Shown: positions 1 to 64,000 of the stretch, one piece after another
Layout: every line of letters starts with the position of its first letter
Numbering within the stretch: the first letter of the stretch is position 1
From: a virus
Virus record (IMG/VR): IMGVR_UViG_3300046715_000149
Location: 1 to 64,000 of that record
Length of the DNA stretch: 64,000 nt
Strand: one strand, 5' to 3'
Program-made: the position numbers and the translations under genes
The notes under the pieces: model-generated
The model's input: the letters and a program-made list of their open reading frames with translations, nothing else
Told to the model about the DNA's origin: nothing
Database searches by the model: none

Positions 1-1208
1 GGCACACGGCGGCCGCCGACGATCGCGGTCGGACGCCGGTCCGGGTCCGGGTCACAGCAGCGCGGCGACCACGCCGAGACAGCGAACCGGGCGAGCTGCT
101 GCTGGCGGTAGATCATGATGGCCTTGAGCTGCTCAGCGGCCACCACGTACTCGCCGAGTCCCGCCTCTCCGTCCTCGGCAATGATGGCAGCTTCGATGAT
201 CGGGAGCAGGGAGCGGATGTCCTGCAGTCCCTTCGCCTGGTTGAGGTAGAGGCAGGTCCAGTCGTACCGCGTGCCCCACTCGGTGAGCAGCTGCGTCTCG
301 GTGCTGGTCTTGCCGGAGCGGGTCATGCCGATCAGGGCGTACGAGGTCGAGCTGGCCATGTGCTTGCCCGCGGCCGTGGTGACGAACGCGGGCTTGCCGT
401 CGGCGTAGTCGGCGACGGAGGACAGGTCGGCGATGCTGCCGCCGGGCGAGGTGGGCGGGCCGACCGGGATGTGCCGGCGGAACGGGTTGACCAGCAGCAG
501 CGTGGTCGTAGAGCGGTCGGCCCGGTCCGGATCGCCGACGGCGGTGGACATGCCGGGCGGACCCTGGGCGACCGACTCCAGCGAGCCTAGACCGTCCTGC
601 ATCACGGCGACCGTCTCGCCGGGTGCGTGGTGCGTGGCAATGTCGATGCGGATGGGCTCGCCGGTCTTCTCGTCGCGCACGACCTTCGGGAAGAAGCGGG
701 TCAGCTTACTGATGCCCAGCTTCTTGGCCAGTCCGTCCTCCTTTTCCTCCGCCTCGCCGTGCCGGTCGTTGCGGGCGACGTCGAGCCGGGCCAGCGACCA
801 CGTCACGGCGACCGTCCAACCGGCGGTGACGAACAGCGGCGACCACCAGTAGTGCGGGCCGGTGCCGACGTTGATCTCAAAGAGGATGCCGAGGATGCCG
901 ACCGAAGCGGCCAGCGCAACCCGCTTCGGCGTCTCGCGGTGGGCGGTGAAGTGCCACGCTACCCAGCACATGCCGATGGTCACCCACGCCAGCAGGGTGA
1001 TCGCGATCGGCTCGGCGGCGGGACTGACGCGCACCGTCCAGTTGACCGGTCCGGCATGCAGGTCGATGCCGGACGTCCAGACGTGAATCAGCCACGCGAC
1101 CGGCAGGCCGGCCAGCGGGGCGAGGAACAGGCCGGCGAAACGGCGGGGCTGGTGCGTGAGCGAGCCGCCCGAGCGCGGCGCGGTCTCAGCGTGGGTCTTG
1201 GTCGCCAT
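1..1208 (-). CDS. FtsK/SpoIIIE-like DNA translocase (C-terminal end beyond the window)
   Basis: The reading frame is open to the window edge, so only the first 402 residues are seen. The N-terminal part has about four hydrophobic segments (roughly residues 25-45, 68-87, 97-112, 123-140). A soluble region follows with a Walker A motif GMTRSGKT at residues 294-301. This membrane-plus-P-loop layout fits FtsK/SpoIIIE/TcpA-type ATPases that pump double-stranded DNA at membranes; such genes occur in actinobacterial conjugative elements and some actinophages. The start ATG at 1208 has GGAGG upstream and overlaps the preceding HTH gene by 23 bases. Its job in a phage is unknown; DNA entry or lysogen plasmid handling are guesses. 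The Walker B and gamma-type DNA-binding parts cannot be checked here. Confidence 0.8.
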   Translation of the reverse strand, partial: MATKTHAETAPRSGGSLTHQPRRFAGLFLAPLAGLPVAWLIHVWTSGIDLHAGPVNWTVRVSPAAEPIAITLLAWVTIGMCWVAWHFTAHRETPKRVALAASVGILGILFEINVGTGPHYWWSPLFVTAGWTVAVTWSLARLDVARNDRHGEAEEKEDGLAKKLGISKLTRFFPKVVRDEKTGEPIRIDIATHHAPGETVAVMQDGLGSLESVAQGPPGMSTAVGDPDRADRSTTTLLLVNPFRRHIPVGPPTSPGGSIADLSSVADYADGKPAFVTTAAGKHMASSTSYALIGMTRSGKTSTETQLLTEWGTRYDWTCLYLNQAKGLQDIRSLLPIIEAAIIAEDGEAGLGEYVVAAEQLKAIMIYRQQQLARFAVSAWSPRCCDPDPDRRPTAIVGGRRV

Positions 1209-1395
1209 CTTGATCGTCCTCCAGCAGCGCACGAACCTCGGACTCGCGGTAGCGGCGATGACCGCCCAGCGTGCGAATGCTTCCGATACGACCGTCCCGT
1301 GCCCAGCGGTTCAGTGTCTTGGTTGACACGCGGAACAGCGAAGCCACCTCGGCGGGGGTGAGCAGCGGATCGCCGCCTAGGGCGTCAGTGTTCAT
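1186..1395 (-). CDS. Excisionase/MerR-type helix-turn-helix protein
   Basis: This 69-residue protein has a compact HTH of the excisionase/HTH_17 type: LTPAEVASLFRVSTKTLNRW followed by RIGSIRTLGGHRRYRESEV, the wing and helix pattern of MerR-like and Xis/BldC proteins. It probably binds DNA either as a recombination directionality factor or as a transcription regulator. It lies between a small unknown gene and the FtsK-like gene and overlaps both (TGATG at its start, 23 bases at its end), so the three are translationally coupled. No integrase is present in this window to pair it with. Function as an excisionase is therefore only a family-level suggestion. Confidence 0.8.
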   Translation of the reverse strand: MNTDALGGDPLLTPAEVASLFRVSTKTLNRWARDGRIGSIRTLGGHRRYRESEVRALLEDDQDGDQDPR

Positions 1396-1616
1396 CAGCA
1401 GTTCCGGTCGGCGGCGTTCAGCATCGACGCGATCTCGGTCGCCTCGATGCCGGAAATCCGCACGCCGACCGGGTGGCCATTGTCGTCGCGGATGTCAGTC
1501 AGGATCTCGCCGTCCAGCACGGTGATGTGGACGGTCGCGCCACAGGTCAGGCGCAAGCTTGCCTGATAGGTCGGGTGTGCGTTGATATCGGTCAATCGAG
1601 ACGCGTCGTCAGTCAT
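1395..1616 (-). CDS. Small protein of unknown function, possibly leaderless
   Basis: A 73-residue acidic protein without a recognisable domain. A longer frame reaches 1679, but that start would sit directly beside the terminator hairpin at 1681-1712. I prefer the ATG at 1616, which is preceded by CATACT and then exactly six bases, the same geometry as the other leaderless genes in this window. It ends by a TGATG overlap with the HTH gene, so it heads the short operon leading to the FtsK-like gene. Confidence 0.6.
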   Translation of the reverse strand: MTDDASRLTDINAHPTYQASLRLTCGATVHITVLDGEILTDIRDDNGHPVGVRISGIEATEIASMLNAADRNC

Positions 1617-1622
1617 GAGATG

Positions 1623-1651
1623 AGTATGACAGACAGGGCACGCGTGAGTCA
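1623..1651 (-). promoter_or_regulatory. Candidate leaderless promoter for the HTH-ftsK operon
   Basis: Read leftwards, CATACT at 1628-1623 lies six bases before the ATG at 1616. The hexamer 17 bases further upstream is TGACTC. It lacks the GGGAGTACAGT core of the main promoter family, so it is inferred from spacing only. Confidence 0.4.
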
Positions 1652-1680
1652 CGTGGGTGCGGGTGTCCGTTTCGGGCATG

Positions 1681-1712
1681 GAAAAGCCCCACCCGATCGG
1701 GTGGGGCTTTTC
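1681..1712. terminator. Bidirectional rho-independent terminator
   Basis: A perfect 32-base inverted repeat: GAAAAGCCCCACCCG on one side and its complement on the other, with A/T tracts at both edges. It lies just after the end of the leftward gene 1717-1947 and separates it from the HTH-ftsK operon. Confidence 0.85.
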
Positions 1713-1716
1713 TTGG

Positions 1717-1947
1717 TCAGGCGACGATGCGGGACTGCGGGAGCATCGTCCACCGGTTGGCCCAGTCGCGCGGGAGGCGGCCAGCCGCGACCAGCGCCAT
1801 GTCGAATCGGATCATGCTCGCGCCCGCGAACTTCAGCCACTCGATCGACGCGTCCGGGACGGTGATCACCGTCCGGCCCGACGCGTCCAGGCCAGTGCCG
1901 TGCTGGGTGGCAAATGCCTCGTCCTTGGTGGTGATCGCGATCCGCAT
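1717..1947 (-). CDS. Small protein of unknown function
   Basis: A 76-residue protein of unknown function, beginning MRIAITTKDEAFATQHG. It is a single-gene transcription unit: a family promoter with TTGCGT, a 17-base spacer and TACAGT lies upstream, a GAGAGAGGGACT ribosome-binding region precedes the ATG, and a strong terminator follows the stop. No membrane segment or cysteine pair is visible. Confidence 0.75.
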   Translation of the reverse strand: MRIAITTKDEAFATQHGTGLDASGRTVITVPDASIEWLKFAGASMIRFDMALVAAGRLPRDWANRWTMLPQSRIVA

Positions 1948-1974
1948 CTCAAGTCCCTCTCTCTCGATACTCTT

Positions 1975-2003
1975 ACTGTACTCCCAGTAGAAGGGAGACG
2001 CAA
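1975..2003 (-). promoter_or_regulatory. Family promoter P1 (TTGCGT-17-TACAGT)
   Basis: Leftward promoter. The -35 TTGCGT is at 2003-1998 and the -10 TACAGT at 1980-1975. The spacer ends CTACTGGGAG, giving a near-complete GTACTnnnAGTAC dyad over the -10 box. It drives gene 1717-1947, which here has a normal 5' leader with a ribosome-binding site. Confidence 0.8.
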
Positions 2004-2008
2004 GGGGA

Positions 2009-3001
2009 TCAGCGGAACAGGCGGCGGAGCGAGCGGTGGGCGCGCCAAAAGGCGGACCAGCCGAGGGCGACGCCGAGCACTGGGGCGCCCACCCACGGGA
2101 CCTGCGGCCAGGGCAGTTCCATCATGAGCAGGCCGCGGGCGGACAGGTAGGTGCACACGGCGATCAGGGCCAGCATGGCGAGCGGCTTGCCCAGCTTGCG
2201 GCGCCGCCGGCGTACGGGCCGGCTCGGAGTCGTCGGCCCGGCCGAACGCTCACGGCGGGAACGCGGGATGCGCTCGCCGGGCGGGCGGACCGGGCGCACG
2301 TCGTTGTGGACGGGGCGCAGCCGGTCGATCCAGAACGCCTCGGCGCGGCGGAGGGCGCGGTCATCCTCGCCCGGGTCGCCAGTGCTGCGCACGATCTCCA
2401 GGCAGCGGTAGCCGTCGCGGCCGGGCAGGATGCGCGCCTTCCACGGGTCGCGCGCCACGTCCCCGGCCGAGGTGTGGCCGCTCGATCCGTGCACGCGGCG
2501 GTGGATCGTGGTGGTGGTCATGCCGACGTACGAGTGATCGGTGTCGGACTGGCCGGCCAGGATCAGCTCGTAGACGTAGCCGTAGATCGGACGCGCGGCC
2601 ATCAGAGCAGGTCCGCGAGGTCGGCGAGCGGCCTTGGTGGCCGCGCGCTGGATCCGGCCGATGGCGAGCACCAGCGCTTCGGCGTCCATCGCGGAAGCGT
2701 CGAAGGCATCAGGAAGACTTCCGTCGATGGCAGCGCGCAGGTCGCCGATCGTCCGGACGCGGACCACCCGATCATCCGTCGGGGGGGCCAGGACCATGTT
2801 GCGCCGCGCCATGTCGTTGCGGTGCGCGTAGTTCAGATCGCCGAGGCGGAAGCGATGCTCACCGCCTAGGCCATCCAGCGTGATGACTGCTTGCGTGTTG
2901 GTGGCGCGCCACGTCTTGATCCGATAGATCTGGGCCGGCCGGGTGCCCGAGGCGGGCAGATAGGCGTACCCCTTGGCGATCCAGTTCGGGACGGTGGCCA
3001 T
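2009..3001 (-). CDS. GIY-YIG nuclease with N-terminal extension and C-terminal membrane segments
   Basis: A 330-residue frame. Residues about 1-130 match no family I know. From MAARPIYGYVYEL (ATG at 2602) a GIY-YIG domain follows: GYVYEL, then HSYVGMT, then an invariant-type arginine in IHRRVHG and a late RRAEAFWIDRL. Two hydrophobic segments lie near the C-terminus. GIY-YIG domains cut DNA and are common as phage homing or repair nucleases. The start ATG at 3001 follows the stop of the next gene upstream. Codon bias near 2640-2602 points to a different frame that ends TGATG at the ATG at 2602, so this may originally have been two genes joined by a one-base change. Confidence 0.65.
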   Translation of the reverse strand: MATVPNWIAKGYAYLPASGTRPAQIYRIKTWRATNTQAVITLDGLGGEHRFRLGDLNYAHRNDMARRNMVLAPPTDDRVVRVRTIGDLRAAIDGSLPDAFDASAMDAEALVLAIGRIQRAATKAARRPRGPALMAARPIYGYVYELILAGQSDTDHSYVGMTTTTIHRRVHGSSGHTSAGDVARDPWKARILPGRDGYRCLEIVRSTGDPGEDDRALRRAEAFWIDRLRPVHNDVRPVRPPGERIPRSRRERSAGPTTPSRPVRRRRRKLGKPLAMLALIAVCTYLSARGLLMMELPWPQVPWVGAPVLGVALGWSAFWRAHRSLRRLFR

Positions 3002-3002
3002 C

Positions 3003-3284
3003 TCAGGAGTCCTTCCGGCAGCGGTGGCCCGCGTCGTGGCGGCCAGGGGTACGGCAGTCGGGGTCGGCGCAGCGGGTGCACGCGTCAACGTGGATCGAGG
3101 CGACCTCGATCGTGTCCTCCAGGCTCCACATCTCGGGCGTGTCGTGGACCAGGTTGTCGTGATCGAGACCGCGCCCGGTCGTGTGACCGGGGCAGATGGC
3201 GACGTACGAGGCTCCGTCGTGGTCATCGGGCGTGATCTCGACGCGGGCGGTCTGGTTGTCGTTGGTGACGAACAGGCGGGCCAT
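3003..3284 (-). CDS. Small cysteine-containing protein, unknown function
   Basis: A 93-residue protein. The C-terminal part has a CTRCADPDC cluster plus His and Cys residues that could bind zinc. The rest has no recognised fold. It sits in a tight leftward operon: one base separates it from the gene upstream and its stop lies just ahead of the GIY-YIG gene start. Confidence 0.7.
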   Translation of the reverse strand: MARLFVTNDNQTARVEITPDDHDGASYVAICPGHTTGRGLDHDNLVHDTPEMWSLEDTIEVASIHVDACTRCADPDCRTPGRHDAGHRCRKDS

Positions 3285-3285
3285 C

Positions 3286-3591
3286 TCACACCGTCCGGGT
3301 GATGACTATGCGGGCCGAGTCGCGCGAGCCGTTGCGCAGCACGTTCGGGAGAGCGAACAACGCGGTCCAGAGGGCGAAGGCGTCGGCGTGGTCGGTGGGG
3401 TGGGTGATCGTCGTGACGACGGTCTGACGGTTCGAGTCGGAGTCCCAGGAGATACGGCTCGTGACCGTCGCGCCGACGCCCGGCATGACCCGCTCGACGA
3501 TCCGGCGCGCGTCGCGGGTGGCCTTCTGGACGGTGAGGCCGGTGGCCAGCTTGCGGGCGGTGCTCTTGACGCTGCGGCTCGACTGATACAT
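3286..3591 (-). CDS. Small basic protein of unknown function
   Basis: A 101-residue protein starting MYQSSRSVKSTARK. The ATG at 3591 is chosen over an upstream in-frame start because AAGGGGACGAT directly precedes it. The longer frame would run through the hairpin at 3620-3643. It is the first gene of an operon with the cysteine-containing protein and the GIY-YIG nuclease. Confidence 0.7.
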   Translation of the reverse strand: MYQSSRSVKSTARKLATGLTVQKATRDARRIVERVMPGVGATVTSRISWDSDSNRQTVVTTITHPTDHADAFALWTALFALPNVLRNGSRDSARIVITRTV

Positions 3592-3619
3592 ATCGTCCCC
3601 TTCGTTCTCGGCACGCCCA

Positions 3620-3643
3620 CCGCCCCCTGTTTGCGGGGGGCGG
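3620..3643. terminator. GC-rich hairpin, possible terminator
   Basis: CCGCCCCC pairs with GGGGGCGG around a short loop, between leftward genes 3660-3842 and 3286-3591. No T-run follows on either strand, so termination is uncertain. Confidence 0.45.
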
Positions 3644-3659
3644 GGGTTAGGTGCGCTGG

Positions 3660-3842
3660 TCAGGAGGTGGGCCCGACGATGCGAATGCATCGCTTGCACG
3701 TGATGGGTGCATCTGTGAAGCGAGAACTTCCACCGCGAGCGCCTGTCCCCGTGTCGCAACGGGGAAGGTTGCCGTATGCGGCGTGGACCGTAGTGTTACG
3801 GCCAACGATCAAGTTGCGGGCGTCCGTCGCGTTTGTTGTCAT
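3660..3842 (-). CDS. Small leaderless protein with C-terminal CxxC
   Basis: A 60-residue protein starting MTTNATDARNLIVGR. A longer frame exists, but the ATG at 3842 lies exactly six bases after the TACAGT box of promoter P2, so the mRNA should start at or next to the start codon. The C-terminal part contains CKRC and an earlier cysteine, a possible metal site. No function is recognised. Confidence 0.65.
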   Translation of the reverse strand: MTTNATDARNLIVGRNTTVHAAYGNLPRCDTGTGARGGSSRFTDAPITCKRCIRIVGPTS

Positions 3843-3848
3843 GCCCTT

Positions 3849-3877
3849 ACTGTACTCCCAGTACAAGGGGAGCGCAA
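3849..3877 (-). promoter_or_regulatory. Family promoter P2 (TTGCGC-17-TACAGT), leaderless
   Basis: Leftward promoter. The -35 TTGCGC is at 3877-3872, a 17-base spacer follows, and the -10 TACAGT is at 3854-3849. It carries the full dyad GTACTGGGAGTAC over the -10 box. The ATG of gene 3660-3842 starts six bases downstream. Confidence 0.85.
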
Positions 3878-3909
3878 CCCCTGATGGGCTGCGCCTCCCT
3901 CCGCTTTGT

Positions 3910-4509
3910 TCAGTGGCCGATCGGGGCGGGGCTGACGGGGGCGGACGGGGCAGCAAGCTGGGCTTCCAGGGAATCACGCTCGGCCTGCTTGGCGAGGCGG
4001 GTCATCCTGGCCCGCTCCTTGCGCTCGGCCGCCTTGCGGTCGGCCTCGGCCTTGTTCGCGGCGCGGGTGGCGGCGGCCTTGGTAGCGGCCTGGCTGCGGG
4101 TGGCCTTGACCGTCTCGGCCTGGGTCGCGGCCGGGTTCATCTTCTCGGCCAGCATCTCGGCGGCGACATAGCCGGCAACGACCATCGCGCCGAAAATGCG
4201 GGCACCTGCCGAGTTTCCCGCGCCGATGTTCGCAGCGAGGCTGACCAGCGTGGCGGCGATCTGGAAGCGCAGGCCCATGCGGCGCGTCTGCGGAGAGAAA
4301 CTCTCACTGCGGGCCAGCAGGCCCAGCATCGCGAAACCGTCGATGAAGATCGGAGCGGCGTACGCCTGCCATCCGGTCAGGCCCAGCAGGTTGAACAGGT
4401 GGACGATGTGGGTGTAGCTGATCGTCACGGCGAGGATCGCGATGCCGCGCGTGATGGTCTTGGCGGTCAGGTAGGTCCAGTTTCGGGGAGCGGTGGTCGT
4501 GGTGGCCAT
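3910..4509 (-). CDS. DUF2637/SpdB-like membrane protein
   Basis: A 199-residue protein with about four hydrophobic segments (roughly residues 20-38, 49-66, 80-97, 103-120). An Ala/Lys/Arg-rich, probably coiled-coil tail follows (about 130-185). This layout matches DUF2637 proteins of actinobacterial mobile elements, related to the plasmid spread protein SpdB. The ATG at 4509 is preceded by TTGGAGACACC; an upstream in-frame GTG at 4560 is less likely. Its promoter lies about 70 bases upstream. With the FtsK-like ATPase and the second membrane protein at 4916-5962 it may form a membrane-associated DNA-handling module; that link is inferred from family habit and proximity. Confidence 0.75.
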   Translation of the reverse strand: MATTTTAPRNWTYLTAKTITRGIAILAVTISYTHIVHLFNLLGLTGWQAYAAPIFIDGFAMLGLLARSESFSPQTRRMGLRFQIAATLVSLAANIGAGNSAGARIFGAMVVAGYVAAEMLAEKMNPAATQAETVKATRSQAATKAAATRAANKAEADRKAAERKERARMTRLAKQAERDSLEAQLAAPSAPVSPAPIGH

Positions 4510-4580
4510 CGGTGTCTCCAAGCTTCGGGCGGGAGGGCGATCGACGCTCCTGCGGATCACTCCGTCCCGCTGATAGCTTT

Positions 4581-4610
4581 ACTGTACTCCCAGTACTAAG
4601 GCTAGGGCAA
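4581..4610 (-). promoter_or_regulatory. Family promoter P3 (TTGCCC-18-TACAGT)
   Basis: Leftward promoter. The -35 TTGCCC is at 4610-4605, an 18-base spacer follows, and TACAGT is at 4586-4581. It carries the full dyad GTACTGGGAGTAC and drives the DUF2637-like gene with a leader of about 70 bases. Confidence 0.8.
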
Positions 4611-4630
4611 GAGATTGGCCATGGATGGCA

Positions 4631-4668
4631 CAAACCCCCGCTGAGCTGCGAGACTCGGCGGGGGTTTG
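4631..4668. terminator. Rho-independent terminator
   Basis: CAAACCCCCGC pairs with GCGGGGGTTTG around a 16-base loop that can pair further inside. It follows the stop of the leftward gene 4675-4914 and insulates promoter P3. Confidence 0.75.
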
Positions 4669-4674
4669 CCCGGA

Positions 4675-4914
4675 TTAGGAAGACGCCACCTTGACGTAAG
4701 TCGGAACGAGGTAGACCCGTACGTTGCGCGGTCCGGTGTGGCAGACCTCGACCACGCGCATCTCCCGCTGGACCCGCGCGCCGTCGTTGGCCATCACGGT
4801 TACCTTGGCGAGTTCGCCCTTGCGGGGGACGGCCTCGGCGCTGGGCCACGCCTCAATCCGTGCCCATTCCTGTCCCTGGCTGACGACCGGGCGGTAATAA
4901 AAGGCAATCTCCAC
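4675..4914 (-). CDS. Small protein of unknown function
   Basis: A 79-residue, probably beta-rich protein starting MEIAFYYRPVVSQGQ. No family is recognised. It is the last gene of the leftward unit that includes the membrane protein 4916-5962; only one base separates the two, and a terminator follows its stop. Confidence 0.7.
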   Translation of the reverse strand: MEIAFYYRPVVSQGQEWARIEAWPSAEAVPRKGELAKVTVMANDGARVQREMRVVEVCHTGPRNVRVYLVPTYVKVASS

Positions 4915-4915
4915 G

Positions 4916-5962
4916 TCAGGGCCTTCCGGTGAGGTCGTGGCCGTTCGTCCGGCGCGCCTCGGCGGCGAACGTCTCGGCGGTGCGCTGCTTGAGCGGCGGG
5001 TCGTAGTGGGCGGCCAGTTCGGCGATCGTCATGCCGCGGGGACGGTCGGCGGACATCGACGACCACATGAGTACGAGGGCATCGGCCTTGAGTTCGGGTC
5101 CGCGCAGCACCTGGCCGTCGCGGACGTGGACGCCCTGGGTGCCCTCGCGGGGGAGGATGATCTCGCGGCGGGGGATCTCGAGCGCGCTCTTCGGCTTGGC
5201 CGGTGCGGGCGGCTTCAGCACGCCATCGGCCCGGGCCAGCCGGGTGCGCATCTCGGCGACCATGGCGTCATCGGCGGACAGCGCCAGCTTGGCCAGGCGC
5301 ACGTCGCGGCGCAGCAGGTCGGAGACCGTGGAGTCGCCGCGGGACAGGCGGAACGACAGCATCGTCATCCGCGCGGTCAGCCGCTCGCGGTCGATCGTCA
5401 CCGCGTCACGCTTGGTCGGCTCCAGCGCGCCGAGGGCCAGCAGCAGACGGCGCGGCGTCCAGCGCCACGAGGTCGGCTGCTGCTTCTCCGGGTCGTCGTC
5501 GCCGGTCAGATCCAGGTGCCAGTTCCAGGCGACCAGCAGCGGGACGACGAAGCGCAGCGGCGCCTGGTGCCAGCCCTCGGCCAGCGCGACCACCGTGCCG
5601 CCGATCACCGCGAGGGACCAGACGAAGCGCACCGGGCGGGCGCGGCGCTCGTGGTCGGTACGGAAGCGGTTGGCGCGCAGCATGGCCGAGAGCATGAAGG
5701 TCTCGAAGAGCAGGAACAGCACGCCGGCGAACAGGGCCGGCACGTGGTAGACGGTCGTCGCGGCCTGCCACATGCCCTGCGCCATCCAGGTCAGGCCGAT
5801 CGTGGTGGCGATCAGCGCGACCCGGCGGTCCGGCTTCTTGGAGGTCAGGGCGAACACCACGACCAGCGCCAGCGCGGCCGGGACAGCGACCAGCAGGACC
5901 GCGGGCCAGTCGATGCGGGTGAGGCGGTCCAGAACGTCGGTGAGCAGAGAGTCAGTGGTCAT
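4916..5962 (-). CDS. Multi-pass membrane protein with DUF2637-like topology
   Basis: A 348-residue protein with five hydrophobic segments in its first half (about residues 20-40, 48-68, 74-94, 113-131, 137-152). A long hydrophilic C-terminal part follows, ending in a possible helix-turn-helix-like stretch (ELAAHYDPPLKQRTAETFAAE). The topology resembles the DUF2637 family but I cannot confirm membership. The ATG at 5962 has AGAGGAG about 15 bases upstream, an unusually long gap; a GTG further upstream is the alternative. It probably acts with the nearby FtsK-like and SpdB-like proteins at the membrane. Confidence 0.65.
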   Translation of the reverse strand: MTTDSLLTDVLDRLTRIDWPAVLLVAVPAALALVVVFALTSKKPDRRVALIATTIGLTWMAQGMWQAATTVYHVPALFAGVLFLLFETFMLSAMLRANRFRTDHERRARPVRFVWSLAVIGGTVVALAEGWHQAPLRFVVPLLVAWNWHLDLTGDDDPEKQQPTSWRWTPRRLLLALGALEPTKRDAVTIDRERLTARMTMLSFRLSRGDSTVSDLLRRDVRLAKLALSADDAMVAEMRTRLARADGVLKPPAPAKPKSALEIPRREIILPREGTQGVHVRDGQVLRGPELKADALVLMWSSMSADRPRGMTIAELAAHYDPPLKQRTAETFAAEARRTNGHDLTGRP

Positions 5963-6017
5963 GGGTACGATCGAAGCTCCTCTAGAGATCACGGTGAACC
6001 CGGATCTCCTCTCGGCG

Positions 6018-6045
6018 AACGGGGCGGTCCCACGACCGCCCCGTT
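6018..6045. terminator. Strong stem-loop terminator
   Basis: AACGGGGCGGTC and its perfect complement flank a 4-base loop between leftward genes 6053-6352 and 4916-5962. The 12-bp stem with AA/TT ends fits a terminator. Confidence 0.7.
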
Positions 6046-6052
6046 CGTGTGT

Positions 6053-6352
6053 TCAGACCGGGCGGCAGATGCCGGTCCACGTCACGGTGAACGTCCGGCC
6101 CATGCTCATGACGATCCCCGGGTCGGCGCCGGGGAGCTTGCGGAGAATCCCCTGCACGTCGTTGTCACACCCTTCCTGAGCCGAGAAGGGGGTGACCTTC
6201 GGACGCTGCACGCGGGTCTCGGCGCGGATCGCGTGCGGACGGCCGACCACCTTCGTGACGATCTCCAGCTGGTCGGCCAGGTCGCCGGGCAGGCCGTGCC
6301 GGATCAGCATGTGCCGGACGTGCGCGGAGGACTTCGGCGCCTCGTCAGCCAT
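6053..6352 (-). CDS. Small protein of unknown function
   Basis: A 99-residue protein starting MADEAPKSSAHVRHML. The ATG at 6352 overlaps the end of the clamp-like gene by eight bases, so translation is coupled; longer in-frame starts are shadows of that gene. No domain is recognised. Confidence 0.65.
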   Translation of the reverse strand: MADEAPKSSAHVRHMLIRHGLPGDLADQLEIVTKVVGRPHAIRAETRVQRPKVTPFSAQEGCDNDVQGILRKLPGADPGIVMSMGRTFTVTWTGICRPV

Positions 6353-7061
6353 GGCTGGCCACCACCCCGCCGGCATCACGCAGGAAGTTGAAGGGGCGGA
6401 CGTTCTTCGTGTCCGTCGGGTAGATGAAGCCGGCGTAGCGCTTGCCCATCGCGACCGCGACCGGTTCACTGGCGCCGCCGTAAATCATGCACAGCGTGCC
6501 ATGCGCCCGGGCGGCGCCGAACGCGCCGAGACGGGCGTGGAAGAAACTGGCAGTCGCGAGAGTGCCGTCGATGCCGAGGCCTAGCGGGTGCCGGATCGCC
6601 GAGACGGCGGGGATGTCGCGGCGGGCCTTGTCCGGGTCGCCCGGGACGCGGAGCTCGCGGTTGCCGCGCGGACTGTCGACGCGCTCGATCAGCAGGTCGC
6701 CGACGGGCGTGCACTTCAGGGTGACCGGAATGCGCCAGAGCTTGGCCGGCAGCTTGAACAGCTTCACGATCTCCTTGGCCGCGTCGAGGTAGATCCACGT
6801 ACGCCAGGGGCTGTCGTCGCCGCCCCATTCGGGCTCGTAACCGTCGTCGCTGCCCTCAGTCTCGATCTGCCCATCGCCCTCGGCGCCCTCGCCGGGCGTC
6901 CACTTGACGGTCGCGGCGGCGAACACGTCGTAGGCGGTGAAGTGCAGGGACTCGCCGTCCCACTCGATCGCGAGACCGGCGAGGTCGGACTTTTCGTTGA
7001 GCACGATGGGCAGCATGTCCTGAATGCCGCCGATCAGCTCCGTGGTCGGGATGGTGATCAT
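6345..7061 (-). CDS. Possible sliding-clamp-like protein
   Basis: A 238-residue protein. The N-terminus (ELIGGIQDMLPIVLNEK, then LAGLAIEWDGESLHFTAYDV) resembles the first domain of DnaN-type clamps: a helix followed by 'PVLSGVLLE-like' and 'L.ltAtD' strands. The C-terminus (PVAVAMGKRYAGFIYPTD) resembles the last strand of a clamp. It is shorter than DnaN (about 370 residues). The resemblance is weak and judged by eye, so a different phage family is possible. GAGAGGAGC precedes the ATG. A clear clamp gene lies at 18342-19508. Confidence 0.5.
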   Translation of the reverse strand: MITIPTTELIGGIQDMLPIVLNEKSDLAGLAIEWDGESLHFTAYDVFAAATVKWTPGEGAEGDGQIETEGSDDGYEPEWGGDDSPWRTWIYLDAAKEIVKLFKLPAKLWRIPVTLKCTPVGDLLIERVDSPRGNRELRVPGDPDKARRDIPAVSAIRHPLGLGIDGTLATASFFHARLGAFGAARAHGTLCMIYGGASEPVAVAMGKRYAGFIYPTDTKNVRPFNFLRDAGGVVASHG

Positions 7062-7372
7062 CTGGTGTTGCTCCTCTCGTCCCCGTAGAACCACGGGGGT
7101 CGTCTGGTGGATCGCGCGGACGGCCACATGCCGAGCCGCACGCACTCCTGATCGGCGTAGTCGACGCGCAGGACGGCCCGCTCCAGCACGTCGTGACCGC
7201 GCGGCGGACGCCTGTGGCCGGCCCGGGATTCGGCGCCCAGCGCCCGGGCCAGCCGGACCGCGTCGGATGCGGTGACGAACGCGCGGACCGCAGCCAGGCG
7301 CAGCGCGTTGCAGCGGGTGCACGCGCCGAGGTAGACGGTCGGCCAGGGCAGGTGACAGACGGAGCAGGTCAT
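7058..7372 (-). CDS. Zinc-ribbon-like protein
   Basis: A 104-residue protein with CSVC at residues 3-6 and CTRC about 12 residues later, a likely four-cysteine zinc ribbon, followed by a helical region. It overlaps both neighbours by ATGA-type junctions. It may bind nucleic acid or act as a partner protein; nothing more can be said. Confidence 0.7.
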   Translation of the reverse strand: MTCSVCHLPWPTVYLGACTRCNALRLAAVRAFVTASDAVRLARALGAESRAGHRRPPRGHDVLERAVLRVDYADQECVRLGMWPSARSTRRPPWFYGDERSNTR

Positions 7373-7992
7373 CGCGCCTGCCCCAGCAGCACGTCGCGCG
7401 CCTTGGTGATCAGGCGCATGACCGACTCGGACCCGCCGGGCATGTCCGGGTGGTACTTCTTGGCGGCGAACCGGTACGCGCGGGTGATGCCCTCCTTGCT
7501 GGTCAAGTCGCTGGCGATCAGCTCGATGCCGAGCGCATCGGCAAAGACCAGGCGGGCGGACTCCGGCGTGAGCGTGTCCTCCATCGGCCTGGCCGCGATG
7601 GCCTGCCAACCGCGGTACTGCTCACCGGTGCGGGTGATGCCGTAGCGATCGACGGCGCGCAGCGCGCTGAGTCCGAGGGCGATGGCGCGCACGTTGTCGC
7701 GCCAGTAGTCGAAGGCGTCGGTGGCGTAGGTCAGCGGACCGTGACGCGAGTCGAAGCTGACCTGTACGCCCTGGAAGCCGACGCGGGCGTTCGCCCGGAT
7801 CATGCCGTCGCGGCGCAGGTCAGTCTCGGTGATGTCGATCTGGGTGGCGATCACGGCGCCATCGAGCAGTTCCACCTCGCGCTTGAGCAGGTCGAGCGTG
7901 GAATTCCATCCGGTCTTGAACAGGGCGCGGCGCGGAAAGTCGGTCTTCGGCTTGTTCCATCCGGCCAGCGGGCGGATCTCGAAGCGCACCAT
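7369..7992 (-). CDS. J-domain (DnaJ-like) protein
   Basis: A 207-residue protein. The C-terminal 60 residues carry a J-domain-like segment with the signature HPD in AAKKYHPDMPGG, followed by a helix ending KARDVLLGQAR. J-domains stimulate the ATPase of Hsp70 (DnaK) through HPD. The N-terminal 140 residues are a separate, unrecognised domain. The ATG at 7992 forms TGATG with the upstream gene. Free-standing J-domain proteins are known in actinophages; here it may recruit host DnaK to replication or regulatory complexes, which is inference. Confidence 0.75.
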   Translation of the reverse strand: MVRFEIRPLAGWNKPKTDFPRRALFKTGWNSTLDLLKREVELLDGAVIATQIDITETDLRRDGMIRANARVGFQGVQVSFDSRHGPLTYATDAFDYWRDNVRAIALGLSALRAVDRYGITRTGEQYRGWQAIAARPMEDTLTPESARLVFADALGIELIASDLTSKEGITRAYRFAAKKYHPDMPGGSESVMRLITKARDVLLGQAR

Positions 7993-8186
7993 CACGCCCA
8001 GCCTTCCGGGACCGCATGGTGGTCGGCAGCGTTGTCGTAGACGTGGCGCCAGCCGGTGTACATCGCGAGCCGGCCGTCGATGATGTCGCCCGCGTTCGCA
8101 TAGAACGCCGGGCGGCCGCAGGTCTCCATGCCCTTGGTCAGGTTCGGCTCGCCGATCTTTGCAACGCAGGTCTTCACGGTGCCCAT
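7992..8186 (-). CDS. Small protein of unknown function, first gene of the clamp-like/J-domain operon
   Basis: A 64-residue protein with two cysteines (MGTVKTCVAKIG and METCGRP). GAGAGGGG lies 5 bases before the ATG. Promoter P4 lies just upstream, so this gene starts the operon running through the J-domain, zinc-ribbon and clamp-like genes to 6053. Confidence 0.7.
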   Translation of the reverse strand: MGTVKTCVAKIGEPNLTKGMETCGRPAFYANAGDIIDGRLAMYTGWRHVYDNAADHHAVPEGWA

Positions 8187-8209
8187 CTGGTCCCCTCTCG
8201 TTACGGCTT

Positions 8210-8238
8210 ACTGTACTCCCATGCTTAGCACCAACACC
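8210..8238 (-). promoter_or_regulatory. Family promoter P4 (weak -35, GGGAGTACAGTA core)
   Basis: Leftward promoter with TACAGT at 8215-8210 and GGGAG directly upstream. The -35 region (GGTGTT at 17 bases) is poor. The downstream bases, AAGCCGTAACGAGAGGGG, are the same as those after promoter P6 at 24471, which suggests a duplication. It overlaps the end of gene 8225-8473. Confidence 0.7.
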
Positions 8239-8473
8239 AGAGCGGCCGGTCGCGGACACGTTCCTCGTCGTCCTCGCGCATCAGCCGGGTGACCACGGTG
8301 GGCAGGTTTTCGCCCAGGCGGTGATCAAAGCGCACTATCGCCACCTCTTCGCTGAAGACCTCGACCATGACTCCCGGTCCGCAGTACTCGGACCATGTCG
8401 TGTGACGCACCACGACCCGATCGCCCGGGCGGATCACCTGCCCTGTCCCGCTGATCACGAAGTCGTTCGCCAC
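8225..8473 (-). CDS. Small protein of unknown function
   Basis: An 82-residue protein from a GTG at 8473, preceded by GCGAGGGGGG. A longer frame to 8593 would pass through the terminator hairpin and is rejected. The sequence is beta-rich (VIRPGDRVVVRHTTW) and ends in WCWC. No promoter is seen between the terminator and the start codon, so expression may depend on read-through. Confidence 0.6.
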   Translation of the reverse strand: MANDFVISGTGQVIRPGDRVVVRHTTWSEYCGPGVMVEVFSEEVAIVRFDHRLGENLPTVVTRLMREDDEERVRDRPLWCWC

Positions 8474-8487
8474 GACGCCCCCCTCGC

Positions 8488-8517
8488 AAAAAACCCGGGC
8501 CGATGATCCGGTCCGGG
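8488..8517 (-). terminator. Terminator or attenuator in the leader of gene 8225-8473
   Basis: Read leftwards, CCCGGACCG and CGGCCCGGG form a 9-bp stem followed by six T residues. It ends 14 bases before the GTG start at 8473, so it either ends transcription from the tRNA-like region or attenuates this gene. Confidence 0.75.
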
Positions 8518-8877
8518 CTGTTCGGTGAGCGGGTACCCAGGCCGCGCATCGGCCGGCCCGGGCACCCCCCACATCACCTCTGGTGACCGTCACGGCATCT
8601 CATGCCGTCCTCGGCGGATTCCTGCGCGTCCGACTCGATCTAAACCTTCAGCCCTTCGGCTGGTGAGTCTCGTCGGTTGAGCCTGCGTGCAATCCACGAA
8701 GCACTTTCGGCTGCTCCACCCTGAGGACCTGCCCCTCACCGCGTCGGCCTGCCGGCCTCGGCGTGCTCTTGTTTCGCTGGGTGGATCGGAGGGGCCCGGT
8801 GGTCACGGCCAATCCGACGACCACGTGCTCCGGTCGCCTAAACGCCGGACCCCTCGTGATCGTCTCTCCGATCCGTC

Positions 8878-8895
8878 ACACCTGACGTCAGGTGT
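8878..8895. repeat. Perfect 18-bp palindrome, possible operator
   Basis: ACACCTGACGTCAGGTGT is its own reverse complement. The core CCTGAC/GTCAGG recurs with a 2-base spacer at 8991-9004, about 100 bp away, which is typical of paired regulator sites. Confidence 0.5.
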
Positions 8896-8960
8896 TCCGC
8901 CCTGTTCCTCTTCCTTTTTGGGAGTCCTGAAGGTCACAGGGAAACCGACAGTGGACTCGT

Positions 8961-9037
8961 GCGCGCGACCGGAATTGAACCGGTACCTCCCCTGACGTGT
9001 CAGGCCATGGGCGCTTCTGCCGTTGAGCTACGCGCGC
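8961..9037 (-). tRNA. tRNA-like gene with abnormal anticodon arm
   Basis: Read leftwards, the 7-bp acceptor GCGCGCG/CGCGCGC and the T arm ACCGG-TTCAATT-CCGGT are perfect. The D arm starts TAGCTCAACGGCAGA. Between the D and T arms, however, there are 28 bases instead of about 23, and no 5-bp stem with a 7-base loop can be formed. That region instead contains the palindrome CCTGACACGTCAGG, so no anticodon can be assigned. It may be a decayed tRNA, a tRNA-like decoy or an attachment-site remnant. Confidence 0.5.
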
Positions 9038-9196
9038 TGTGGCCGCTGCGTGGAACCCGTGGGTGCTGCGACCACCTATTCAGTTGTGCGTCCCGTGTCG
9101 GGCCATGCCCGGGACAACGGCATCCGGGCTCGCCTACGCGACCTCCTTGGCGGTTGAGGTCAGGCTCGCGACCCTCACTCATCCTCGCGGATGCGT

Positions 9197-9514
9197 CTAG
9201 TCAAGGGTGATGCCCGCAGCCTTGAGGCCGTTGGCGAACTCCCTCGGAGTGAGTTTGATCCGGGGACCGCGGTCCGGGATCCCGTACGCGGCGGCCCACT
9301 TGCGCAGCGTGCCCTCGGTCACGATCTCGTTGATGACCGGGGTCAGCGCGTGGCTGATCTCGTTCCACGAGTGCGGGCCAGCATCCGGGTTACGGCGGCG
9401 GGCGATGAACTGGGCCAGCGACGTGTCGGACACCTCCGGACTCGTTTCGATGAGCCGGCTCACCAGTCGCATCTCTCGCGTGATGGCCGGCCGCACCCGT
9501 TTGGTGTCCGGCAT
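9197..9514 (-). CDS. Putative DNA-binding regulator
   Basis: A 105-residue basic protein starting MPDTKRVRPAITREMRLV. The C-terminal half (EGTLRKWAAAYGIPDRG) has the look of a helix-turn-helix with a recognition helix. GGGAGGAC precedes the ATG at 9514. It is transcribed away from the rightward early genes across a 108-bp divergent region, the place where phage switch regulators usually sit. A repressor or control role is inferred from position and the HTH-like segment. Confidence 0.6.
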   Translation of the reverse strand: MPDTKRVRPAITREMRLVSRLIETSPEVSDTSLAQFIARRRNPDAGPHSWNEISHALTPVINEIVTEGTLRKWAAAYGIPDRGPRIKLTPREFANGLKAAGITLD

Positions 9515-9622
9515 GCGTCCTCCCTTTCGTCGGCGCTCTTCTACTCCCCCACTGTGCCATGCGGTGTCCCCGTTGTGCAAGGGCTTGCGTGATGGGATAC
9601 TGTACGTACGGACCGAGGGGAG
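9515..9622. promoter_or_regulatory. Divergent promoter region between regulator and early operon
   Basis: Leftwards there is a diverged copy of the family core, GGGAGTAGAAG, upstream of gene 9197-9514. Rightwards a TACTGT box at about 9599-9604 has TTGTGC 19 bases upstream and is followed by GAGGGGAG and the ATG at 9623. TACTGTACGTAC also forms short dyads. Confidence 0.5.
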
Positions 9623-10006
9623 ATGGCGCAGATGACCGACGAGGAGTTTCTGGGGATGCAGTACGAGGATTCGCCCGACCTGGGCGAGCAGCTGGCGGAC
9701 GAGGTCGGGCCGATGATCGTGCCCGCGTACACCGCGCTGCTGACCAGGCGGATCGACGGGACGACCGGGGGCTACACCGAGGGGATGTGGGTGCACGGCT
9801 ACGTGACCATCGCGAGCATCGTCATCACCCACCCGCGCATCCGGCTGGGTTGTGGCACCGAGTTCCCCGGGGTCGTTCGTACGATCCCGGTAGGGCGCAG
9901 GCACCTGCGCACGGCCGAGACGTTCCGCGCGACCTGCGAGGCCGCGGCGTCGGCGTACGAGGGCAACGGGTGGACGCGGCGCCCGCACACGATCCAGGGG
10001 AGCTGA
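9623..10006 (+). CDS. Early protein of unknown function
   Basis: A 127-residue protein starting MAQMTDEEFLGMQ, with GAGGGGAG just before the ATG. It is the first gene of the long rightward replication operon. The sequence suggests a mixed alpha/beta soluble protein; no family is recognised. Confidence 0.7.
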   Translation: MAQMTDEEFLGMQYEDSPDLGEQLADEVGPMIVPAYTALLTRRIDGTTGGYTEGMWVHGYVTIASIVITHPRIRLGCGTEFPGVVRTIPVGRRHLRTAETFRATCEAAASAYEGNGWTRRPHTIQGS

Positions 10007-10008
10007 GG

Positions 10009-10473
10009 ATGGAAGACGAGGATGTCCGGGTCAGCGTGCTGGCCAACGAGCAGGACGTGCACCTGCTGCGCGAGATCGCGCGGTGGCGGCGCAACCACGA
10101 CGTGACCTACTTCCAGTGGCGGCCGGGCGTGGGCTTCGGCGTCTTCACTGAGTGGTACCGGTACGTGAACGGCAATCGGCGCACGGTGAGCTACGAGCCG
10201 GAGAGCGACATCGGCGGCGCCGCGCGACTGCTCGCGACCGTGGACTACTACGGCGGCCGGGAGCTACAGCGACTGCCGGTCCGCACGGTCACCGAGGCGG
10301 TCGATGTGCTCGTGGCGCTCGGCTTCCTGCCGGCCCGGTTCTCGTCGGCGTACCGGAGCGGGTGGGACGCGGCGACAGTGTGGGAGAAGTGCGAGGGGGA
10401 CGAGTCGACGTTCAAGCGGCTGTTCCACGACCCCGACAACATCTCGTTTCCGGCGGTGGAACCGGCATGGTGA
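10009..10473 (+). CDS. Protein of unknown function
   Basis: A 154-residue protein starting MEDEDVRVSVLANEQ. It begins two bases after the previous stop and is followed by an overlapping 36-residue frame. It is rich in aromatic residues (WRRNHDVTYFQWRPG). No family is recognised. Confidence 0.7.
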   Translation: MEDEDVRVSVLANEQDVHLLREIARWRRNHDVTYFQWRPGVGFGVFTEWYRYVNGNRRTVSYEPESDIGGAARLLATVDYYGGRELQRLPVRTVTEAVDVLVALGFLPARFSSAYRSGWDAATVWEKCEGDESTFKRLFHDPDNISFPAVEPAW

Positions 10474-10577
10474 GCCTGCTCAGGTGCCGTCAAGAAGCTG
10501 CGGCGCTGGCCTATGACATCGAGGCCGCGCGCGTCTTCGGCGAGTATGCACGGCTGAACTTTCCGGAGGGGCGATGA
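10467..10577 (+). CDS. Very small protein
   Basis: A 36-residue frame starting MVSLLRCRQEAAALAY. It overlaps the preceding gene by 7 bases and the exonuclease start by ATGA. Coupling on both sides supports it as a real small gene. It is helical with no known function. Confidence 0.55.
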   Translation: MVSLLRCRQEAAALAYDIEAARVFGEYARLNFPEGR

Positions 10578-11611
10578 AGATCGGAGACCTGGTCACGCCG
10601 ACTGGCCGGCTGGTGCTTCCGCCGGAACGGCTCGGCGGAGACGAGTGGCTGGAGAAACGGCGGTGGCGCGACGAGGTGCCAGGCGGTTACTGCATCGGGT
10701 CGTCCGAGGTGCCGTCGATCCTCGACCTGGAGGGCGTGGACACTCCGGCGCACATCTACCGCCGGAAGGTCTCCAACATCGACACGCCGGTCAATGAGGC
10801 CATGTGGCTCGGGTCCGAGATGGAGGGCGCGATCGCCCTCGCCTGGGCTCGGCGGAACCGGGCGGTCATCGACGAGATCGGGCTGGTCAGCAACGTCGAT
10901 CGGCCGTGGAGGCAGGCGACTATCGACCGTCGCGTCCGTGAATGCCCGGTCTACCGAGACACGAAGAAAGAGTGCCTGCTGGAAATCAAGTTGGTCGGGT
11001 ACTCGTCGGCGGCGAAGTGGAAGCGGGATATCCCGGACCGCGTGCTCGCTCAGATCATCGATCAGCTCATGGTGACTGGCTACGGCCACGCGCACTACGC
11101 CGCGCTGGTCAGTAGCACCCACCTTGCCCAGGGAATCATCTACGCCGACCGCGAGCAGAAGCTGATGGCCTACATCGACGCCGAGGTGGAGCGGTTCCGG
11201 ACCGAGCACCTGCTGACCGGTCGCGAGCCGGAGTGGAACGTCTCGGAGAAGCCCGACAAGATGATCGCGCTCGACGAGGCGACGCACCCGGAACGGGTCG
11301 GCACGCTGGACATCGAGGGCATCGGCGAGGTCATGGAGTACGCCCGGCTCGCACGGCGCAAGGCCGACGCCGAGACCGCGCGCAAGGCGGCCGCCGCGCG
11401 GCTGCGGCAGCTCGCCGATGGCCGGGAGTTCGTGACGTTCGCCGGTCAGCTCGCGTACCGCCTCGGGCCGACCCGCAATACGAACGTCGACCTCGACAAG
11501 CTCAAGGAGAAGTACCCGGACGCGTACGCCGATCCCGAGGTGGTCAGCGAGACGACGTCGCACACGATCTACATCGACAAGGCGTACAAGGTCGGAAAGG
11601 GAGACGAATGA
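10574..11611 (+). CDS. YqaJ/RecB-type exonuclease (viral recombinase)
   Basis: A 345-residue PD-(D/E)xK nuclease of the YqaJ type. Visible motifs are GSSEVPSIL (41-50), GSEMEGAIALAW (80-91), D118 in QATIDRR, LLEIK (135-139) with the catalytic E137 and K139, and a following LAQIIDQLMVTGY helix. Such enzymes resect double-stranded DNA to make 3' tails for strand annealing. The partner ERF annealing protein lies 1 kb downstream in the same operon, forming a Red-like recombination pair. The start overlaps the previous gene by ATGA. Confidence 0.85.
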   Translation: MKIGDLVTPTGRLVLPPERLGGDEWLEKRRWRDEVPGGYCIGSSEVPSILDLEGVDTPAHIYRRKVSNIDTPVNEAMWLGSEMEGAIALAWARRNRAVIDEIGLVSNVDRPWRQATIDRRVRECPVYRDTKKECLLEIKLVGYSSAAKWKRDIPDRVLAQIIDQLMVTGYGHAHYAALVSSTHLAQGIIYADREQKLMAYIDAEVERFRTEHLLTGREPEWNVSEKPDKMIALDEATHPERVGTLDIEGIGEVMEYARLARRKADAETARKAAAARLRQLADGREFVTFAGQLAYRLGPTRNTNVDLDKLKEKYPDAYADPEVVSETTSHTIYIDKAYKVGKGDE

Positions 11612-11793
11612 TGCGGAGGCGGGTTCGGCCCGAGGTGGCGGTAGGGCTGCTCGTGCTCTGCCTCGTGGCGTTCGTCGGCGCCGGGCGGGCGGCGGCGCAC
11701 GGGCACATGGTGGCCAGCATCGTCATCGCGGCCGGGGCGTCGGTCAGCGGGCTGATCGTGATGCTGGCCCAGCCGAGCGGGAGGCGGCGCTGA
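11608..11793 (+). CDS. Small membrane protein
   Basis: A 61-residue protein with two hydrophobic segments (about residues 9-27 and 35-53) separated by a short polar loop. It overlaps the exonuclease stop and the start of the DnaQ-like gene by ATGA and TGATG junctions. Function is unknown. Confidence 0.7.
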   Translation: MMRRRVRPEVAVGLLVLCLVAFVGAGRAAAHGHMVASIVIAAGASVSGLIVMLAQPSGRRR

Positions 11794-12671
11794 TGTGGTG
11801 GAACGGGCGGGCACTGGGATTGGACTTTGAGAGCGATGGGCCGGTGCCGACCGAGGCGCGGGTCATCACGGGCGCGCTGGTGCACCTTCCTGGGCCCGGG
11901 GCTGTGCCGGCCTATCAGGAGATGGAGACCATGCTCCAGCCTGAGCGGGACATCCCGCAGGAGGCGATCGACATCCACGGGATCACGACCGAGCGGGCGC
12001 GGGACGAGGGCGTGCTGCGCGAGGTGGGGATCGCCTCGATCGCCACCACGATCGCCGAGCTCGCCGGGCCGGAGGTGCCGGTGGTCGGGCACAACGTCGT
12101 GTACGACCTGACGCTGCTCGATCGGGAGCTGCGGCGGCTCGGGCTGGGCCGGCTGGAGATCGAGCGCGAGGTGTTCGCGCAGATCCAGCAGGTGCGGATG
12201 GTCCTGGGCGAGCGGCTCGTGGCCACCTTCCCGGTGATCGACACGCTGGTGCTGGACAAGGCCGTCGACCCCTACCGCAAGGGGTCGCGGCGGCTGGTGG
12301 ACGCGGCGACGTTCTACAACGTGCCGATGGCCGAGGGTGCGGCGCACGGGGCCACGGCCGACGTGATCGCCAGCCTGCGGATCGCCATCACGATGGCCAG
12401 GCGGTGCGAGGAGCCATCGGCCACGCTCTTCGAGCGCTACCGCGACCGCAAGAAGCCGCAGGAGGTCGTTGCCGCCTTCTATGCCCTCGGCGCGCGGTCG
12501 CTGGCCGACCTGCACTGCGCTCAGGTGAAGTGGAAGGCGGAGCAGGCCGAGAGGCTGCGGGAGTACTTCCGGCAGAAGGGCACGGCCGACCCGGACAAGG
12601 TGTCGACGGACTGGCCGGTCCAGGCGATCGGCGAGGACGAGGCGGTCGAGACCGTCAGTACGGTGCAGTGA
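11793..12671 (+). CDS. DnaQ-like DEDDh 3'-5' exonuclease
   Basis: A 292-residue protein. Exo I is LDFES with D11 and E13, Exo II is GHNVVYDLTLLDREL with D104, and Exo III is HGATAD with H184 and D189, the DEDDh pattern of DnaQ and RNase T-type exonucleases. The last 100 residues form an extra domain with charged helices. It probably trims 3' ends in replication or recombination and lies between the YqaJ exonuclease and ERF genes. Confidence 0.85.
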   Translation: MWWNGRALGLDFESDGPVPTEARVITGALVHLPGPGAVPAYQEMETMLQPERDIPQEAIDIHGITTERARDEGVLREVGIASIATTIAELAGPEVPVVGHNVVYDLTLLDRELRRLGLGRLEIEREVFAQIQQVRMVLGERLVATFPVIDTLVLDKAVDPYRKGSRRLVDAATFYNVPMAEGAAHGATADVIASLRIAITMARRCEEPSATLFERYRDRKKPQEVVAAFYALGARSLADLHCAQVKWKAEQAERLREYFRQKGTADPDKVSTDWPVQAIGEDEAVETVSTVQ

Positions 12672-12690
12672 GAGACGAGAGGGGACGAGG

Positions 12691-13479
12691 ATGAGTGACC
12701 TGAGGAGCAAGGCCGAGGCGGCCAAGTCGGCGCCGACAGTGACCGACGAGGGGATCGCCAGGGTGCGGGCCGGTCTGGCCGGAAAGTCCCCGGCCGAGCC
12801 GGAGCCGGACGTGACCTACAGCGGCGTCGCGGCCGACCTGGACGTGCCGGTGCACATCGCGTGGCTGCGGGTGATGCAGGATGTGCAGTGGCTCGGTAAG
12901 GAACGGCGCGGGGACAAGTACATGTACCGGGGGATCGACGACGTGATGAACCTCGTCGGGCCGGCCGAGCGCAAGCACGGCGTGTTCGTCATGCCGACCG
13001 GGATCGAGCCGTCGTTCACGACGATCAACACCAAGAGCGGCGCGGCCATGAACTACTGCCGGGCGGTCGTGCACTTCACGATCTACGGGCCCAAGGGTGA
13101 CACCATGACCGCGTCGGTACTCGGCGAGGGATTCGACACCGGCGACAAGTCCGGCAGCAAGGCACAGTCGGTGGCACTGCGGACGCTGTACCTGAACGGG
13201 CTCGCGATCCAGACCAACGAGCCGGCCCGCGACACCGAGTACGGCGACCAGCACGAGATCGCCGGGCCGAAGGCGCCGACGCCGGACGAGTACGCGGCGA
13301 TGATCCTGGACGAGCGAGTGACGCTGCAGCGGCTCCAGCAGATCAAGGCCGAACTGACCGCCGACCGGACGACGGGGGCGTCCGTCGTCGAGGTCTTCGG
13401 GGGGGAGCCGACCCGGCTGATCGACCTCGTGCAGCGGGCAGGCAAGGCCAAGATGAAGCAGCAGGAGGCGCAGGGATGA
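12691..13479 (+). CDS. ERF-family single-strand annealing protein
   Basis: A 262-residue protein. Residues about 55-185 carry the ERF signature: YMYRGIDDVMN, a beta-rich middle, then GEGFDTGDKSGSKAQSVALR. ERF proteins anneal complementary single strands during phage recombination or genome circularisation. The upstream YqaJ-type exonuclease would supply the single strands. A GAGAGGGGACGAGG ribosome-binding region precedes the ATG. Confidence 0.85.
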   Translation: MSDLRSKAEAAKSAPTVTDEGIARVRAGLAGKSPAEPEPDVTYSGVAADLDVPVHIAWLRVMQDVQWLGKERRGDKYMYRGIDDVMNLVGPAERKHGVFVMPTGIEPSFTTINTKSGAAMNYCRAVVHFTIYGPKGDTMTASVLGEGFDTGDKSGSKAQSVALRTLYLNGLAIQTNEPARDTEYGDQHEIAGPKAPTPDEYAAMILDERVTLQRLQQIKAELTADRTTGASVVEVFGGEPTRLIDLVQRAGKAKMKQQEAQG

Positions 13480-13859
13480 CCCGCGAGGAGTACGAGCAGA
13501 ACCGGCAATGCCTCGAGGCAATGATCGAGCAGAGGCGGGAACATGTCGGCGAGGGCTGCGGCGGGCTGACGTGCATGGGGGAGCCGGCCAACATGTCGCT
13601 GCGCGCCGGGATCAATGTCGACCCCGGGTGGCCGGTCAGGCTGGTGCTCACCGCGGTCACGATGATGGCCGGCCACCAGGACCGGATCGAGAATCTCGAG
13701 CGGCGGATGGAGGTTCAGCGGCAGATGACAGCCGACGCCGCGGCGAGCGCGATGCGACTGGACGCCGATCTCGTGGACGCACACGGGCAGATCGCCGGGC
13801 TCGAGGAGAGAGTCGCGGCGCTGCTGGCCGAGTTGACCGTGATGGAAGAGCCCGAGTGA
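13476..13859 (+). CDS. Coiled-coil protein of unknown function
   Basis: A 127-residue protein. The second half (about residues 68-125) is a charged heptad-like coiled coil (HQDRIENLERRMEVQRQ). The first part has two cysteines in GCGGLTC. It overlaps the ERF gene by ATGA and ends just before the operator at 13883. Confidence 0.7.
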   Translation: MTREEYEQNRQCLEAMIEQRREHVGEGCGGLTCMGEPANMSLRAGINVDPGWPVRLVLTAVTMMAGHQDRIENLERRMEVQRQMTADAAASAMRLDADLVDAHGQIAGLEERVAALLAELTVMEEPE

Positions 13860-13882
13860 TCTAGCAGGTGGCTTGCTTTATT

Positions 13883-13914
13883 GGACTGTACTCCCGATAA
13901 TGGGAGTACAGTCC
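13883..13914 (+). promoter_or_regulatory. Family promoter P5 expanded to a perfect inverted repeat
   Basis: GGACTGTACTCCC, six bases, then its exact complement GGGAGTACAGTCC. The right half supplies the rightward -10 box TACAGT at 13907-13912. The left half is the same element facing leftwards. TTGGAC lies 20 bases upstream of the -10 box. It controls the helicase-methyltransferase-clamp operon and is the only doubled copy of the motif. Confidence 0.8.
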
Positions 13915-13934
13915 AATCTTATGAAGGGGAGACG

Positions 13935-14174
13935 ATGAAGAAGAATTTTCGGTGCACCGACGATGCCGCGTGGGGGGCGGGACTCGCCAAGGCGGAGGCG
14001 ATGCGGCGCGCGGGCTACGACATCGACATGACCAGCGTGCTCAACACGGCCGTGCGGCAGTTCGCCGACGAGACGCCCGAGGCGAGCGCGGCGCGGTTCG
14101 GACTGGTCAAGGGCGAGAAGCCGGTGGCCATCTACCGCAAGCCGCTGGCCCGGACCGAGCCGGTCGGCCGGTGA
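13935..14174 (+). CDS. Small protein of unknown function, first gene of the helicase operon
   Basis: A 79-residue protein starting MKKNFRCTDDAAWGAGLAKA; a possible ribbon-helix-helix-like arrangement (AGYDIDMTSVLNTAVRQFADE) could bind DNA. AAGGGGAG precedes the ATG. A five-codon frame (ATG at 13921) covers the ribosome-binding site and its stop overlaps this ATG, a possible coupling device. The end forms TGATG with the helicase gene. Confidence 0.65.
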   Translation: MKKNFRCTDDAAWGAGLAKAEAMRRAGYDIDMTSVLNTAVRQFADETPEASAARFGLVKGEKPVAIYRKPLARTEPVGR

Positions 14175-16636
14175 TGGCGTCGTACGCCGACTTCCTGGCC
14201 GGCAAGAGCCAGTACGGCAGCGACGACGGGTTCGCCTACTCGTGGCGGCCCGACTTCCTGTTCGGCTTCCAGGACTCCCTCACCGAGTGGGCCTGCCAGA
14301 TCGGGCGCGGGGCCCTGTTCGCGGACTGCGGGCTCGGCAAGGCTCAGCCGGTTGATGAGCCCGTGCTGACCCCCTCGGGATGGCGGGCGATCGGATCGCT
14401 CGCTGTCGGAGATCAAGTCATCACTGCCGATGGCGAGGCGACCCGGATCATCGGGATGTTCCCGCAGGGTCAGCGGGACACCGTTCGAGTCCGGATGAAC
14501 GACGGGTCTTCGACCGTGTGCGACCGTGACCATTTGTGGACGGTGGCAACCGATCTGGACATTTCCCGTGGCCGACCCTGGCGGACGCTTACCGCTCAGC
14601 AGTTGATCGCGGCCGGACTGGAATTGCCGCCCCGGAACGGGCCCAGATGGAGGGTGCCCGTCGTCGAGGGTGTCCGCCATCCCACCGCAGACCTTCCCAT
14701 CGACCCGTACGTCATGGGTGTGCTTCTCGGAGATGGATCGTTCCGGCCGCCGGGCGGCCCGGAGTTCACTGCGGTGGACGCCCAGATCGCCGCCGAGGTC
14801 AAGACTCGACTCCCTGAGTCGATGCGCCTGTCGATGGACCCCCGTGCTGACCGATCCCAGCAGTACCGCCTTGCGATCGTGGGCGGGGCTGGAAGTGGCG
14901 GACGGTCCAATCCGTTCCTGCAGGCAATCAAGAAATGGGGACTGCACGGAGTCCATTCGAGCGGAAAGTTCATCCCACAGGAGTATCTGTATGGCGACCG
15001 CCATCAGCGACTCGCCCTGCTTCGCGGACTCATGGATACCGACGGATATGTCGCCGCAAGCGGGATGATCCAGTTCGGGTCCTCGTCGCTGCGCCTAGCC
15101 GATGGCGTGACCGAGATCGTGCGAAGCCTGGGCGGAGTCGTCCGGGCCAGCTCGAAGATCCCCACGTACCACCATCTGGGCGAGCGGCGGACCGGGCAGC
15201 GGCACCACGTCCTGACGATCGCCCTACCGAACGGCACCATGCCGTTCCTGCTTGATCGCAAGGTCGCTCGATGCCGTGACCGGTACTACGCCCCTCAGCG
15301 GAAGATCGCGAGTATCGAGCCGGAGGGACGCAGCGAGTGCGTCTGCATTCGGGTCGAGCATCCGTCACAGCTCTATGTCACACGCGACCACATCGTCACG
15401 CACAACACTCCGATGCAGCTCGTGTGGGCCGAGAACGCACGGCGCGCCACCGGCAAGCCCGTGCTCGTGCTGACCCCGCTGGCGGTCGCGTTCCAGACCG
15501 AGACCGAGGCCGCCAAGTTCGGGATCGAGGCCGGCATCTCCCGCGACGGGACGCTGCCTGCGCCGATCACGATCACCAACTACGAGCAGCTCGAGAAGTT
15601 CGACCCGGACAAGTTCGGCGCGGTGGTCTGCGACGAGTCGTCCGCGATCAAGGCATTCGACGGCAAGCGCAAGGCGATCGTGACCGAGTTCCTGCGGACC
15701 GTGCCCTACCGCCTGCTGGCCACCGCCACGGCGGCGCCGAACGACTACGTCGAACTCGGCACCTCCAGCGAAGCGCTCGGCTACCTCGGGCACATGGACA
15801 TGCTCGGCCGCTTCTTCATCAACGCCCAGCGGACCACCACGGCATTCAAGGGCCGGTACATGAACCGTGGCGAGCGGCGGGACGGGTTCATGGATCAGCA
15901 CGGGTGGCGATTCAAGGGTCACGCCGAGGATGCGTTCTGGCGCTGGGTCGTGTCCTGGGCCCGGGCCGTCCGCAAGCCGTCCGACCTCGGCTACTCCGAC
16001 GACGGATACGTGCTACCGGAGCTGCGCGAGATCAAGCACCTGATCGACGCGTCCACTCCTGCCGACGGCCGGCTGTTCGACATCCCGGCGCAGGGGCTGC
16101 ACGAGGAGCGCGAGGAGGCGCGGCGGACCATCCCCGAGCGGTGCGAGAAGGCGGCCGAACTGCTGGTCGACGCCAAGCCTGGTGTGGCATGGTGCCACCT
16201 CAATGACGAGGCCGACCTGCTGGTCAAGCTGATCGACGGCGCCGTCCAGGTGTCCGGGTCCGACTCGCCGCAGGAGAAGGAGGAGAAGCTGCACGCGTTC
16301 TCCGACGGGCAGATCCGGGTGCTGGTCACCAAGCCGAAGCTCGGCGCGTGGGGCCTGAACTGGCAGCACTGCCACCGCATGACCTACTTCCCCAGCCACT
16401 CCTACGAGCAGTGGTATCAGGCCGTCCGGCGCTCATGGCGCTTCGGTCAGACCGAGCCGGTGACCGTGGACATCGTGACCACGCCCGGCGGTGGCCGGAT
16501 CTTCGACAACCTGCACCGCAAGGCGACGGCGGCCGACCAGATGTTCGGCGCGCTGACCAGGCACATGCGTAACGCGCTGGCCGTCAAGCCGATCTCCACC
16601 TACCCGCACCCCGTCGAGATCCCGCCGTGGATCTGA
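14174..16636 (+). CDS. SNF2-type DNA helicase interrupted by an intein
   Basis: An 820-residue precursor whose mature helicase would be 465 residues after removal of a 355-residue intein. Motif I (GLGK then T) is split by the intein after K56. Further motifs are CDESS (motif II), LLATATAAP (motif III), GAWGLNWQHCHR (motif V region) and QAVRRSWRFGQ (motif VI), which is the SNF2/superfamily 2 pattern. It probably remodels or unwinds DNA for replication or modification. The adjacent methyltransferase overlaps its end by ten bases, so the two are likely made together. The start ATG forms TGATG with the preceding gene. Confidence 0.85.
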   Translation: MASYADFLAGKSQYGSDDGFAYSWRPDFLFGFQDSLTEWACQIGRGALFADCGLGKAQPVDEPVLTPSGWRAIGSLAVGDQVITADGEATRIIGMFPQGQRDTVRVRMNDGSSTVCDRDHLWTVATDLDISRGRPWRTLTAQQLIAAGLELPPRNGPRWRVPVVEGVRHPTADLPIDPYVMGVLLGDGSFRPPGGPEFTAVDAQIAAEVKTRLPESMRLSMDPRADRSQQYRLAIVGGAGSGGRSNPFLQAIKKWGLHGVHSSGKFIPQEYLYGDRHQRLALLRGLMDTDGYVAASGMIQFGSSSLRLADGVTEIVRSLGGVVRASSKIPTYHHLGERRTGQRHHVLTIALPNGTMPFLLDRKVARCRDRYYAPQRKIASIEPEGRSECVCIRVEHPSQLYVTRDHIVTHNTPMQLVWAENARRATGKPVLVLTPLAVAFQTETEAAKFGIEAGISRDGTLPAPITITNYEQLEKFDPDKFGAVVCDESSAIKAFDGKRKAIVTEFLRTVPYRLLATATAAPNDYVELGTSSEALGYLGHMDMLGRFFINAQRTTTAFKGRYMNRGERRDGFMDQHGWRFKGHAEDAFWRWVVSWARAVRKPSDLGYSDDGYVLPELREIKHLIDASTPADGRLFDIPAQGLHEEREEARRTIPERCEKAAELLVDAKPGVAWCHLNDEADLLVKLIDGAVQVSGSDSPQEKEEKLHAFSDGQIRVLVTKPKLGAWGLNWQHCHRMTYFPSHSYEQWYQAVRRSWRFGQTEPVTVDIVTTPGGGRIFDNLHRKATAADQMFGALTRHMRNALAVKPISTYPHPVEIPPWI
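14342..15406 (+). other. Class 3-like intein with LAGLIDADG endonuclease
   Basis: This 355-residue insert lies inside the Walker A motif. Its first residue is Ala, not Cys or Ser. It has the Trp-Cys-Thr triplet of class 3 inteins: W66 in DRDHLW, C335 in CVCIRV and T353 in IVTHN. It ends HN and is followed by Thr as the +1 residue. In class 3 inteins the block F cysteine, here C335, starts splicing. Two LAGLIDADG-type motifs are present at about residues 122-133 (YVMGVLLGDGS) and 223-236 (LALLRGLMDTDGYV), so the homing endonuclease looks intact. Confidence 0.85.
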
Positions 16637-17661
16637 GCAAGCCGAGAGGAACCGAGACCGTGGGCAACGTCCTTGACCAGCAGATCACCGACCGATGGGC
16701 CGTCTACAACGGCGACTGCATGGAGGTGATGGCGTCCTACCCGGCCGACTCGCTGCACCTGTCGATCTACTCCCCGCCGTTCGCCGGGCTCTATCACTAC
16801 TCGTCCAGCGAGCGGGACCTGAGCAACAACGTCGACTACGACTCGTTCTTCGCGCACTACGAGCACGTGACCCGGGAGCTGGCGCGGATCACCATGCCGG
16901 GCCGGCGCACGCTGGTGCACTGCATGGACGTGCCGCGGTCGAACAGCGGGCGCAACGACTCGCTGATGGACTTCCCCGGCGACATCATCCGGATGCACGA
17001 ACGGCTCGGCTTCGTCTACACCGGGCGCTACCACGTGTGGAAGGAGCCGCTCGCGGTTCGCAACCGGACCATGACCAAGGGCCTCGCGCACAGGACGATC
17101 GTGGAGGACGCGTCCCAGTGCTCGGTCGCGTCGGCCGACTACCTGCTCGCCTTCCGCAAGCGCGGCGACAACCCGGTGCCGATCGCCAACCCGGTCGGGC
17201 TGATGGAGTACGCCGGATGGCGCACCCCGCCGGCCGAGGTGCTCAGCTACCGCGGGTGGACCGGCAAGCAGACCGAGAACCGCTACTCGCACTGGGTGTG
17301 GAGGCAGTACGCCTCGGCGTTCTGGGACGACATCCGCGGCAACGGCGGTGACCGGGCGCTGGACGAGGGCGCGGTGCTGCCGTTCCGGGCCAGCCGGGAC
17401 GACGACGACGAGAAGCACGTGCACCCGCTCCAGCTCGACGTGATCCACCGTGGCGTGCAGTTGTGGAGCAACCCGGGCGAGACGGTGTTCACGCCGTTCA
17501 TGGGCGTCGGCAGCGAGGTCTACGAGGCGGTGCGGTGCGGACGGCGTGGCGTCGGTGCCGAGCTCAAGACCAGCTACTACAAGCAGGCCGTCCGCAACCT
17601 GGCCACCGTCGACAGGACCGAGCAGGTCGCCGAGACGCTGTTCGACGCGGCGGAGGCGTGA
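16627..17661 (+). CDS. Beta-class N4/N6 DNA methyltransferase
   Basis: A 344-residue protein. Motif IV SPPF is at residues 49-52. The S-adenosylmethionine-binding motif FTPFMGVGSE follows near residue 287, with the later GRRGVGAELKTSYY. The order IV before I marks the beta class of amino-methyltransferases acting on adenine N6 or cytosine N4. The GTG at 16627 overlaps the helicase end; an alternative GTG at 16660 has the better ribosome-binding site AGAGGA. No restriction enzyme is beside it, so self-protection of phage DNA or an epigenetic role with the helicase is likely. Confidence 0.8.
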   Translation: MDLSKPRGTETVGNVLDQQITDRWAVYNGDCMEVMASYPADSLHLSIYSPPFAGLYHYSSSERDLSNNVDYDSFFAHYEHVTRELARITMPGRRTLVHCMDVPRSNSGRNDSLMDFPGDIIRMHERLGFVYTGRYHVWKEPLAVRNRTMTKGLAHRTIVEDASQCSVASADYLLAFRKRGDNPVPIANPVGLMEYAGWRTPPAEVLSYRGWTGKQTENRYSHWVWRQYASAFWDDIRGNGGDRALDEGAVLPFRASRDDDDEKHVHPLQLDVIHRGVQLWSNPGETVFTPFMGVGSEVYEAVRCGRRGVGAELKTSYYKQAVRNLATVDRTEQVAETLFDAAEA

Positions 17662-18122
17662 TGCGCTACTACTTCGCGGGCGCGTACGCGCGGCGGGCCG
17701 AGCTGGGGCGTTACGCGTTCGCGATCCAGATGGAGGCGAACGGCGCCAAGGTCGTGTCGCGATGGCTGACCGACCCGCAGGAGGGGCTGGACGCCGGATT
17801 TTCGGCGGGCGGGCTCGAGACGCCCGAGGCGGTCAGCAAGGCGTGGGAGTACGGGCAGCGCGACATCGAGGACCTGTCCGGTGCCGACGCGATTGTGTCG
17901 TTCACCGGTGAAGGCCTGCGCGGCGGGCGGCACATTGAGCACGGCATGGCGATCAGCTATTACGACAACCACCCGTGGGATCTGTCCCAGCGCACGGAGC
18001 CGATCCGGCTGATCGTGGTCGGCCCGCGCGAGCACGTCTTCCACTGTCACCCGGCGACCGAGGTCTACCCGGACTGGGCGGCGTTCCTGGCACACGAGAT
18101 CGAGCAGTACCGGGAGGGTTGA
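17661..18122 (+). CDS. Nucleoside 2-deoxyribosyltransferase-like protein
   Basis: A 153-residue protein. It starts YYFAGAYARR and has DIEDLSGADAIVSFTG and GGRHIEHGMAISY, matching the fold and probable catalytic glutamate of nucleoside 2-deoxyribosyltransferase-like proteins. These exchange bases on deoxyribose or handle modified nucleotides. The C-terminal part HVFHCHP is typical of the phage branch. It overlaps the methyltransferase by TGATG, so a role in nucleotide supply or modification is suggested. Confidence 0.75.
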   Translation: MRYYFAGAYARRAELGRYAFAIQMEANGAKVVSRWLTDPQEGLDAGFSAGGLETPEAVSKAWEYGQRDIEDLSGADAIVSFTGEGLRGGRHIEHGMAISYYDNHPWDLSQRTEPIRLIVVGPREHVFHCHPATEVYPDWAAFLAHEIEQYREG

Positions 18123-18123
18123 C

Positions 18124-18345
18124 GTGGCCGAACAGATGGGACCCGACGACCTTGCCGACCACCTGGCTCAGTGCCGACAGGTGGACGCCGCCTTGGTTGG
18201 CGGCACGGGTGTGGACATGACCGAGACCGTTCAGATGTTGATTGCCGCCGGATGGACGTACAAGGGGACCGAATACGTAGCCGGGAAGCGGGTGCGATAC
18301 CTCGCACCGCCGCCCCCGGAGGAGAACCGAGAGGAGAACCGATGA
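18124..18345 (+). CDS. Small protein of unknown function
   Basis: A 73-residue protein from a GTG start. It consists of an acidic N-terminal helix, then a short segment (MLIAAGWTYKGTEYVAGKRVRYL) and a Pro/Glu tail. The end overlaps the clamp start by ATGA. No family is recognised. Confidence 0.65.
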   Translation: MAEQMGPDDLADHLAQCRQVDAALVGGTGVDMTETVQMLIAAGWTYKGTEYVAGKRVRYLAPPPPEENREENR

Positions 18346-19508
18346 TCGAGGGAGAGGTCACCGCCAAGCCGCAGGTGTTCGCGGCGGCGGTCAAGTGGGC
18401 GGCGAAGTTCGCCGCGGGCAAACCGGCCGTGCCGATCCAGGGCGGGCTGCTGCTCACGGCCGACGGGTCGGGCAACCTGGCCATCGACAGCTTCGGCGAG
18501 GGCATCACCGCCCGGGCCGTCGTGCCGGTCGACGGCGAGGGCAAGGGGTCGACGATCGTGTCGGCGCGGCTGCTGGACCAGTTGGTCGCCACGTTCGCCG
18601 ACAAGCCGGTCACGCTGAGCGGGGACGACGAGACCGGCTTGGTCATCGTGGCCGGCCGGTGGACCGGCACGGTACCGGTGATGGGCGACGTCGGCGACTG
18701 GTCCGGCGTGCAGGACGGGATGCTGGTGCCGCCGCAGCAGATCGGCACCGTCAGTGGGCAGGCGTTCCACGACCTGATCGCCCGAGCGGCGGCGGCGACC
18801 GAGCACGACGCGGGCAAGCCGATCGCGTTGCAGTGCATCCACCTGACCTTCGGCGGGCGGACGGTCGTCGCGATGGCCAGCGACTCGCTGCGGGCCACCC
18901 GCGACGCGGCGCCGTTCGTCCGGACCGAGGAGTCCGAGATCCAGAACGCGCTCGTCACCGGACAGTGGATGGCCGACGTGGCGGCCGCGTTCATCGGGCC
19001 GGACGACATCGCGGTCGGGCTCGGTCCCAACGTGCTCGCGCTGAGCTCGGCCACCCGATCGGTGGTCGTCCGGCAGATCGCCGAGCCGTGGCAGATGCGC
19101 GAGGTCATCGCGACGCTGCTCATCGACGAGCTCCCGCACGAGGTGCTGGTCAAGGTGTCCGACCTCATGCAGCCGATGAAGCGGGCCGTGCTCATGCGGG
19201 AGAAGGACGGGCCGATCGCCGCGGTGATGAGCACCGACCTGATCACTGTGCACGCCAAGGCCGACCAGATCCAGCAGAAGGGCTCGGAGGAGGTCGACGC
19301 CCAGTACCAAGGACCCGATCACACGCTGGCGTTCAACCCGAAGTACCTGGCCGACGCGCTCGGCTCGGCGCCGGGCGAGATCGTGCGGATCCGGTTCAAC
19401 GACCAGGAGAAGCGGCCGGGCCGGCCCTGGCACGTCGTGCTGACCTCGGCCGACGACGAGGGCTCGCAGTGGCAGCACCTGCTCATGCCGCTGAAGCTGC
19501 GGGGCTGA
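18342..19508 (+). CDS. dnaN: DNA polymerase III beta clamp (DnaN-like)
   Basis: A 388-residue protein, the usual length for a bacterial clamp subunit. It shows three clamp-fold repeats with typical strands (LLLTADGSGNLAIDSF, VAMASDSLRATRD, VMSTDLITVHA) and ends in a DnaN-like final strand (WQHLLMPLKLRG). Clamps encircle DNA and tether polymerases. No DNA polymerase gene is visible in the window, so this clamp may redirect the host polymerase. GAGGAGAACCG precedes the ATG. Confidence 0.75.
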   Translation: MIEGEVTAKPQVFAAAVKWAAKFAAGKPAVPIQGGLLLTADGSGNLAIDSFGEGITARAVVPVDGEGKGSTIVSARLLDQLVATFADKPVTLSGDDETGLVIVAGRWTGTVPVMGDVGDWSGVQDGMLVPPQQIGTVSGQAFHDLIARAAAATEHDAGKPIALQCIHLTFGGRTVVAMASDSLRATRDAAPFVRTEESEIQNALVTGQWMADVAAAFIGPDDIAVGLGPNVLALSSATRSVVVRQIAEPWQMREVIATLLIDELPHEVLVKVSDLMQPMKRAVLMREKDGPIAAVMSTDLITVHAKADQIQQKGSEEVDAQYQGPDHTLAFNPKYLADALGSAPGEIVRIRFNDQEKRPGRPWHVVLTSADDEGSQWQHLLMPLKLRG

Positions 19509-19511
19509 GCC

Positions 19512-20105
19512 ATGACGCTGACGCTGGGACAGATCACGGCCGAGGTGCGCGAGGTCAACATCGCGCACGGCTGGCGGCCGGCCGAGGGTGGGCCGGGCGA
19601 GAACACGTGGGGCGACTACATCGCGCTGATGCACTCCGAGGTGAGCGAGGCGCTGGAGGCGTACCGGGACTACCGGCTGACTGACGCGACCGAGCCGTAC
19701 GACCTGATCGACCCGGAGACCGGGAAGGACGTCCCGGCCAAGCCTGAGGGCGTGGGGTCGGAGTTCGCCGACGTGCTGATCCGGCTGGTCGACATGGCCG
19801 ACGTGTTCGGGATCAGGCTGAGCGGTTACGACCACCTGACCGACCTCCGCGCGCACGCGCCGGACAGCCGCCTGTCGGTGGTCACGTTCGGCGATCACAT
19901 GATGTGGCTGCACCGCGAGATCTCGGACGCCGTGCTCAGCCCGGCCAGGCTCGCGCTGGTGCTGCGCGCGCTGGACACGATCGCCCGCAAGTACGGCATC
20001 GACCTCGAGGCGGAGTACGTGCGGAAGATCGCGTACAACCGGACGCGGGTCTGGCAGCACGGCGGGCGCACGCTCGCCGGAGAGAAGGAGATCGAGAATG
20101 CGTAA
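19512..20105 (+). CDS. mazG: MazG-like nucleotide pyrophosphohydrolase
   Basis: A 197-residue all-helical protein. Residues about 38-97 show the EExxE-type metal-binding pattern: MHSEVSEALEAYR then EFADVLIRLVDMADVFGI. A second, degenerate half repeats it (WLHREISDAV then ALDTIARKYGIDLEAEY). MazG-like enzymes hydrolyse nucleoside triphosphates to monophosphates and can clean the pool or dampen host alarmone signalling. It follows the clamp gene closely. Confidence 0.75.
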   Translation: MTLTLGQITAEVREVNIAHGWRPAEGGPGENTWGDYIALMHSEVSEALEAYRDYRLTDATEPYDLIDPETGKDVPAKPEGVGSEFADVLIRLVDMADVFGIRLSGYDHLTDLRAHAPDSRLSVVTFGDHMMWLHREISDAVLSPARLALVLRALDTIARKYGIDLEAEYVRKIAYNRTRVWQHGGRTLAGEKEIENA

Positions 20106-20355
20106 GGCGACAGAGGATGTGCTCGCGCGGACCGAGGCGGAGCGGCAGATCGGGGATGTGCTGGAACGGGAGGGCTTGATCGACGGCAGCACGCACGAGC
20201 CGACCGAGGTGGGCCGGGCGGTGCTGAACGCGCTGGGCAGGTTCGTGGAGTTCGAGACCGGCACCAGCAAGGACCCGGACCGGCAGGCCGTGGCGATGCG
20301 GCGGCTGGTCACCACCGGCCCGTGGGAGATCGACCCGAACGGGGTCGCCAAGTAG
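20098..20355 (+). CDS. Small protein of unknown function
   Basis: An 85-residue acidic protein starting MRKATEDVLARTEAERQ. It overlaps the end of the MazG-like gene by eight bases and is followed by a GC-rich hairpin. No family is recognised. Confidence 0.65.
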   Translation: MRKATEDVLARTEAERQIGDVLEREGLIDGSTHEPTEVGRAVLNALGRFVEFETGTSKDPDRQAVAMRRLVTTGPWEIDPNGVAK

Positions 20356-20362
20356 CAAACGG

Positions 20363-20388
20363 CGCGGGGCGGCTCCGGTCGCCCCGCG
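20363..20388. terminator. GC-rich hairpin, weak terminator candidate
   Basis: CGCGGGGCG pairs with CGCCCCGCG around an 8-base loop. No T-run follows. It may pause transcription between the clamp/MazG group and gene 20410. Confidence 0.4.
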
Positions 20389-20409
20389 TGCACCGAGGGG
20401 AGAGGGAGC

Positions 20410-21126
20410 ATGACGATCACCGACGAGGGCCGCGTGGCGTACGGGTGCAACCCGCGGGCGCGGTGCGGAGACACGCAGGGCGCGTGGACCAAGGGATGCC
20501 GGCACCCGGGCGCGGTCCGGGCGCACGAGCAGTGGATGAACGAACGGCAGGCGCTGAAGGAGGCGGCGAAAGGCTGGCCGGCCGGTCAGTGCCTGGCGCC
20601 GATCCACAACACCCGGTGGGCGGCCGCGGTGCACGCCTGCCGCTGCCCGGGGGCGCTCAGGGCGGTTGCGCTGGACATCCAGCGCCGTTCCACGCTGGCC
20701 AAGGACGAGCGGGCTCGGGCGTACGCGCTGGAGTACGACCGGGAGGTCCGGCGCATCGAGCGCGCGACCGGCGGGCGGCTGTCGGCCGACCCGCGGCGGG
20801 AGTGGCGCTACGGCAAGGCGGGGGTCAGCTCGATCACCGTGATGATGATGCTGCACGGCTTCCCCGACAACCCCACCCGGGCCGAGCGGATGGTCGCGAT
20901 CATCAAGCTGGACGGCCGGATGGTCCGCGACGAGCACACCGCGCAGATGCGGCCGATGTTCAAGAGCGAGATCGGCGCGCGGATCGGGTGCACCGAGGCG
21001 ACCGTGCGGCGACTGCGGGCCGAGCGCGAGCGGCGCCGGGACGAGCGGACGCTGCGCCGGCTGGCCGACGCGCAGTGGCGGGCGGCGCACCACGCGCACG
21101 GGGCGGAGCGACGGCCGAGACCCTGA
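20410..21126 (+). CDS. Putative DNA-binding protein with cysteine-rich N-terminus and HTH
   Basis: A 238-residue basic protein. The N-terminal 80 residues carry several Cys and His residues (CNPRARCGDT, GCRHPG, CRCPGAL) that could bind zinc. Near the C-terminus, KSEIGARIGCTEATVRRLRAE is a good helix-turn-helix. A transcription or replication-initiation role is plausible but unproven. GGGGAGAGGGAGC precedes the ATG. Confidence 0.7.
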   Translation: MTITDEGRVAYGCNPRARCGDTQGAWTKGCRHPGAVRAHEQWMNERQALKEAAKGWPAGQCLAPIHNTRWAAAVHACRCPGALRAVALDIQRRSTLAKDERARAYALEYDREVRRIERATGGRLSADPRREWRYGKAGVSSITVMMMLHGFPDNPTRAERMVAIIKLDGRMVRDEHTAQMRPMFKSEIGARIGCTEATVRRLRAERERRRDERTLRRLADAQWRAAHHAHGAERRPRP

Positions 21127-21170
21127 CCGGTCGGTGGTAGAACCGGCATTGCGCACGTGCTTACGCTGAC

Positions 21171-21195
21171 CCGACCCCGTCTCGTGCGGGGTCGG
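21171..21195. terminator. Stem-loop between 20410 and 21262 genes
   Basis: CCGACCCCG pairs with CGGGGTCGG around a 7-base loop. No U-tract follows, so it may be a pause or processing site. Confidence 0.4.
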
Positions 21196-21261
21196 CCCGT
21201 ATCGAGGGGGAGACGATGGTACGATGGAACCTGTCAATCCGTCCGTGAGCAGGGGATATTC

Positions 21262-21453
21262 ATGGTCAGGACAGCAAAGGATCGAGCGCTGTACGCCAGC
21301 GGGAAGGCCGCCGAGGCCGCGCAGCGCCGGCGATGGCAGAAGGTTGTCGCGGAGATGCGGGCGAACGGTCTCGATGTGCTCGTCTTCCCGGCCGGGGAGC
21401 GGGAGGAACACCAGGACTACACCCTCTACGCCGTCCCCGCCGCGAGGCGCTGA
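21262..21453 (+). CDS. Small basic protein of unknown function
   Basis: A 63-residue protein starting MVRTAKDRALYASGK, basic at the N-terminus and acidic later. AGGGGATATTC precedes the ATG. It stands alone between two stem-loops. No family is recognised. Confidence 0.65.
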   Translation: MVRTAKDRALYASGKAAEAAQRRRWQKVVAEMRANGLDVLVFPAGEREEHQDYTLYAVPAARR

Positions 21454-21462
21454 GACGGCGAA

Positions 21463-21485
21463 AGCCCGCGGTACGAACGCGGGCT
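21463..21485 (+). terminator. Stem-loop terminator
   Basis: AGCCCGCG pairs with CGCGGGCT around a 7-base loop, followed by CTCTCT. It lies directly after the stop of gene 21262-21453. Confidence 0.6.
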
Positions 21486-21521
21486 CTCTGATCACCGGGA
21501 CGAGCAACAGAAGGAGTTGTC

Positions 21522-21950
21522 GTGACCAATGATAACGGATCGGCTACTCAACGGCTGATCGACGCCCTCGGCGACCCCGACCGGCTCTACGACCGCGGGC
21601 AACTGGCGTTCCTCATGGGCGCCGCGATGCGCTGGGGATACGAGGCGGCCGAGGCAGAGATGGCCGCCGACCCGATGTCCTGGGCGGCCGGGCTCGAACA
21701 GGGCTACCGGCTGCGGTGCGCCGAGCAGGAGGAGGGCTACCCGCCCCCGCCGTACCTGTTGGTCGCGGGGGTCAAGGTGGGCGGCGACCAGCGGGCGGCG
21801 CGCGAGGCGGTGGCCGCCGACCGGACGCAGCGCTACGCGGGCGGGCCGGTCGAGGTGTGGGAGGCCGACCGGCCCGAGCCGGCCCGTGACCCCCGGCCGA
21901 TGCGGGTGCGCAAGGTCGACGGGCTGTGGACCTGGGCGGAGCAGCTGTGA
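21522..21950 (+). CDS. Protein of unknown function
   Basis: A 142-residue protein from a GTG preceded by AGAAGGAGTTGTC. It starts MTNDNGSATQRLIDALGDP and has an acidic helical N-terminal half and a Pro/Arg-rich C-terminal half. No family is recognised. Confidence 0.7.
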   Translation: MTNDNGSATQRLIDALGDPDRLYDRGQLAFLMGAAMRWGYEAAEAEMAADPMSWAAGLEQGYRLRCAEQEEGYPPPPYLLVAGVKVGGDQRAAREAVAADRTQRYAGGPVEVWEADRPEPARDPRPMRVRKVDGLWTWAEQL

Positions 21951-21996
21951 TCGATTCCGGACACGCGCGCCGCGTGGCAGAGCGCCGAGGTACGCC

Positions 21997-22269
21997 ATGA
22001 GGACCGTGACGATCGGGACCGACCCGGCCTGCGACATCGTGGTCGACGACCCGTACGCCTCGCCGGTGCACTGCCGGTTAACCGAGGGCAGATTCTGCGT
22101 CTGGGTGGTTCAGGATCTCGGCTCGACAAACGGCACGACGGTCATGCGTAACGGACAGATCCGGGACAGGCTGGGCCTGGGTGCAACGTGCCATCTCACC
22201 ACCGGTGATGTGCTGGTGATCGGGCGGACCCGGATGCCGCCGTTCACGCCGGAGCGGGTGGCGGGATGA
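21997..22269 (+). CDS. FHA-domain protein (phosphothreonine reader)
   Basis: A 90-residue protein that is almost entirely an FHA domain: IGTDPACDIVVDDPYAS, S22 and H25 of the SxxH element, then LGSTNGT with N45. FHA domains bind phosphothreonine peptides on proteins. Actinobacterial hosts have many Ser/Thr kinases, so the protein may dock on a phosphorylated host or phage protein. The usual arginine after the first glycine is replaced by threonine, which could weaken binding. It overlaps the helicase start by GATGACG, so it may work with the replisome. Confidence 0.8.
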   Translation: MRTVTIGTDPACDIVVDDPYASPVHCRLTEGRFCVWVVQDLGSTNGTTVMRNGQIRDRLGLGATCHLTTGDVLVIGRTRMPPFTPERVAG

Positions 22270-23807
22270 CGCCGCCGGAGGAGATCTCGGCTGCCGAGGA
22301 TCTCTGGGCGGGAGAGCGGGTCGACGAGGACGGCTACGTCCTCGAGCGCGACGACGTGTACGGGGACGAGGTCGGCCCGCACGTGGTCGGCTCCACTCCG
22401 GCCGACATGACCGCGCAGGAGGCCATCGCCGCGCGCTACCGGCTGCCCGAGGAGTTCTGGGGCTCGCGCGAGGTGTTCAAGCTGATCCGCCAGGCCGCGT
22501 GGCAGAGCCAGACTCACCCGGACGCCGTGCTCGCCTGCGTGCTGACCAGAGTGGCCGGCGCGCTCGGGCCCGAGGTCAGCTTCGACACCGGCAAGAGCCT
22601 CGGCACGATGAGCCTGTTCGCGGTGCTGCTGAGCAAGAGCGGCATCGGCAAGTCGGACGCGGTCAAGGCGGCCAAGCGGCTGATGCGGATGCCCTCGTGG
22701 TTGTGCGGGCCGGACGGCGCGATCGACATGGACGTGTTCCGCGACGGGTTGTCGCTGAGCACCGGCGAGGGCCTGGCCGAGACGTTCATGGGCACCGTCG
22801 AGGTGGAGGCGACCAACCCCGACGGCTCGGTCAAGTACGAGATGAAGGGCCGCGGCCGCAACGCGGTGCCCGAGCCGGTCATGGTCAAGGTGCGCAAGGC
22901 GGTCCGCGGCCGGGCCTGGTTCTACGTCGACGAGGGAGAGGTGCTGACCAAGCTGATGCACGAGCGGTCCGGTGCCACGCTGGGCGGGCACTTGCGGACG
23001 GCCTGGTCGGGCGCCGCGCTGTCGCAGTCCAACGCGTCGGAGGAGCGCTGGCGGTACGTCCCGGACGGCAGCTACACGGTCGGCATGATCATCGGCTACC
23101 AGCCGGAGACCGCCGTGACCATGCTGTCCGAGGTCGGCCCGGGCACCCCGCAGCGGTTCCTGTGGCTGGGCGCCCAGGACACCGAGATGCCCCACCCCGA
23201 CGAGGCCTTCGAGTTCCCCGAGCCGCTCGTGCTGCCATCCGAGCACCGCCGGACCGGGGTCGTCCAGTTCCCGGCCGAACTGCGCCGGTGGTTCCGCCAC
23301 CAGATCCACGGCAAGCACGTCGGCACCATCGAGTTCGACCCGATGGACTCGCACGAGCCGCTGATGCGGGCCAAGCTGTCGGCGCTGCTGTGCTACATCG
23401 ACGGCCGGATGCTGGTCGATCGGGACGACTGGATCCTGGCCGGCATGATCTGGTCGGTCTCCTGCGCGATCCGCAACCGGCTGATCCGCTACCGCGACCA
23501 GCAGGCCGAGCGGAGCGCCGAGGAGAAGCGCGCGGCCCGGATCACCGAGGCGGTGGAGATCGAGACGGCCAAGGCGGGCATCGGCGCCGACGTCGAGCGG
23601 GTGGCCCGGCGGATCTATCACTACGTGGCCGAGGCGGCGCCGGAACCGTTCACGTCGGTCAAGGCGTACGTGATCTACAAGAAGTTGTCACGCGACAAGC
23701 CTTTGTTCAAGGCCGCGGTGGCGCACGCGGTGTCCATCGGATGGATCAACGAGATAGATGAGGGTGGATTGGAAACGGGCTCTTCGATGCCAAACGAGCG
23801 ATCTTGA
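22266..23807 (+). CDS. DUF3987-type replicative helicase/primase-associated ATPase
   Basis: A 513-residue protein. A P-loop SGIGKS is at residues 125-130 and a Walker B WFYVDE at about 218-223. The later GMIIGYQPETAVTML and QRFLWLGA resemble the sensor region of DUF3987/RepA-type hexameric helicases found in phages and mobile elements. The N-terminal 70 residues are acidic and the C-terminal 90 form a helical, probably winged-helix tail. It probably unwinds the origin: the candidate origin begins immediately after its stop codon. It overlaps the FHA gene by ATGA. Confidence 0.75.
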   Translation: MTPPEEISAAEDLWAGERVDEDGYVLERDDVYGDEVGPHVVGSTPADMTAQEAIAARYRLPEEFWGSREVFKLIRQAAWQSQTHPDAVLACVLTRVAGALGPEVSFDTGKSLGTMSLFAVLLSKSGIGKSDAVKAAKRLMRMPSWLCGPDGAIDMDVFRDGLSLSTGEGLAETFMGTVEVEATNPDGSVKYEMKGRGRNAVPEPVMVKVRKAVRGRAWFYVDEGEVLTKLMHERSGATLGGHLRTAWSGAALSQSNASEERWRYVPDGSYTVGMIIGYQPETAVTMLSEVGPGTPQRFLWLGAQDTEMPHPDEAFEFPEPLVLPSEHRRTGVVQFPAELRRWFRHQIHGKHVGTIEFDPMDSHEPLMRAKLSALLCYIDGRMLVDRDDWILAGMIWSVSCAIRNRLIRYRDQQAERSAEEKRAARITEAVEIETAKAGIGADVERVARRIYHYVAEAAPEPFTSVKAYVIYKKLSRDKPLFKAAVAHAVSIGWINEIDEGGLETGSSMPNERS

Positions 23808-23812
23808 AAAGT

Positions 23813-23844
23813 GGGGTTCATGGGGTTCACGTGAACCCCATCGG
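23813..23844. repeat. Left origin dyad cluster
   Basis: GGGGTTCA occurs twice directly (23813 and 23822). The second copy forms a perfect 18-bp palindrome with TGAACCCC. ATCGGG follows. Confidence 0.7.
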
Positions 23845-24000
23845 GCACTCTGGCGGTTGCAAAAACGGTAAGGGTACCCTAAGTTGATCGTGGAGTCCAA
23901 GATCTCAAAAAACAGGGCCTGACCTGCGTATATATATAGATATAGATATAGAGTAGCTTGATTAAAATAACGCGCGAGCAAACCAGAGAGACACCCCCTT

Positions 24001-24046
24001 GGGGTTCATGAACCCCAGAACCCCATCGGTAAGCCGTGGCTTACCG
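24001..24046. repeat. Right origin dyad cluster and hairpin
   Basis: GGGGTTCATGAACCCC is a perfect 16-bp palindrome, followed by AGAACCCCATCGG. A perfect hairpin, CGGTAAGCC-GT-GGCTTACCG, then ends at 24046. Confidence 0.7.
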
Positions 24047-24071
24047 AGTAGACATCGATGGGAGTCGAAGG

Positions 24072-24326
24072 ATGACTGAGCGCAGGTGCCGCAACGGCGG
24101 GAAGGCGTGGCCGTTCCATGCCGGCCACGCGGGGGCGCAGGACTACGCGACGGAGCCAATCGTGGTGGCGGTCGGGCGCGAGTTCGCCGAGGAGGTCTCC
24201 GCGCTCGCGGGCTTCGTCGGTGAGGGGTTGGTGGAGATGACCCACGCAGACGGCTGCATGTGCGAGGGAGCGCGTCGGCCGACTGCGGCGTGCGTGCGGA
24301 ACACAATGACCAGCGACCTCACGTAG
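24072..24326 (+). CDS. Small protein of unknown function with Cys residues
   Basis: An 84-residue protein starting MTERRCRNGGKAWPFH. The ATG at 24072 is preceded by GGGAGTCGAAGG. It has a CMC pair near the C-terminus. An upstream in-frame start at 24036 would overlap the origin hairpin and is rejected. No family is recognised. Confidence 0.6.
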   Translation: MTERRCRNGGKAWPFHAGHAGAQDYATEPIVVAVGREFAEEVSALAGFVGEGLVEMTHADGCMCEGARRPTAACVRNTMTSDLT

Positions 24327-24441
24327 CCGCTGTGGGCCGTTCAGGGGCTGGCGTAGGGGTCAGGGTGGGCAGAGGCTTTCTGGAGGCGCACAGAGCCGCT
24401 CAGGCCGTTTCTGACCGAACGGCTGATACGGGTTCCGGGTG

Positions 24442-24471
24442 TTGCCCCCCGATCACCGTCGGGAGTACAGT
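24442..24471 (+). promoter_or_regulatory. Family promoter P6 (TTGCCC-18-TACAGT)
   Basis: Rightward promoter with TTGCCC at 24442-24447, an 18-base spacer ending CGGGAG, and TACAGT at 24466-24471. The following AAGCCGTAACGAGAGGGG is shared with P4. It starts the accessory operon from 24497. Confidence 0.8.
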
Positions 24472-24496
24472 AAGCCGTAACGAGAGGGGTTGTGGG

Positions 24497-24787
24497 ATGA
24501 CTGAGGGGAAGGTGGCCCTGCCCACCGTTGCGGACAAGCAGGCTGAGCAGGTGCAACGCCAGGCCGCGCGGGTGGTCAAGCAGCTTCGGGACCTGGCCGA
24601 CCGGGTGGAGCAGGAGGTCGTCCAGCAGGTCAAGTCCGCCAAGGCGGGCAGTTCGGAGTGGTCGTCCTACGGATGGGTGGCCTCGCGGGTCGTGCACGAG
24701 GTCCAGTGGGGCGTCGCCAACTTGCCGCTCAGCCAGCTCGTCTCCGACGCCGCTGCGGCCGACGTCTACCGCGCGACGGGGGAGTGA
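24497..24787 (+). CDS. Small helical protein of unknown function
   Basis: A 96-residue protein with long predicted helices (DKQAEQVQRQAARVVKQ). GAGAGGGG lies 9 bases before the ATG. It is the first gene behind promoter P6. No family is recognised. Confidence 0.7.
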   Translation: MTEGKVALPTVADKQAEQVQRQAARVVKQLRDLADRVEQEVVQQVKSAKAGSSEWSSYGWVASRVVHEVQWGVANLPLSQLVSDAAAADVYRATGE

Positions 24788-24993
24788 CCGCCGTGCACAT
24801 CGTGGTGACGGTGCAGCTGGACACGGCCGGCGGGATGCGGGTGGCCGCGTCCGATCCGATGGACTGGACGCAGGCCGACATCGAGCGCCGTCGGCTGCTG
24901 GCCGTGCTCGCGCAGCAGCAGCCGCGCGACGTGGCAGCGGGCCGGGTGCGCGCGACGGTCTGCGAGATCGGCGACGAGGTGCTGGTGCGGTGA
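24784..24993 (+). CDS. Small protein of unknown function
   Basis: A 69-residue protein from a GTG overlapping the previous stop. It has a beta-strand start (HIVVTVQLDTAGGM), an acidic helix and a final strand. No family is recognised. Confidence 0.65.
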   Translation: MTAVHIVVTVQLDTAGGMRVAASDPMDWTQADIERRRLLAVLAQQQPRDVAAGRVRATVCEIGDEVLVR

Positions 24994-25256
24994 GCGACCG
25001 GGTGCAGCTGGACGAGCCGCAGCACGCGGCTCTGGCGCGCGAGGTGGTCGCCGCGGCCCGCGAGTACTACCGGACCGGCGGTGACGTGACCGCGCACAAC
25101 GAGCTGATGGACGCCGTACAGCGGCTCGAGGAGTCGTACCGAAAACTGCTGATCCGGCCGACCTCGTGCTGGTGTGGCACTGGCCACGAGCACGAGCGCG
25201 GCGCGGGCTACCACTGCCGCCCGAAGGGGCCGGGGGTAGGTCATGGCCGCGAGTGA
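24990..25256 (+). CDS. Small protein with C-terminal Cys/His cluster
   Basis: An 88-residue protein from a GTG with a GTGA overlap. A helical part is followed by CWCGTGHEHERGAGYHC, a possible metal-binding knuckle. The function is unknown. Confidence 0.65.
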   Translation: MSDRVQLDEPQHAALAREVVAAAREYYRTGGDVTAHNELMDAVQRLEESYRKLLIRPTSCWCGTGHEHERGAGYHCRPKGPGVGHGRE

Positions 25257-25452
25257 TCACCCCGGCTACCGCGTGCCGACCCGCGCCGGTGAGGCGCGTG
25301 CCAAGTCGGCCGGCATCGTGCTCGACAATCACCGGATCGAGCGGGACGGCAGCGTGTGGCTGTGCGTGCACTGCAAGGTCACGTGGCCATGGCCGCAACC
25401 CCTGCCGATGCCGGCTGTGCCGTGCGTCCCGCGCAGGTGGGGTGACCAGTGA
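25243..25452 (+). CDS. Small protein with zinc-ribbon-like cysteines
   Basis: A 69-residue protein with CVHC and a later single Cys. It overlaps the previous gene by 14 bases and the next by GTGA. No family is recognised. Confidence 0.65.
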   Translation: MAASDHPGYRVPTRAGEARAKSAGIVLDNHRIERDGSVWLCVHCKVTWPWPQPLPMPAVPCVPRRWGDQ

Positions 25453-25922
25453 CCGGCTTGGCGTGGGCGGCCGGCGTGATCGGCTACGTGGTCGTGGCCG
25501 TGCTGACCGCGCGCCTGTTCGTTCGCGCCGACCTGGAGCGGGCCGCGCGCCACGCGCTGAAGGATCGCAGAGATGCGGCTCGTTACGTGAAGCCGGGGGC
25601 GGACGCCGAGGAGCGCGAGCGATGGGCATCCGTCCAAGGATCATTGATCACCCAGAATGACCGTGACGAGTCGGCCCGCCTCGGGCTCACGGTGGGCGCG
25701 GGCTGGCCGATCTTCTGGCTGTTCACGGCCGCTCTTGCCTTGGTCGCCATGCTGGCCGGCCTGCTCCACATGGGTGCCCGCAAGATGTCCGCGGACATCG
25801 TTCCGCAGGCCGAGCGGGACCGCCTGGCTGCCATCACGCAACGACGCGAGCGGCAGGAGCTGGACCTTCTTCGCAAGCAGGCCCGCGACCTCAGCCTGCC
25901 GTTCCCCCGGGACGACGCATGA
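25449..25922 (+). CDS. Membrane protein with coiled-coil tail
   Basis: A 157-residue protein with one hydrophobic segment at about residues 4-24 and a second at about 84-107. A charged coiled-coil stretch follows (AERDRLAAITQRRERQELDL). It starts with GTG overlapping the upstream stop. Role unknown. Confidence 0.7.
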   Translation: MTGLAWAAGVIGYVVVAVLTARLFVRADLERAARHALKDRRDAARYVKPGADAEERERWASVQGSLITQNDRDESARLGLTVGAGWPIFWLFTAALALVAMLAGLLHMGARKMSADIVPQAERDRLAAITQRRERQELDLLRKQARDLSLPFPRDDA

Positions 25923-26122
25923 GCCCCGGCGGAGTGACCTGGCTGCGGGTGACGATCCTCGCGCTCTACGCCTTCACCGGCGGCGGCGTGGCTGTCGGTG
26001 GCATGACCGCGGGCGAGCTCGTCCTGATGGTCGTCCTCGGCGTGATCGCGTTCGCAGGCATCGTGCTGGCCGACTGGATCAACGCGGACGCGCGCGGAGG
26101 GACGGCGAGTGAGCACCGCTGA
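25919..26122 (+). CDS. Small two-segment membrane protein
   Basis: A 67-residue protein with hydrophobic segments at about residues 8-28 and 31-51 and a short acidic tail. It overlaps its neighbours by ATGA and by 14 bases. A small membrane or holin-like protein is possible, but it is far from the lysis genes. Confidence 0.65.
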   Translation: MSPGGVTWLRVTILALYAFTGGGVAVGGMTAGELVLMVVLGVIAFAGIVLADWINADARGGTASEHR

Positions 26123-26348
26123 GCAGATGGACTGGCTTACCCGGCGATTGCTGCACACGTCGCAGCACAACAAATGCCCGATCTTTATCGCTGGACGGAT
26201 ACAGGACGACATCAATGCACTGCGATCAATGGCCGGACTGCCGGAGTTCGTCTGGGGCGACTGGGTGCCGGACGAGGAAGTGCAGCGGTGCACCGTGCAT
26301 GCCGAGGACTGCACAGGTCAGCACACTCATCCTGCGGCCGGCCCGTGA
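26109..26348 (+). CDS. Small protein of unknown function
   Basis: A 79-residue protein from a GTG start (MSTAEQMDWLTRRLLHTSQ) with a Cys/His-containing C-terminus (CTVHAEDCTGQHTH). No family is recognised. Confidence 0.6.
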   Translation: MSTAEQMDWLTRRLLHTSQHNKCPIFIAGRIQDDINALRSMAGLPEFVWGDWVPDEEVQRCTVHAEDCTGQHTHPAAGP

Positions 26349-26542
26349 GTGCGTCAGGCCAGATGCCCAGCGACTACGGCCAGCACTGGACGCCCGAGGC
26401 GGCCTGGCCGGACTACGGCGCGTGCGGGTGCGGCGCCGAGGCAGCCACGCCGTGCCTGGACCGCCGAATCAAGCACCTTCCGCCCCGCAAGATGTGGACC
26501 GCCCACCCGGACCGGCAATGCTTCACGGGAGTCAGAGGATGA
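26345..26542 (+). CDS. Small zinc-finger-like protein
   Basis: A 65-residue protein from a GTG overlapping the previous stop. CGCGAEAATPC followed by HPDRQ matches the short phage zinc-finger pattern C-x-C-x(4-6)-C...H-x-x-R common in actinophages. A nucleic-acid-binding role is likely but unproven. Confidence 0.65.
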   Translation: MSASGQMPSDYGQHWTPEAAWPDYGACGCGAEAATPCLDRRIKHLPPRKMWTAHPDRQCFTGVRG

Positions 26543-26546
26543 CGAT

Positions 26547-27041
26547 ATGAGCGAATATGTGCGGAGTCCGATCATCGAGATCACCGTGTACGGGACACCA
26601 GCCCCGCAGGGGTCGAAGTCCTTCAAGGGCATCAGCGGCGGGCGCGGGATCATGGTGGAGTCGTCCAAGAAGGTGAAGCCCTGGCGTGATGCGGTCCGCG
26701 CGGACGCGATCGTGGAGCGGCAGGCGATGACCGCGTTCGCGGTGCTGGACGAGCCGCTGTACGCCGAGATGGTCTTCACGTTCGTCCGCCCGCGGTCGCA
26801 CTACCGGACCGGCCGCAACGCGCACCTTCTCCGCGATGGGGCTCCGGACCGGCCGTCGGCCAAGCCGGACGTGTCGAAGCTGTGCCGGTCGACAGAGGAC
26901 GCGCTGACCGACGCGGGGATCTGGCGGGACGACGCCCGGGTGGTCGAGTACACCCGGCTGGCGAAGGTGTTCGCGGGCGAGGACAAGGACGCGCTGGACT
27001 CGCCCGGTGCGGTGATCCGGGTCTACCGCAACATTGGTTAG
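26547..27041 (+). CDS. rusA: RusA-type Holliday junction resolvase
   Basis: A 164-residue protein. The N-terminal strand VYGTPAPQGSK, then KPWRDAVR, and the hallmark KPDVSKLCRSTEDALTDAG followed by WRDDARVVEY contain the acidic residues that bind metal in RusA. RusA cuts four-way junctions and is common in phages with a recombination system like the exonuclease/ERF pair here. The length is as expected. Confidence 0.85.
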   Translation: MSEYVRSPIIEITVYGTPAPQGSKSFKGISGGRGIMVESSKKVKPWRDAVRADAIVERQAMTAFAVLDEPLYAEMVFTFVRPRSHYRTGRNAHLLRDGAPDRPSAKPDVSKLCRSTEDALTDAGIWRDDARVVEYTRLAKVFAGEDKDALDSPGAVIRVYRNIG

Positions 27042-27052
27042 ATCAACGACGA

Positions 27053-27073
27053 GTTGCGGATTGCGTCCGCAAC
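27053..27073 (+). promoter_or_regulatory. Stem-loop after rusA
   Basis: GTTGCGGA pairs with TCCGCAAC around a 5-base loop between rusA and the next gene, just upstream of its ribosome-binding site. It may limit read-through. Confidence 0.4.
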
Positions 27074-27093
27074 TTCGAACGACAGGAGACGAG

Positions 27094-27402
27094 ATGGGTG
27101 CGGAGAAGATGCCTGGTCGCCGGTTCGGCGTGCCAGCCGGACGGACCGAGCGGACCGAGCGGATGGTGCGGACCGTCTACCCGGACGGGACGACCGTGGA
27201 CAGTGAGCCTGCCGAGGTGGCCAAGGGTGCGGGGATGGCCTGGGCTGGCCTCGCGGGGATCTTCGCGAAGGCGGGCGCACCGGAGGGGACGCGGCGCAAG
27301 ACGTTCACCCGCACGGTGATCGTCGAGGCAAGCCCGTGGGTCGAGGTGGTCCTACCGGACGCCGAGGAGCCGGCTGGCGAGGATGCGGCGGTCGGATCAT
27401 GA
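27094..27402 (+). CDS. Protein of unknown function
   Basis: A 102-residue protein starting MGAEKMPGRRFGVPAG. ACAGGAGACGAG precedes the ATG; the longer frame to 27034 runs through the stem-loop. It has a beta-hairpin-like start (MVRTVYPDGTTVDSE) and an acidic end. No family is recognised. Confidence 0.65.
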   Translation: MGAEKMPGRRFGVPAGRTERTERMVRTVYPDGTTVDSEPAEVAKGAGMAWAGLAGIFAKAGAPEGTRRKTFTRTVIVEASPWVEVVLPDAEEPAGEDAAVGS

Positions 27403-27755
27403 AGGCGCTGATCATCGGCGGCGAGCGGCACGGCGAGTGGATCGACGTGCTCGACGGCTCGCACGCGTGGGTGGACATCCGCACCGCGGACACCTTCCGC
27501 ATCCGCAAACTCGGGTGGGGGGTGACCCGCATCGGGCAGGGTGGCGCCGAGCTGACCGGCGAGAAGTACAAGGTCGTCCTGGCGATCCACCCGGTGATCG
27601 CGACCGGCGACGCGATGGAGCAGCAGATCGTTACGCAGATGATCCAGATGATGGCGATGAACCTGTTCATCCGCACGCACGGTGAGGCGGTCGACCCCGA
27701 GCCGGTGCCCGACACTCCGGCGGTCCTGTTCGGCCCGGACGGGGGCCCGCTGTGA
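27399..27755 (+). CDS. Protein of unknown function
   Basis: A 118-residue protein starting MKALIIGGERHGEWID, with an Ile/Met-rich helix (EQQIVTQMIQMMAMNLF) in the second half. It is ATGA-coupled to the previous gene. No family is recognised. Confidence 0.7.
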   Translation: MKALIIGGERHGEWIDVLDGSHAWVDIRTADTFRIRKLGWGVTRIGQGGAELTGEKYKVVLAIHPVIATGDAMEQQIVTQMIQMMAMNLFIRTHGEAVDPEPVPDTPAVLFGPDGGPL

Positions 27756-28225
27756 TCGAGCGACTCCGCGGCACCGACCGCACAGACGACCCGCTGTTCA
27801 ACCTGGACGAGGCATTCCTGCCGTTCCGCGTCTTGGTCATGAGCTCCCAGTGGTACGCGACCTACCTGTTCGGCATGGCCGCCGCGCCGATCGGCATCGA
27901 CTGGCAGCGTCGCTACCGGGAGCCCAAGCCGGGCGAACTGTGCTTCGCCACTGACTACGCGATCAACCCGCGCGCCGACGCGGACACGCTGCTGAAATCG
28001 TTCGGCTACTTCCTCGGCGAGCAGCAGGAGCCGATCTACGACGACGAGACGTGGGCCAAGGTCCAGGATCAATACGATGATCGGAAGGACTGTCCGACCG
28101 AGCGGGTCTTCTACATCCAGTACGGCCCGAAGCCGGACGACGTGTGCCGGTGGGAGAACGCCCAGTGCCAGGTGATCGCCACTCGCGCGATCAGCGACGA
28201 ACTGCACGATAGGTGGCGGTCGTGA
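27752..28225 (+). CDS. Protein of unknown function
   Basis: A 157-residue protein from a GTG, rich in aromatics (MSSQWYATYLFGM) with two cysteines near the C-terminus. It is coupled to both neighbours. No family is recognised. Confidence 0.7.
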   Translation: MIERLRGTDRTDDPLFNLDEAFLPFRVLVMSSQWYATYLFGMAAAPIGIDWQRRYREPKPGELCFATDYAINPRADADTLLKSFGYFLGEQQEPIYDDETWAKVQDQYDDRKDCPTERVFYIQYGPKPDDVCRWENAQCQVIATRAISDELHDRWRS

Positions 28226-28425
28226 CCGACTGGTTCCGGGTGACCGTCGAGGACCTCCAGACCGGAGACAAGCAGGTGGTCGAGGTGGCCGGGGGGGACT
28301 ACGTGATCAACACGTTCGGCTCGTGCTACCTCGACTCGATGCAGACCTACATGGGCGGCACCGTCCAGGTGTTCATCAAGGACCACCGCCCGGCCGCCAA
28401 GCCACGACACCCGGAGTCGGCGTGA
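28222..28425 (+). CDS. Small protein of unknown function
   Basis: A 67-residue beta-rich protein from the GTG at 28222, which overlaps the previous stop; the GTG at 28213 is an alternative. No family is recognised. Confidence 0.6.
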   Translation: MTDWFRVTVEDLQTGDKQVVEVAGGDYVINTFGSCYLDSMQTYMGGTVQVFIKDHRPAAKPRHPESA

Positions 28426-28709
28426 CGGGCCGCGCGGGCTACTCCCTGCCCGAGACGCGGGCGGTGATCGAGGCGCTGGTCGCCGTCCGCGTGGCGCACG
28501 GCCTGTCGCAGAAGGATCTCGCCGACCTGATGGGTGCCGATCAGGCGTGGCTGAGCACCGTCGAGACGGGCGGCCGGCCCGATCCGCAGTTCTCCACGAT
28601 CGTCCGCCTTGCTCAGGCGCTGGGCGTGACGTCATCCCTCACGATCTACGACCCACGCTCCGGCGACTCGTGGATCCTGCCGATCACCCCCGACCGGAGG
28701 GCAGCCTGA
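28422..28709 (+). CDS. XRE-family helix-turn-helix regulator
   Basis: A 95-residue protein with a standard XRE/Cro-type HTH across residues about 18-70: AHGLSQKDLADLMGADQ, AWLSTVETGGRPDPQFST, VRLAQALGV. It probably binds an operator as a dimer. Starting with GTG inside a run of coupled small genes, it is not autoregulated from an adjacent divergent promoter as phage repressors often are. Its targets could include the GTACTnnnAGTAC sites; this is a guess. Confidence 0.8.
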   Translation: MTGRAGYSLPETRAVIEALVAVRVAHGLSQKDLADLMGADQAWLSTVETGGRPDPQFSTIVRLAQALGVTSSLTIYDPRSGDSWILPITPDRRAA

Positions 28710-28909
28710 TGGCCCACGACCGGCCCGACCGGCACCCGCTGTGCACCTGCCCGGAGTCGACCTTTACCTTCTGGCCGGACCGCGATGCATGCAGGGCCCG
28801 GGCCTTCCCGCTCGACCCGCACCCGGTGCTGGAGATCGAGGACATCCGGGACATCAGGGCGATCGTCGCCGGTCTGTACCCGCCCGGTTCTCGCAGTTCG
28901 GAGCGCTGA
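28709..28909 (+). CDS. Small protein of unknown function
   Basis: A 66-residue protein starting MAHDRPDRHPLCTCPES, with Cys and His in the first 20 residues and an acidic helix later. It is TGATG-coupled to the XRE gene. No family is recognised. Confidence 0.6.
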   Translation: MAHDRPDRHPLCTCPESTFTFWPDRDACRARAFPLDPHPVLEIEDIRDIRAIVAGLYPPGSRSSER

Positions 28910-28915
28910 CATGCC

Positions 28916-29554
28916 ATGATCGCGGCCATGACGCGCACGGAGACGAGCATGGCGGACCGGTGCTACGAGGCGACGTCCGACGCGCGGGGCCGGATCGATC
29001 GGCTGTATCCGCTGATCGTCGAGCCAGAGAACGGCGGCCCGGACACCGGGACGATCGGCCGGCACGCGCCCGAGTCGTCCGAGCCGTGGGGCAAGCAGGC
29101 CGCCGGCGCCTACTTCGACCTGTACTTCGGCGCTCGCGAGTACGCCCGGGCCATGCGCGGCGCCGCGCGGATGCGCCGTCCGGCCGACGTGTGCGGGCAC
29201 GCGGCCCTCGACATCGTGGACGCGATGGTGACCATCTCGCAGCCGTTCATCCTGCGCGGTGTGACTCGCGGACTCGAGCGGCTGGTCCGCCAGGCCGATC
29301 AGGTACCGGGTATCGACGAGGGTGAGCCGTGGGTGGCGCTGCCCAGCCTGCCCGGTCTTCCGCCGCTCGCGTGCCCGTACTGTCGGACGTTCGGCTTGCG
29401 TATGCTCAAGCGCAAGGGTGAGGTCAAGTGTTTCTTCCCCGGCTGCACGGACTCCGACGGATCGCCGACCCGGGCGCGACTGGAGCCGGGCCGGATGACG
29501 GGTGAGGCGCGGCTGATCTTCGGAGACGGCATCATGATGGGCGGCGAGGCGTGA
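28916..29554 (+). CDS. Protein with C-terminal zinc knuckle
   Basis: A 212-residue protein. The first 150 residues are helical with a conserved-looking ISQPFILRGVTRGLERL. A four-cysteine zinc ribbon follows (CPYCRTF, then CFFPGC) and a short tail. The start could be 28916 or 28928. The same layout is frequent in actinophage proteins of unknown role. Confidence 0.7.
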   Translation: MIAAMTRTETSMADRCYEATSDARGRIDRLYPLIVEPENGGPDTGTIGRHAPESSEPWGKQAAGAYFDLYFGAREYARAMRGAARMRRPADVCGHAALDIVDAMVTISQPFILRGVTRGLERLVRQADQVPGIDEGEPWVALPSLPGLPPLACPYCRTFGLRMLKRKGEVKCFFPGCTDSDGSPTRARLEPGRMTGEARLIFGDGIMMGGEA

Positions 29555-29676
29555 GGATCGAGCGATACCTCGGCCGGGTGATCGGCTTGCGCAGCAGGTC
29601 AGGGAGACGTTGGCTGATCGACGCGCTGACCGCGCGGGCCATTCGGTTGCACAAGCAGTCGGGCGGCCCGGCGTGA
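29551..29676 (+). CDS. Very small basic protein
   Basis: A 41-residue frame from a GTG overlapping the previous stop (GTGA) and overlapping the next start (GTGA). It is Arg/Leu-rich, beginning VRIERYLGRVIGLRS. Coupling on both sides and codon bias support it; the function is unknown. Confidence 0.5.
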   Translation: MRIERYLGRVIGLRSRSGRRWLIDALTARAIRLHKQSGGPA

Positions 29677-29894
29677 GTGTCCGGATCACCAGGGAAGTTC
29701 TGGACGCGATGAACACCGGCATGCCGCATGATCTGGCCTTGGTGACCAGGGCGCGCCAGATTCTGGAGGCGGCCGGGTGTGAGGTGGAGATCCATCCTGC
29801 GGAGAAGGCCGAAATCGATCGGCTGCACAGGATGGCCGAGCGCTGTCACGCCGAGGCCGACGCGCTGGCGGCCCGGTTGAGTGGTGGCGCATGA
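29673..29894 (+). CDS. Small helical protein of unknown function
   Basis: A 73-residue protein from a GTG (MSVRITREVLDAMNTG), mostly helical with a heptad-like C-terminal half. It is ATGA-coupled to the next gene. No family is recognised. Confidence 0.6.
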   Translation: MSVRITREVLDAMNTGMPHDLALVTRARQILEAAGCEVEIHPAEKAEIDRLHRMAERCHAEADALAARLSGGA

Positions 29895-30265
29895 GTGAAT
29901 CAGTCGAGGCGCAGACACTTCCCCACCCGTGCGGCGCGACGAGGCCGCCCCTGCGTGACCCCGGCTGGGAGTGCACCGGCCGGGACCTGATCATCGTCAC
30001 TACGACGAAGGTAACGGGCGAACTCCTGCCCGTCGTCCTTCCCGCGCGAGCCCTGGAGATCCACGAGCCTGAGGATTGGTGGGACACCCCGGTCCGTCCG
30101 TTCACCGGTGGCGACCACCTGCATCTCTGCGTGCCGCGGCGCCCGACCTCGTTTCGGGGCGACACGGTGATGCACGAGGGTGACGCTGCGGTCCTGTGGA
30201 AATATCTGGGCCCGGTCGCCGGCGGGGGGCATGCCTGGATGGGCCCGCCCCCGGAAGGGTCATGA
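29891..30265 (+). CDS. Protein of unknown function
   Basis: A 124-residue protein starting MSESVEAQTLPHPCGA, with several prolines and tryptophans and beta-strand segments (DLIIVTTTKVTGELL). It is coupled to both neighbours. No family is recognised. Confidence 0.65.
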   Translation: MSESVEAQTLPHPCGATRPPLRDPGWECTGRDLIIVTTTKVTGELLPVVLPARALEIHEPEDWWDTPVRPFTGGDHLHLCVPRRPTSFRGDTVMHEGDAAVLWKYLGPVAGGGHAWMGPPPEGS

Positions 30266-30576
30266 GCGTGCCGTTCACGAAGCTGAAGAAGCCCGACGGC
30301 CAGTACTCCGTCGCCGATCCCAACCAGACGCTCGTGCGTCTCCCCGCCCCCACGCAGGGCGCCGATCTGAGGTCGGCCGAGGCCTACCCGAATACGGCCG
30401 AGCGCGTGCTCCGGTTCATCCGTGACGTGCTGGCCGCGGTCGCGCTGGCGATGGTGATCGTGGTGCTCGCCCTGGCCGCGCGGTTCATGGTGTCGGTGGC
30501 TGCGGCGATCGACCAGTGGCGGGCCGAGTCGGTCGCTGTCGACTGTCCGGCCGGTCCTGGGCAGTGTGGCGGATGA
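30262..30576 (+). CDS. Single-pass membrane protein
   Basis: A 104-residue protein with a soluble N-terminal half and one long hydrophobic segment at about residues 56-83 (VLAAVALAMVIVVLALAAR), then a short tail with two cysteines. Role unknown. Confidence 0.65.
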   Translation: MSVPFTKLKKPDGQYSVADPNQTLVRLPAPTQGADLRSAEAYPNTAERVLRFIRDVLAAVALAMVIVVLALAARFMVSVAAAIDQWRAESVAVDCPAGPGQCGG

Positions 30577-30683
30577 GGCGCCGCCGCCGTCTGCTCACGG
30601 CCGAGGAGGGCATGACCATCGCGGTCGGCGCGGCGTTCCTCGTCGCGGCCGCCGCCTACGTCACGCTGCGGGTGATCTGGTGA
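30573..30683 (+). CDS. Tiny membrane protein
   Basis: A 36-residue frame starting MRRRRRLLTAEEGM with one hydrophobic segment (IAVGAAFLVAAAAYVTL). It is ATGA-coupled to the previous gene and GTGA-coupled to the nuclease gene. It is reminiscent of small pilin-like or membrane peptides; function unknown. Confidence 0.55.
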   Translation: MRRRRRLLTAEEGMTIAVGAAFLVAAAAYVTLRVIW

Positions 30684-31042
30684 CCGTCTGGACCGTGCCC
30701 GCCACCGTGCTGCGCGTGGTCGACGGCGACACCCTGATGCTCAAGCTGGACCTCGGCTGGCACATCTCGTACGAGGCCAGGTGCCGGCTGATCGGCGTGA
30801 ACGCTCCCGAGCTCGACACCGACGAGGGCGTGGCTGCCCGGCTCTGGGTGATCAGCAAGCTCAGCGATGCCGGCGTCCACCCGATCGGCAGCGAACATCC
30901 GGATCCGGTCACGCTGGTCTCGCACGCGATCGACAAGTACGGCCGACCACTCGGTCAGGTGCTGGTGACCACGCCGCAGGGCAGCACGTTCGACCTCGGC
31001 CTGGAGTTGCTCGAAGCGGGCCATGCGGTCCCGATGTCCTGA
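30680..31042 (+). CDS. Staphylococcal nuclease (thermonuclease) homologue
   Basis: A 120-residue protein. VLRVVDGDTLML, then ARCRLIGVNAPEL and DKYGRPLGQVLV match the strands and the catalytic Asp/Arg/Glu positions of the SNase fold, which cuts DNA and RNA using calcium. No signal peptide is visible, so it may act inside the cell. It starts with GTG overlapping the previous stop. Confidence 0.8.
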   Translation: MTVWTVPATVLRVVDGDTLMLKLDLGWHISYEARCRLIGVNAPELDTDEGVAARLWVISKLSDAGVHPIGSEHPDPVTLVSHAIDKYGRPLGQVLVTTPQGSTFDLGLELLEAGHAVPMS

Positions 31043-31119
31043 CGATGCGGCAGTACTGGACGCGATGTCTTGCGCGTACCGGCCGGTAGTGCAGCACTGT
31101 GGGTAGGTGACCGATCACG

Positions 31120-31233
31120 TTGAAAGGCTCATTGCTCGCGCTGGTTCTCGCGCTGATGCTAATCGTCCTGATCGCTATCGTAGGGGTCATGTCGGTGGCG
31201 ATCGTCTACCTGCTCTCGCTGGTCGCGCCGTGA
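31120..31233 (+). CDS. Tiny membrane protein (TTG start)
   Basis: A 37-residue frame, LKGSLLALVLALMLIV and onwards, almost wholly hydrophobic. Its third positions are GC-rich, unlike the overlapping HNH frame over the same bases, which supports this frame as the coding one. The stop overlaps the HNH start by GTGA. The TTG start is uncertain. Confidence 0.45.
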   Translation: MKGSLLALVLALMLIVLIAIVGVMSVAIVYLLSLVAP

Positions 31234-31667
31234 TCCTCGGTCGGGAGTGCCTGGTCCATCCGGATCACGACGACAAGGTCCCCATCGAGTCGCACCACGT
31301 CAGACCGTGCCCTCGCGGTGGGGGTGACTCGCAGACGCTGACGCTGTGCGCCAATGCGCACGGCCGGATCCATCACCTGCTCGACGACATCGAGGGCTAC
31401 GCCGCGGCCTGTCCGTACGCGACCGCCGACGAGGTGATCGCGCGGCTCCCGGCGCACGTGTGGACGGGCTTCACCGAGACGGAGCAGATGATCGCCTTCC
31501 GGGGCTGGCAGGCGTACGGCCTCGGCTTCCTGAACGGCCGCTACCTGAACGCCTTCCGCTGGTGGTCGACCGACGGCCGGGCCAAGCAGGATGACGTTCC
31601 GCACTTCGGGGAGCTCTTCCACGCCTCCCGATGGTCTCGCAAATGGCGTAAGGAACTGAACGAGTGA
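31230..31667 (+). CDS. HNH-endonuclease-like protein
   Basis: A 145-residue protein from the GTG at 31230. ESHHVRPCPRGGGDSQTLTLCANAHGRIHHLLD resembles the HHV...N...H core of HNH nucleases in which the first His, Asn and last His form the metal site. HNH proteins often lie just before terminase genes and help cut at cos sites; the terminase small subunit is 2.5 kb downstream. A longer frame to 31107 has poor codon bias and is rejected. The C-terminal half contains an unrecognised Trp/Arg-rich segment. Confidence 0.7.
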   Translation: MILGRECLVHPDHDDKVPIESHHVRPCPRGGGDSQTLTLCANAHGRIHHLLDDIEGYAAACPYATADEVIARLPAHVWTGFTETEQMIAFRGWQAYGLGFLNGRYLNAFRWWSTDGRAKQDDVPHFGELFHASRWSRKWRKELNE

Positions 31668-31840
31668 TGTCCTGGTACTGGATCACTCCGCTGACCGGCC
31701 TCGGTGGCGTCCTGATCGGCTGCTGGATCGACCGGCTGATCGACCGTCGCCTGATGCGCCGGCTCAACGTCCAGCCGTGGTGGCCCCCGATGGGCACCAA
31801 GCCGCCGACGAACGCCCAGCGACACCGCCGTGTGGGATGA
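31667..31840 (+). CDS. Small membrane-associated protein
   Basis: A 57-residue protein starting MSWYWITPLTGLGGVLIG, with a short hydrophobic N-terminal segment and a basic tail. It is TGATG-coupled to the HNH gene and overlaps the globin gene by 11 bases. No family is recognised. Confidence 0.6.
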   Translation: MSWYWITPLTGLGGVLIGCWIDRLIDRRLMRRLNVQPWWPPMGTKPPTNAQRHRRVG

Positions 31841-32795
31841 TCCGGCGGCATGGGCGCTGGGCGCGGCGCTCGTGCTGGCACTGACCGTGCCGCCGCTGGT
31901 GATGATGGGACGAAGGATGTTCGGGAGACGAAAGCAGGAGACCATGTCCGACGAGAGCGTTACCGAGGTCTTGGCCGTACCGGCCGAGCCAGGCGAGCAG
32001 GACCCGCAGGCGATCGTCCGGGCCGAGGCGATGGCCGACGCGGCGACGACCGAGTCGTTCGGCGTGGTGCACGACGAGGAGCCGGCCAAGATGCCGTACG
32101 CCGGTCCGGTCGTCGCCGACGAGGACGAGCGACGGTGGGCGTCCGAGGGCATCCCCGCGGCCACGACCGCCGCGATCCCGATCCGGCAGACGCCGTTCGC
32201 GCGGCTCGCGCCGGTTCCGCCTCAGCCGTTGATCAGCCAGTTCCGGACCGACTGCCAGGAATGCGGAGGGCGCGGCTTCATGCCCGGTATCAACGACCTG
32301 CTCCAGGAGTCGGTAAGCCTGCTGGGCGACCAGGGCGATGAGGTCGTCCGGCTGTTCTACTCGGCCCTGCTGCGCGCCCACCCGCAGCTGATGACCCTGT
32401 TCCCCGGCAATCCGACGCAGGGCGACTTCGGCTCGGACCACAAGGGCGCGGTCCAGCGTGACCGCCTGCTCAAGGCGCTGACCGCGCTGGCCGCCCTGTA
32501 CGACCCGGGCGACGCGGAGAAGATGAAGCACCTCGATCAGGCGCTCGCCTCGTTCGGCCGGGCGCACGCGAGCTTCATCCGGCAGGACGGCACGGTGCGC
32601 GGCGCCACTCTCGAGGAGTACGCCGCGGTGAAGGATGCGCTGTTCACCACGCTGGTGCGGGTCGCCGCCGGCAAGTGGAAGCCCGAGTACACCGAGGCGT
32701 GGGGCCAGGCGTACGACTACGCCGCGGCGGCCATGCTCACCGAGCAGTTCCGTTCGGGCTTCACGGCGCCTCGTTTTCCGCGGGTCAGTTCATGA
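31830..32795 (+). CDS. Membrane-anchored globin-domain protein
   Basis: A 321-residue protein. Residues about 8-27 form a membrane anchor. A long acidic, Pro/Ala-rich linker holds a CQEC pair (142-145). Residues about 155-305 align by eye with bacterial haemoglobins such as Vitreoscilla haemoglobin: Y177 (B10) in LFYSALLRAHP, F191 (CD1) in TLFP, H246 (F8, haem ligand) in FGRAH, and W291 in EAWGQAY. Globins bind oxygen or nitric oxide through haem. No reductase domain is attached. It starts with GTG inside the previous gene's end and is coupled to the next gene. The role in a phage is unknown; nitric oxide or redox defence is a guess. Confidence 0.8.
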   Translation: MWDDPAAWALGAALVLALTVPPLVMMGRRMFGRRKQETMSDESVTEVLAVPAEPGEQDPQAIVRAEAMADAATTESFGVVHDEEPAKMPYAGPVVADEDERRWASEGIPAATTAAIPIRQTPFARLAPVPPQPLISQFRTDCQECGGRGFMPGINDLLQESVSLLGDQGDEVVRLFYSALLRAHPQLMTLFPGNPTQGDFGSDHKGAVQRDRLLKALTALAALYDPGDAEKMKHLDQALASFGRAHASFIRQDGTVRGATLEEYAAVKDALFTTLVRVAAGKWKPEYTEAWGQAYDYAAAAMLTEQFRSGFTAPRFPRVSS

Positions 32796-33061
32796 TGATC
32801 CGGAAGGTTTCGTTCGAGCACGTCAGCGCGATCAGGCATCCCGAGTACTACCACGGCGACTACCCCTGCCCGGACGTCGACCGGGAGGGCATCCCCGACG
32901 AGCACTGGACGCGCACCGAGCGCCAGGGCGACGACGTCACCCAGCAGTACGAAGGCCTGCTCGAACTGATCGGCCGCGGTGAGCTGATCAGGAATGTCCA
33001 CCTGTACGAGGCGGAAGCGCCCGTTGATCCGCAATGGCGCGAGGTGGCGACCGGCACGTGA
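32792..33061 (+). CDS. Small protein of unknown function
   Basis: An 89-residue acidic protein from ATG 32792 (ATGATG), overlapping the globin stop. It contains YYHGDYPCPDVDREG and a helical C-terminal part. No family is recognised. Confidence 0.65.
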   Translation: MMIRKVSFEHVSAIRHPEYYHGDYPCPDVDREGIPDEHWTRTERQGDDVTQQYEGLLELIGRGELIRNVHLYEAEAPVDPQWREVATGT

Positions 33062-33207
33062 AGAAGATCCGCTGCTCCCTCTGCCGCGCCCGCGTGCTGT
33101 ACGTGCTCGCGGGCACGACTACGCTGGTCTGCCGGACGTGCGACTGGGGCACGATCGACAACGGCCCGGTCCGGCCGTTGCGCGAGCAGGGGGCGCAGTC
33201 GGCATGA
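33058..33207 (+). CDS. Small zinc-ribbon protein
   Basis: A 49-residue protein from a GTG overlapping the previous stop. Two pairs, CSLC and CRTC, about 16 residues apart form a probable zinc ribbon. It is ATGA-coupled to the next gene. Role unknown. Confidence 0.6.
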   Translation: MKKIRCSLCRARVLYVLAGTTTLVCRTCDWGTIDNGPVRPLREQGAQSA

Positions 33208-33398
33208 GGTGCTGGTGGTGCGGCATCGAGCTGGACGGTGAGTACGAGGTGATGTCGATGGAGTCCGATCAGGCCGTGATCCGGTTCGTGCAGTGGCCGC
33301 CCGGCGACCACGAGCATGCGGAGCTCCCGCCGTCCGCCGAGTATATGGTCGAACAGGGTCACGCTGCCCTGATGAGAATCCACGGGGCGCTCTGGTGA
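33204..33398 (+). CDS. Small protein with N-terminal CWWC
   Basis: A 64-residue protein starting MRCWWCGIELDGEYEV. The single CxxC pair followed by His residues could bind metal. It is coupled to both neighbours. No family is recognised. Confidence 0.6.
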   Translation: MRCWWCGIELDGEYEVMSMESDQAVIRFVQWPPGDHEHAELPPSAEYMVEQGHAALMRIHGALW

Positions 33399-33616
33399 GT
33401 GGCATGACGATCACCGACGCGGCGCAGGCGATGAGTCCGCCGATCCCGCGGCGCGAACTGGCCCGCCGCCTGCGGGACGTGGCGACGATCGGCACGGAGT
33501 ACGGTCGCCGTGGCCGCCGCGCCGCGCTCTACCCGGTCGACGCGATCATGCGGGCGCATGCTGAGTGGGTGCGCGAGCGACCGGCCCACCGTCATGCCGT
33601 CGAGATGGGGGCGTGA
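33395..33616 (+). CDS. Small protein with HTH-like segment
   Basis: A 73-residue basic protein from a GTG. ISPPIPRRELARRL-like helices followed by RRAALYPVDAIMRAHAEW look like a helix-turn-helix with a wing, similar to small phage DNA-binding proteins. This assignment is tentative. Confidence 0.55.
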   Translation: MSGMTITDAAQAMSPPIPRRELARRLRDVATIGTEYGRRGRRAALYPVDAIMRAHAEWVRERPAHRHAVEMGA

Positions 33617-33620
33617 CGGG

Positions 33621-34100
33621 ATGGACATTAGGTGCCCTAATGACGGCGAGATGACCAACAAGCGCTGTTGGAAGTGCGGATGGGTGCGTGGCGGTGAGCA
33701 GCTTCCAGATGATCAGAGCATCGTGAGCGGCGCGGATGATCTGTTCGCGTTCGTGCGGCGATGCCTGGACGAGGACGAGGCGCGCACCCGCAAGCTCCTG
33801 GCGGACGCCCAACGGACGACGCTCACCCTGCAAGACCCGCGCCTCCTTGGCAAGTTCATCCCCGGCTGGCACGACTGGCCCGACGTCGAGCAGATGTGCA
33901 CCGAGCGGCTGGCCGAGGTCGAGGCCAAGCGGCGCATCCTCGACGACCACGACATCCTGGTCAGCGCCATCCGGCGCGTTGACGACGTGGAAGGCAACCG
34001 GCTTCTCCACGCCCGACGCGAGGCACGAGAGAGTGACATCAGGTGGCTCGCCCAGCCGTACGCCGGGCAGGACGGCTGGCGGGAAGAGTGGCGTGCCTGA
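33621..34100 (+). CDS. DUF6221 family protein with N-terminal zinc ribbon
   Basis: A 159-residue protein. CPNDGEMTNKRCWKC at the N-terminus is a four-cysteine-type ribbon. DDLFAFVRRCLDEDEARTR, a mid WHDWPDVEQM and EVEAKRRILDDHD match DUF6221 as found in streptomycetes and their phages, where the function is unknown. It is the last gene before the late promoter. Confidence 0.7.
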   Translation: MDIRCPNDGEMTNKRCWKCGWVRGGEQLPDDQSIVSGADDLFAFVRRCLDEDEARTRKLLADAQRTTLTLQDPRLLGKFIPGWHDWPDVEQMCTERLAEVEAKRRILDDHDILVSAIRRVDDVEGNRLLHARREARESDIRWLAQPYAGQDGWREEWRA

Positions 34101-34131
34101 GGCCCGTTCGGCCCGTATTCGCTGGTGAGGT

Positions 34132-34160
34132 TTGTCGGACGATTAAGTCTGTGCCAGAAT
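34132..34160 (+). promoter_or_regulatory. Candidate late promoter
   Basis: TTGTCG, a 17-base spacer and CAGAAT in a gap between the accessory operon and the terminase genes. It is sigma-70-like and lacks the GGGAG element of the family promoters. It would drive the packaging and head genes. Confidence 0.5.
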
Positions 34161-34182
34161 TCCGCGCAGGAGAGGTGTGTTC

Positions 34183-34671
34183 ATGGGCAGCCAGACGCCA
34201 CGCGACGTGACTCACCCGCCGGCCAGGCAGGCAGAGACGTACGAGAAGCGGCGCCGCGCGGCCGAGCTCCGGCGGGCCGGCTGGACGTGGGATGCCGTTG
34301 CCGAAGAGGTCGGCTACTCCAGCAGAGGGTCGGCCCACGCAGCGGTCAAGGCTCTGCTCCAGGAACACCAGTCACTCGCCTACGACGAGATCGCCCTCTA
34401 CCGGCAGGAGTCGCTGGACCGGCTGACCGACCTGCTCAAGGTGGCAATGAAGGGCGCGCTCGCGGGCGACGAGAAGATGATGCGCGAGGCGCGTCTGATC
34501 ATAAGCCAGATCGGCGACCTCACCGGCGAGAAGGCTCCGCTCCAGGTGCAGATCGGGGAGAGCGATGTCGATCGACTTCTTCGGGAAGCTCTCGACGAGT
34601 TCCGACGCCGAACTGCTCAGCTTGATCGGAAAGCTGGAGCAGATCCAGGACGTGCAGCGCAAGACGGCTGA
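34183..34671 (+). CDS. terS: Terminase small subunit
   Basis: A 162-residue protein. The N-terminal part (YEKRRRAAELRRAGWTWD then EEVGYSSRGSAHAAV) is the HTH typical of small terminases that recognise the packaging site; the rest is helical. GCAGGAGAGG precedes the ATG at 34183 (a GTG at 34177 is possible). The last 107 bases overlap the large-subunit gene in another frame. Confidence 0.75.
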   Translation: MGSQTPRDVTHPPARQAETYEKRRRAAELRRAGWTWDAVAEEVGYSSRGSAHAAVKALLQEHQSLAYDEIALYRQESLDRLTDLLKVAMKGALAGDEKMMREARLIISQIGDLTGEKAPLQVQIGESDVDRLLREALDEFRRRTAQLDRKAGADPGRAAQDG

Positions 34672-36217
34672 GCTGTCCCGCTCGGAATTCCGGCAGCGCT
34701 ACCCCACGCCCGGCGCTCTGGCCAAGGCGTACTTCGTCAAGACCAAGCAGACGCCTGCGCTGGACGCCATCGACGAGGCCCTGGTGGACCTGGCGGACGC
34801 CGCCGGCGCTTCGGGCCGGCAGATGATTTTCGTCCCGCCGCAGGAGGGCAAGTCGACCCGCGCGTCCTGCTGGTTCCCGCTCTGGCTGCTCGCGCAGGAT
34901 CCGAGCCTGCGGATCGCGATCGTGGTCTACTCCGCCGAGAAGGCCGAGCGATGGGGCCGCTGGATCCGCCGCATGATCGAGGCGCATCCGGAGCTCGGCA
35001 TCGCCCTGGCGCCGGACAGCCGCGCGGTCGACCGGTTCGAGACCACCGCGGGCGGCGTGGTTCTCTCGGTCGGCATCGACGGCGGCCTGACCTCCGAGGC
35101 GGTCGACCTGCTGATCATCGACGACCCGCTCAAGGGCCGCGCCGAGGCCGAGTCGTCCACCTACCGCAAGCGCTGCTGGGATTGGTGGGAGTCGAACGCC
35201 ATGACCCGCGCGTCGGATCAGTTCCGCGTGGTGCTGATGATGACCCGCTGGCACTCCGACGACCTGGCCGGCCGACTGCTGGCCGAGGAGCCCGGCGAGT
35301 GGAACGTGCTGCGCATCCCCGCGGTGCGCGACGAGGCCTCGGCCCGCGTCCGGGGCAGCGACGGTGCGTCGGTGTTCCATCCGAACGGTGAGCTGATCAG
35401 CGTCCGCAACCGGCCCGCCGGGTGGTTTCTCGGGCTGAAGGCCAAGCGGTCGATGTACGTGTGGAATTCGATCTACATGCAGGTGCCGGTCGCGGCCGAG
35501 GGCAACCTGTTCGCCCGGTCGGACTTCCGCTACTGGTCGTTCATGCAGCCGGACCGCACCCGGCACGACGCGCTGCTCGGCGCTCAGATCAACATTGAGG
35601 GCGTCCGCTTCTTCGTCGCGGACATGGTCCGGTTCATCACCGTCGACCTGGCGGCGAGCAAGAAGACCAGCGCGGACTACACGGTCGTCTCGGTGTGGGG
35701 GATCACCGGAAACGGACGGCTCGTGCTGCTGGACATGAAGCGCGCCCGCCTCGGCGAGGAAGAGCACTGGACGCTGGTCGCCCCGATGTGCAAGCGATGG
35801 GCGTGCCCCGACGTCTACGTCGAGAAGTCGTTCATCTCGTCCACGCTGGTCCGTGACGCCACTCAGCTGGGCTTGCGGATCCAGCCGGTCGCCCCGGACA
35901 CCGACAAGATCACGCGCTCGATCCCGGCGGCCAACCGGGTCAAGGCCCACACCGTGCACTGGCCGGACTACGTGCCCTGGCGCGACGACTGGGAGGACGA
36001 GATCGCGGGCTTTCCGATGTGGGCGCACGACGACATGGCCGACACGCTCTTCTACGCCGGACGGATCGCCTCGGCCCACTGGACTCCGCCGCGCGACGTG
36101 TCCGATAACACCCGCGACCAGCGCGTGGCCCGCGCGTCCGAGGCCGCAGCCGAGCAGGCCTACCGCGCGAGCACCGGCATGAGCGGCGAGATCGACCTCA
36201 GCCGGGCCCAGTGGTGA
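34565..36217 (+). CDS. terL: Terminase large subunit
   Basis: A 550-residue protein. The ATPase part has a Walker-A-like PPQEGKST (about residues 90-97) and Walker B LLIIDDP, and the coupling motif region VVLMMTRWHSDDLAGRLL. The nuclease part starts ITVDLAASKKTSADYTV with the metal-binding Asp. It pumps DNA into proheads and cuts concatemers. GGGGAGAGCG lies directly before the ATG. The length is normal. Confidence 0.9.
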   Translation: MSIDFFGKLSTSSDAELLSLIGKLEQIQDVQRKTAELSRSEFRQRYPTPGALAKAYFVKTKQTPALDAIDEALVDLADAAGASGRQMIFVPPQEGKSTRASCWFPLWLLAQDPSLRIAIVVYSAEKAERWGRWIRRMIEAHPELGIALAPDSRAVDRFETTAGGVVLSVGIDGGLTSEAVDLLIIDDPLKGRAEAESSTYRKRCWDWWESNAMTRASDQFRVVLMMTRWHSDDLAGRLLAEEPGEWNVLRIPAVRDEASARVRGSDGASVFHPNGELISVRNRPAGWFLGLKAKRSMYVWNSIYMQVPVAAEGNLFARSDFRYWSFMQPDRTRHDALLGAQINIEGVRFFVADMVRFITVDLAASKKTSADYTVVSVWGITGNGRLVLLDMKRARLGEEEHWTLVAPMCKRWACPDVYVEKSFISSTLVRDATQLGLRIQPVAPDTDKITRSIPAANRVKAHTVHWPDYVPWRDDWEDEIAGFPMWAHDDMADTLFYAGRIASAHWTPPRDVSDNTRDQRVARASEAAAEQAYRASTGMSGEIDLSRAQW

Positions 36218-36227
36218 GCCGATCGGG

Positions 36228-36536
36228 TCAGAGGACCTCGTCCGTCCCGTGCTCGACGGAGGCCGGTCGCACGCCGATCTCGCCCCACGGGGCCGGCACG
36301 TCGCGCGCCTCGCGGACGACGTACACGGACATGCCGACGCGCTGACCGGCAGCGTTCTGGCGCCACTGCCCGAAGTTGTCGTAACCGCAGAATCGAACGA
36401 CCTCCAGCACGCCACCCTCGGGCCGGACGAAGCGCTCGCGCACGGTGTACGCCACGTCCAGCGTCCAGCCGGGCTGGGCGTACGCGGTGGTGATGATGTC
36501 CCCGGTCCGGATCATCTCTGCGGCACGCTTCATCAT
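36228..36536 (-). CDS. Leaderless accessory protein
   Basis: A 102-residue protein (MMKRAAEMIRTGDIIT, beta-rich). It is on the strand opposite to the late genes. The ATG at 36536 is exactly six bases from the TACAGT box of P7. A second ATG follows at 36533. A GDIIT-x-A-type start and several aromatic residues suggest a small beta-barrel; the function is unknown. Confidence 0.75.
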   Translation of the reverse strand: MMKRAAEMIRTGDIITTAYAQPGWTLDVAYTVRERFVRPEGGVLEVVRFCGYDNFGQWRQNAAGQRVGMSVYVVREARDVPAPWGEIGVRPASVEHGTDEVL

Positions 36537-36542
36537 GCCTCT

Positions 36543-36571
36543 ACTGTACTCCCAGTACGAGAGCTACGCAA
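36543..36571 (-). promoter_or_regulatory. Family promoter P7 (TTGCGT-17-TACAGT), leaderless
   Basis: Leftward promoter: TTGCGT at 36571-36566, TACAGT at 36548-36543, full dyad GTACTGGGAGTAC. The ATG follows after six bases. Confidence 0.85.
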
Positions 36572-36573
36572 CG

Positions 36574-36882
36574 TCAGTCGGACCAGAGCCGGACGGGGCC
36601 GAGCGGATCGGCGACGCGACCGGCGATCTCTACGTCCACGGTGAAGGTCAGCGAATCGTCTTCGTTCAGCGGCCCGACGGTGGTCGTCTCGTCGCGGGAT
36701 GATCGGTAGACGACCACTCCGTCGTCGCCGTGCACCACGTAGTTCGCCACGCGGATGCGGGGCAGGGGACCGCAGGCGTACGCAGTGATTTGCAGCTTGC
36801 CGCCGGTCAGCCGCAGGCCGGTGATGGGCAGGATCTGCTCATCGACGACCAGGGCGCCGATCGTGGTGGCGGTCACGTCCAT
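36574..36882 (-). CDS. Accessory protein of unknown function
   Basis: A 102-residue protein starting MDVTATTIGALVVDEQ, beta-rich throughout. It overlaps the upstream gene by ten bases. It is part of a four-gene leftward cassette placed between the terminase and portal genes. No family is recognised. Confidence 0.7.
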   Translation of the reverse strand: MDVTATTIGALVVDEQILPITGLRLTGGKLQITAYACGPLPRIRVANYVVHGDDGVVVYRSSRDETTTVGPLNEDDSLTFTVDVEIAGRVADPLGPVRLWSD

Positions 36883-37235
36883 GTGGCATCGACCTCACGC
36901 ATGTCGACCCTGATCATCGTCCCCTCGGGAATGCCGTTGTCGCCCGTGCCGATCGTGTAGATCACGGACCCGATCCTGATCTGGTCCGGCCGCATGTCCG
37001 GGTCGACGACGATGCGCAGGCCCGCGATCGAGTCGCCATCGTGCACTCGCCATGGCGGGACAGGCGATGTGCGCGGCCTCGGCAGCGTGTCGGCCGCCCG
37101 CTGGAAGTAGGCGAGACCGGCGCCGGCGCCGACGCTGATGCAGTCGACGTAGCCGCCCGCGCGCATGGTGACCTCCCGCGCTCGCGTCACGGTCTCGATC
37201 GCGGCGCGCATGGCATCCATGTCGGGCCCGCTCAT
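36873..37235 (-). CDS. Accessory protein of unknown function
   Basis: A 120-residue protein with a helical start (MDAMRAAIETVTRAREVT) and a beta-rich end. It overlaps the upstream gene by four bases (ATGA). No family is recognised. Confidence 0.7.
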   Translation of the reverse strand: MSGPDMDAMRAAIETVTRAREVTMRAGGYVDCISVGAGAGLAYFQRAADTLPRPRTSPVPPWRVHDGDSIAGLRIVVDPDMRPDQIRIGSVIYTIGTGDNGIPEGTMIRVDMREVDATWT

Positions 37236-37471
37236 TCCAGCACCGGAGCCGGCGCGGCGTTCAGGTCGGGGAGTTCCAGCCAGACCACCTCGGCCGGATC
37301 GCTCAGGTGGTCACCGGTGCGTTTCTCCGCATCCGCGCACGGCTCGGCGTGGTGCCCGGTATCCCCGTCGATGCACCAGTGGTTGGCCTCGCCGGTATCC
37401 GGATCGACGTGCCGCATCCACCGATGCGCGGTGACCGTGTCGTCTCCCGTTTCCTGCCCATGTTCCGTCAT
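37232..37471 (-). CDS. Small accessory protein, possibly leaderless
   Basis: A 79-residue acidic protein starting MTEHGQETGDDTVTAH, with WMRHVDPDTGEANHWC and a CADAEK segment. TACGAT lies six bases before the ATG, the leaderless geometry. It heads the four-gene leftward cassette; the portal gene starts 24 bases away on the other strand. Confidence 0.7.
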   Translation of the reverse strand: MTEHGQETGDDTVTAHRWMRHVDPDTGEANHWCIDGDTGHHAEPCADAEKRTGDHLSDPAEVVWLELPDLNAAPAPVLE

Positions 37472-37477
37472 GCCCTG

Positions 37478-37506
37478 ATCGTAGGAGGTGCCCCATGTCG
37501 TTCACC
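37478..37506 (-). promoter_or_regulatory. Candidate leaderless promoter for the leftward cassette
   Basis: TACGAT at 37483-37478 read leftwards, six bases before the ATG at 37471. The hexamer 17 bases upstream is GGTGAA. It overlaps the portal ribosome-binding site and start. It is inferred from spacing. Confidence 0.4.
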
Positions 37507-38820
37507 GGAATTCCGCGCACACCGGAGGGCACGCTCGGCGCCCAGTACGACGCGCTGGCCATGGACCTACTCGAGAACGTGCCCGCGCTGACCTTCCCGC
37601 TGTCGGTCCAGACCTACTCGCGGATGCGCACGGACCCGCAGATCAGCGCGGTGCTCAAGGCCTACACGTACCCGCTGCGCTCGGCGACCTACGTGGTCAA
37701 CCCGTCCGGCTGCCGCGACGAGGTCGTCCAGTTCGTCGCGGACCAGTGGGGCCTGCCGATCATGGGCGACGATGCAGGACCCGGTCCGGCCCGGCGCAAG
37801 GGCCTGCGCTGGGACGAGCACATCCGGCTCGCGCTGCTCATGCTGCCGTTCGGCTTCTCGCCGTTCGCGAAGTGGTTTGACGTGGGCGGTACCCCGCTGC
37901 GCGCCCGGCTCGGCGGACTGTCCGAGCGGCTGCCGCAGACGATCAGCGACATCCGGGTCAACGACGACGGTTCGCTGCAGGGCATCATCCAGTACGGCGC
38001 CGAGGACATGATCCCCGTCCGCGACCTGCACTGGTACGCCCACGAGCGCGAGGGCTCGGCCTGGCAGGGCCGCTCGCTGATGCGTGAGGCGTACGGGCCA
38101 TGGCTGCTCAAGCACGAGATGTGGCGCGTCATGGGTCAGTCGTCGCGCCGATTCGGCATGGGCGTGCCGACCGTGACCGCGCCGCCCGGTTCACCGCCGG
38201 CCGACGTGACCGCGGCCGCCGACATCGCTGCCGGCTACCGCGCGGGCGACCAGTCCGGCATCGGCCTGCCCGACGGCTTCAAGTTCGACCTGACCGGCCT
38301 GTCCGGCTCGGTGCCCGACACGAAGGCGTTCGTCGAGTACCTGGACGCGCAGATCGCGACCAGCGTGCTCGCCGAGATCCTGAACCTGGACACCGCGAGC
38401 ACCGGCAACCGCGCGCTCGGCGAGACCGTGATCGGCCTGCTGCAGATGTCCTGGTCAGCCACCGCGAAGGAGATCACCGGTCCGGCCACCGACCTGAGCA
38501 TCGAGATGGTCGACATCAACTTCGGCGAGGACGAGCCCGCCCCGCAGATCATGTGCACGGACGTCACCCGCCCGGAGCTGACCAGCGAGGCCATCGCCGC
38601 GCTCGTCTCGGCCAAGGCGCTGACCGCGGACATCGGCCTCGAGAACGAGGTCCGGCTGCGCTATGGCCTGCCCCCGATCACCGACGCCGACCGCACGGCC
38701 GCCATGCCGCAGCCGGTCGTTCCGCCCGCCCCGGCCAACCCGCCGGCCACCGACCCGAACGCGCCACCTGCTCCGGCATCGAAGACCGCCCAGCCCGCAG
38801 GAGCGTCGGCCGGTGGCTGA
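37495..38820 (+). CDS. Portal protein
   Basis: A 441-residue protein in the expected place after the terminase and before the protease/MuF protein. Features such as LENVPALTFPLSVQTYSRMRTDPQI, a middle QGRSLMREAYGPWLLKHEMW and a Pro/Ala-rich tail fit DUF935/SPP1-type portals, which form the ring through which DNA passes. GTAGGAGGTGCCCC precedes the ATG. Confidence 0.8.
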   Translation: MSFTGIPRTPEGTLGAQYDALAMDLLENVPALTFPLSVQTYSRMRTDPQISAVLKAYTYPLRSATYVVNPSGCRDEVVQFVADQWGLPIMGDDAGPGPARRKGLRWDEHIRLALLMLPFGFSPFAKWFDVGGTPLRARLGGLSERLPQTISDIRVNDDGSLQGIIQYGAEDMIPVRDLHWYAHEREGSAWQGRSLMREAYGPWLLKHEMWRVMGQSSRRFGMGVPTVTAPPGSPPADVTAAADIAAGYRAGDQSGIGLPDGFKFDLTGLSGSVPDTKAFVEYLDAQIATSVLAEILNLDTASTGNRALGETVIGLLQMSWSATAKEITGPATDLSIEMVDINFGEDEPAPQIMCTDVTRPELTSEAIAALVSAKALTADIGLENEVRLRYGLPPITDADRTAAMPQPVVPPAPANPPATDPNAPPAPASKTAQPAGASAGG

Positions 38821-41149
38821 CGTCGCGGTCCGTCAACCGATCGCCCTGCGCACGCTGCACGGCATCGAGCTGGCTGCGGTCGGCACCTGGAAGGCCAGCA
38901 CCGGAGAGACGACGTTCACCGCCGAGGACTTCACGAACGCTGTCGCCGCCATGGACTGCCCCGGCGTCCGCAACCCCGTGATCAAGCTCGGCCACGCCGA
39001 ACCGGACTCGACCGGCGGTGTCCGATGGGACGGCGAGCCTGCCGTGGGCTGGGTCGCCAACATGCGCTTCGACGGCGCCAAGATGATGGGCGACCTGACT
39101 GGCATGCCGGCCTGGCTGGCCGACGCGGACGAGAACGGGCTCTCGGTGCTCGCCGCGGCGTACCCGGACCGGTCGATCGAGATCTACCGCCCGTTCGTCT
39201 GCCAGATCGGCCACGAGCACCCTAGCGTGATCACCGCGCTGTCCTTGCTCGGCGTGGCACCCCCGGGCGTCGGCGTGCTCAAGAGCATGCAGGATGTCTA
39301 TGCCGCGTTCACCGAGCCGGTCCCCGGCGACTCCGGCGCCACGATGGCCCGGGCGATGCTATCGACCACGGTCACGCTGGCTGCCGCCGAGCCGCGCGGC
39401 CTGACCGACATCGAGCAGCAGTCAGGCGTCGACTTCGCCGCGCTGCGCACCGTGTGGGACAGCGAGCTCGACGACCTCGTGACCGAGTGGGACGACCTGA
39501 GCGCCACCCAGCGCGCCGATCTGGCCGCGCAGATCGAGACGGCGGTCGACGACAACAACCCGGATGCCCTCGGCGCGCTCGTGCTCACCGGCGCGGCCGG
39601 CTCAGCCCTGCTGCTCGCCGCGATGCTGGTCATGGCGCAGACCGCGGCTGACGACATGGTGGCCGCCGCAGCCAGGCAGGGCACGACCCTGGACGCGGTC
39701 ACCCTGATCGAGGACGACCTGAACGAGGTCGCCGGCGCGGTCGCCGCAGCCATGGCCGTCGGCACCGCCGCTTCGGCCGGCCGCACGGCGGCGCAGCTGC
39801 TCGGCACCGGAGACGGCAAGCACGTGGCCGGCCAGGTCGTCGACCACCTCGCCGCGCTGACCGATCGGTTCCTGCGCGACCAACTGGGCGGCGCCCTGTC
39901 GGCCGCCCAGCACGTCGGCCGGCACGCGGCCCTCGCCCAGTTCACCGGTGACGTCGAGTGGTTCGCCAGCGAGGTCAACGACACGAACGCGTGCGCGCCG
40001 TGCCGCGAGATCGACGGGCACCGCTTCGGCTCCGAGGACGAGGCGATCACCGCGTACGGCTCCGGCAAGTTCTCCGGCTGCCTGGCCGGTGCCCGATGTC
40101 GCGGCCAGCTCGTCCCGATCCTCGGCTCCGATCGTTCGGCGGCGTCCGCCCCGATCTCCACCACTGTCCGCATGACCCTGGGAGGGCCGATGGGCACCAA
40201 GACCGGCGGCGTCGTCAAGGCGTCCGTCTCCGTCGAAGACATCAGCCGCAAGTACTACGAGACGGCCGGTTACTCGATGTGGATCACCGAGATGCAGGTC
40301 GATCCGCTGCAGCTGATCGCGGCCGACGACGCGACCGGCAAGTACTACCGGATCCCCGTCACGCTCTCCGGCGAGCAGTTCACCTTCGGCGACCCGCAGG
40401 AGGTGGCCGTCGCCTACCAGGACGTCAAGGCGGTGGCCAAGGCCGCCGCGACCTGGGCGGACCGCAAGGCCGCGCTCGCCGCGGCCCGCAAGAACGAGGA
40501 CGGCACCGACCTCGTGGCGCCGGACGTGTCGCCTGCGGGTGCCGCGATCCGCAAGGTGCTCGAAACCAAGGCCGCGACCGCAACGGTCGAGACCGAGGTC
40601 CCGGTGGCCACCAAGACTCCCGACGCCGACCCGGCGACCGGGCCCACCAACCCGAAGGAGGCGGCGTCCGTGGACGCAGTCAAGATGCGGGAGGCGCTGG
40701 GGCTCGGTCCCGACGCCACCGACGCCGAGGTGAGCGAGGCGTTCGCCGCGCAGGCCGCGGCCTCGGCCACCCCGCCGAACACGCCGGACCCGGCGGCCAC
40801 CCTTACGGCGATCCCGCCGAACGCCGGTGGCGCGATGCTCATCGACCCGGAGAACTACAAGGCGCTGGTGGCCATGGCCGCCAAGGGTCAGACCGCCTTT
40901 GAGCAGATGCAGCGCAACGAGCGCGACGTGGTGCTCGACAAGGCGGTCCACGACGGCCGGTTCCCGGTCTCGCGGCTGTCCACCTACGCGGCGATGTGGG
41001 ACAAGGACCCCGCGTCGACCAAGGCGTACATCGAGCTCATGCCCAAGAACAGCGTGCCGGTCATGGCCGCCGGATTCCTCGGCGCCGAGATCAGCCAGAA
41101 CGAGACCGACCTCGCCTACGAGGGCGTGTACGGAAAGGCCGGTGCGTAA
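38813..41149 (+). CDS. Fused head maturation protease, MuF-like and scaffold protein
   Basis: A 778-residue protein from a GTG. The N-terminal 170 residues resemble the Mu I-type prohead protease (IKLGHAEPDSTGGVRWD, VGWVANMRFDGAKMMGDL). Residues about 365-440 hold the MuF signature with four cysteines (TNACAPCREIDGHRF and CLAGARCRGQ). The C-terminal 150 residues resemble the scaffold end of Mu I (MREALGLGPDATDAEVSEAF, then SRLSTYAAMWDKDP). In Mu these are separate genes. Here MuF sits between protease and scaffold in one chain. The protease would process the head and then itself. Confidence 0.75.
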   Translation: MADVAVRQPIALRTLHGIELAAVGTWKASTGETTFTAEDFTNAVAAMDCPGVRNPVIKLGHAEPDSTGGVRWDGEPAVGWVANMRFDGAKMMGDLTGMPAWLADADENGLSVLAAAYPDRSIEIYRPFVCQIGHEHPSVITALSLLGVAPPGVGVLKSMQDVYAAFTEPVPGDSGATMARAMLSTTVTLAAAEPRGLTDIEQQSGVDFAALRTVWDSELDDLVTEWDDLSATQRADLAAQIETAVDDNNPDALGALVLTGAAGSALLLAAMLVMAQTAADDMVAAAARQGTTLDAVTLIEDDLNEVAGAVAAAMAVGTAASAGRTAAQLLGTGDGKHVAGQVVDHLAALTDRFLRDQLGGALSAAQHVGRHAALAQFTGDVEWFASEVNDTNACAPCREIDGHRFGSEDEAITAYGSGKFSGCLAGARCRGQLVPILGSDRSAASAPISTTVRMTLGGPMGTKTGGVVKASVSVEDISRKYYETAGYSMWITEMQVDPLQLIAADDATGKYYRIPVTLSGEQFTFGDPQEVAVAYQDVKAVAKAAATWADRKAALAAARKNEDGTDLVAPDVSPAGAAIRKVLETKAATATVETEVPVATKTPDADPATGPTNPKEAASVDAVKMREALGLGPDATDAEVSEAFAAQAAASATPPNTPDPAATLTAIPPNAGGAMLIDPENYKALVAMAAKGQTAFEQMQRNERDVVLDKAVHDGRFPVSRLSTYAAMWDKDPASTKAYIELMPKNSVPVMAAGFLGAEISQNETDLAYEGVYGKAGA

Positions 41150-41523
41150 TGGCTGAGACCACTCCCATCTTCCTGCCGGGTCCGATCACCATGCAGGCCA
41201 GCGCGGCGGTCACCGGCGCCCGGCTGGTGGAGAACACCGGCGGCACGGCGAACGGCACCGTCGGCCCGGCCGGTGCGGCATCGGTCAAGGTTGTCGGCTA
41301 CGCCGGCAACGACCAGGCCACCGTCGGCGGCAAGGTTCCGGTCTGGCCGCTCGCCGGTCACGTCTTCGAGATCCTGTGCACCGGTACCGTCGCGGCCGGC
41401 GACAATCTCGCCGCCGCCGTCAACGGCACGGTGGCGCCGATCGCGGCGGGCACCTTCGGGCAGCTCGTCGGGGTGGCGCTCACCGGCGCCACCGACGCAA
41501 ACATCCGGTTCCTGGGCCGGTAA
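41149..41523 (+). CDS. Head decoration protein (DUF2190-like)
   Basis: A 124-residue, Gly/Ala/Thr-rich beta protein. GTVAAGDNLAAAVNGTVAPI and GQLVGVALTGATD fit the DUF2190-type decoration proteins that trim HK97-like capsids. It lies immediately before the major capsid gene. Confidence 0.75.
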   Translation: MAETTPIFLPGPITMQASAAVTGARLVENTGGTANGTVGPAGAASVKVVGYAGNDQATVGGKVPVWPLAGHVFEILCTGTVAAGDNLAAAVNGTVAPIAAGTFGQLVGVALTGATDANIRFLGR

Positions 41524-41536
41524 GGAGACCTGACCA

Positions 41537-42466
41537 ATGGCCATCACCTACCCGCCCACGGTTCCGACCCTCTCGGGCGACGTCCTCACCATCTCGCGGT
41601 TCCTCAACACCCCGACCGCCGTGGCCCGCCGGCTGCGCACGATCGCTGAGAACCGCTTCATCGCCGACGTGCTGCTGTCCGGGCGCGTCGAGGGCTCCTC
41701 GATCCTGTACGAGACCGACGAGTCCATCTACACCTCCCGCGCCCCCGAGGTCGTCACGCCGGGCGGGCAATACCCGCGCTCGGTGGCGCCGACCGGCACG
41801 GCCGCCGTGGCCAACCCGGTCAAGTGGGGCCAGGAGGTGCCGATCACCGACGAGGAGATCGGCCGCTTCCGCGGCGACGCCGTGGAGCGCAACCTGCAGA
41901 AGATCGTGAACTACCTCGTGTTCACCGTCGACACGACCGCGCTCGCGGTCATCGCCGCCGGTGTCACCGCGTCGGTCGCCGCGCTGGTCGCCTGGAACAC
42001 CCTGGCCACCGCCAACCCCGTGCTCGACCTGCTGCGGGCCAAGGCCACGATCCGCGCCACGAACAAGGGCTACGACCCGGACACCGTGGCGTGCGACGAC
42101 TTCGCGTACGCCTACATCATCGGCAACTTCAACGTGCTGGCGACGATGGCTCGCGAGAACGGCCAGACCGCCAGCATCACCGGCAACGTGGTCGAGATCG
42201 CCGGACTGCGCATCCTGCCGACGCCGAACCTGCCTACCGCGGGCACGGCCATCGTCGTCGACTCGCGGGTTCTGGGCTCGCTCGGCTACGAGCGGATCCC
42301 GAGCCCGGAGTACTCGGGCGACCCGTCCACCGGCGTCGAGACGCAGTCCCGGCGCAATCCGGCCGGCAACGACGAGTGGCTGGTCCGCGGCCGCCGCCCG
42401 GTCGTCCCGTTCGTCCAGGAGCCCGGCGCCGGATGCAAGATTACCGGTATCGGCACCCTGACCTGA
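41537..42466 (+). CDS. Major capsid protein (HK97-like)
   Basis: A 309-residue protein in the usual place between decoration and connector genes. Features are an N-arm start (FLNTPTAVARRLRTIAENRF), a long E-loop-like segment, and a C-terminal part (GLRILPTPNLPTAG, ARRPVVPFVQEPG-type end). The length fits actinophage capsid proteins. AAGGAGACCTGACCA precedes the ATG. Confidence 0.8.
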   Translation: MAITYPPTVPTLSGDVLTISRFLNTPTAVARRLRTIAENRFIADVLLSGRVEGSSILYETDESIYTSRAPEVVTPGGQYPRSVAPTGTAAVANPVKWGQEVPITDEEIGRFRGDAVERNLQKIVNYLVFTVDTTALAVIAAGVTASVAALVAWNTLATANPVLDLLRAKATIRATNKGYDPDTVACDDFAYAYIIGNFNVLATMARENGQTASITGNVVEIAGLRILPTPNLPTAGTAIVVDSRVLGSLGYERIPSPEYSGDPSTGVETQSRRNPAGNDEWLVRGRRPVVPFVQEPGAGCKITGIGTLT

Positions 42467-42479
42467 TCGGAGACGAAGC

Positions 42480-42884
42480 ATGAAGCACGTCGTACTGTTC
42501 GACCGGCTGTCGTTCCAGAAGCACAAGCTCAACCCGGACGGCAGCCCGTCCATCGAGCCGGACGGCCCGGAAGAGGTTGTTCGCAAGGGCCACGATGTCC
42601 CGGACTACGTTCAGGAATGGGAGCGTGCCGCGCTGGCGAACGCGGGCATGATCGTGCCGGTCGCGGACGTTCCGCAGCCGGTCGCCGTGCCCGAGCCGCT
42701 CGGCCCGCCCGAGCCGGTGATCCAGGAGCCCGAGGCTCCGACCGGTCCCGATCCGCGTGACAGCCGCGCGGCGTGGGAGGACTACGCGACCAGCCCGGCG
42801 GGCGGCATGACCGCCGACGAGGCCGCGTCGTATCCGAACAAGCAGGCGCTGATCGACGCGGTCAACGCCAAGACGAGTAAGTGA
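42480..42884 (+). CDS. Head-associated protein with C-terminal SAP/LEM-like segment
   Basis: A 134-residue protein. A proline-rich middle is followed by SRAAWEDYATSPAGGMTADEAASYPNK-type sequence, a short helical module also repeated in the protein at 48989-49495. Such modules occur in phage head and connector proteins of unknown role. Confidence 0.65.
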   Translation: MKHVVLFDRLSFQKHKLNPDGSPSIEPDGPEEVVRKGHDVPDYVQEWERAALANAGMIVPVADVPQPVAVPEPLGPPEPVIQEPEAPTGPDPRDSRAAWEDYATSPAGGMTADEAASYPNKQALIDAVNAKTSK

Positions 42885-42886
42885 GC

Positions 42887-42919
42887 ACGAGCGGCGGCCT
42901 CGTGGTGGCCGCCGCTCGT
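42887..42919. terminator. Strong stem-loop after the capsid genes
   Basis: ACGAGCGGCGGCC and its complement flank a 7-base loop. The 13-bp stem has no T-run. It may reduce read-through from the highly expressed capsid genes. Confidence 0.6.
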
Positions 42920-42935
42920 ACGTAACGTCAATGCC

Positions 42936-43172
42936 ATGACATGGGAAGAGCGGATGGCAGCGAAGGCCGCCGAGCGGCGTGCCGCAGAGCCGACACCAGT
43001 CGATCCCCACGAGGGGCACCACATTCATCACCTCGGCAACGCGGCGTGGTGCTCGTGCGGCGAGTTCGCCGGGGTCTTCTCGGTCGTCATCACGCCCGAG
43101 ATGATGGAGCCGGACTACGTTCCGCCAATGAGGTCGTGCCCGATCTGCGGTGAGACCGAAGGCCCTTATTGA
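42936..43172 (+). CDS. Small zinc-ribbon-like protein
   Basis: A 78-residue protein. A charged N-terminal helix is followed by HEGHHIHHLGNAAWCSCGEF and CPICGE, giving a likely zinc site. It lies in the head region but looks accessory rather than structural. Confidence 0.6.
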   Translation: MTWEERMAAKAAERRAAEPTPVDPHEGHHIHHLGNAAWCSCGEFAGVFSVVITPEMMEPDYVPPMRSCPICGETEGPY

Positions 43173-43194
43173 TCAAAGACACTGAGGGGGGATC

Positions 43195-43485
43195 GTGGCG
43201 TATGCACGGCATGTGACGCTCACGGCGAACACCGTGCAGACGTTCACGCTCACCGACAACTCGTCTGGGTTCGAGATCCTCAACCGCAGCGGGGCGGGTG
43301 AGATCTACATCAGCCACGACGGGACCGCCGCACCGACGGACCCGACCGTGGCCGGCAATGACTTCGACGTGGTGCCCGCCGCGATCGGTGCGGGTGCCCG
43401 CGTCCGGCGCACCGGGACCGCAGCCATCGTGGTCAAGGTGATCAGCGCGCAGGCCACGGCGGTCAGCTTCCGGAGCATCTCGTGA
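43195..43485 (+). CDS. Small beta-rich structural protein
   Basis: A 96-residue protein from a GTG preceded by GAGGGGGGATC. Thr/Ala-rich beta strands (LTANTVQTFTLTDNSSG) resemble small decoration or head-fibre proteins. It is ATGA-type coupled to the next gene. Confidence 0.6.
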   Translation: MAYARHVTLTANTVQTFTLTDNSSGFEILNRSGAGEIYISHDGTAAPTDPTVAGNDFDVVPAAIGAGARVRRTGTAAIVVKVISAQATAVSFRSIS

Positions 43486-44081
43486 GCCGACAGGTCGATC
43501 GCGGGCCGACAGGCTTCGAGCGGTTCGGCGGCGGCGTCCCGGCGTTCTCGCCCGTCCCGGTGCCCGCCGACCACGGCTCGCTCGGCTGGACCTTCGACCC
43601 TGCCGATACTCAGGCCGGCACGATCCTGCCGACGGCGGGCAGGCTCGAGGTGGTCCGCATCCGCGCGACCGCCGCGCTGGTCACGAACATCAACCTGCAC
43701 GTAGTCACGGCCGGCGCGACGCTGACCGCCAACCAGTGCCTCGCCGCGCTCTACACCGACGCGGGCGTGCTGCTCTCGTCGACCGGCAACCAGGCAACCG
43801 CGTGGCAGTCGACGGGCATGAAGGTGTGCGCCCTGTCTGCCGCACAGGCGGTCACGCCGGGCCAGTGGTACCGCGTGGCCTTCTACGCGAACGGCACGAC
43901 GCTGCCGACCTTCGCCCGCGGGTCGTCTGTCGGTGCGGTCGGCTCGGACCTCATCAACTACGGCCTGTCGGCGCCGACGCTGCGGTTCTCCACCGCGGAC
44001 ACCGGACGGACGACGACCATGCCGGGCACGCTCGGCGCCCAGACCGCCGCCCCCATCGCCTGGTGGGCCGGTCTTTCCTGA
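43482..44081 (+). CDS. Minor structural protein, beta-sandwich-like
   Basis: A 199-residue protein from a GTG. Strand-rich segments with Trp (GSLGWTFDPADT, PGQWYRVAFYANGTTL) look like a carbohydrate-binding-type beta-sandwich. It ends before a strong hairpin and a leftward gene. A surface or receptor-binding role is plausible. Confidence 0.55.
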   Translation: MSRQVDRGPTGFERFGGGVPAFSPVPVPADHGSLGWTFDPADTQAGTILPTAGRLEVVRIRATAALVTNINLHVVTAGATLTANQCLAALYTDAGVLLSSTGNQATAWQSTGMKVCALSAAQAVTPGQWYRVAFYANGTTLPTFARGSSVGAVGSDLINYGLSAPTLRFSTADTGRTTTMPGTLGAQTAAPIAWWAGLS

Positions 44082-44107
44082 CCCTCGGTACGCGCTCACC
44101 GGGGCCC

Positions 44108-44154
44108 GGCCCGCGGCGGCGGCGGGCTTCGTCTCCCTTGCCGCCGCCGCGGCC
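44108..44154. terminator. Hairpin between convergent genes
   Basis: A GCGGCGGCGG run pairs with CCGCCGCCGC about 20 bases away, between the rightward gene ending at 44081 and the leftward gene ending at 44163. Confidence 0.55.
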
Positions 44155-44162
44155 AACTCAAG

Positions 44163-44465
44163 TCAGCTGAGCGCCTCGTTCATCTCAAGAGCGAAGTGGT
44201 GATCGCGAGCAATGCGCGTCCCATCGGTCCGAACGCGGGGCTCGCTGGCACGCCAGTCCTCGCGCTGGCGCTTCGCCCGGATCTCTTCGGTGTAGGTGCA
44301 GTAAGCCTCGGTGATGTCACAGACGATCGACGCCTCATCCGTCGTCCCGTGCCCGCAATGCGAGTGGTACTCGCGCCAAGCGGCGACCTGCTTGCTCTCG
44401 GCCGCGGCCAGCACTCGGCGCATCTGCCCGTCTACCGCGTATCCGATGTCTGCGAAGCTGCCCAT
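44163..44465 (-). CDS. Leaderless accessory protein
   Basis: A 100-residue protein starting MGSFADIGYAVDGQMRR, helical with four cysteines/histidines (HSHCGH, CDITEAYCTY). The ATG lies exactly six bases after the TACAGT of P8. It is a single leftward gene inserted in the late region. The function is unknown. Confidence 0.75.
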   Translation of the reverse strand: MGSFADIGYAVDGQMRRVLAAAESKQVAAWREYHSHCGHGTTDEASIVCDITEAYCTYTEEIRAKRQREDWRASEPRVRTDGTRIARDHHFALEMNEALS

Positions 44466-44471
44466 ACCCTT

Positions 44472-44500
44472 ACTGTACTCCCACTAGACCGGAAATGCAA
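44472..44500 (-). promoter_or_regulatory. Family promoter P8 (TTGCAT-17-TACAGT), leaderless
   Basis: Leftward promoter: TTGCAT at 44500-44495, TACAGT at 44477-44472, preceded by GTGGGAG. The dyad is broken. The ATG follows after six bases. Confidence 0.8.
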
Positions 44501-44513
44501 AGGAGTCCCCGAC

Positions 44514-45191
44514 ATGGGCAACGACTTCGGGCACGCGACCGACAGCATGTCCGTCGCCGTACGCACCGCGCTGGAGGAGTCCGGCTTCGGCACGACGCAC
44601 TGGCGGGTGGACCGCTGGGACGAAGAGCAGACCAACGACGCGATGCTCCGGCTGCGCGACCTCGGGATCGCGATCCCCGCTCGCATCTGCGGGGTGAAGG
44701 ACAACCACGCGGACTACAGCGTCGCCATCACCCCCGAACTCTTCGCGCACGTCGGCATCCGGCCGTACGAGTCCAGCGAGGTCGTAGGCAACCTCATCAC
44801 CAACGCCGGGTGGACCCGGCTGATGAACCTGCTCACCAACCAGGGCGCGACGCAGGCACTGGACGCCACGCACGCGCGGATCGGGGTGGGCAACAGCAAC
44901 ACGGCTGAGGCGTACACCGATACCGACCTCGGCGCGGCGGCCGGCTCGGCGAACCGCTGGTTCCAGCTGGTTTCCGGCGCCGGATCGCTCGGCACGCGCA
45001 CTCTCGCATGGTCGGCGACGTTCGGCACGGCGGACGGCAACTTTGCCTGGAACGAGTTTGGGATCGACCAGGGCACGGCCAGCGGCAACACCGTGACGGC
45101 CATCCTGTTCAACCACAAAGCGTCGATCGCTCAGGGCACGAAGGCCAGCGGCCAGACCTGGACGGCGACCGCGACGCTGACCTTCACCTAG
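44514..45191 (+). CDS. Structural protein, likely fibre or minor head protein
   Basis: A 225-residue protein. Residues about 90-225 follow a pattern frequent in actinophage structural proteins: NLITNAGWTRLMNLL, ARIGVGNSNTAEAYTDTDL, FAWNEFGIDQG and a beta-rich end. It starts behind AAAGGAG just after the P8 promoter on the other strand. Probably part of a surface structure. Confidence 0.65.
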   Translation: MGNDFGHATDSMSVAVRTALEESGFGTTHWRVDRWDEEQTNDAMLRLRDLGIAIPARICGVKDNHADYSVAITPELFAHVGIRPYESSEVVGNLITNAGWTRLMNLLTNQGATQALDATHARIGVGNSNTAEAYTDTDLGAAAGSANRWFQLVSGAGSLGTRTLAWSATFGTADGNFAWNEFGIDQGTASGNTVTAILFNHKASIAQGTKASGQTWTATATLTFT

Positions 45192-45200
45192 GAGACGAGC

Positions 45201-45518
45201 ATGGCTGTCGGACGCGGCTTTACCAAGAACGACATCGACCAGCGCATGTCGGCGATCGTCGAGCAGGTCTGGGGCTCTCTGGACCTGGCCAACCGGGCGT
45301 CGCTGTGGCTGGCGAACACGAACATCGTCCCGAACGACGCGGCCCTGGTTGCCCTCGGCTACACCGCAGGCGAGGTGACGACGCTGCGGACGGCGATGAA
45401 CGACCTCGGCTCGTCGAACGGTCTGTGGGGTGTGGCGCACACCCTCAAGACGGTGCCGTCGGTGAACAACTTCTTCTTCACGGCCCAACTGCTGACCGGC
45501 GTCAATTACACCGGTTAA
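45201..45518 (+). CDS. Structural-region protein of unknown function
   Basis: A 105-residue protein starting MAVGRGFTKNDIDQRM, largely helical. TAGGAGACGAGC precedes the ATG. It lies among fibre-like genes. No family is recognised. Confidence 0.65.
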   Translation: MAVGRGFTKNDIDQRMSAIVEQVWGSLDLANRASLWLANTNIVPNDAALVALGYTAGEVTTLRTAMNDLGSSNGLWGVAHTLKTVPSVNNFFFTAQLLTGVNYTG

Positions 45519-45536
45519 ACCGGCGAGAGGTGAGCC

Positions 45537-46235
45537 GTGGCCCCGACGCCGGTCGCCCAGCACTACACCCAGATCAGCCCGCAGGGCACCTCGGCGCTGA
45601 CCGTGACGTTCACTCCCGGCAACGGCGAGATCCTGGTGATCAAGCTGGCGACGTGGGACAGCGCATCCCCCCTGGGAGCCCCGTCCGGCGGCGGCCTGAC
45701 GTACACGGCGAGGGTGACCAACGCTCCCGGTGGATTCAACCAGTGGGCGGCGATCTACACCGCGCCAGTCCTCACCTCGCCGGGCTCGATGACGGTCAGC
45801 TCGACGCCATCGGTCAGCCTCCGCGGGTCGATGTGCGTCGAGCGCTGGTCGGGTGCGCAGCTCGCCGCGACGCCGATCACGGCGACATCTGCCTCCACCG
45901 GTGCCGCGACGGGCTCGATCACCCCGAGTGCGGGGACGAGCGTCATCCCCTGGGTCGCCGGCGATGTCAACTCGGTCAACCCGGGAACCCCCACCTACCT
46001 CGCCTCAGCGACGCAGGACGGTCTCCGCGATGATCACGTCGGCAGCAACGGCGTGGACTATCACGCCTACCAGAACAGCACCGGAACCGGCGCGCAGAGC
46101 TACGGGCTGAGCGCTCCGACCGGCATGCAGTATGTGACCGCCGCGATCGAGGTACAGGACGCCGGCGGTGCGGCATTCATCGCGCCTAAGCCGCTGCTGG
46201 TCCGCCAGGCCGTCAAGCGCGCGAGTTTCTTCTAG
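45537..46235 (+). CDS. Beta-rich structural protein
   Basis: A 232-residue protein from a GTG, rich in Ser, Thr, Gly and Pro. The segments YTQISPQGTSALTVTFTPG and VERWSGAQLA resemble surface beta-sandwich proteins found in prophages. It ends in a basic tail (VRQAVKRASFF). A fibre role is likely. Confidence 0.6.
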   Translation: MAPTPVAQHYTQISPQGTSALTVTFTPGNGEILVIKLATWDSASPLGAPSGGGLTYTARVTNAPGGFNQWAAIYTAPVLTSPGSMTVSSTPSVSLRGSMCVERWSGAQLAATPITATSASTGAATGSITPSAGTSVIPWVAGDVNSVNPGTPTYLASATQDGLRDDHVGSNGVDYHAYQNSTGTGAQSYGLSAPTGMQYVTAAIEVQDAGGAAFIAPKPLLVRQAVKRASFF

Positions 46236-46244
46236 GGAGCCCGG

Positions 46245-46745
46245 ATGTCCGCCAAGACCTACAAGACCTACAACGGCGCGATGCCGACCACGGCGGCCCT
46301 GGCTCCGGTGGCGACCGGTACGGCGATCAAGACGCTGCTGCAGATCGCGATGCCGTCGACTGAGCAGATGCGGGTGATCGCGTGGGGGATCTCGTTCGAC
46401 GGATCCGCCGCGGCGACACCCGGCAAGGTGGAGCTCATCGAGACCGATGTCGCGGCCACGGTCACCGCACACGTGGCGGCCGGGATCATCAAGCTGAACT
46501 CGCCCAACGACGTGGCGTCACTGGCCACGCTCGGCACCGCCGCGACAGGCTACACGGCCAGCGCCGAGGGCACGACCACCGCGTCCCGACTGCTCGACTA
46601 CCAGCTGATCGCGCCGACCGGGCAGTACGGCTGGCAGAACCCTCTCAGCCGGGAGTGGGAGGTCGGCGTCAGCAAGTTCCTGCGCGTGCGCGTGACCTTC
46701 GGAACGACGGTCAACGCGATCACCTGGGTCGAGTGGGAAGAGTGA
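46245..46745 (+). CDS. Beta-rich structural protein
   Basis: A 166-residue protein starting MSAKTYKTYNGAMPTT. It has long strand-forming segments (MRVIAWGISFDGSAAATPG) and an EW-rich end. Its position within the fibre cluster suggests a virion component. No family is recognised. Confidence 0.6.
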   Translation: MSAKTYKTYNGAMPTTAALAPVATGTAIKTLLQIAMPSTEQMRVIAWGISFDGSAAATPGKVELIETDVAATVTAHVAAGIIKLNSPNDVASLATLGTAATGYTASAEGTTTASRLLDYQLIAPTGQYGWQNPLSREWEVGVSKFLRVRVTFGTTVNAITWVEWEE

Positions 46746-46770
46746 TCTGACCGAGCGAGAGGCGTAGCCG

Positions 46771-47907
46771 ATGGCCCGGATCGGTCGTAGCTTTCCCACC
46801 CATCCGCTGATCAAGCATCAGTCCCTCTTCCTGCCGTCCAACATCACCCTCGCCGACGCCGGGTCCGAGGCCGAGGCGCTCACGGCTACCGCGACAGTCC
46901 CGCTCGCCGATACCGGCGCCGGGACCGAGGCACTGACCGCGACCGTAGCCGCGCCGCTGGCGGACGCGGGCTCGAGCGCCGAGGCACTGGCGGCCACGGT
47001 CGCCGCGCCGCTGGCCGACGCCGGATCGGCCGTTGATTCCCTGACGGTCACGGTCGCGGCTCCGCTCGCCGACGCCGGCGCGGCGTCCGACGCCCTGGAC
47101 AACGGGCTCGGCACGACCAAGTCGCTGACCGACACCGGCTCGGCGGCCGACACGCTCACCGTCACGGCGACGGTCCCGCTCGCCGACACGGCGACCGGCG
47201 CCGACGCGCTGGCGGTAACTGCGGCCGTCCCGCTCGCGGACACCGGGTCGGCCGCCCAGTCGCTGACCGCTACCGCCGCGGCACCGCTGGCGGACGCGGC
47301 GTCTTCCGGCGAGTCGTTGATCGCGAGCGTCACCGCCTCGCTCGCCGACAGCGCGGCGGCGGCCGACTCGCTGACCGCCACCGCGACCGTTCCGCTCGCC
47401 GACACCGGCGCCGCGTCGGACGCGATCGACAACGGTCTCGGCACGAACAAGGCCCTTGCCGACACCGGGGCATCCGCCGAGGCGCTGACCGCTACCGCGG
47501 CCACGCCGCTGGCCGACGCCGGATCCGGCGCCGACGCGCTCGGCGTGAGTGTGGCGCCGGCCCTGGCCGACACCGCCTCGGCGTTGACCACGCTGGCGGT
47601 GACCTCGGTCGCCGCGCCGCTGGCGGACGCGGGCTCCGCTGCCGACACGCTCAGCGTGCAGGTCACGCTGGCACTCACCGACACCGGGCACGCGGTGGAC
47701 ACCGCGGTCGGGCAGGACAATGCGTTCGTCCTGAAGTCCCTGAACGATTCAGGTTCGGCCGCAGACTCGTTCTTCTTCGTGCCTAGCCTGATCACGGGCC
47801 GGCCCGCGGTGACCGGCGATCCGGCGACATCCAAGGCGACCGGCGATCCGGCCGTCGGGACCGTGACCGGCGATCCGGTCTACGCCAGCGCGACGGGAGT
47901 GTACTGA
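46771..47907 (+). CDS. Repeat-rich fibrous protein
   Basis: A 378-residue protein made of about 17 tandem repeats of about 18 residues, consensus PLADxGSxADxLTxTxAx, from about residue 27 to 345. It ends with three TGDP repeats. The DNA repeat is about 54 bases and is clear in the coding strand. Two copies carry a longer DALDNGLGTTK-type variant. Such sequences form elongated rods or surface fibres. It lies in the late region ahead of connector genes. Confidence 0.75.
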   Translation: MARIGRSFPTHPLIKHQSLFLPSNITLADAGSEAEALTATATVPLADTGAGTEALTATVAAPLADAGSSAEALAATVAAPLADAGSAVDSLTVTVAAPLADAGAASDALDNGLGTTKSLTDTGSAADTLTVTATVPLADTATGADALAVTAAVPLADTGSAAQSLTATAAAPLADAASSGESLIASVTASLADSAAAADSLTATATVPLADTGAASDAIDNGLGTNKALADTGASAEALTATAATPLADAGSGADALGVSVAPALADTASALTTLAVTSVAAPLADAGSAADTLSVQVTLALTDTGHAVDTAVGQDNAFVLKSLNDSGSAADSFFFVPSLITGRPAVTGDPATSKATGDPAVGTVTGDPVYASATGVY

Positions 47908-48644
47908 TGCCGCAGACGGTGTACGACCTGGGCGACCCGATCACCAGCCGGCTCAAGCTGGGCGTCACGCCCGACGGATCCACGGTCGCCGCCGTGACGC
48001 TGCAGCGCCCGGACGGCACGTCGATCGCGGTTACGCCCGGCGCGTGGGTGGGCGACGAGAAGACGGCGCAGTTCTACGCGACCGACGACGGCACGGTATC
48101 CGGCACGCTGCTGGCCGCGGCCGGCGACTGGCTGGCCGTGTGGAAGGTGACCGGCACCGGCGCCTCGGTCACGCCGAAGGTCTACAACGTCGCGCCGCTG
48201 CCCGGCACCAGTACCCGGCCGTCGTGGTCGCCGTTCCTGTCGGACGTGGCCGACCACGTGCCCTACCTGACGATCGACCCGACCATCCCCGGCTCGCAGG
48301 TCTACCTCGGCACGTTCACCGGCTACACCTCGCCGACCGACGAGCAGGCGCAGCGGCACATCGACATCGCCGTGTCGATCGTCGGCGCGGGCTTCGGCAC
48401 GCTGACCGGCACGCTGCCTCGGATGGCCCGCTCGGTCGCCGCGACCTGGGCGGCCGCCACGCTCTGCCGCGCGTTCGCCCGCGACGCCGAGACGGTAGCC
48501 CGGGCCGCCGACCTGATGCGCCAGGCGCAGGCCGACCTCAAGGTGCTCACGTCTGCCGTCGACAACACCGGCAGCACCACGCTCAACGCCGTACCCGTGC
48601 TCAGGGCGCCCGATCCGGTGCCGTGGGGTGATCAGTATCTTTAG
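47907..48644 (+). CDS. Probable head-tail connector protein
   Basis: A 245-residue protein. The N-terminal 100 residues are beta-rich (GDPITSRLKLGVTPDGSTV); the C-terminal 130 are helical (ARSVAATWAAATLCRAFARDAE), the layout of adaptor proteins that attach below the portal. It is ATGA-coupled to the repeat protein. The assignment is from position and overall shape. Confidence 0.5.
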   Translation: MPQTVYDLGDPITSRLKLGVTPDGSTVAAVTLQRPDGTSIAVTPGAWVGDEKTAQFYATDDGTVSGTLLAAAGDWLAVWKVTGTGASVTPKVYNVAPLPGTSTRPSWSPFLSDVADHVPYLTIDPTIPGSQVYLGTFTGYTSPTDEQAQRHIDIAVSIVGAGFGTLTGTLPRMARSVAATWAAATLCRAFARDAETVARAADLMRQAQADLKVLTSAVDNTGSTTLNAVPVLRAPDPVPWGDQYL

Positions 48645-48659
48645 GATCTTGGAGGATCG

Positions 48660-48980
48660 ATGACCGACTTCGCTGCGGACTCGGTGGACAGCATCACCGG
48701 CGGCACGCTGACCAAGCGCACGGGAACGGCAAGCGCGGACACCGTCCCCGCCGGGACCACCGTCCTGTGGGTCAACGGCGGGGCGGGCTCGCACACCGTC
48801 ACCCTGACCAACAACAAGACGGACCAGGGACTGACCATCTCCAGCCGTATCCTGACCATCCCTGCCGCCACGGCCTATCAGTCTCGCATCGACCCGCTCA
48901 CCGGCGACGCCAACGGCCGGGTAGCCGTGGCGATCAACGGCACGGCGGCCGAGGTCACCTACTACATCACCAATACCTAG
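48660..48980 (+). CDS. Small beta-rich structural protein
   Basis: A 106-residue Thr/Ala-rich protein (VDSITGGTLTKRTGTASAD). Its pattern resembles the small decoration-like protein at 43195-43485. No family is recognised. Confidence 0.6.
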   Translation: MTDFAADSVDSITGGTLTKRTGTASADTVPAGTTVLWVNGGAGSHTVTLTNNKTDQGLTISSRILTIPAATAYQSRIDPLTGDANGRVAVAINGTAAEVTYYITNT

Positions 48981-48988
48981 GAGACGTC

Positions 48989-49495
48989 ATGGCCAACGAG
49001 TACACCGCGCTGCGCAGCATCCTGGCACCGGGCACCAGCGTCTACGGCTACCACCGCGGCCAGCCGGTCATGGCGTCGGTCGTGGACGCGTGGTCGCTGA
49101 GCGTCGGCACCGCCAACGATCCGGACGCGGACGTGGTCGAGGGCGACCTGCCTGCCGACGAGCCCGCCGTTGCCCCCGCCCCGCGCCGCCCGACCGAGGC
49201 CGACAACCGGGCGACGTGGGAGTCGTGGGCGGTCGCCAACGGCATGGACGCGCAGCAGGCGGCCGAGGCCAGCCAGGAGGACCTCGAGGCGGTGGGCGTC
49301 AGCGAGCAGGGCGAGCAGCCCGTGCGGCCGGCCGACACCGCCAAGAAGGCCGAGTGGCAGGCGTACGCCGCGCGACTGGGCGCCGACGAGACCTGGGCAT
49401 ACGCCGACACGACCACGAAGGCCGACCTGCAGGCGTACGCGCCGCAGCCGGGTGACACCGTGGCCGTCGCGGCCACCGAGGCGAGTCAGGGCTGA
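48989..49495 (+). CDS. Protein with repeated LEM/SAP-like modules
   Basis: A 168-residue protein. A DNRATWESWAVANGMDAQQAAEAS module is followed by AKKAEWQAYAARLGADETWAYADT; both resemble the module in the protein at 42480-42884. TAGGAGACGTC precedes the ATG. It is likely a connector-region protein of unknown role. Confidence 0.65.
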   Translation: MANEYTALRSILAPGTSVYGYHRGQPVMASVVDAWSLSVGTANDPDADVVEGDLPADEPAVAPAPRRPTEADNRATWESWAVANGMDAQQAAEASQEDLEAVGVSEQGEQPVRPADTAKKAEWQAYAARLGADETWAYADTTTKADLQAYAPQPGDTVAVAATEASQG

Positions 49496-49497
49496 CC

Positions 49498-49932
49498 GTG
49501 GCGCGCGACGTCGTGGTGGTCATGGACCCGCGCTGGGAGGTCGGCGTGCTCGGCCTGTCCGAGGACTGGCTGGACCAGGCCGCGGTCATCGTGGCCGGCG
49601 GCCAGAAGCGGCGCATCCCGGTCTCGGCCGACGGCAGCAACGGCAGGCCGGCCGGCTACGCGCGCGACCGCATCCACGTCGAGCGCGGCCGGGACGAGGC
49701 CGGCCCGTACCGCGACATCGGCTCGGACGCCGAGACGCCGGAGGGCTACCCCTACCCCCTAGGACTTGAGCTCGGCACGGCGCCGCACGTGATCGAGCCG
49801 AAGGGGCCCGGCTACCCGCTGCGCGACTCGCACGGCAACGTGTTCGGCTACCACGTCGACCACCCGGGCACGCCGCCCTACCCGTGGTGCCGCGCCGCGC
49901 TGGCCGATCTCGTGGGTAGGGTCTTCCGGTGA
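49498..49932 (+). CDS. Head-tail joining protein (HK97 gp10-like)
   Basis: A 144-residue protein from a GTG. HVIEPKGPGYPLRD followed by HVDHPGTPPYPWCRAALADL matches the late segment of gp10-type minor head/tail joining proteins. Its position just before the tail-terminator-type gene agrees. Confidence 0.7.
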   Translation: MARDVVVVMDPRWEVGVLGLSEDWLDQAAVIVAGGQKRRIPVSADGSNGRPAGYARDRIHVERGRDEAGPYRDIGSDAETPEGYPYPLGLELGTAPHVIEPKGPGYPLRDSHGNVFGYHVDHPGTPPYPWCRAALADLVGRVFR

Positions 49933-50168
49933 CCACCACGGCGGCCAGCACCCGGCATCTGCTGACCCTCTGGCACGGCCAGAAGCCGTGGCACTGGGCC
50001 GCTCTCAAGTACGGCCACGCCCAGCCGCTCGGCTTCCGCAACCACCTGCGCGCCCGCCGGTTCTGGCAGATCCACCTCACGCCCGTGCACATCGAGCGCG
50101 ACTACAGCAAGTGGAACGTCGGCATCTGCTGGGGCAAACGGACCGTCTACCTCATGGTGCACCGGTGA
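49929..50168 (+). CDS. Small protein of unknown function
   Basis: A 79-residue basic, Trp-rich protein from a GTG (RHLLTLWHGQKPWHWAAL). It is coupled by GTGA overlaps on both sides within the connector genes. No family is recognised. Confidence 0.6.
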   Translation: MTTTAASTRHLLTLWHGQKPWHWAALKYGHAQPLGFRNHLRARRFWQIHLTPVHIERDYSKWNVGICWGKRTVYLMVHR

Positions 50169-50359
50169 CCGCCCTCGTCAAGCCATACGCGTATCTGCCC
50201 GACTATGCCGATGTCGACTACGTGGACGGCAAGCTCTCCGTTGCGCAGGGGATCATCGCAAGGACGACTGACCCGGGTCTGAAGCGACGGTGGATGGAGA
50301 CGGTGGACCTACTGCTTGAGCAGCGGTCGGCGCTGGCTTCGCTGGACGGTCAGCAGTGA
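50165..50359 (+). CDS. Small protein of unknown function
   Basis: A 64-residue acidic protein from a GTG (MTALVKPYAYLPDYADVDY), helical at the C-terminus. It is coupled to both neighbours. No family is recognised. Confidence 0.6.
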   Translation: MTALVKPYAYLPDYADVDYVDGKLSVAQGIIARTTDPGLKRRWMETVDLLLEQRSALASLDGQQ

Positions 50360-50784
50360 CCGCGCGGACCTACGCCGACGCAGTGGGCGTGATGCGCGAA
50401 TGGATCAACTCGCGCACGACCACGCTGGTCGGCGTCGGGCATCCGCTTCAGCAGGGCGCGCACCTGAAGAAGATCTCGGGCGGCGCACCTGCGGCGTACG
50501 CGTACCTGGAAGAGGGCATCTCGTTCCGCAGCGCGGACTCGCCGGAGAGCCCGGACATGCTCGCGGCCATGTCGGCGCAGATCTACGCGGACACCCGCGA
50601 GGCGGCCGGACTGGCCGCGACCGCGCTGGCCGAGGAGCTGAGCACGCAGCTCGAAGGTCGCGAGACCGCGGTGACGGGCGCGGTCATCTACGCGGTCGAC
50701 GACATCCAGGGGCCGGCCTACGTGCCCGACGGCGACCGGCCGCGGCTGCTGCTCAACTGGACCGTTCGGATCCGGCCGACGTGA
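50356..50784 (+). CDS. Probable tail terminator protein
   Basis: A 142-residue protein from a GTG, preceding the tail tube gene. It starts MTARTYADAVGVMREWINS and ends in strand-rich RLLLNWTVRIRPT, fitting minor tail/tail terminator proteins. The assignment rests mainly on gene order. Confidence 0.6.
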   Translation: MTARTYADAVGVMREWINSRTTTLVGVGHPLQQGAHLKKISGGAPAAYAYLEEGISFRSADSPESPDMLAAMSAQIYADTREAAGLAATALAEELSTQLEGRETAVTGAVIYAVDDIQGPAYVPDGDRPRLLLNWTVRIRPT

Positions 50785-50788
50785 GCCG

Positions 50789-51106
50789 CTAGACCAGCCG
50801 ACCGGTCTTGCCGATTAGGTCGTCAGCGATGCCGGTCAGCACCTCGGCCTCGGCCTGCAACTCGCCGACGAGCCGCAGTAGGGCCTGTCGCTGGTCGATG
50901 ATCCGGGTGCAGGCGCTCCATGCGGTGCCGTGGCCATAGTCGCCGTCGCCGCCGGGCGAGTATCCGGCCGCGATCAGTTCGTCGTAGACGCACCGCTTCC
51001 CACGTCGGATCGGCGTGTCGAGGATTTTGCCGATCTCCGCGCGCACCTCGGCGGCGGCATCCTCCAGTCGGCGGCTGAGCTGATGCAGGTGCTCCAGGTT
51101 CTCCAT
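50789..51106 (-). CDS. Leaderless accessory protein
   Basis: A 105-residue, mostly helical protein starting MENLEHLHQLSRRLED; long coiled-coil-like helices with a short GYSPGGDGDYGHG loop. The ATG lies exactly six bases after TACAGT of P9. A longer frame to 51433 would cross the tRNA-like element and is rejected. The function is unknown. Confidence 0.75.
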   Translation of the reverse strand: MENLEHLHQLSRRLEDAAAEVRAEIGKILDTPIRRGKRCVYDELIAAGYSPGGDGDYGHGTAWSACTRIIDQRQALLRLVGELQAEAEVLTGIADDLIGKTGRLV

Positions 51107-51112
51107 GGAATT

Positions 51113-51141
51113 ACTGTACTCCCAGCGGACCAACATCGCGA
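51113..51141 (-). promoter_or_regulatory. Family promoter P9, leaderless, weak -35
   Basis: TACAGT at 51118-51113 with GCTGGGAG upstream; the hexamer 17 bases upstream, TCGCGA, is poor. The ATG at 51106 follows after six bases. Confidence 0.75.
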
Positions 51142-51154
51142 TAGGCGGACTGGC

Positions 51155-51250
51155 GTGAGCAATCGGACGTGGGTGTGGCTCGTCCTGGTCTGCACGCTGC
51201 TGGCCCTGCTGGTGACGCTCGCGATCATCAACACGTGGATGACCGGATAG
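51155..51250 (+). CDS. Tiny membrane protein
   Basis: A 31-residue frame from a GTG: VSNRTWVWLVLVCTLLALLV and onwards, one hydrophobic segment. It reads away from P9. No clear ribosome-binding site beyond GGCGGACTGGC is seen, so it is uncertain. Confidence 0.35.
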   Translation: MSNRTWVWLVLVCTLLALLVTLAIINTWMTG

Positions 51251-51304
51251 CGGCCCGAGGTCCCCATCGTTCCGGTCGCCGCAGTCACGTGACCCGGCTG
51301 TCGT

Positions 51305-51376
51305 CCCAGGCGGGGAGTCGAACCCAACCTCTCGCCCTGCGTTCGGGCGAGCGCTCTGCCACTGAGCTAGCCCGGG
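51305..51376 (-). tRNA. tRNA-like gene with over-long anticodon stem
   Basis: Read leftwards: acceptor CCCGGGC with GCCTGGG (one G-U), TA, D arm GCTC-AGTGGCA-GAGC, and a T loop GGGTTCGACTCCC. The anticodon arm is CTCGCCC-GAACGCA-GGGCGAG, 7 bp with a 7-base loop or 5 bp with an 11-base loop, and lacks U33. The T stem has a mismatch and is one base short. The anticodon would be ACG if the 7-base loop is used. It lies on the strand opposite to the late genes. Confidence 0.5.
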
Positions 51377-51542
51377 TCGGGCCCGATGACCGCCACGCGG
51401 TCCGCCGAGGGCGGCGCTGGTCGCTTCGCTCAACCTGCGCGGGTTACACCGGGCACCTTGCCCACCACCTTAGCCACCCGGCCTCACGAGAGGTGCGGGT
51501 CTTCAGTACGCCCCTCGGGGGCTTTGATCTGAGGAGTGATCC

Positions 51543-52124
51543 ATGCCAGCGGTGACAGTCCCGAAGGGCGCGCTCAGTTTCGGCGCCGGATATCTCTACG
51601 TGTCCGACCTCGGCGTTTCGGCGCCGACCAACACTGTCGTCGGCTCGGTGTTCACCGACACCTGGCCCGGCGGCTGGAACCTGTGGGGCGTCACCCGCGA
51701 GGGCCACACCCTGAACATCGGCATCGACACCGACGCGGTGGAGGCGGCCGAGTACGTCGACCCGCTGCTCAACGTCGTCACCGGCCGCACCATCACGGCC
51801 GAGTTCGAGGTCATGCAGATCCACCTGACCAACTACAAGCGCGCGTTCAACGGCGGCACCAAGGCGACCTCCGGCGCGGGCACCACGCTGCTGACCACGT
51901 TCACGCTGCCGCAGATCGGCGCCGAGGTCCGCCAGCAACTCGGATGGGAGGCGGTGGACGGCACCGAGCGCTGGTGGGGGATGCAGACCTTCCAGACCGG
52001 CTCGGTCGGCATCCAGCGCAAGAAGGGCGCGGACAACGCCAGCCTCCCGCTGACGTTCACCTTCGAGCCGGACGCGTCCTCGCAGCCGATCTACTTCGCT
52101 GCCGCCGGGACCAACCGTGGCTGA
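51543..52124 (+). CDS. Major tail tube protein
   Basis: A 193-residue protein in the expected place before the tail chaperones. It shows the beta-sandwich pattern of siphovirus tube proteins (GYLYVSDLGVSAP, EGHTLNIGIDTDAVEAAEYVDP, LPLTFTFEPDASS). TGAGGAGTGATCC precedes the ATG. Hexamers stack into the tail tube around the tape measure. Confidence 0.8.
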   Translation: MPAVTVPKGALSFGAGYLYVSDLGVSAPTNTVVGSVFTDTWPGGWNLWGVTREGHTLNIGIDTDAVEAAEYVDPLLNVVTGRTITAEFEVMQIHLTNYKRAFNGGTKATSGAGTTLLTTFTLPQIGAEVRQQLGWEAVDGTERWWGMQTFQTGSVGIQRKKGADNASLPLTFTFEPDASSQPIYFAAAGTNRG

Positions 52125-52758
52125 CATCCAGATGAACGCCGGCGGCACGTGGCCGCCGCCGCCGTGGACCGGCATGCCGGACCAGCCGTCGGACGGCCAG
52201 CCGTACTACACCACGCTTCCGCGCGATACGCCGATGGCCGATCCGACCTCGCGCGATGCGCAGGCCGCGGCCGAGGGGGTCGTGCTCGACCCGGACGGCG
52301 ACTACCTCGATTTCTACGACGAGAAGTTCCGGCTGGCGGACAAGGTCGGGCTTGCGCCGATGATCCGGTTCGGCGCTGCTGCGAACCGCGGGCTCGACTC
52401 CGACGACATGGAAGGCCTGGCCGCGATGCACTCGCTCATCCGGTCGGTCATCCACCGCCCGCCGCTGCTGGACGAGCACGGCCAGCAGCAAGTCGACGTC
52501 AACGGCAAGAAGCTGCGCGACGAGAAGGAGTGGAACCGCTTCCTCGACCTCGCCGAGGACGAGCTTGCCGACGGCGACGAGATCATGGACTTCGTCAACC
52601 GGGCGATGGAGATCATGGCCGCCCGCCCTACCAAGCCGCGAGAGCTCTCCTCGGGTGGATCGCGGACAACTTCGGCGAGTTCGAGGGCCGGCTCGTCCTC
52701 GCGGGCCATGCACCCCGATGTGGCTGGGCTGACGCCGGTCGCGGATCTGGGCCGCTAG
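52117..52758 (+). CDS. Tail assembly chaperone, short form
   Basis: A 213-residue protein from a GTG between the tube and tape measure genes. The helical core (EEWNRFLDLAEDELADGDE-type segment) ends in a Ser/Arg-rich tail. In siphoviruses this product and a frameshifted longer form help assemble tape measure and tube. The second form shares this N-terminus and continues in the -1 frame. Confidence 0.75.
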   Translation: MADIQMNAGGTWPPPPWTGMPDQPSDGQPYYTTLPRDTPMADPTSRDAQAAAEGVVLDPDGDYLDFYDEKFRLADKVGLAPMIRFGAAANRGLDSDDMEGLAAMHSLIRSVIHRPPLLDEHGQQQVDVNGKKLRDEKEWNRFLDLAEDELADGDEIMDFVNRAMEIMAARPTKPRELSSGGSRTTSASSRAGSSSRAMHPDVAGLTPVADLGR

Positions 52759-52931
52759 ACGACATGCCGCTGCGGGTGGCGCTCAATGCCGCCTACGCGA
52801 TGTTGACCCAAGGTCTGGAAGCGGACCAGCGGCAGCAGATCGACGAGCAGATCTACGGGTGGGGCGAGATGAACAACCAGGCCAACCGTGTGCTTCGCAT
52901 GGGCGTGGACGACAGCGGAGGTGAGAGCTGA
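52635..52931 (+). CDS. Tail assembly chaperone, frameshift extension (-1 frame)
   Basis: The -1 frame is open from 52149 to 52931. From about 52640 it reads ARALLGWIADNFGEFEG and continues past the short form's stop to just before the tape measure start. The shift must happen between the start of gene 52117 and its stop at 52758; the codon pattern suggests near 52630-52660. The start given is only an approximate junction; no obvious heptamer slip site was found. Confidence 0.65.
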   Translation, partial: AARALLGWIADNFGEFEGRLVLAGHAPRCGWADAGRGSGPLDDMPLRVALNAAYAMLTQGLEADQRQQIDEQIYGWGEMNNQANRVLRMGVDDSGGES

Positions 52932-55900
52932 TGGTGGCTCTTGCCTCCGCGTTCGTTCGTGTCCGGCCACAGGTCGACCGGAACGAGTTCGCCAAGGCGG
53001 CCGAACAGGTCGGCCAGGATGCCGGGAAGGTTTACGGCGACGCCTTCGCCCGCGGGTCCGACGGCAAGCTGAGCGACTCTCGCAGCAAGATGGTCAAGGA
53101 GTCCGAGAAGGCGGCCGGGGACGCCGGGGGCAAGTCCGGGCGAGCGTTCGGCAAGAGCTTCGGCCGGGAGACGGACAAGTCGTCCGGCGCGTTCAGCAAG
53201 GCCATCGCGCTGATGGCGGCCAAGACGACGCTGTTCGCCGGGACGGCCGCGGCGGCTGCACCGGGCATCATCCACCTGACTGCCGCCCTCGCCCCCGCGG
53301 TCGGGGTGATCGCCGGGCTGCCCGCCGTGCTCGCCGCAGGCGGCGCGGCGATGGCCACGTTCAAGGTTGCCACGGGAGGGGTCGGCAAGGCGATCACCGC
53401 CGGGCTGACCGGCACGGCCAAGCAGGCGCAGAAGGCGTTGGACGCGCTGCCGCCATCGGCGCAGCGGTTCACGAAGGTGATCGTCGGACTCAAGCCTAAG
53501 ATCGATGCGCTGCGCCAGTCGGTGGCCGAGCGCTTCTTCCGGCCGCTGACTGATGACATCAAGCCGCTGGCCGACAAGTACTTCCCGCTGATCAAGACGC
53601 AGATGTCCAACCTTGCCGGACCGCTGGGCGGACTGGCCGAACAGTTCACCAAGACCGCCCGGAGCAGTCGCGTGTTCTCGGCCGTGTCCAGCGTCTTCAA
53701 GAACACCCGCGTGTCGGTGATCCTGCTGCGCGGCGCGATCGACCCGCTCACCAAGGCGCTCGCCGCAGTGATCAGCGCGACCGCGGGAAAGCTGCCCGGT
53801 CTGGCGCAGGGCTTCGCCGACGGTGCGGCCAAGGTCGGCGTCTTCCTGCAGAAGGCCGCCGCGTCCGGTCAGATCAGCCAGTTCTTCCAGGCCGGGCTGA
53901 CCACGCTCAAGCAGTTGGGCGGGATCGTCGTCAACGTCGGCTCGATCCTGCAGAGCGTGTTCTCTGCGGCGACCGCGACCGGCAACAACCTGCTCGGCAA
54001 CCTCAAGGCGCTGACCAGCCAGGCGGCGGCCTTCCTCAAGAGCGTCCAGGGCTCGAGCGCGCTCGCCTCGCTGTTCGGCACCCTCGCCCAGTTCGGGCAG
54101 GCGCTGCGCACCTCGCTCGGCGCCGTGCTGCCCGCCATCGCGACGAGCATCCAGATCCTCGCCCCCGCCGTGGCCGGCCTGGCCGGCCCGTTCGCCCAGC
54201 TGATCGTCGCGGTGGCCCCGCTGCTGCCGATGTTCGCCGGGTGGGCCGCAGTCATCATCACGAAGCTGACACCGGCCATCACGACGCTATCGAAGTTCCT
54301 GGCCGAGCACACCGACGTGGTCAAGGCGGCTGCGACCGCCGTCGGTGCGTTCCTGGCCGTGCAGAAGCTGGCCGCGGCCGCCATCGCCATCCAGGCGGCG
54401 GGCGGCCTGCTCGCATACGCCAAGGGCCTGCAATTGGTCACCACACTCACGAAGATCTGGACCGGCGCGCAGGCTGCGCTCGACGTCGTGCTGAACGCCA
54501 ACCCAATCGGCCTGGTCGTCGTCGCGATCGCCGCGCTGGTGGCCGGGATCGTGCTGGCCTACAAGCACTCCGAGACGTTCCGTAACATCGTGCAGGCGGT
54601 ATGGGGCGCGATCAAGGTGGCGATCGGCGCGACCGTCGACTGGATCGTCAACGTCGCGTGGCCCGCGATCAAGAAGGCGTGGGACGCGATCGCGGCCGCC
54701 GGGCTGTGGCTCTGGCACAACGTGATCGAGCCGGTCTGGCACGGCATCCAGGCGGTCATCAGCTTCGTGGTCGCCGCCGTGAAGACCTACATCGCGATCA
54801 TCGTGGCCGAGTTCAAGTTCGTCGCTGGCATCGCGTTGTGGCTGTGGCACAACATCTTCGAGCCCGTGTTCAACGGGATCAAGAAGGTCGTCGAGATCTG
54901 GTGGCTGGCCACCGAGATCGTCTTCAAGCTGTTCGCGGACGTGACCCGAGTGATAGTCGGCGCGGCGGTCGGCTTCCTCAAGTCGGTGTTCACCGCGGTG
55001 TTCGGCTTCATCAAAGACAAGGTGATCACGCCCTGGTGGACCACCATCCAGCTGATATTCAACGCCTTCCGGTCCTACGTGATCGGCCCCATCGCCGCCG
55101 CAGCCGAATTCCTGCGCTCGCTGTTCGCCAGGATCTTCACGGCGATCGGCAACACCGTCATCGGCTGGTACCGCAACTACATCGCGCCGATCTTCACCGC
55201 GGTCCGCAACGCATGGAACACGCTGGCACTCGGCTTCTCCATCATCTACAACACAAAGATCAAGCCGGTGTTCGACGCGTTCGTCGGCTTCATCAAGGGC
55301 ACCGTGGTCAAGGGCTTCCAGACCGGCGTCTCGCTCATCTCCAAGGCATGGAGCGCCGTGCAGGCTGCGGCAAAGGCGCCCGTGACGTTCGTGGTCAACC
55401 ACGTGATCAACCCGTTCATCAACGGCCTGAACAAGGCGGCGTCGATCGTCGGCGTGAAGGACCGTGTCGAGCCGATCAAGGGCTTCGCGACCGGCGGGCA
55501 GCTGCCCGCTTACGCGACCGGCGGCCGGATCGCCGGTGCGCCGTCGGCCGTCGACAACCGGCTGGCGCCGGCCACGATCCCCGGCGTCGGCGCGGTGAAG
55601 CTGGCCGGCGGCGAGTACGTGGTCAACGCGCAGGACACGGCCAAGGCGCTCCCGCTGCTCAAGTGGGTCAACGCCGGAATGAAGGGCGGAGCCGCGGGGA
55701 TCTCCCGCTACCTCGGCCGGCCGCTCACCGAGTTCCCCGGTGACGGGTCGGAGGGCTGGGCGTTCGCCGATGGCGGGCTCGTCGGCTGGACCAAGGACGT
55801 GTGGGGCGCGCTGACCAATCCGGGCGCGACCATCCGCAAGCCGTTCGAGGCGTTGCTCAATCAGATCCCAGGCGTCGGCATGATCAAGGATTTCCTGATC

Positions 55901-56614
55901 GGCTCGGCCAAGAAGTTCCTCGGCTCGGCGATCGGCTGGATCACCGGCATCGGCGGTCCGGTCTCCGGGTCGCTCAACAACGTGCAGCGCGCCGTGCAGG
56001 CCCGGGCGTTCGTGCAGAACCAGGCGGGCAAGCCCTACATCTGGGCGTCGGCCGGACCGCGCGGCTACGACTGCTCCGGAATCGTCAGCGCGGCGTACAA
56101 CATCCTCAAGGGCAACAACCCGTACAGCCATACGTTCTCCACCGAGAGCCTGCCCGGTCGGTGGTTCGACACCCGGCAGAAGCTCGGCACGCTGATGGCC
56201 GGCTGGTCGCACCCGGGCCAGAGTCCGGCGTCGGCGTCCGTCGGTCACATGGCCGGGCAGATCGCGGGCATGCCGTTCGAGTCGACCGGATCGTCCGGCG
56301 TCCGGATCGGCGCCCGGGCCCGCCGGTTCACGCAGTTCGCCAACACCGGTGCCGCGCGGGCGTCGGGCGGGCTCATCGATTTCCCGCCGGTCCGGCTGTT
56401 CGACAAGGGCGGGCTGTGGCCGTCCGGCACGCTCGGTGCCAACATGTCCGGACGCACCGAGTACGTGGACCCGACCGGCCGCGGCGGATCGCGGACCTAC
56501 CAGATCACCATCAACGTCGCGGCCGGCGCGCATCCGGTCGAGGTGGGCCGGCAGGCGGTGATCGCGATCCAGGCGTTCGAGAACGCGAACGGCGCGGCCT
56601 GGCGGAAGCCGTGA
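52931..56614 (+). CDS. Tape measure protein with C-terminal NlpC/P60-like domain
   Basis: A 1227-residue protein, the longest in the window, setting tail length. The first 300 residues have hydrophobic stretches (IALMAAKTTLFAGTAAAAAPG). The middle is repetitive and Ala/Val/Trp-rich with many membrane-like helices. Residues about 1015-1130 carry an NlpC/P60-like peptidase pattern: C1048 in YDCSG and H1106 in VGHMAG, with GKPYIWASAGPRG upstream. This domain could open peptidoglycan during DNA entry. Confidence 0.85.
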   Translation: MVALASAFVRVRPQVDRNEFAKAAEQVGQDAGKVYGDAFARGSDGKLSDSRSKMVKESEKAAGDAGGKSGRAFGKSFGRETDKSSGAFSKAIALMAAKTTLFAGTAAAAAPGIIHLTAALAPAVGVIAGLPAVLAAGGAAMATFKVATGGVGKAITAGLTGTAKQAQKALDALPPSAQRFTKVIVGLKPKIDALRQSVAERFFRPLTDDIKPLADKYFPLIKTQMSNLAGPLGGLAEQFTKTARSSRVFSAVSSVFKNTRVSVILLRGAIDPLTKALAAVISATAGKLPGLAQGFADGAAKVGVFLQKAAASGQISQFFQAGLTTLKQLGGIVVNVGSILQSVFSAATATGNNLLGNLKALTSQAAAFLKSVQGSSALASLFGTLAQFGQALRTSLGAVLPAIATSIQILAPAVAGLAGPFAQLIVAVAPLLPMFAGWAAVIITKLTPAITTLSKFLAEHTDVVKAAATAVGAFLAVQKLAAAAIAIQAAGGLLAYAKGLQLVTTLTKIWTGAQAALDVVLNANPIGLVVVAIAALVAGIVLAYKHSETFRNIVQAVWGAIKVAIGATVDWIVNVAWPAIKKAWDAIAAAGLWLWHNVIEPVWHGIQAVISFVVAAVKTYIAIIVAEFKFVAGIALWLWHNIFEPVFNGIKKVVEIWWLATEIVFKLFADVTRVIVGAAVGFLKSVFTAVFGFIKDKVITPWWTTIQLIFNAFRSYVIGPIAAAAEFLRSLFARIFTAIGNTVIGWYRNYIAPIFTAVRNAWNTLALGFSIIYNTKIKPVFDAFVGFIKGTVVKGFQTGVSLISKAWSAVQAAAKAPVTFVVNHVINPFINGLNKAASIVGVKDRVEPIKGFATGGQLPAYATGGRIAGAPSAVDNRLAPATIPGVGAVKLAGGEYVVNAQDTAKALPLLKWVNAGMKGGAAGISRYLGRPLTEFPGDGSEGWAFADGGLVGWTKDVWGALTNPGATIRKPFEALLNQIPGVGMIKDFLIGSAKKFLGSAIGWITGIGGPVSGSLNNVQRAVQARAFVQNQAGKPYIWASAGPRGYDCSGIVSAAYNILKGNNPYSHTFSTESLPGRWFDTRQKLGTLMAGWSHPGQSPASASVGHMAGQIAGMPFESTGSSGVRIGARARRFTQFANTGAARASGGLIDFPPVRLFDKGGLWPSGTLGANMSGRTEYVDPTGRGGSRTYQITINVAAGAHPVEVGRQAVIAIQAFENANGAAWRKP

Positions 56615-57894
56615 CCGGCTGGATCGTCGAGGTCGGGCTGGCCATCGGCGCGACCATCCCGACGACCACGTTCATCGTCGGGTCGGCGAGCCAGGGCATC
56701 ATCGGCACCAACCTGATCGGCACGGCGAACATGCTGGCCGACCTGTCCGACCGCAAGCAGGAGATCAGCGTCTCGCGCACCAGCGACCGCACGGCCGGGC
56801 CGCTGATCACCTACAACGCAGGCACGGCGACGGTGAAGCTGCTCAACATGGACGGCGCGCTCGACCCGTACGTTCTCGAGGCGGCCGGGCTGACCGGGCC
56901 GGGCGTCATCCTGCGACTGCGGTATCAGGTGCCGAGCGGCACGATCCAGCCGGTGTTCTACGGGTTCATCGACTCGTGGGACCCGGACGCCACCTCGCCG
57001 ACCGTCGGCATCGTGACGATCACCGCGACCGACGGGTTCATCCTGCTCAACCAGGCCACGGACACGCTCGTGTCCCCGGTCGGCGCGAACGAGAGCGTCA
57101 CGGCGCGGGTCACCCGCGTGCTCGACGCGATGACCTGGCCCGCCGGACTGCGGTCGCTCGGCGCAACCAGCGAGATCCTCCAGGCCACCTCGTTCGGGTC
57201 GCCAGGGCTGGAGATGATCCAGGACGCGGTCAAGGCCGAGATCGGCGAGTTCTACCAGCAGCCCGACGGAGTGATGTTCCTGCGCGGCCGCCACGCGATC
57301 CAGACCGACGCGCGCTCGGCCACCTCGCAGGCCACCTTCGGCAGCAACCGGGCCGGCGGCGAGATCCCGTACGTCGGCCGCCCGGTCACCGCGTGGGACA
57401 AGACCGGCATGCACAACCGCGTCAAGGCCACCATCGACGGCTCGACCAACGTCCAGATCGCGCAGGACGCGACCAGCATCGGGCTCTACGGCACGGCCTA
57501 CACGGTGGAGGAGTCGGCGCTCAAGCTGACGCTCGACAGTTCGGCGCTGTCGTGGGCGAGCTACGTGCTGGCCGCGGACGTGAAGCCGACCTTCCGGTTC
57601 TCCGGGATCACGCTCAACTCAGCGCTCGAGCAGATCGGTGTGCCGACGCTGGATCAGCAGTTCGGCCGGGTGCTGGGCGACCGGGTCACGGTGGTCCGGC
57701 GACCACCCGCGCAGCCGTACGGCTCGATCGTCGACTCGCGGGAGCTCTACGTCCAGGGCATCAGCCACACGTGGAACGCCAAGAGCAAGCAGACGCTGAC
57801 CACCTTCGACCTGCAGCCGGTCAGCAAGCTGCCCTTCTTCGTCATCGGCTCTGCCACGCAGGGCGTCATCGGACAGAGCGTCATCGCCTGGTAG
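56611..57894 (+). CDS. Minor tail protein (distal tail region)
   Basis: A 427-residue protein from a GTG overlapping the tape measure stop. It is beta-rich, with GSASQGIIGTNLIGTANML near the N-terminus and a similar GSATQGVIGQSVIAW at the very end. The position after the tape measure and the size fit a minor tail/baseplate hub protein of actinophages. Confidence 0.7.
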   Translation: MTGWIVEVGLAIGATIPTTTFIVGSASQGIIGTNLIGTANMLADLSDRKQEISVSRTSDRTAGPLITYNAGTATVKLLNMDGALDPYVLEAAGLTGPGVILRLRYQVPSGTIQPVFYGFIDSWDPDATSPTVGIVTITATDGFILLNQATDTLVSPVGANESVTARVTRVLDAMTWPAGLRSLGATSEILQATSFGSPGLEMIQDAVKAEIGEFYQQPDGVMFLRGRHAIQTDARSATSQATFGSNRAGGEIPYVGRPVTAWDKTGMHNRVKATIDGSTNVQIAQDATSIGLYGTAYTVEESALKLTLDSSALSWASYVLAADVKPTFRFSGITLNSALEQIGVPTLDQQFGRVLGDRVTVVRRPPAQPYGSIVDSRELYVQGISHTWNAKSKQTLTTFDLQPVSKLPFFVIGSATQGVIGQSVIAW

Positions 57895-57903
57895 GAGCGC
57901 ACC

Positions 57904-58509
57904 ATGCCATTCAAGGTCTTCACCAACGGGAGCGTGCTCCCGGACACCGACCTGAACGACTACCTGATGGAGCAAGCGGTCATCTCCTGCACGTCGGGTA
58001 CCCGGCCGGGCTCGCCGAACAACGGCATGACCATCTTCGAGACCGACACGAACCGGTACGCGTGCTATAGCACCTCGGCCGTTGCGTGGCTGTACTTCGG
58101 CCAGGTCATCACCGGCGGGTGGACCCCCACGCTGACCGCAGTGACGACCAACCCGACGCTCGGCTCCGGCGGCGGGCAGAACGGCCGGTTCACGCTGTTC
58201 GGCGGGAAGTGGTGCACGCTGCGGTTCTCGATCGCCTTCGGCACGTCCGGCACCAACGCGGGCAGTGGGCAGTATCTGGTCGCGCTGCCGTTCACGGCGT
58301 CGTCCGCCATCACCGGCGGCGTCCCGAACACTGCGGGAGGTGTCGTGCGAGCCGGCGGGTCGGTCGCCACCGTGACGTGGTTCGCCTCGTCGGGATCGAC
58401 CACGATGGCGGCGCTGACCACGTCGGGCAGCAACGTGGCCAGCGGCGCGCCGGGCGCGTGGGGCGTCAACGACTACCTCAGCGGGACGTTCACGTACGAG
58501 ATCGCCTAG
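57904..58509 (+). CDS. Minor tail or tail-tip protein
   Basis: A 201-residue protein. The N-terminal 60 residues (FTNGSVLPDTDLNDYLMEQAV, then GTRPGSPNNGMTIFETDTN) follow a pattern common at the start of phage tail-tip and fibre proteins; the rest is a Gly/Ser/Thr-rich beta domain. It probably contacts the host. The gene overlaps the leftward phosphodiesterase end by four bases. Confidence 0.7.
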   Translation: MPFKVFTNGSVLPDTDLNDYLMEQAVISCTSGTRPGSPNNGMTIFETDTNRYACYSTSAVAWLYFGQVITGGWTPTLTAVTTNPTLGSGGGQNGRFTLFGGKWCTLRFSIAFGTSGTNAGSGQYLVALPFTASSAITGGVPNTAGGVVRAGGSVATVTWFASSGSTTMAALTTSGSNVASGAPGAWGVNDYLSGTFTYEIA

Positions 58510-59333
58510 CAGGCGGTGGCGCGCCAGGCCACGTAGGCGGCGGGCTTGCCGGTGATGAAGCCCGAGACCAGAAGCTTTCCGGAAGAATCCCGGTAGGTTG
58601 CCATGCGTGCCCACTCGCTGGCGTCGTCTCCGGCGGCCGGGTCCGCCCACGCGTAGACCCGCAGTCCGGCGCCGGTCCACTTGGTCAGCCGCGCGCCGGT
58701 GATCGCGTCGTGATGCTTGAGCAGGATGCTCGCGTGCGGGGTGATGTCCGCCGGGTCCGCGTCGCCGACCGACTGGTCCAGCGCGCGGGTGTAGCCGGGC
58801 AGCCGGACGGCCACCTGATCCAGGACGGCCGGGTCGAAGGACTCGAGCGCGGGCTTCGGGCCTCCGGCGCCGGCCTGGCTGGTGAGCGCGGCGATGAACA
58901 TCGCCCACTGCGCCTCGGTCGGCATCACCTTCGGCTCGACGAACATGTAGGCCTTGTCCACGCTCTGGTCGTTCATGATCTCGGCGAGGGTCGGCACGGG
59001 CTGGCCGTCGGCGGTGCGCAGATTTGCGATTTGCGCAAATGTCAAATCCGCAACCGCGCCCGTTCCGTCCGTGGTCCGGTCGACCGTCTCGTCGTGCATG
59101 ATGACCGGCACGTCGTCGGAGGTGAAGCGGACGTCGGTCTCCCAGAAGCCGACACCGGAGTTGCTCGCCTGGCGGAACGCGTTGCGGGTGTTCTCGACGT
59201 ACCGCTCGGTCCCGCCGCGGTGCGCGACCGGTCCGGGCGTGGCGCACGTGGCCGCGCTCGCGGGAACGGCCGAGGCGGCGAGCACGAGCGGGACGACGGC
59301 GGCCACCGCGAGCGGCCGGAGGATTCTCATCAT
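58506..59333 (-). CDS. Secreted glycerophosphodiester phosphodiesterase
   Basis: A 275-residue protein. It has a signal peptide (MMRILRPLAVAAVVPLVLAAS, cut near ASAA). The GDPD domain has AHRGGTERYVENT with H38, R39, E47 and N48, then ETDVRFTSD with E65 and D67, and VIMHDETVDRTTDG with H80 and D81. These enzymes hydrolyse glycerophosphodiesters from phospholipids or teichoic acids. It faces against the late genes between tail-tip and lysin genes. No family promoter is seen upstream. It could alter the lysogen surface or aid release. Confidence 0.85.
   Translation of the reverse strand: MMRILRPLAVAAVVPLVLAASAVPASAATCATPGPVAHRGGTERYVENTRNAFRQASNSGVGFWETDVRFTSDDVPVIMHDETVDRTTDGTGAVADLTFAQIANLRTADGQPVPTLAEIMNDQSVDKAYMFVEPKVMPTEAQWAMFIAALTSQAGAGGPKPALESFDPAVLDQVAVRLPGYTRALDQSVGDADPADITPHASILLKHHDAITGARLTKWTGAGLRVYAWADPAAGDDASEWARMATYRDSSGKLLVSGFITGKPAAYVAWRATAC
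59021..59048. repeat. AT-rich inverted repeat inside the phosphodiesterase gene
   Basis: GATTTG..ATTTGCGCAAAT..CAAATC, with a perfect 12-bp palindromic centre. It stands out in GC-rich DNA. It may be a protein-binding site, or simply coding for the ANLR-type segment. Confidence 0.3.
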
Positions 59334-59374
59334 GCCGTAAGCATGCACCAACGGCCCACTTAGGAGAGACCACC

Positions 59375-60361
59375 ATGTCGATCGAGGGAGTGGACTACGC
59401 CGACAGCCGGCCCAGCGCGAGCGCACTGAAAGCCGCCGGCAAGCACTTCGCCGTCAGGTACGGCGGACCAGGCCGGGCCAGCAAGCAGCTGACGGCGAGC
59501 GAGGCAGATGCGCTTCGGGCGACAGGAATCGACATCGTGGCCAACGCCGAAGGTGCCGCCTCGGGATTCAAGGGGAAGGCGACAGGGCGAACCTGGGCAC
59601 AGCAGGCTCTCGATCACTTCGGCCCGCTGGGAATGCCGGAGGGCCGGCCGGTGTATTTCTCTGTCGACTGGGACGCCGGGTCTGCCGATTGGGCCGGTAT
59701 CGACGCGGCGCTCTCCGGTGCTGCGGGGGTCCTCGGCGCCGGGCGGGTCGGCGTGTACGGCAGCTACGACACCGTCGCCCACTGCAAGCAGGCGGGATCG
59801 GCGTCGTGGTTCTGGCAGACCTACGCATGGAGCGGCGGCAAATGGCATCCGGCTGCCCACCTTCAGCAGTACAAGAACGGCGTGACCATCGGGGGAGCCG
59901 ACTGCGACCTCGACCGCGCGATGACCGACGACTACGGACAATGGGGAGTGAGTGACGTGAGTGAAGCAGAGGTCACCAGCGCGCTGACCAAGTTCTTCTC
60001 GGTCGGCAGTCAGCCGGTCAGCAAGGGCGGGCTGCCCGAGTCGAAAATCGGCCACGATGCCAGCTCGCAGGGCGTGCCGGACACCATCTCCGGCGGCACG
60101 ATCACCCTGTACGGGCTGATCGGGAAGATCGGGACGCAGGTGCTGCTCGCGCGCAAGGACCTCGCCGACCTGGCCGGTAGGGATCTGGTAGATGAGGATG
60201 CTATCGCGGCGAGCGTGCTGATGGGGCTGACCCCCGAGCGCCTCGGCGCCGCAATCGTGGCCGCGGGGCTGACGCCGAGCGCACTGGTCGCCGCGATCCC
60301 GGACGACCTGGCCGAACAGGTGCTCGCGCTGCTGGGCGAGAAGCTCCGCCCGTCGCAGTGA
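59375..60361 (+). CDS. Endolysin with DUF1906 glycoside-hydrolase-like domain
   Basis: A 328-residue protein. Residues about 1-190 form a DUF1906 domain (Rv2525c-like, TIM-barrel hydrolase): MSIEGVDYADSRPS, GRPVYFSVDWDAG, GVYGSYDTV and a late DCDLDRAM. The C-terminal part is helical and may bind the wall or assemble the enzyme. It probably cuts peptidoglycan at lysis. The holin-type genes follow directly, and TAGGAGAGACCACC precedes the ATG. Confidence 0.8.
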   Translation: MSIEGVDYADSRPSASALKAAGKHFAVRYGGPGRASKQLTASEADALRATGIDIVANAEGAASGFKGKATGRTWAQQALDHFGPLGMPEGRPVYFSVDWDAGSADWAGIDAALSGAAGVLGAGRVGVYGSYDTVAHCKQAGSASWFWQTYAWSGGKWHPAAHLQQYKNGVTIGGADCDLDRAMTDDYGQWGVSDVSEAEVTSALTKFFSVGSQPVSKGGLPESKIGHDASSQGVPDTISGGTITLYGLIGKIGTQVLLARKDLADLAGRDLVDEDAIAASVLMGLTPERLGAAIVAAGLTPSALVAAIPDDLAEQVLALLGEKLRPSQ

Positions 60362-60783
60362 CCTGGACCGCACGGGCCCTGACGCATCGGGTCGGCCGCC
60401 GCGGGGCTATCCTGCTGATCCTCGCGATCATCGACGTCGCGTACGGGATGAGCCTGGTCGGGCCTGCCGCCGAGACGCTCGGGTCGGCCGCGACCATCTG
60501 GCGCCAGCACTACGCGCCGCTGTGGGTATGGGGGATGGGCTGGCTGGTCATCGCCGCGATCCTGATCGTTTCGGCGTTCCTGCGCAATGATCGCTTCGGC
60601 TACGCTGCGGCCATCGGATGGAAGATCGCTTGGAGCGTCTCGACGCTGGCATCGTGGATCGTCGGTGGCGTTCCCCGGGGCTGGTTGAGCAGCATCATCT
60701 GGGCGGTCGTCGCCGGAATGGTCATGGTCATCGCGGGATGGCCGGAGCCGCACACGATCGCGCGAGTAGAGGGACATGGATGA
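60358..60783 (+). CDS. Multi-pass membrane protein, possible holin
   Basis: A 141-residue protein from a GTG overlapping the lysin stop. It has about four hydrophobic segments (about residues 17-37, 53-71, 81-99, 107-126). Position and topology fit a holin that lets endolysin reach the wall. It overlaps the next gene by ATGGATGA-type coupling. Confidence 0.65.
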   Translation: MTWTARALTHRVGRRGAILLILAIIDVAYGMSLVGPAAETLGSAATIWRQHYAPLWVWGMGWLVIAAILIVSAFLRNDRFGYAAAIGWKIAWSVSTLASWIVGGVPRGWLSSIIWAVVAGMVMVIAGWPEPHTIARVEGHG

Positions 60784-61250
60784 TCGAGGCAGCTACGCAG
60801 ACGCCGTCGGTCACGCAGACGTGGCTGCCGGCCGCGCTGTCTGCGCTCGCGGCCCTCGTCGGCGCCTGGCTGGTCTACCGCAACGCCACCAAGGCGAACC
60901 GGATCACCGAGCAGAACGAGCTGGCCGGCCAGCAACTGGCGTGGACCAAGCAAGCGATGGACGAGGCGCGGGTGGCCAAGGACGACGCCAAGACGGCGAC
61001 GACTGCGGCTCGGGCGGCGACCGACGCGGCCAACGCGGCGACCAGCCGCGCCACGGCGGCCGAGAGTCGGCTGACCGAGGTGCTGGACACCGCGGGCAAG
61101 CTGATGGAGTGGATCGCCCGGGTCGTCCGTAAGGCGCACGAGGTGGACCAGAACGACAGCACGGCGGCCGACGTCCGGGAACTGCTGCGCGTGATCAACG
61201 GCGGGCCGCCCGAGATCTCGGCGTCGCAGATCAAACGGAAGGCGCGGTAG
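60780..61250 (+). CDS. Membrane-anchored coiled-coil protein
   Basis: A 156-residue protein with one N-terminal hydrophobic segment (about residues 14-34), then a long Ala-rich coiled coil (AKTATTAARAATDAANAAT). The layout is like accessory lysis proteins in actinophage lysis cassettes. Exact role unknown. Confidence 0.65.
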   Translation: MIEAATQTPSVTQTWLPAALSALAALVGAWLVYRNATKANRITEQNELAGQQLAWTKQAMDEARVAKDDAKTATTAARAATDAANAATSRATAAESRLTEVLDTAGKLMEWIARVVRKAHEVDQNDSTAADVRELLRVINGGPPEISASQIKRKAR

Positions 61251-61814
61251 ATGGCGATCCGGCCGGGCTTCAACTCGGAGCTCAACCTCGTCGCGGCTGG
61301 CCCGACGACGTGGGCGCTGACCGTGCCGCTCGTGTGGACCGGAACGAAGGGCGACACGTTCGTCGTGCCGACGGGATTTCTGACCGACTTCGCGACCGTG
61401 CCGCGGTTCCTGCACTGGGAGGTCTCGCCGTACGGCGCCTACACCCGCGCGGCCGTGCTGCACGACTGGTTGCTGGTCAGCCTGGCCGAATGGGACCGAG
61501 AGGTCAGCCGCGAGGGCGGCGGGGCGTGGCTGCCGCCCGCGAACTCGCGCGACTGTGACGGGATCTTCCGGCGGGTGATGGAGGACCTCGGCGTGCCGTG
61601 GGCGAAGCGCTGGACGATGTGGACCGCAGTGCGGTGGGCGTCGCTGTTCAACTCGCGGCGCGCGTACGGCCGGCGCATCGGCCGGGACCTGCCGGCCATG
61701 CTTGGCATGACCCTGCTCGCGCTGCCGGTGAGCTTGCCCGGCGCGCTCGGCGTACTGATCTCGCTCGGCCTGCTCAAGATAGTCAACATGCTCGCGCGCA
61801 TCGTGCGCGCGTGA
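61251..61814 (+). CDS. DUF1353 family protein with C-terminal membrane segment
   Basis: A 187-residue protein. GFLTDFATVPRFLHW and RAAVLHDWLLVS match DUF1353, a phage-specific family near lysis genes. A hydrophobic segment lies near the C-terminus (about residues 147-180). Function unknown. It starts immediately after the preceding stop. Confidence 0.75.
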   Translation: MAIRPGFNSELNLVAAGPTTWALTVPLVWTGTKGDTFVVPTGFLTDFATVPRFLHWEVSPYGAYTRAAVLHDWLLVSLAEWDREVSREGGGAWLPPANSRDCDGIFRRVMEDLGVPWAKRWTMWTAVRWASLFNSRRAYGRRIGRDLPAMLGMTLLALPVSLPGALGVLISLGLLKIVNMLARIVRA

Positions 61815-61828
61815 AGGAGGCGGAAGCC

Positions 61829-62134
61829 ATGGCAACACCCACCGTCCGGGACCTCGGCGCATCGTTGGTCCGGACCTTCGTCGCGACCGCGGTCGGCGTC
61901 GGCATCGCGTGGCTGGCGAAGAACGCGCACTTCGTGATCGACGACGCCACGTCGGCCGGCCTGGTGCAGGCGTTCACCGGCGTGGTCATCGGCGCCTACT
62001 ACTTGGTGATCCGTACGCTCGAGACCAAGGTCCCCGGGTTCGGATGGCTGCTCGGCCTGGCCAAGCTGCCGACCTACCCGGCGGCCACAGGTGAGGTGCC
62101 GGTCCCCGCGTCGGGTAGCGTTCCGACCAAGTAG
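61829..62134 (+). CDS. Holin-like membrane protein
   Basis: A 101-residue protein with two hydrophobic segments (about residues 14-30 and 45-62) and a short polar tail. GAAGGAGGCGGAAGCC precedes the ATG; a GTG at 61811 in frame is possible. It is the last late gene before the terminator. A phage holin of the two-segment type is likely. Confidence 0.65.
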   Translation: MATPTVRDLGASLVRTFVATAVGVGIAWLAKNAHFVIDDATSAGLVQAFTGVVIGAYYLVIRTLETKVPGFGWLLGLAKLPTYPAATGEVPVPASGSVPTK

Positions 62135-62161
62135 CTTCCGGGGTCGAGCACCCGGACAGAG

Positions 62162-62200
62162 AACCGCCCCCGAACCGTCGCGGCCCGGGGGCGGTTTTTC
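62162..62200 (+). terminator. Rho-independent terminator of the late operon
   Basis: AACCGCCCCCG pairs with CGGGGGCGGTT around a 13-base loop, followed by TTTTC. It ends the rightward late transcription unit. Confidence 0.85.
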
Positions 62201-62211
62201 TGTGTCCGGAG

Positions 62212-62640
62212 CTAGTGCTTGTGGTCGCGGCAGTGCACGACGACGCCGGGGCAGTCGCCCTTGCGGCGGGTCACCAGCGCGAGTCCGATCCCGCCGAGGA
62301 CGACCAGCGCGCCGAGCGCGGCCGGGCGGTCCAGCGCGCCGGCCATGGATCGAAGCGCGAGGTAGAGCAGGCTGACGCCCGCAGCGAGCACGACGGTCAG
62401 GATGCTGCCACCGATCAGCATCGGCTTGAGCACCGGGTGCCGTTTACCCCACGCGATCGGCTGGTCGACCAGCACCGTCACGTCGGCGGTCACCGTGCCG
62501 TCGCCGTTGCGGCGCAGGGCCACAGCGCGCGGGTCGGTCACCAGACGGCCCTGTCGGTACTGGGTGAGCAGGGCCGCGCGGACCTGCGGGGCCGTGCCCA
62601 CGATCGGCAGGTTGCGCGGCACGAGGTTGCTGCTGGTCAT
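62212..62640 (-). CDS. Membrane protein of unknown function
   Basis: A 142-residue protein starting MTSSNLVPRNLPIVGTA; a soluble N-terminal half and two hydrophobic segments (about residues 74-96, 104-122), with two cysteines near the C-terminus (DCPGVVVHC). GAGAGGGGCAGACG precedes the ATG. No family is recognised. Confidence 0.65.
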   Translation of the reverse strand: MTSSNLVPRNLPIVGTAPQVRAALLTQYRQGRLVTDPRAVALRRNGDGTVTADVTVLVDQPIAWGKRHPVLKPMLIGGSILTVVLAAGVSLLYLALRSMAGALDRPAALGALVVLGGIGLALVTRRKGDCPGVVVHCRDHKH

Positions 62641-62703
62641 CGTCTGCCCCTCTCGGTGATCTGATGATAGAGCATCGGGCATACAGTGCGTCCTTGCTCA
62701 CGA

Positions 62704-62740
62704 CAAAGCCCCTGCTCGGGGGTCGGGAGCAGGGGCTTTG
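62704..62740. terminator. Bidirectional terminator
   Basis: CAAAGCCCCTGCTC pairs with GAGCAGGGGCTTTG around a 9-base loop. It lies after the leftward gene 62758-63135. Confidence 0.85.
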
Positions 62741-62757
62741 TCCGGGGTGGGGAAGGA

Positions 62758-63135
62758 TCAGGAGGCGAGCAGCGCCACTGCGTACGCGCCCAGGCCGAGC
62801 CAGACGAGAACGGTGAGCAGGCCGCGGACGATCAGGAACGGCGCCGAGGGAACCTCCACCCGCCAGGCGGCGACCGTGCCGATCGCGGCGACGGTCGCTA
62901 CTAGGATGAAGCCGATGGGCAGGTGGCCGAGGCCCGGACCCGCGCCGGTGAAGAGCGGGACGAACACGTGCGCGAACAGCCACCACGCGCCGAGGCCGAT
63001 CGTGCCGGCCCCGACCAGGATGCCGGTGGGCACGGCGCCGAAACGCCGGAAGCGCAGCCAGCGGGCGTGCCGGGTGCCGTAGTCGGCAGCAGCGGCGCGT
63101 TCAGCCGTGGCGTTCCACTCTTCCTTGCTCAGCAT
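62758..63135 (-). CDS. Multi-pass membrane protein of unknown function
   Basis: A 125-residue protein with three hydrophobic segments (about residues 35-55, 72-90, 98-121). The ATG at 63135 has GAGAGG about 8 bases upstream. It is its own transcription unit, bounded by the terminator at 62704-62740. Role unknown. Confidence 0.65.
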   Translation of the reverse strand: MLSKEEWNATAERAAAADYGTRHARWLRFRRFGAVPTGILVGAGTIGLGAWWLFAHVFVPLFTGAGPGLGHLPIGFILVATVAAIGTVAAWRVEVPSAPFLIVRGLLTVLVWLGLGAYAVALLAS

Positions 63136-63230
63136 CCCGGTTACCTCTCGTCTCCCCTCGGTGTCTCCATTAGAACACGGAGCGTCGTCACCGCCTCGTC
63201 ATCGCGCTGACGATATGGTCGCGCAGTAGA

Positions 63231-63515
63231 TCACGGGCCGTAATCCGCTCGTCGGGCTTTGAGCGTGTAGGCGTCCAGATCGTTACGCAGGGCATCGATC
63301 CGAGCGATCACGTACGGGCCATCTTCCTTGTCATCCAGTTCGCCGCGCGAGCGGAGTTCGGCCAGCAGTTCGGCACCGGTTGCGTTAGCCAGTCCGTGGC
63401 TGTTCATCGCCTCGACGACCAGCGCGGCGTCTTCGGCGGTGAACATGACGCCGATGTACGCGCCGTCGCGATAGAGGTTCTGCGGCTGGTGGTTGCCGAC
63501 GCGGTAGGCGGTCAC
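63231..63515 (-). CDS. Small protein of unknown function
   Basis: A 94-residue protein starting MTAYRVGNHQPQNLYR; a beta-hairpin-like start followed by helices (EDAALVVEAMNSHG). It overlaps the winged-helix gene by four bases. No family is recognised. Confidence 0.65.
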   Translation of the reverse strand: MTAYRVGNHQPQNLYRDGAYIGVMFTAEDAALVVEAMNSHGLANATGAELLAELRSRGELDDKEDGPYVIARIDALRNDLDAYTLKARRADYGP

Positions 63516-63745
63516 GGCTCGACCCTCGGCGCAGCGGTGAGTGTCCAGGTCTTCGCGCCGTTCGCAGCCACACCGGCCGCACGGACCTCGCCATAGCCGA
63601 CGAGCCGCTTGATCGAGCCGCGCACGTGGGTGACGCTGAGGAGGAGCTGGTCGGAGATCTCGCCGATGGTCTCCGGCACTTCGCCCCTGCGGATCAGGTT
63701 CGCGAGGTGGTCGGTGACCTGGCGGTCGACGTGGTCGGTGGCCAT
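63512..63745 (-). CDS. Winged-helix DNA-binding protein
   Basis: A 77-residue protein with the winged-helix order: helices (VTDHLANLIRRGEVPET, IGEISDQLLLSVTHVRGSIKRL) and a wing (GEVRAAGVAANGAKTWTLT). Likely a small transcription regulator. It could be a repressor of one of the operator families in the window; this is a guess. Confidence 0.65.
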   Translation of the reverse strand: MATDHVDRQVTDHLANLIRRGEVPETIGEISDQLLLSVTHVRGSIKRLVGYGEVRAAGVAANGAKTWTLTAAPRVEP

Positions 63746-63746
63746 G

Positions 63747-63980
63747 TCAGCCCTCCTCCGTTCCGGCGGCGAGGCGGGCGTGGTGGTCGGCTGCGGGCAG
63801 CGGCAGCGTGCCGCTTCCCTCGCAGGGCACCTTGTGCCAGCGGCCGGGCTCCGAGCGCATGTGTTTGACGGTGAGTCCGGCCTTGGTCAGCTTGGGCCAG
63901 TCGCGGCAGGTCTGGCATTGGCCCCGCGTCTGGTCGGCCCAGTCGGGGCGCGCATCCGCTTGGTTGTTGAGGGTGGTCAC
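63747..63980 (-). CDS. Small cysteine-containing protein
   Basis: A 77-residue protein from a GTG at 63980 preceded by CCAGGAGAAACCAC. CQTCRDW at the N-terminal part and a later Cys may bind zinc. It ends one base before the ATG of the winged-helix gene, with which it is probably co-transcribed. Confidence 0.6.
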   Translation of the reverse strand: MTTLNNQADARPDWADQTRGQCQTCRDWPKLTKAGLTVKHMRSEPGRWHKVPCEGSGTLPLPAADHHARLAAGTEEG

Positions 63981-64000
63981 GTGGTTTCTCCTGGCGTGAG

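What the first reader, a model, noticed from the sequence alone, without database searches (positions are those of the whole stretch)
23808..24071. Iteron-type origin directly after the replicative helicase
Two palindromes built from GGGGTTCA (18 and 16 bp), with an extra direct copy, flank a stretch containing TATATATATAGATATAGATATAG in a genome that is otherwise very GC-rich. A perfect hairpin and a KpnI-type palindrome AGGGTACCCT are also present, and the upstream gene is the DUF3987-type helicase. This is a complete textbook set: binding dyads, melting region, cognate helicase.
Basis: partly seen in the sequence, partly recalled or inferred. Interest (0 to 1): 0.7.

Follow-up and report, generated by a model that had tools for sequence, protein, structure and literature searches.

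The report
Phage replication start matched to helicase
The short gap after this phage's helicase gene is very probably where the virus starts copying its DNA: two mirror-image sets of binding sites around an easily melted stretch, an arrangement that recurs with different site sequences in dozens of related actinobacterial phages and in step with the helicase's tail domain.

Summary
The 264-bp gap after the DUF3987 helicase holds six copies of TGGGGTTC; only one other copy exists in the 66.5-kb phage record. They form two mirror-image triplets (>>< at 23812-23840, ><< at 24000-24025) around the least stable DNA in the window. The KpnI-type palindrome is not conserved.

Comparison carries the case. 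I examined 108 non-redundant relatives of the helicase. In 29 the same layout follows the gene within 400 bp, each family with its own half-site; controls gave 0 of 315 other regions and 0 of 540 shuffles. Among 13 relatives with 88-100% identical ATPase domains, pairs sharing a half-site have C-terminal domains 96-100% identical, and pairs with different half-sites only 33-75%. That domain is predicted to be a winged helix on an MCM-like AAA+ core. A circular Nonomuraea phage-plasmid carries the same module and no other annotated initiator.

[quoted passage not shown] It works like the SaPI/PICI Rep-ori of phage satellites, but with a different helicase family, varied half-sites and a swappable domain-plus-origin cassette. 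Replication itself was not tested.

The parts
22266..23807 (+). DUF3987 / primase-polymerase-type helicase (513 aa); predicted MCM-like AAA+ core, proposed initiator
   Evidence: Pfam PF13148 E 1.5e-6; phrog_28894 E 3.9e-34; AF2 model pLDDT 82.8; MCM fold, Z 15.3 over 267 residues
23586..23777 (+). C-terminal winged-helix domain (residues 441-504), proposed half-site reader
   Evidence: H441-457, H467-473, H475-491, E494-497, E501-504 in the model; varies with half-site in relatives
23812..23840 (.). Left cluster: half-sites 23812-23820 (+), 23821-23829 (+), 23832-23840 (-), order >><
   Evidence: unchanged in relative L003
23842..23999 (.). AT-rich core, proposed melting region; TATATATATAGATATAGATATAG begins at 23929
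   Evidence: least stable 30-100 bp of the 64 kb; core is AT-richer than its locus in all 29 families and the strict AT maximum in 19 of 29
24000..24025 (.). Right cluster: half-sites 24000-24008 (+), 24009-24017 (-), 24018-24025 (-), order ><<, mirror image of the left
24026..24047 (.). Perfect hairpin (10-bp arms, 2-nt loop) next to the right cluster; probably accessory or regulatory
   Evidence: conserved in L003 apart from one base near its outer end
24072..24326 (+). Downstream gene, 84 aa, unknown; marks the right edge of the gap
   Evidence: no Pfam or PHROG match; no tblastn match in phages

Best explanation
The gap 23808-24071 is the phage's replication origin. The C-terminal winged-helix domain of the DUF3987 (MCM-like AAA+) helicase encoded just upstream binds the TGGGGTTCA half-sites. 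Three half-sites on each side, in mirror order, place two helicase assemblies facing each other across the AT-rich core, which melts. The helicase then loads itself on the single strands and unwinds outward, probably both ways, with a primase and the host polymerase on the phage's sliding clamp following. Shown here: layout, rarity, recurrence, AT core, coupling of C-terminal domain and half-site. Predicted: winged helix and MCM-like core. Inferred: binding, melting, self-loading, direction, replication.
For: Six of the record's seven TGGGGTTC in 214 bp; strict layout in 1 of 318 window tiles; least stable DNA of the window between the clusters. The layout follows the same gene in 29 of 108 non-redundant relatives, with 0/107, 0/104, 0/104 in control regions of the same loci and 0/540 shuffles. 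A looser scan gave 77/134 downstream, 4/134 shuffled, 11/133 interior. Half-sites differ by family (TGGGGTTC, TTTGCTGG, ATGTGGAC, TCCGAGGG, GGTGGACA and others). Among 13 helicases with 88-100% identical ATPase domains, same half-site: C-terminal domains 96-100% identical (27 pairs); different: 33-75% (51 pairs). Reyja/Tarzan show the same. C-terminal winged helix and MCM-like core. A circular Nonomuraea phage-plasmid has the module and no other annotated rep or par gene. Precedent: SaPI Rep recognises an origin directly downstream of its gene with its C-terminal domain (PMC7581432); PICI origins always have two iteron sets flanking an AT-rich region and support plasmid replication (PMC6092414).
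Against: No replication or binding assay. GC skew of the phage does not switch at 23.9 kb. About half the helicase families show no such layout, including mycobacteriophage Bora. The C-terminal domain and gap are adjacent and move as one block (ATPase codons 87%, domain and origin 98-100% identical between L011 and L028), so part of the coupling could be linkage. Across the 29 families the coupling is weak (partial r 0.27, p 0.0015) and not specific to the C-terminal domain (r 0.24 for the ATPase given it).
Confidence: 0.84

Rival explanations
1. The clusters are operators of a dimeric repressor or of the helicase acting as autorepressor; the AT stretch is a promoter for the downstream genes.
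For: Palindromic half-sites in an intergenic gap are typical of operators; a Cro/CI-type HTH protein is encoded at about 28.3-28.7 kb; the gap lies upstream of a co-directed gene.
Against: All copies but one lie in this gap, after rather than before the helicase gene; the mirror triplets flank an extreme AT core; half-site type tracks the helicase's own C-terminal domain. A shared regulator gene was not looked for in the relatives.
Confidence: 0.08
2. The clusters are binding sites for the host initiator DnaA, which opens the core, and the helicase is only loaded.
For: About half of the families have half-sites containing GTGGAC(A), close to the actinobacterial DnaA box TTGTCCACA (box from general knowledge); the Nonomuraea right cluster contains TTGTCCACA.
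Against: No DnaA box in this window; TGGGGTTCA, TTTGCTGG and TCCGAGGG are unlike DnaA boxes; near-identical helicases in similar hosts differ in half-site together with the C-terminal domain.
Confidence: 0.04
3. The module is a partition (parS-like) or other structural site rather than an origin.
For: Inverted repeats next to a phage gene occur in parS sites; a phage-plasmid relative exists.
Against: No parA/parB annotated beside it in the phage-plasmid nor found among the window genes scanned here; the adjacent cognate protein is a helicase; the AT core is not a parS feature.
Confidence: 0.03

Closest known systems
SaPI/PICI Rep-ori modules (SaPIbov1, SaPI1, EcCICFT073)
   Same: Origin directly downstream of the initiator helicase gene; two sets of short repeats flanking an AT-rich region; recognition by the helicase's C-terminal domain (PMC7581432, PMC6092414).
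   Different: Those Reps are DUF927 or D5/Primase_Cterm helicases on satellites; here a DUF3987 helicase on full-size actinobacterial phages and prophages, with strict mirror triplets (>>< / ><<) and many lineage-specific half-sites.
SCCmec Cch2 / putative origin
   Same: Self-loading-type helicase binding repeats just downstream of its operon through its C-terminal domain (PMC7581432).
   Different: Binds a single 23-bp direct-repeat site with three AAGTG iterons; no mirror clusters around an AT core described.
pRN1 ORF904 origin (Sulfolobus plasmid)
   Same: Origin in the ~166 bp after a primase-helicase gene; C-terminal winged helix (PMC4234260).
   Different: Origin is a ~100-nt stem-loop, no iterons.
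Phage P4 alpha protein with ori
   Same: Primase-helicase acting on its cognate origin, discussed as a parallel in PMC4234260 and PMC6092414; C-terminal winged helix from general knowledge.
   Different: Toprim-type primase; its origin elements are laid out differently (own knowledge).
Extrachromosomal mycobacterial prophage origins (RepA and RNA-based)
   Same: Origins of actinobacterial phages.
   Different: RepA type or no protein, next to parABS; no repeated motifs identified there (PMC7157519).

Membership tests
Iteron-type plasmid origin (RepA class) | Several direct repeats of about 17-22 bp in a row | tested here: not met
   Half-sites are 8-9 bp and lie in mirror-ordered triplets
Iteron-type plasmid origin (RepA class) | DnaA box(es) beside the iterons | tested here: not met
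   No TTRTCCACA or TTATNCACA in the whole window
Iteron-type plasmid origin (RepA class) | AT-rich melting region | tested here: met
   Least stable DNA of the window
SaPI/PICI Rep-ori | Origin directly downstream of the initiator helicase gene | tested here: met
   First half-site begins 5 bp after the stop codon; same position in 29 families. That it is an origin is inferred.
SaPI/PICI Rep-ori | Two sets of repeats flanking an AT-rich region | tested here: met
SaPI/PICI Rep-ori | Specificity set by the C-terminal domain of Rep | tested here: inconclusive
   Strong co-variation of domain and half-site within families, but linkage not excluded and no binding assay
SaPI/PICI Rep-ori | Rep of the DUF927 or D5/Primase_Cterm type | tested here: not met
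   Pfam gives DUF3987 only
SaPI/PICI Rep-ori | rep-ori segment drives plasmid replication | not testable with these tools
   needs cloning
MCM-like AAA+ helicases | MCM-type AAA+ fold with C-terminal winged helix | tested here: met
   Foldseek's 50 best matches are all MCM or CMG chains (E from 2e-5, TM about 0.35); VIA Z 15.3, rmsd 4.7, 267 residues; predicted model; winged helix read from secondary structure
MCM-like AAA+ helicases | Hexameric 3'-5' helicase activity | not testable with these tools
   needs biochemistry

The most novel reading that the evidence does not exclude
A widespread, previously undescribed class of phage replicon in actinobacteria: an MCM-like DUF3987 helicase that loads itself as two opposed assemblies at mirror-image triplet sites beside its own gene, with the C-terminal domain and origin exchanged between phages as one cassette that sets replication specificity, like plasmid incompatibility groups.
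Probability: 0.55. Interest if true: 0.76.

Novelty: new variant of a known kind. Interest (0 to 1): 0.66.

Why it matters
Replication origins of most actinobacterial phages are unknown. This gives a specific, testable origin for the window phage and predicts origins in dozens of phages and prophages, including Gordonia phages, a Tsukamurella phage and Mycobacterium abscessus prophages, from a simple rule: look just after the DUF3987 helicase for >>< - AT - ><<. It also supplies natural domain swaps that point to the initiator's DNA-reading domain, and it could yield new, mutually compatible plasmid replicons for actinobacteria. The MCM-like fold ties a domain of unknown function to self-loading replicative helicases.

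Tried and rejected
GC skew at the site: no switch at 23.9 kb in the phage. In the Nonomuraea plasmid the skew turns from negative to positive at about 14 kb, with the origin at 16.84-16.99 kb: roughly compatible, too noisy to count. DNA-level search in phages: only low-complexity TATA matches to crAss-like phages and short chance matches, discarded. Exact scan for TGGGGTTCATGAACCCCA in viral contigs: only the near-identical contig, because half-sites differ between families. I first read the L011/L015 alignment as three separate places changing together; segment identities show the whole block from the C-terminal domain to the right cluster diverges (core 74%, clusters 50-61%, ATPase codons 98%), so that claim is withdrawn. 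Cross-family Mantel test: significant but not specific. AF2 of the C-terminal domain alone, without alignment, was poor (pLDDT 48.8) and not used. Pfam on the C-terminal domains gave only weak winged-helix hits among others. Whole-model fold search is dominated by the ATPase domain; no fold match is claimed for the C-terminal domain alone. Literature searches in the open-access library found no description of this origin class, which does not exclude one elsewhere.

Full report
Setting. The window is most of a 66,492-bp IMG/VR virus record: an actinobacterial-type tailed phage with YqaJ nuclease, ERF protein, sliding clamp, DNA methylase, RusA resolvase, terminase, portal and tape measure genes. 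The gene before the gap, 22266-23807, is DUF3987 in Pfam and 'DNA polymerase/primase' in PHROGs.

Observation. TGGGGTTCA occurs five times in 64 kb, all in the gap, 0.20 expected. TGGGGTTC occurs seven times in the whole record, six in 23812-24025. The order is > > < on the left and > < < on the right, mirror images about 160 bp apart. Between them lies the least stable DNA of the window. The only close relative in viral contigs (97% identical helicase, L003) keeps all half-sites and the TATA stretch but breaks the KpnI-type palindrome. There is no DnaA box in the window.

Recurrence. Helicase relatives at about 27% identity in Gordonia phage BetterKatz have a 268-bp gap after the gene with the same layout and a different half-site, GTTTGCTGG. 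The Nonomuraea gerenzanensis plasmid III, a 59-kb circular element with capsid, portal and terminase genes, has TGTGGACA. Tsukamurella phage TPA4, Gordonia phages Reyja, Tarzan and Hibiscus, and three M. abscessus prophages have others. A profile of these helicases fetched 46 viral and 80 genome loci. A strict scan (8-mer, at most one mismatch, >>< then 50-350 bp then ><<, within 400 bp after the stop, one representative per 80% cluster) found 29 of 108 families. It found 0 of 107 interior, 0 of 104 far-downstream and 0 of 104 upstream regions, and 0 of 540 dinucleotide shuffles. In all 29 the middle is AT-richer than the locus; in 19 it is the strict maximum. The two clusters of a family tend to share their spacing.

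What reads the half-sites. In M. abscessus-type prophages the helicases are 97-99% identical in the ATPase part up to about residue 480, then fall to 29-33% or 73% when half-sites differ. Over 13 such helicases, same half-site means 96-100% identical C-terminal domains (27 pairs) and different means 33-75% (51 pairs), with ATPase identity 88-100% in both groups. Reyja (ACCTGGAAA) versus Tarzan (CGTGGACA) shows the same drop; Tarzan versus Hibiscus, with the same half-site, does not. The prophages are not independent lineages, and the domain and gap are neighbours that move together: L011 and L028 are 87% identical in ATPase codons but 98-100% in the domain and origin. So the unit looks like a cassette; linkage explains co-inheritance in part, but not why the left boundary falls at a domain boundary. 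Across families the coupling is weak and non-specific.

The protein. The AlphaFold2 model (27 sequences, mean pLDDT 82.8) has a C-terminal helix-helix-helix-strand-strand domain, a winged helix. The core matches MCM helicases: Foldseek's listed hits are all MCM or CMG chains, and VIA gives Z 15.3 over 267 residues at 4.7 A. MCM proteins also end in a winged helix (general knowledge).

Mechanism. The best-supported model is that the helicase's C-terminal domain docks on the triplets, two assemblies face each other over the AT core, the core opens and the helicase loads itself. Binding, melting, loading and direction are inferred. [quoted passage not shown] Initiator family and repeat geometry differ, so this is filed as working like SaPI/PICI Rep-ori, not as a member.

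Weak points. GC skew gives no support in this phage. About half of the helicase families lack the layout. Nothing here shows replication. Operators, DnaA sites and partition sites are less likely for the reasons listed under rivals.

Verdict. New variant of a known kind; interest 0.66.

Noticed in passing
14177-16636: SNF2/DEAD-type helicase gene interrupted by an intein (Hint and LAGLIDADG matches).
   Followed up: no
21886-22269: FHA-domain protein (E 4e-14) encoded directly before the replicative helicase in a phage; FHA domains read phosphothreonine.
   Followed up: no
13880-13917: Perfect 16-bp inverted repeat with 6-nt loop in the second most AT-rich spot of the window, after the gene ending at 13859; looks like a terminator.
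   Followed up: no
24030-24038, 24471-24479, 8202-8210 (-): TAAGCCGTR occurs three times (0.15 expected), one inside the hairpin beside the origin and one just upstream of the gene starting at 24497; possible regulatory motif.
   Followed up: no
7369-8259 (-): Protein with a weak DnaJ-like C-terminal match, below Pfam's cut-off, and a PHROG of unknown function.
   Followed up: no
L146/L147 (NZ_LT559120.1): Nonomuraea gerenzanensis 'plasmid III' is a phage-plasmid: capsid, portal, tail tube, terminase and the helicase-origin module, with no annotated rep or par gene.
   Followed up: partly
L009, L011, L015, L020-L029: M. abscessus-type prophages exchange the helicase C-terminal domain and origin as a cassette with at least four half-site types.
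   Followed up: partly
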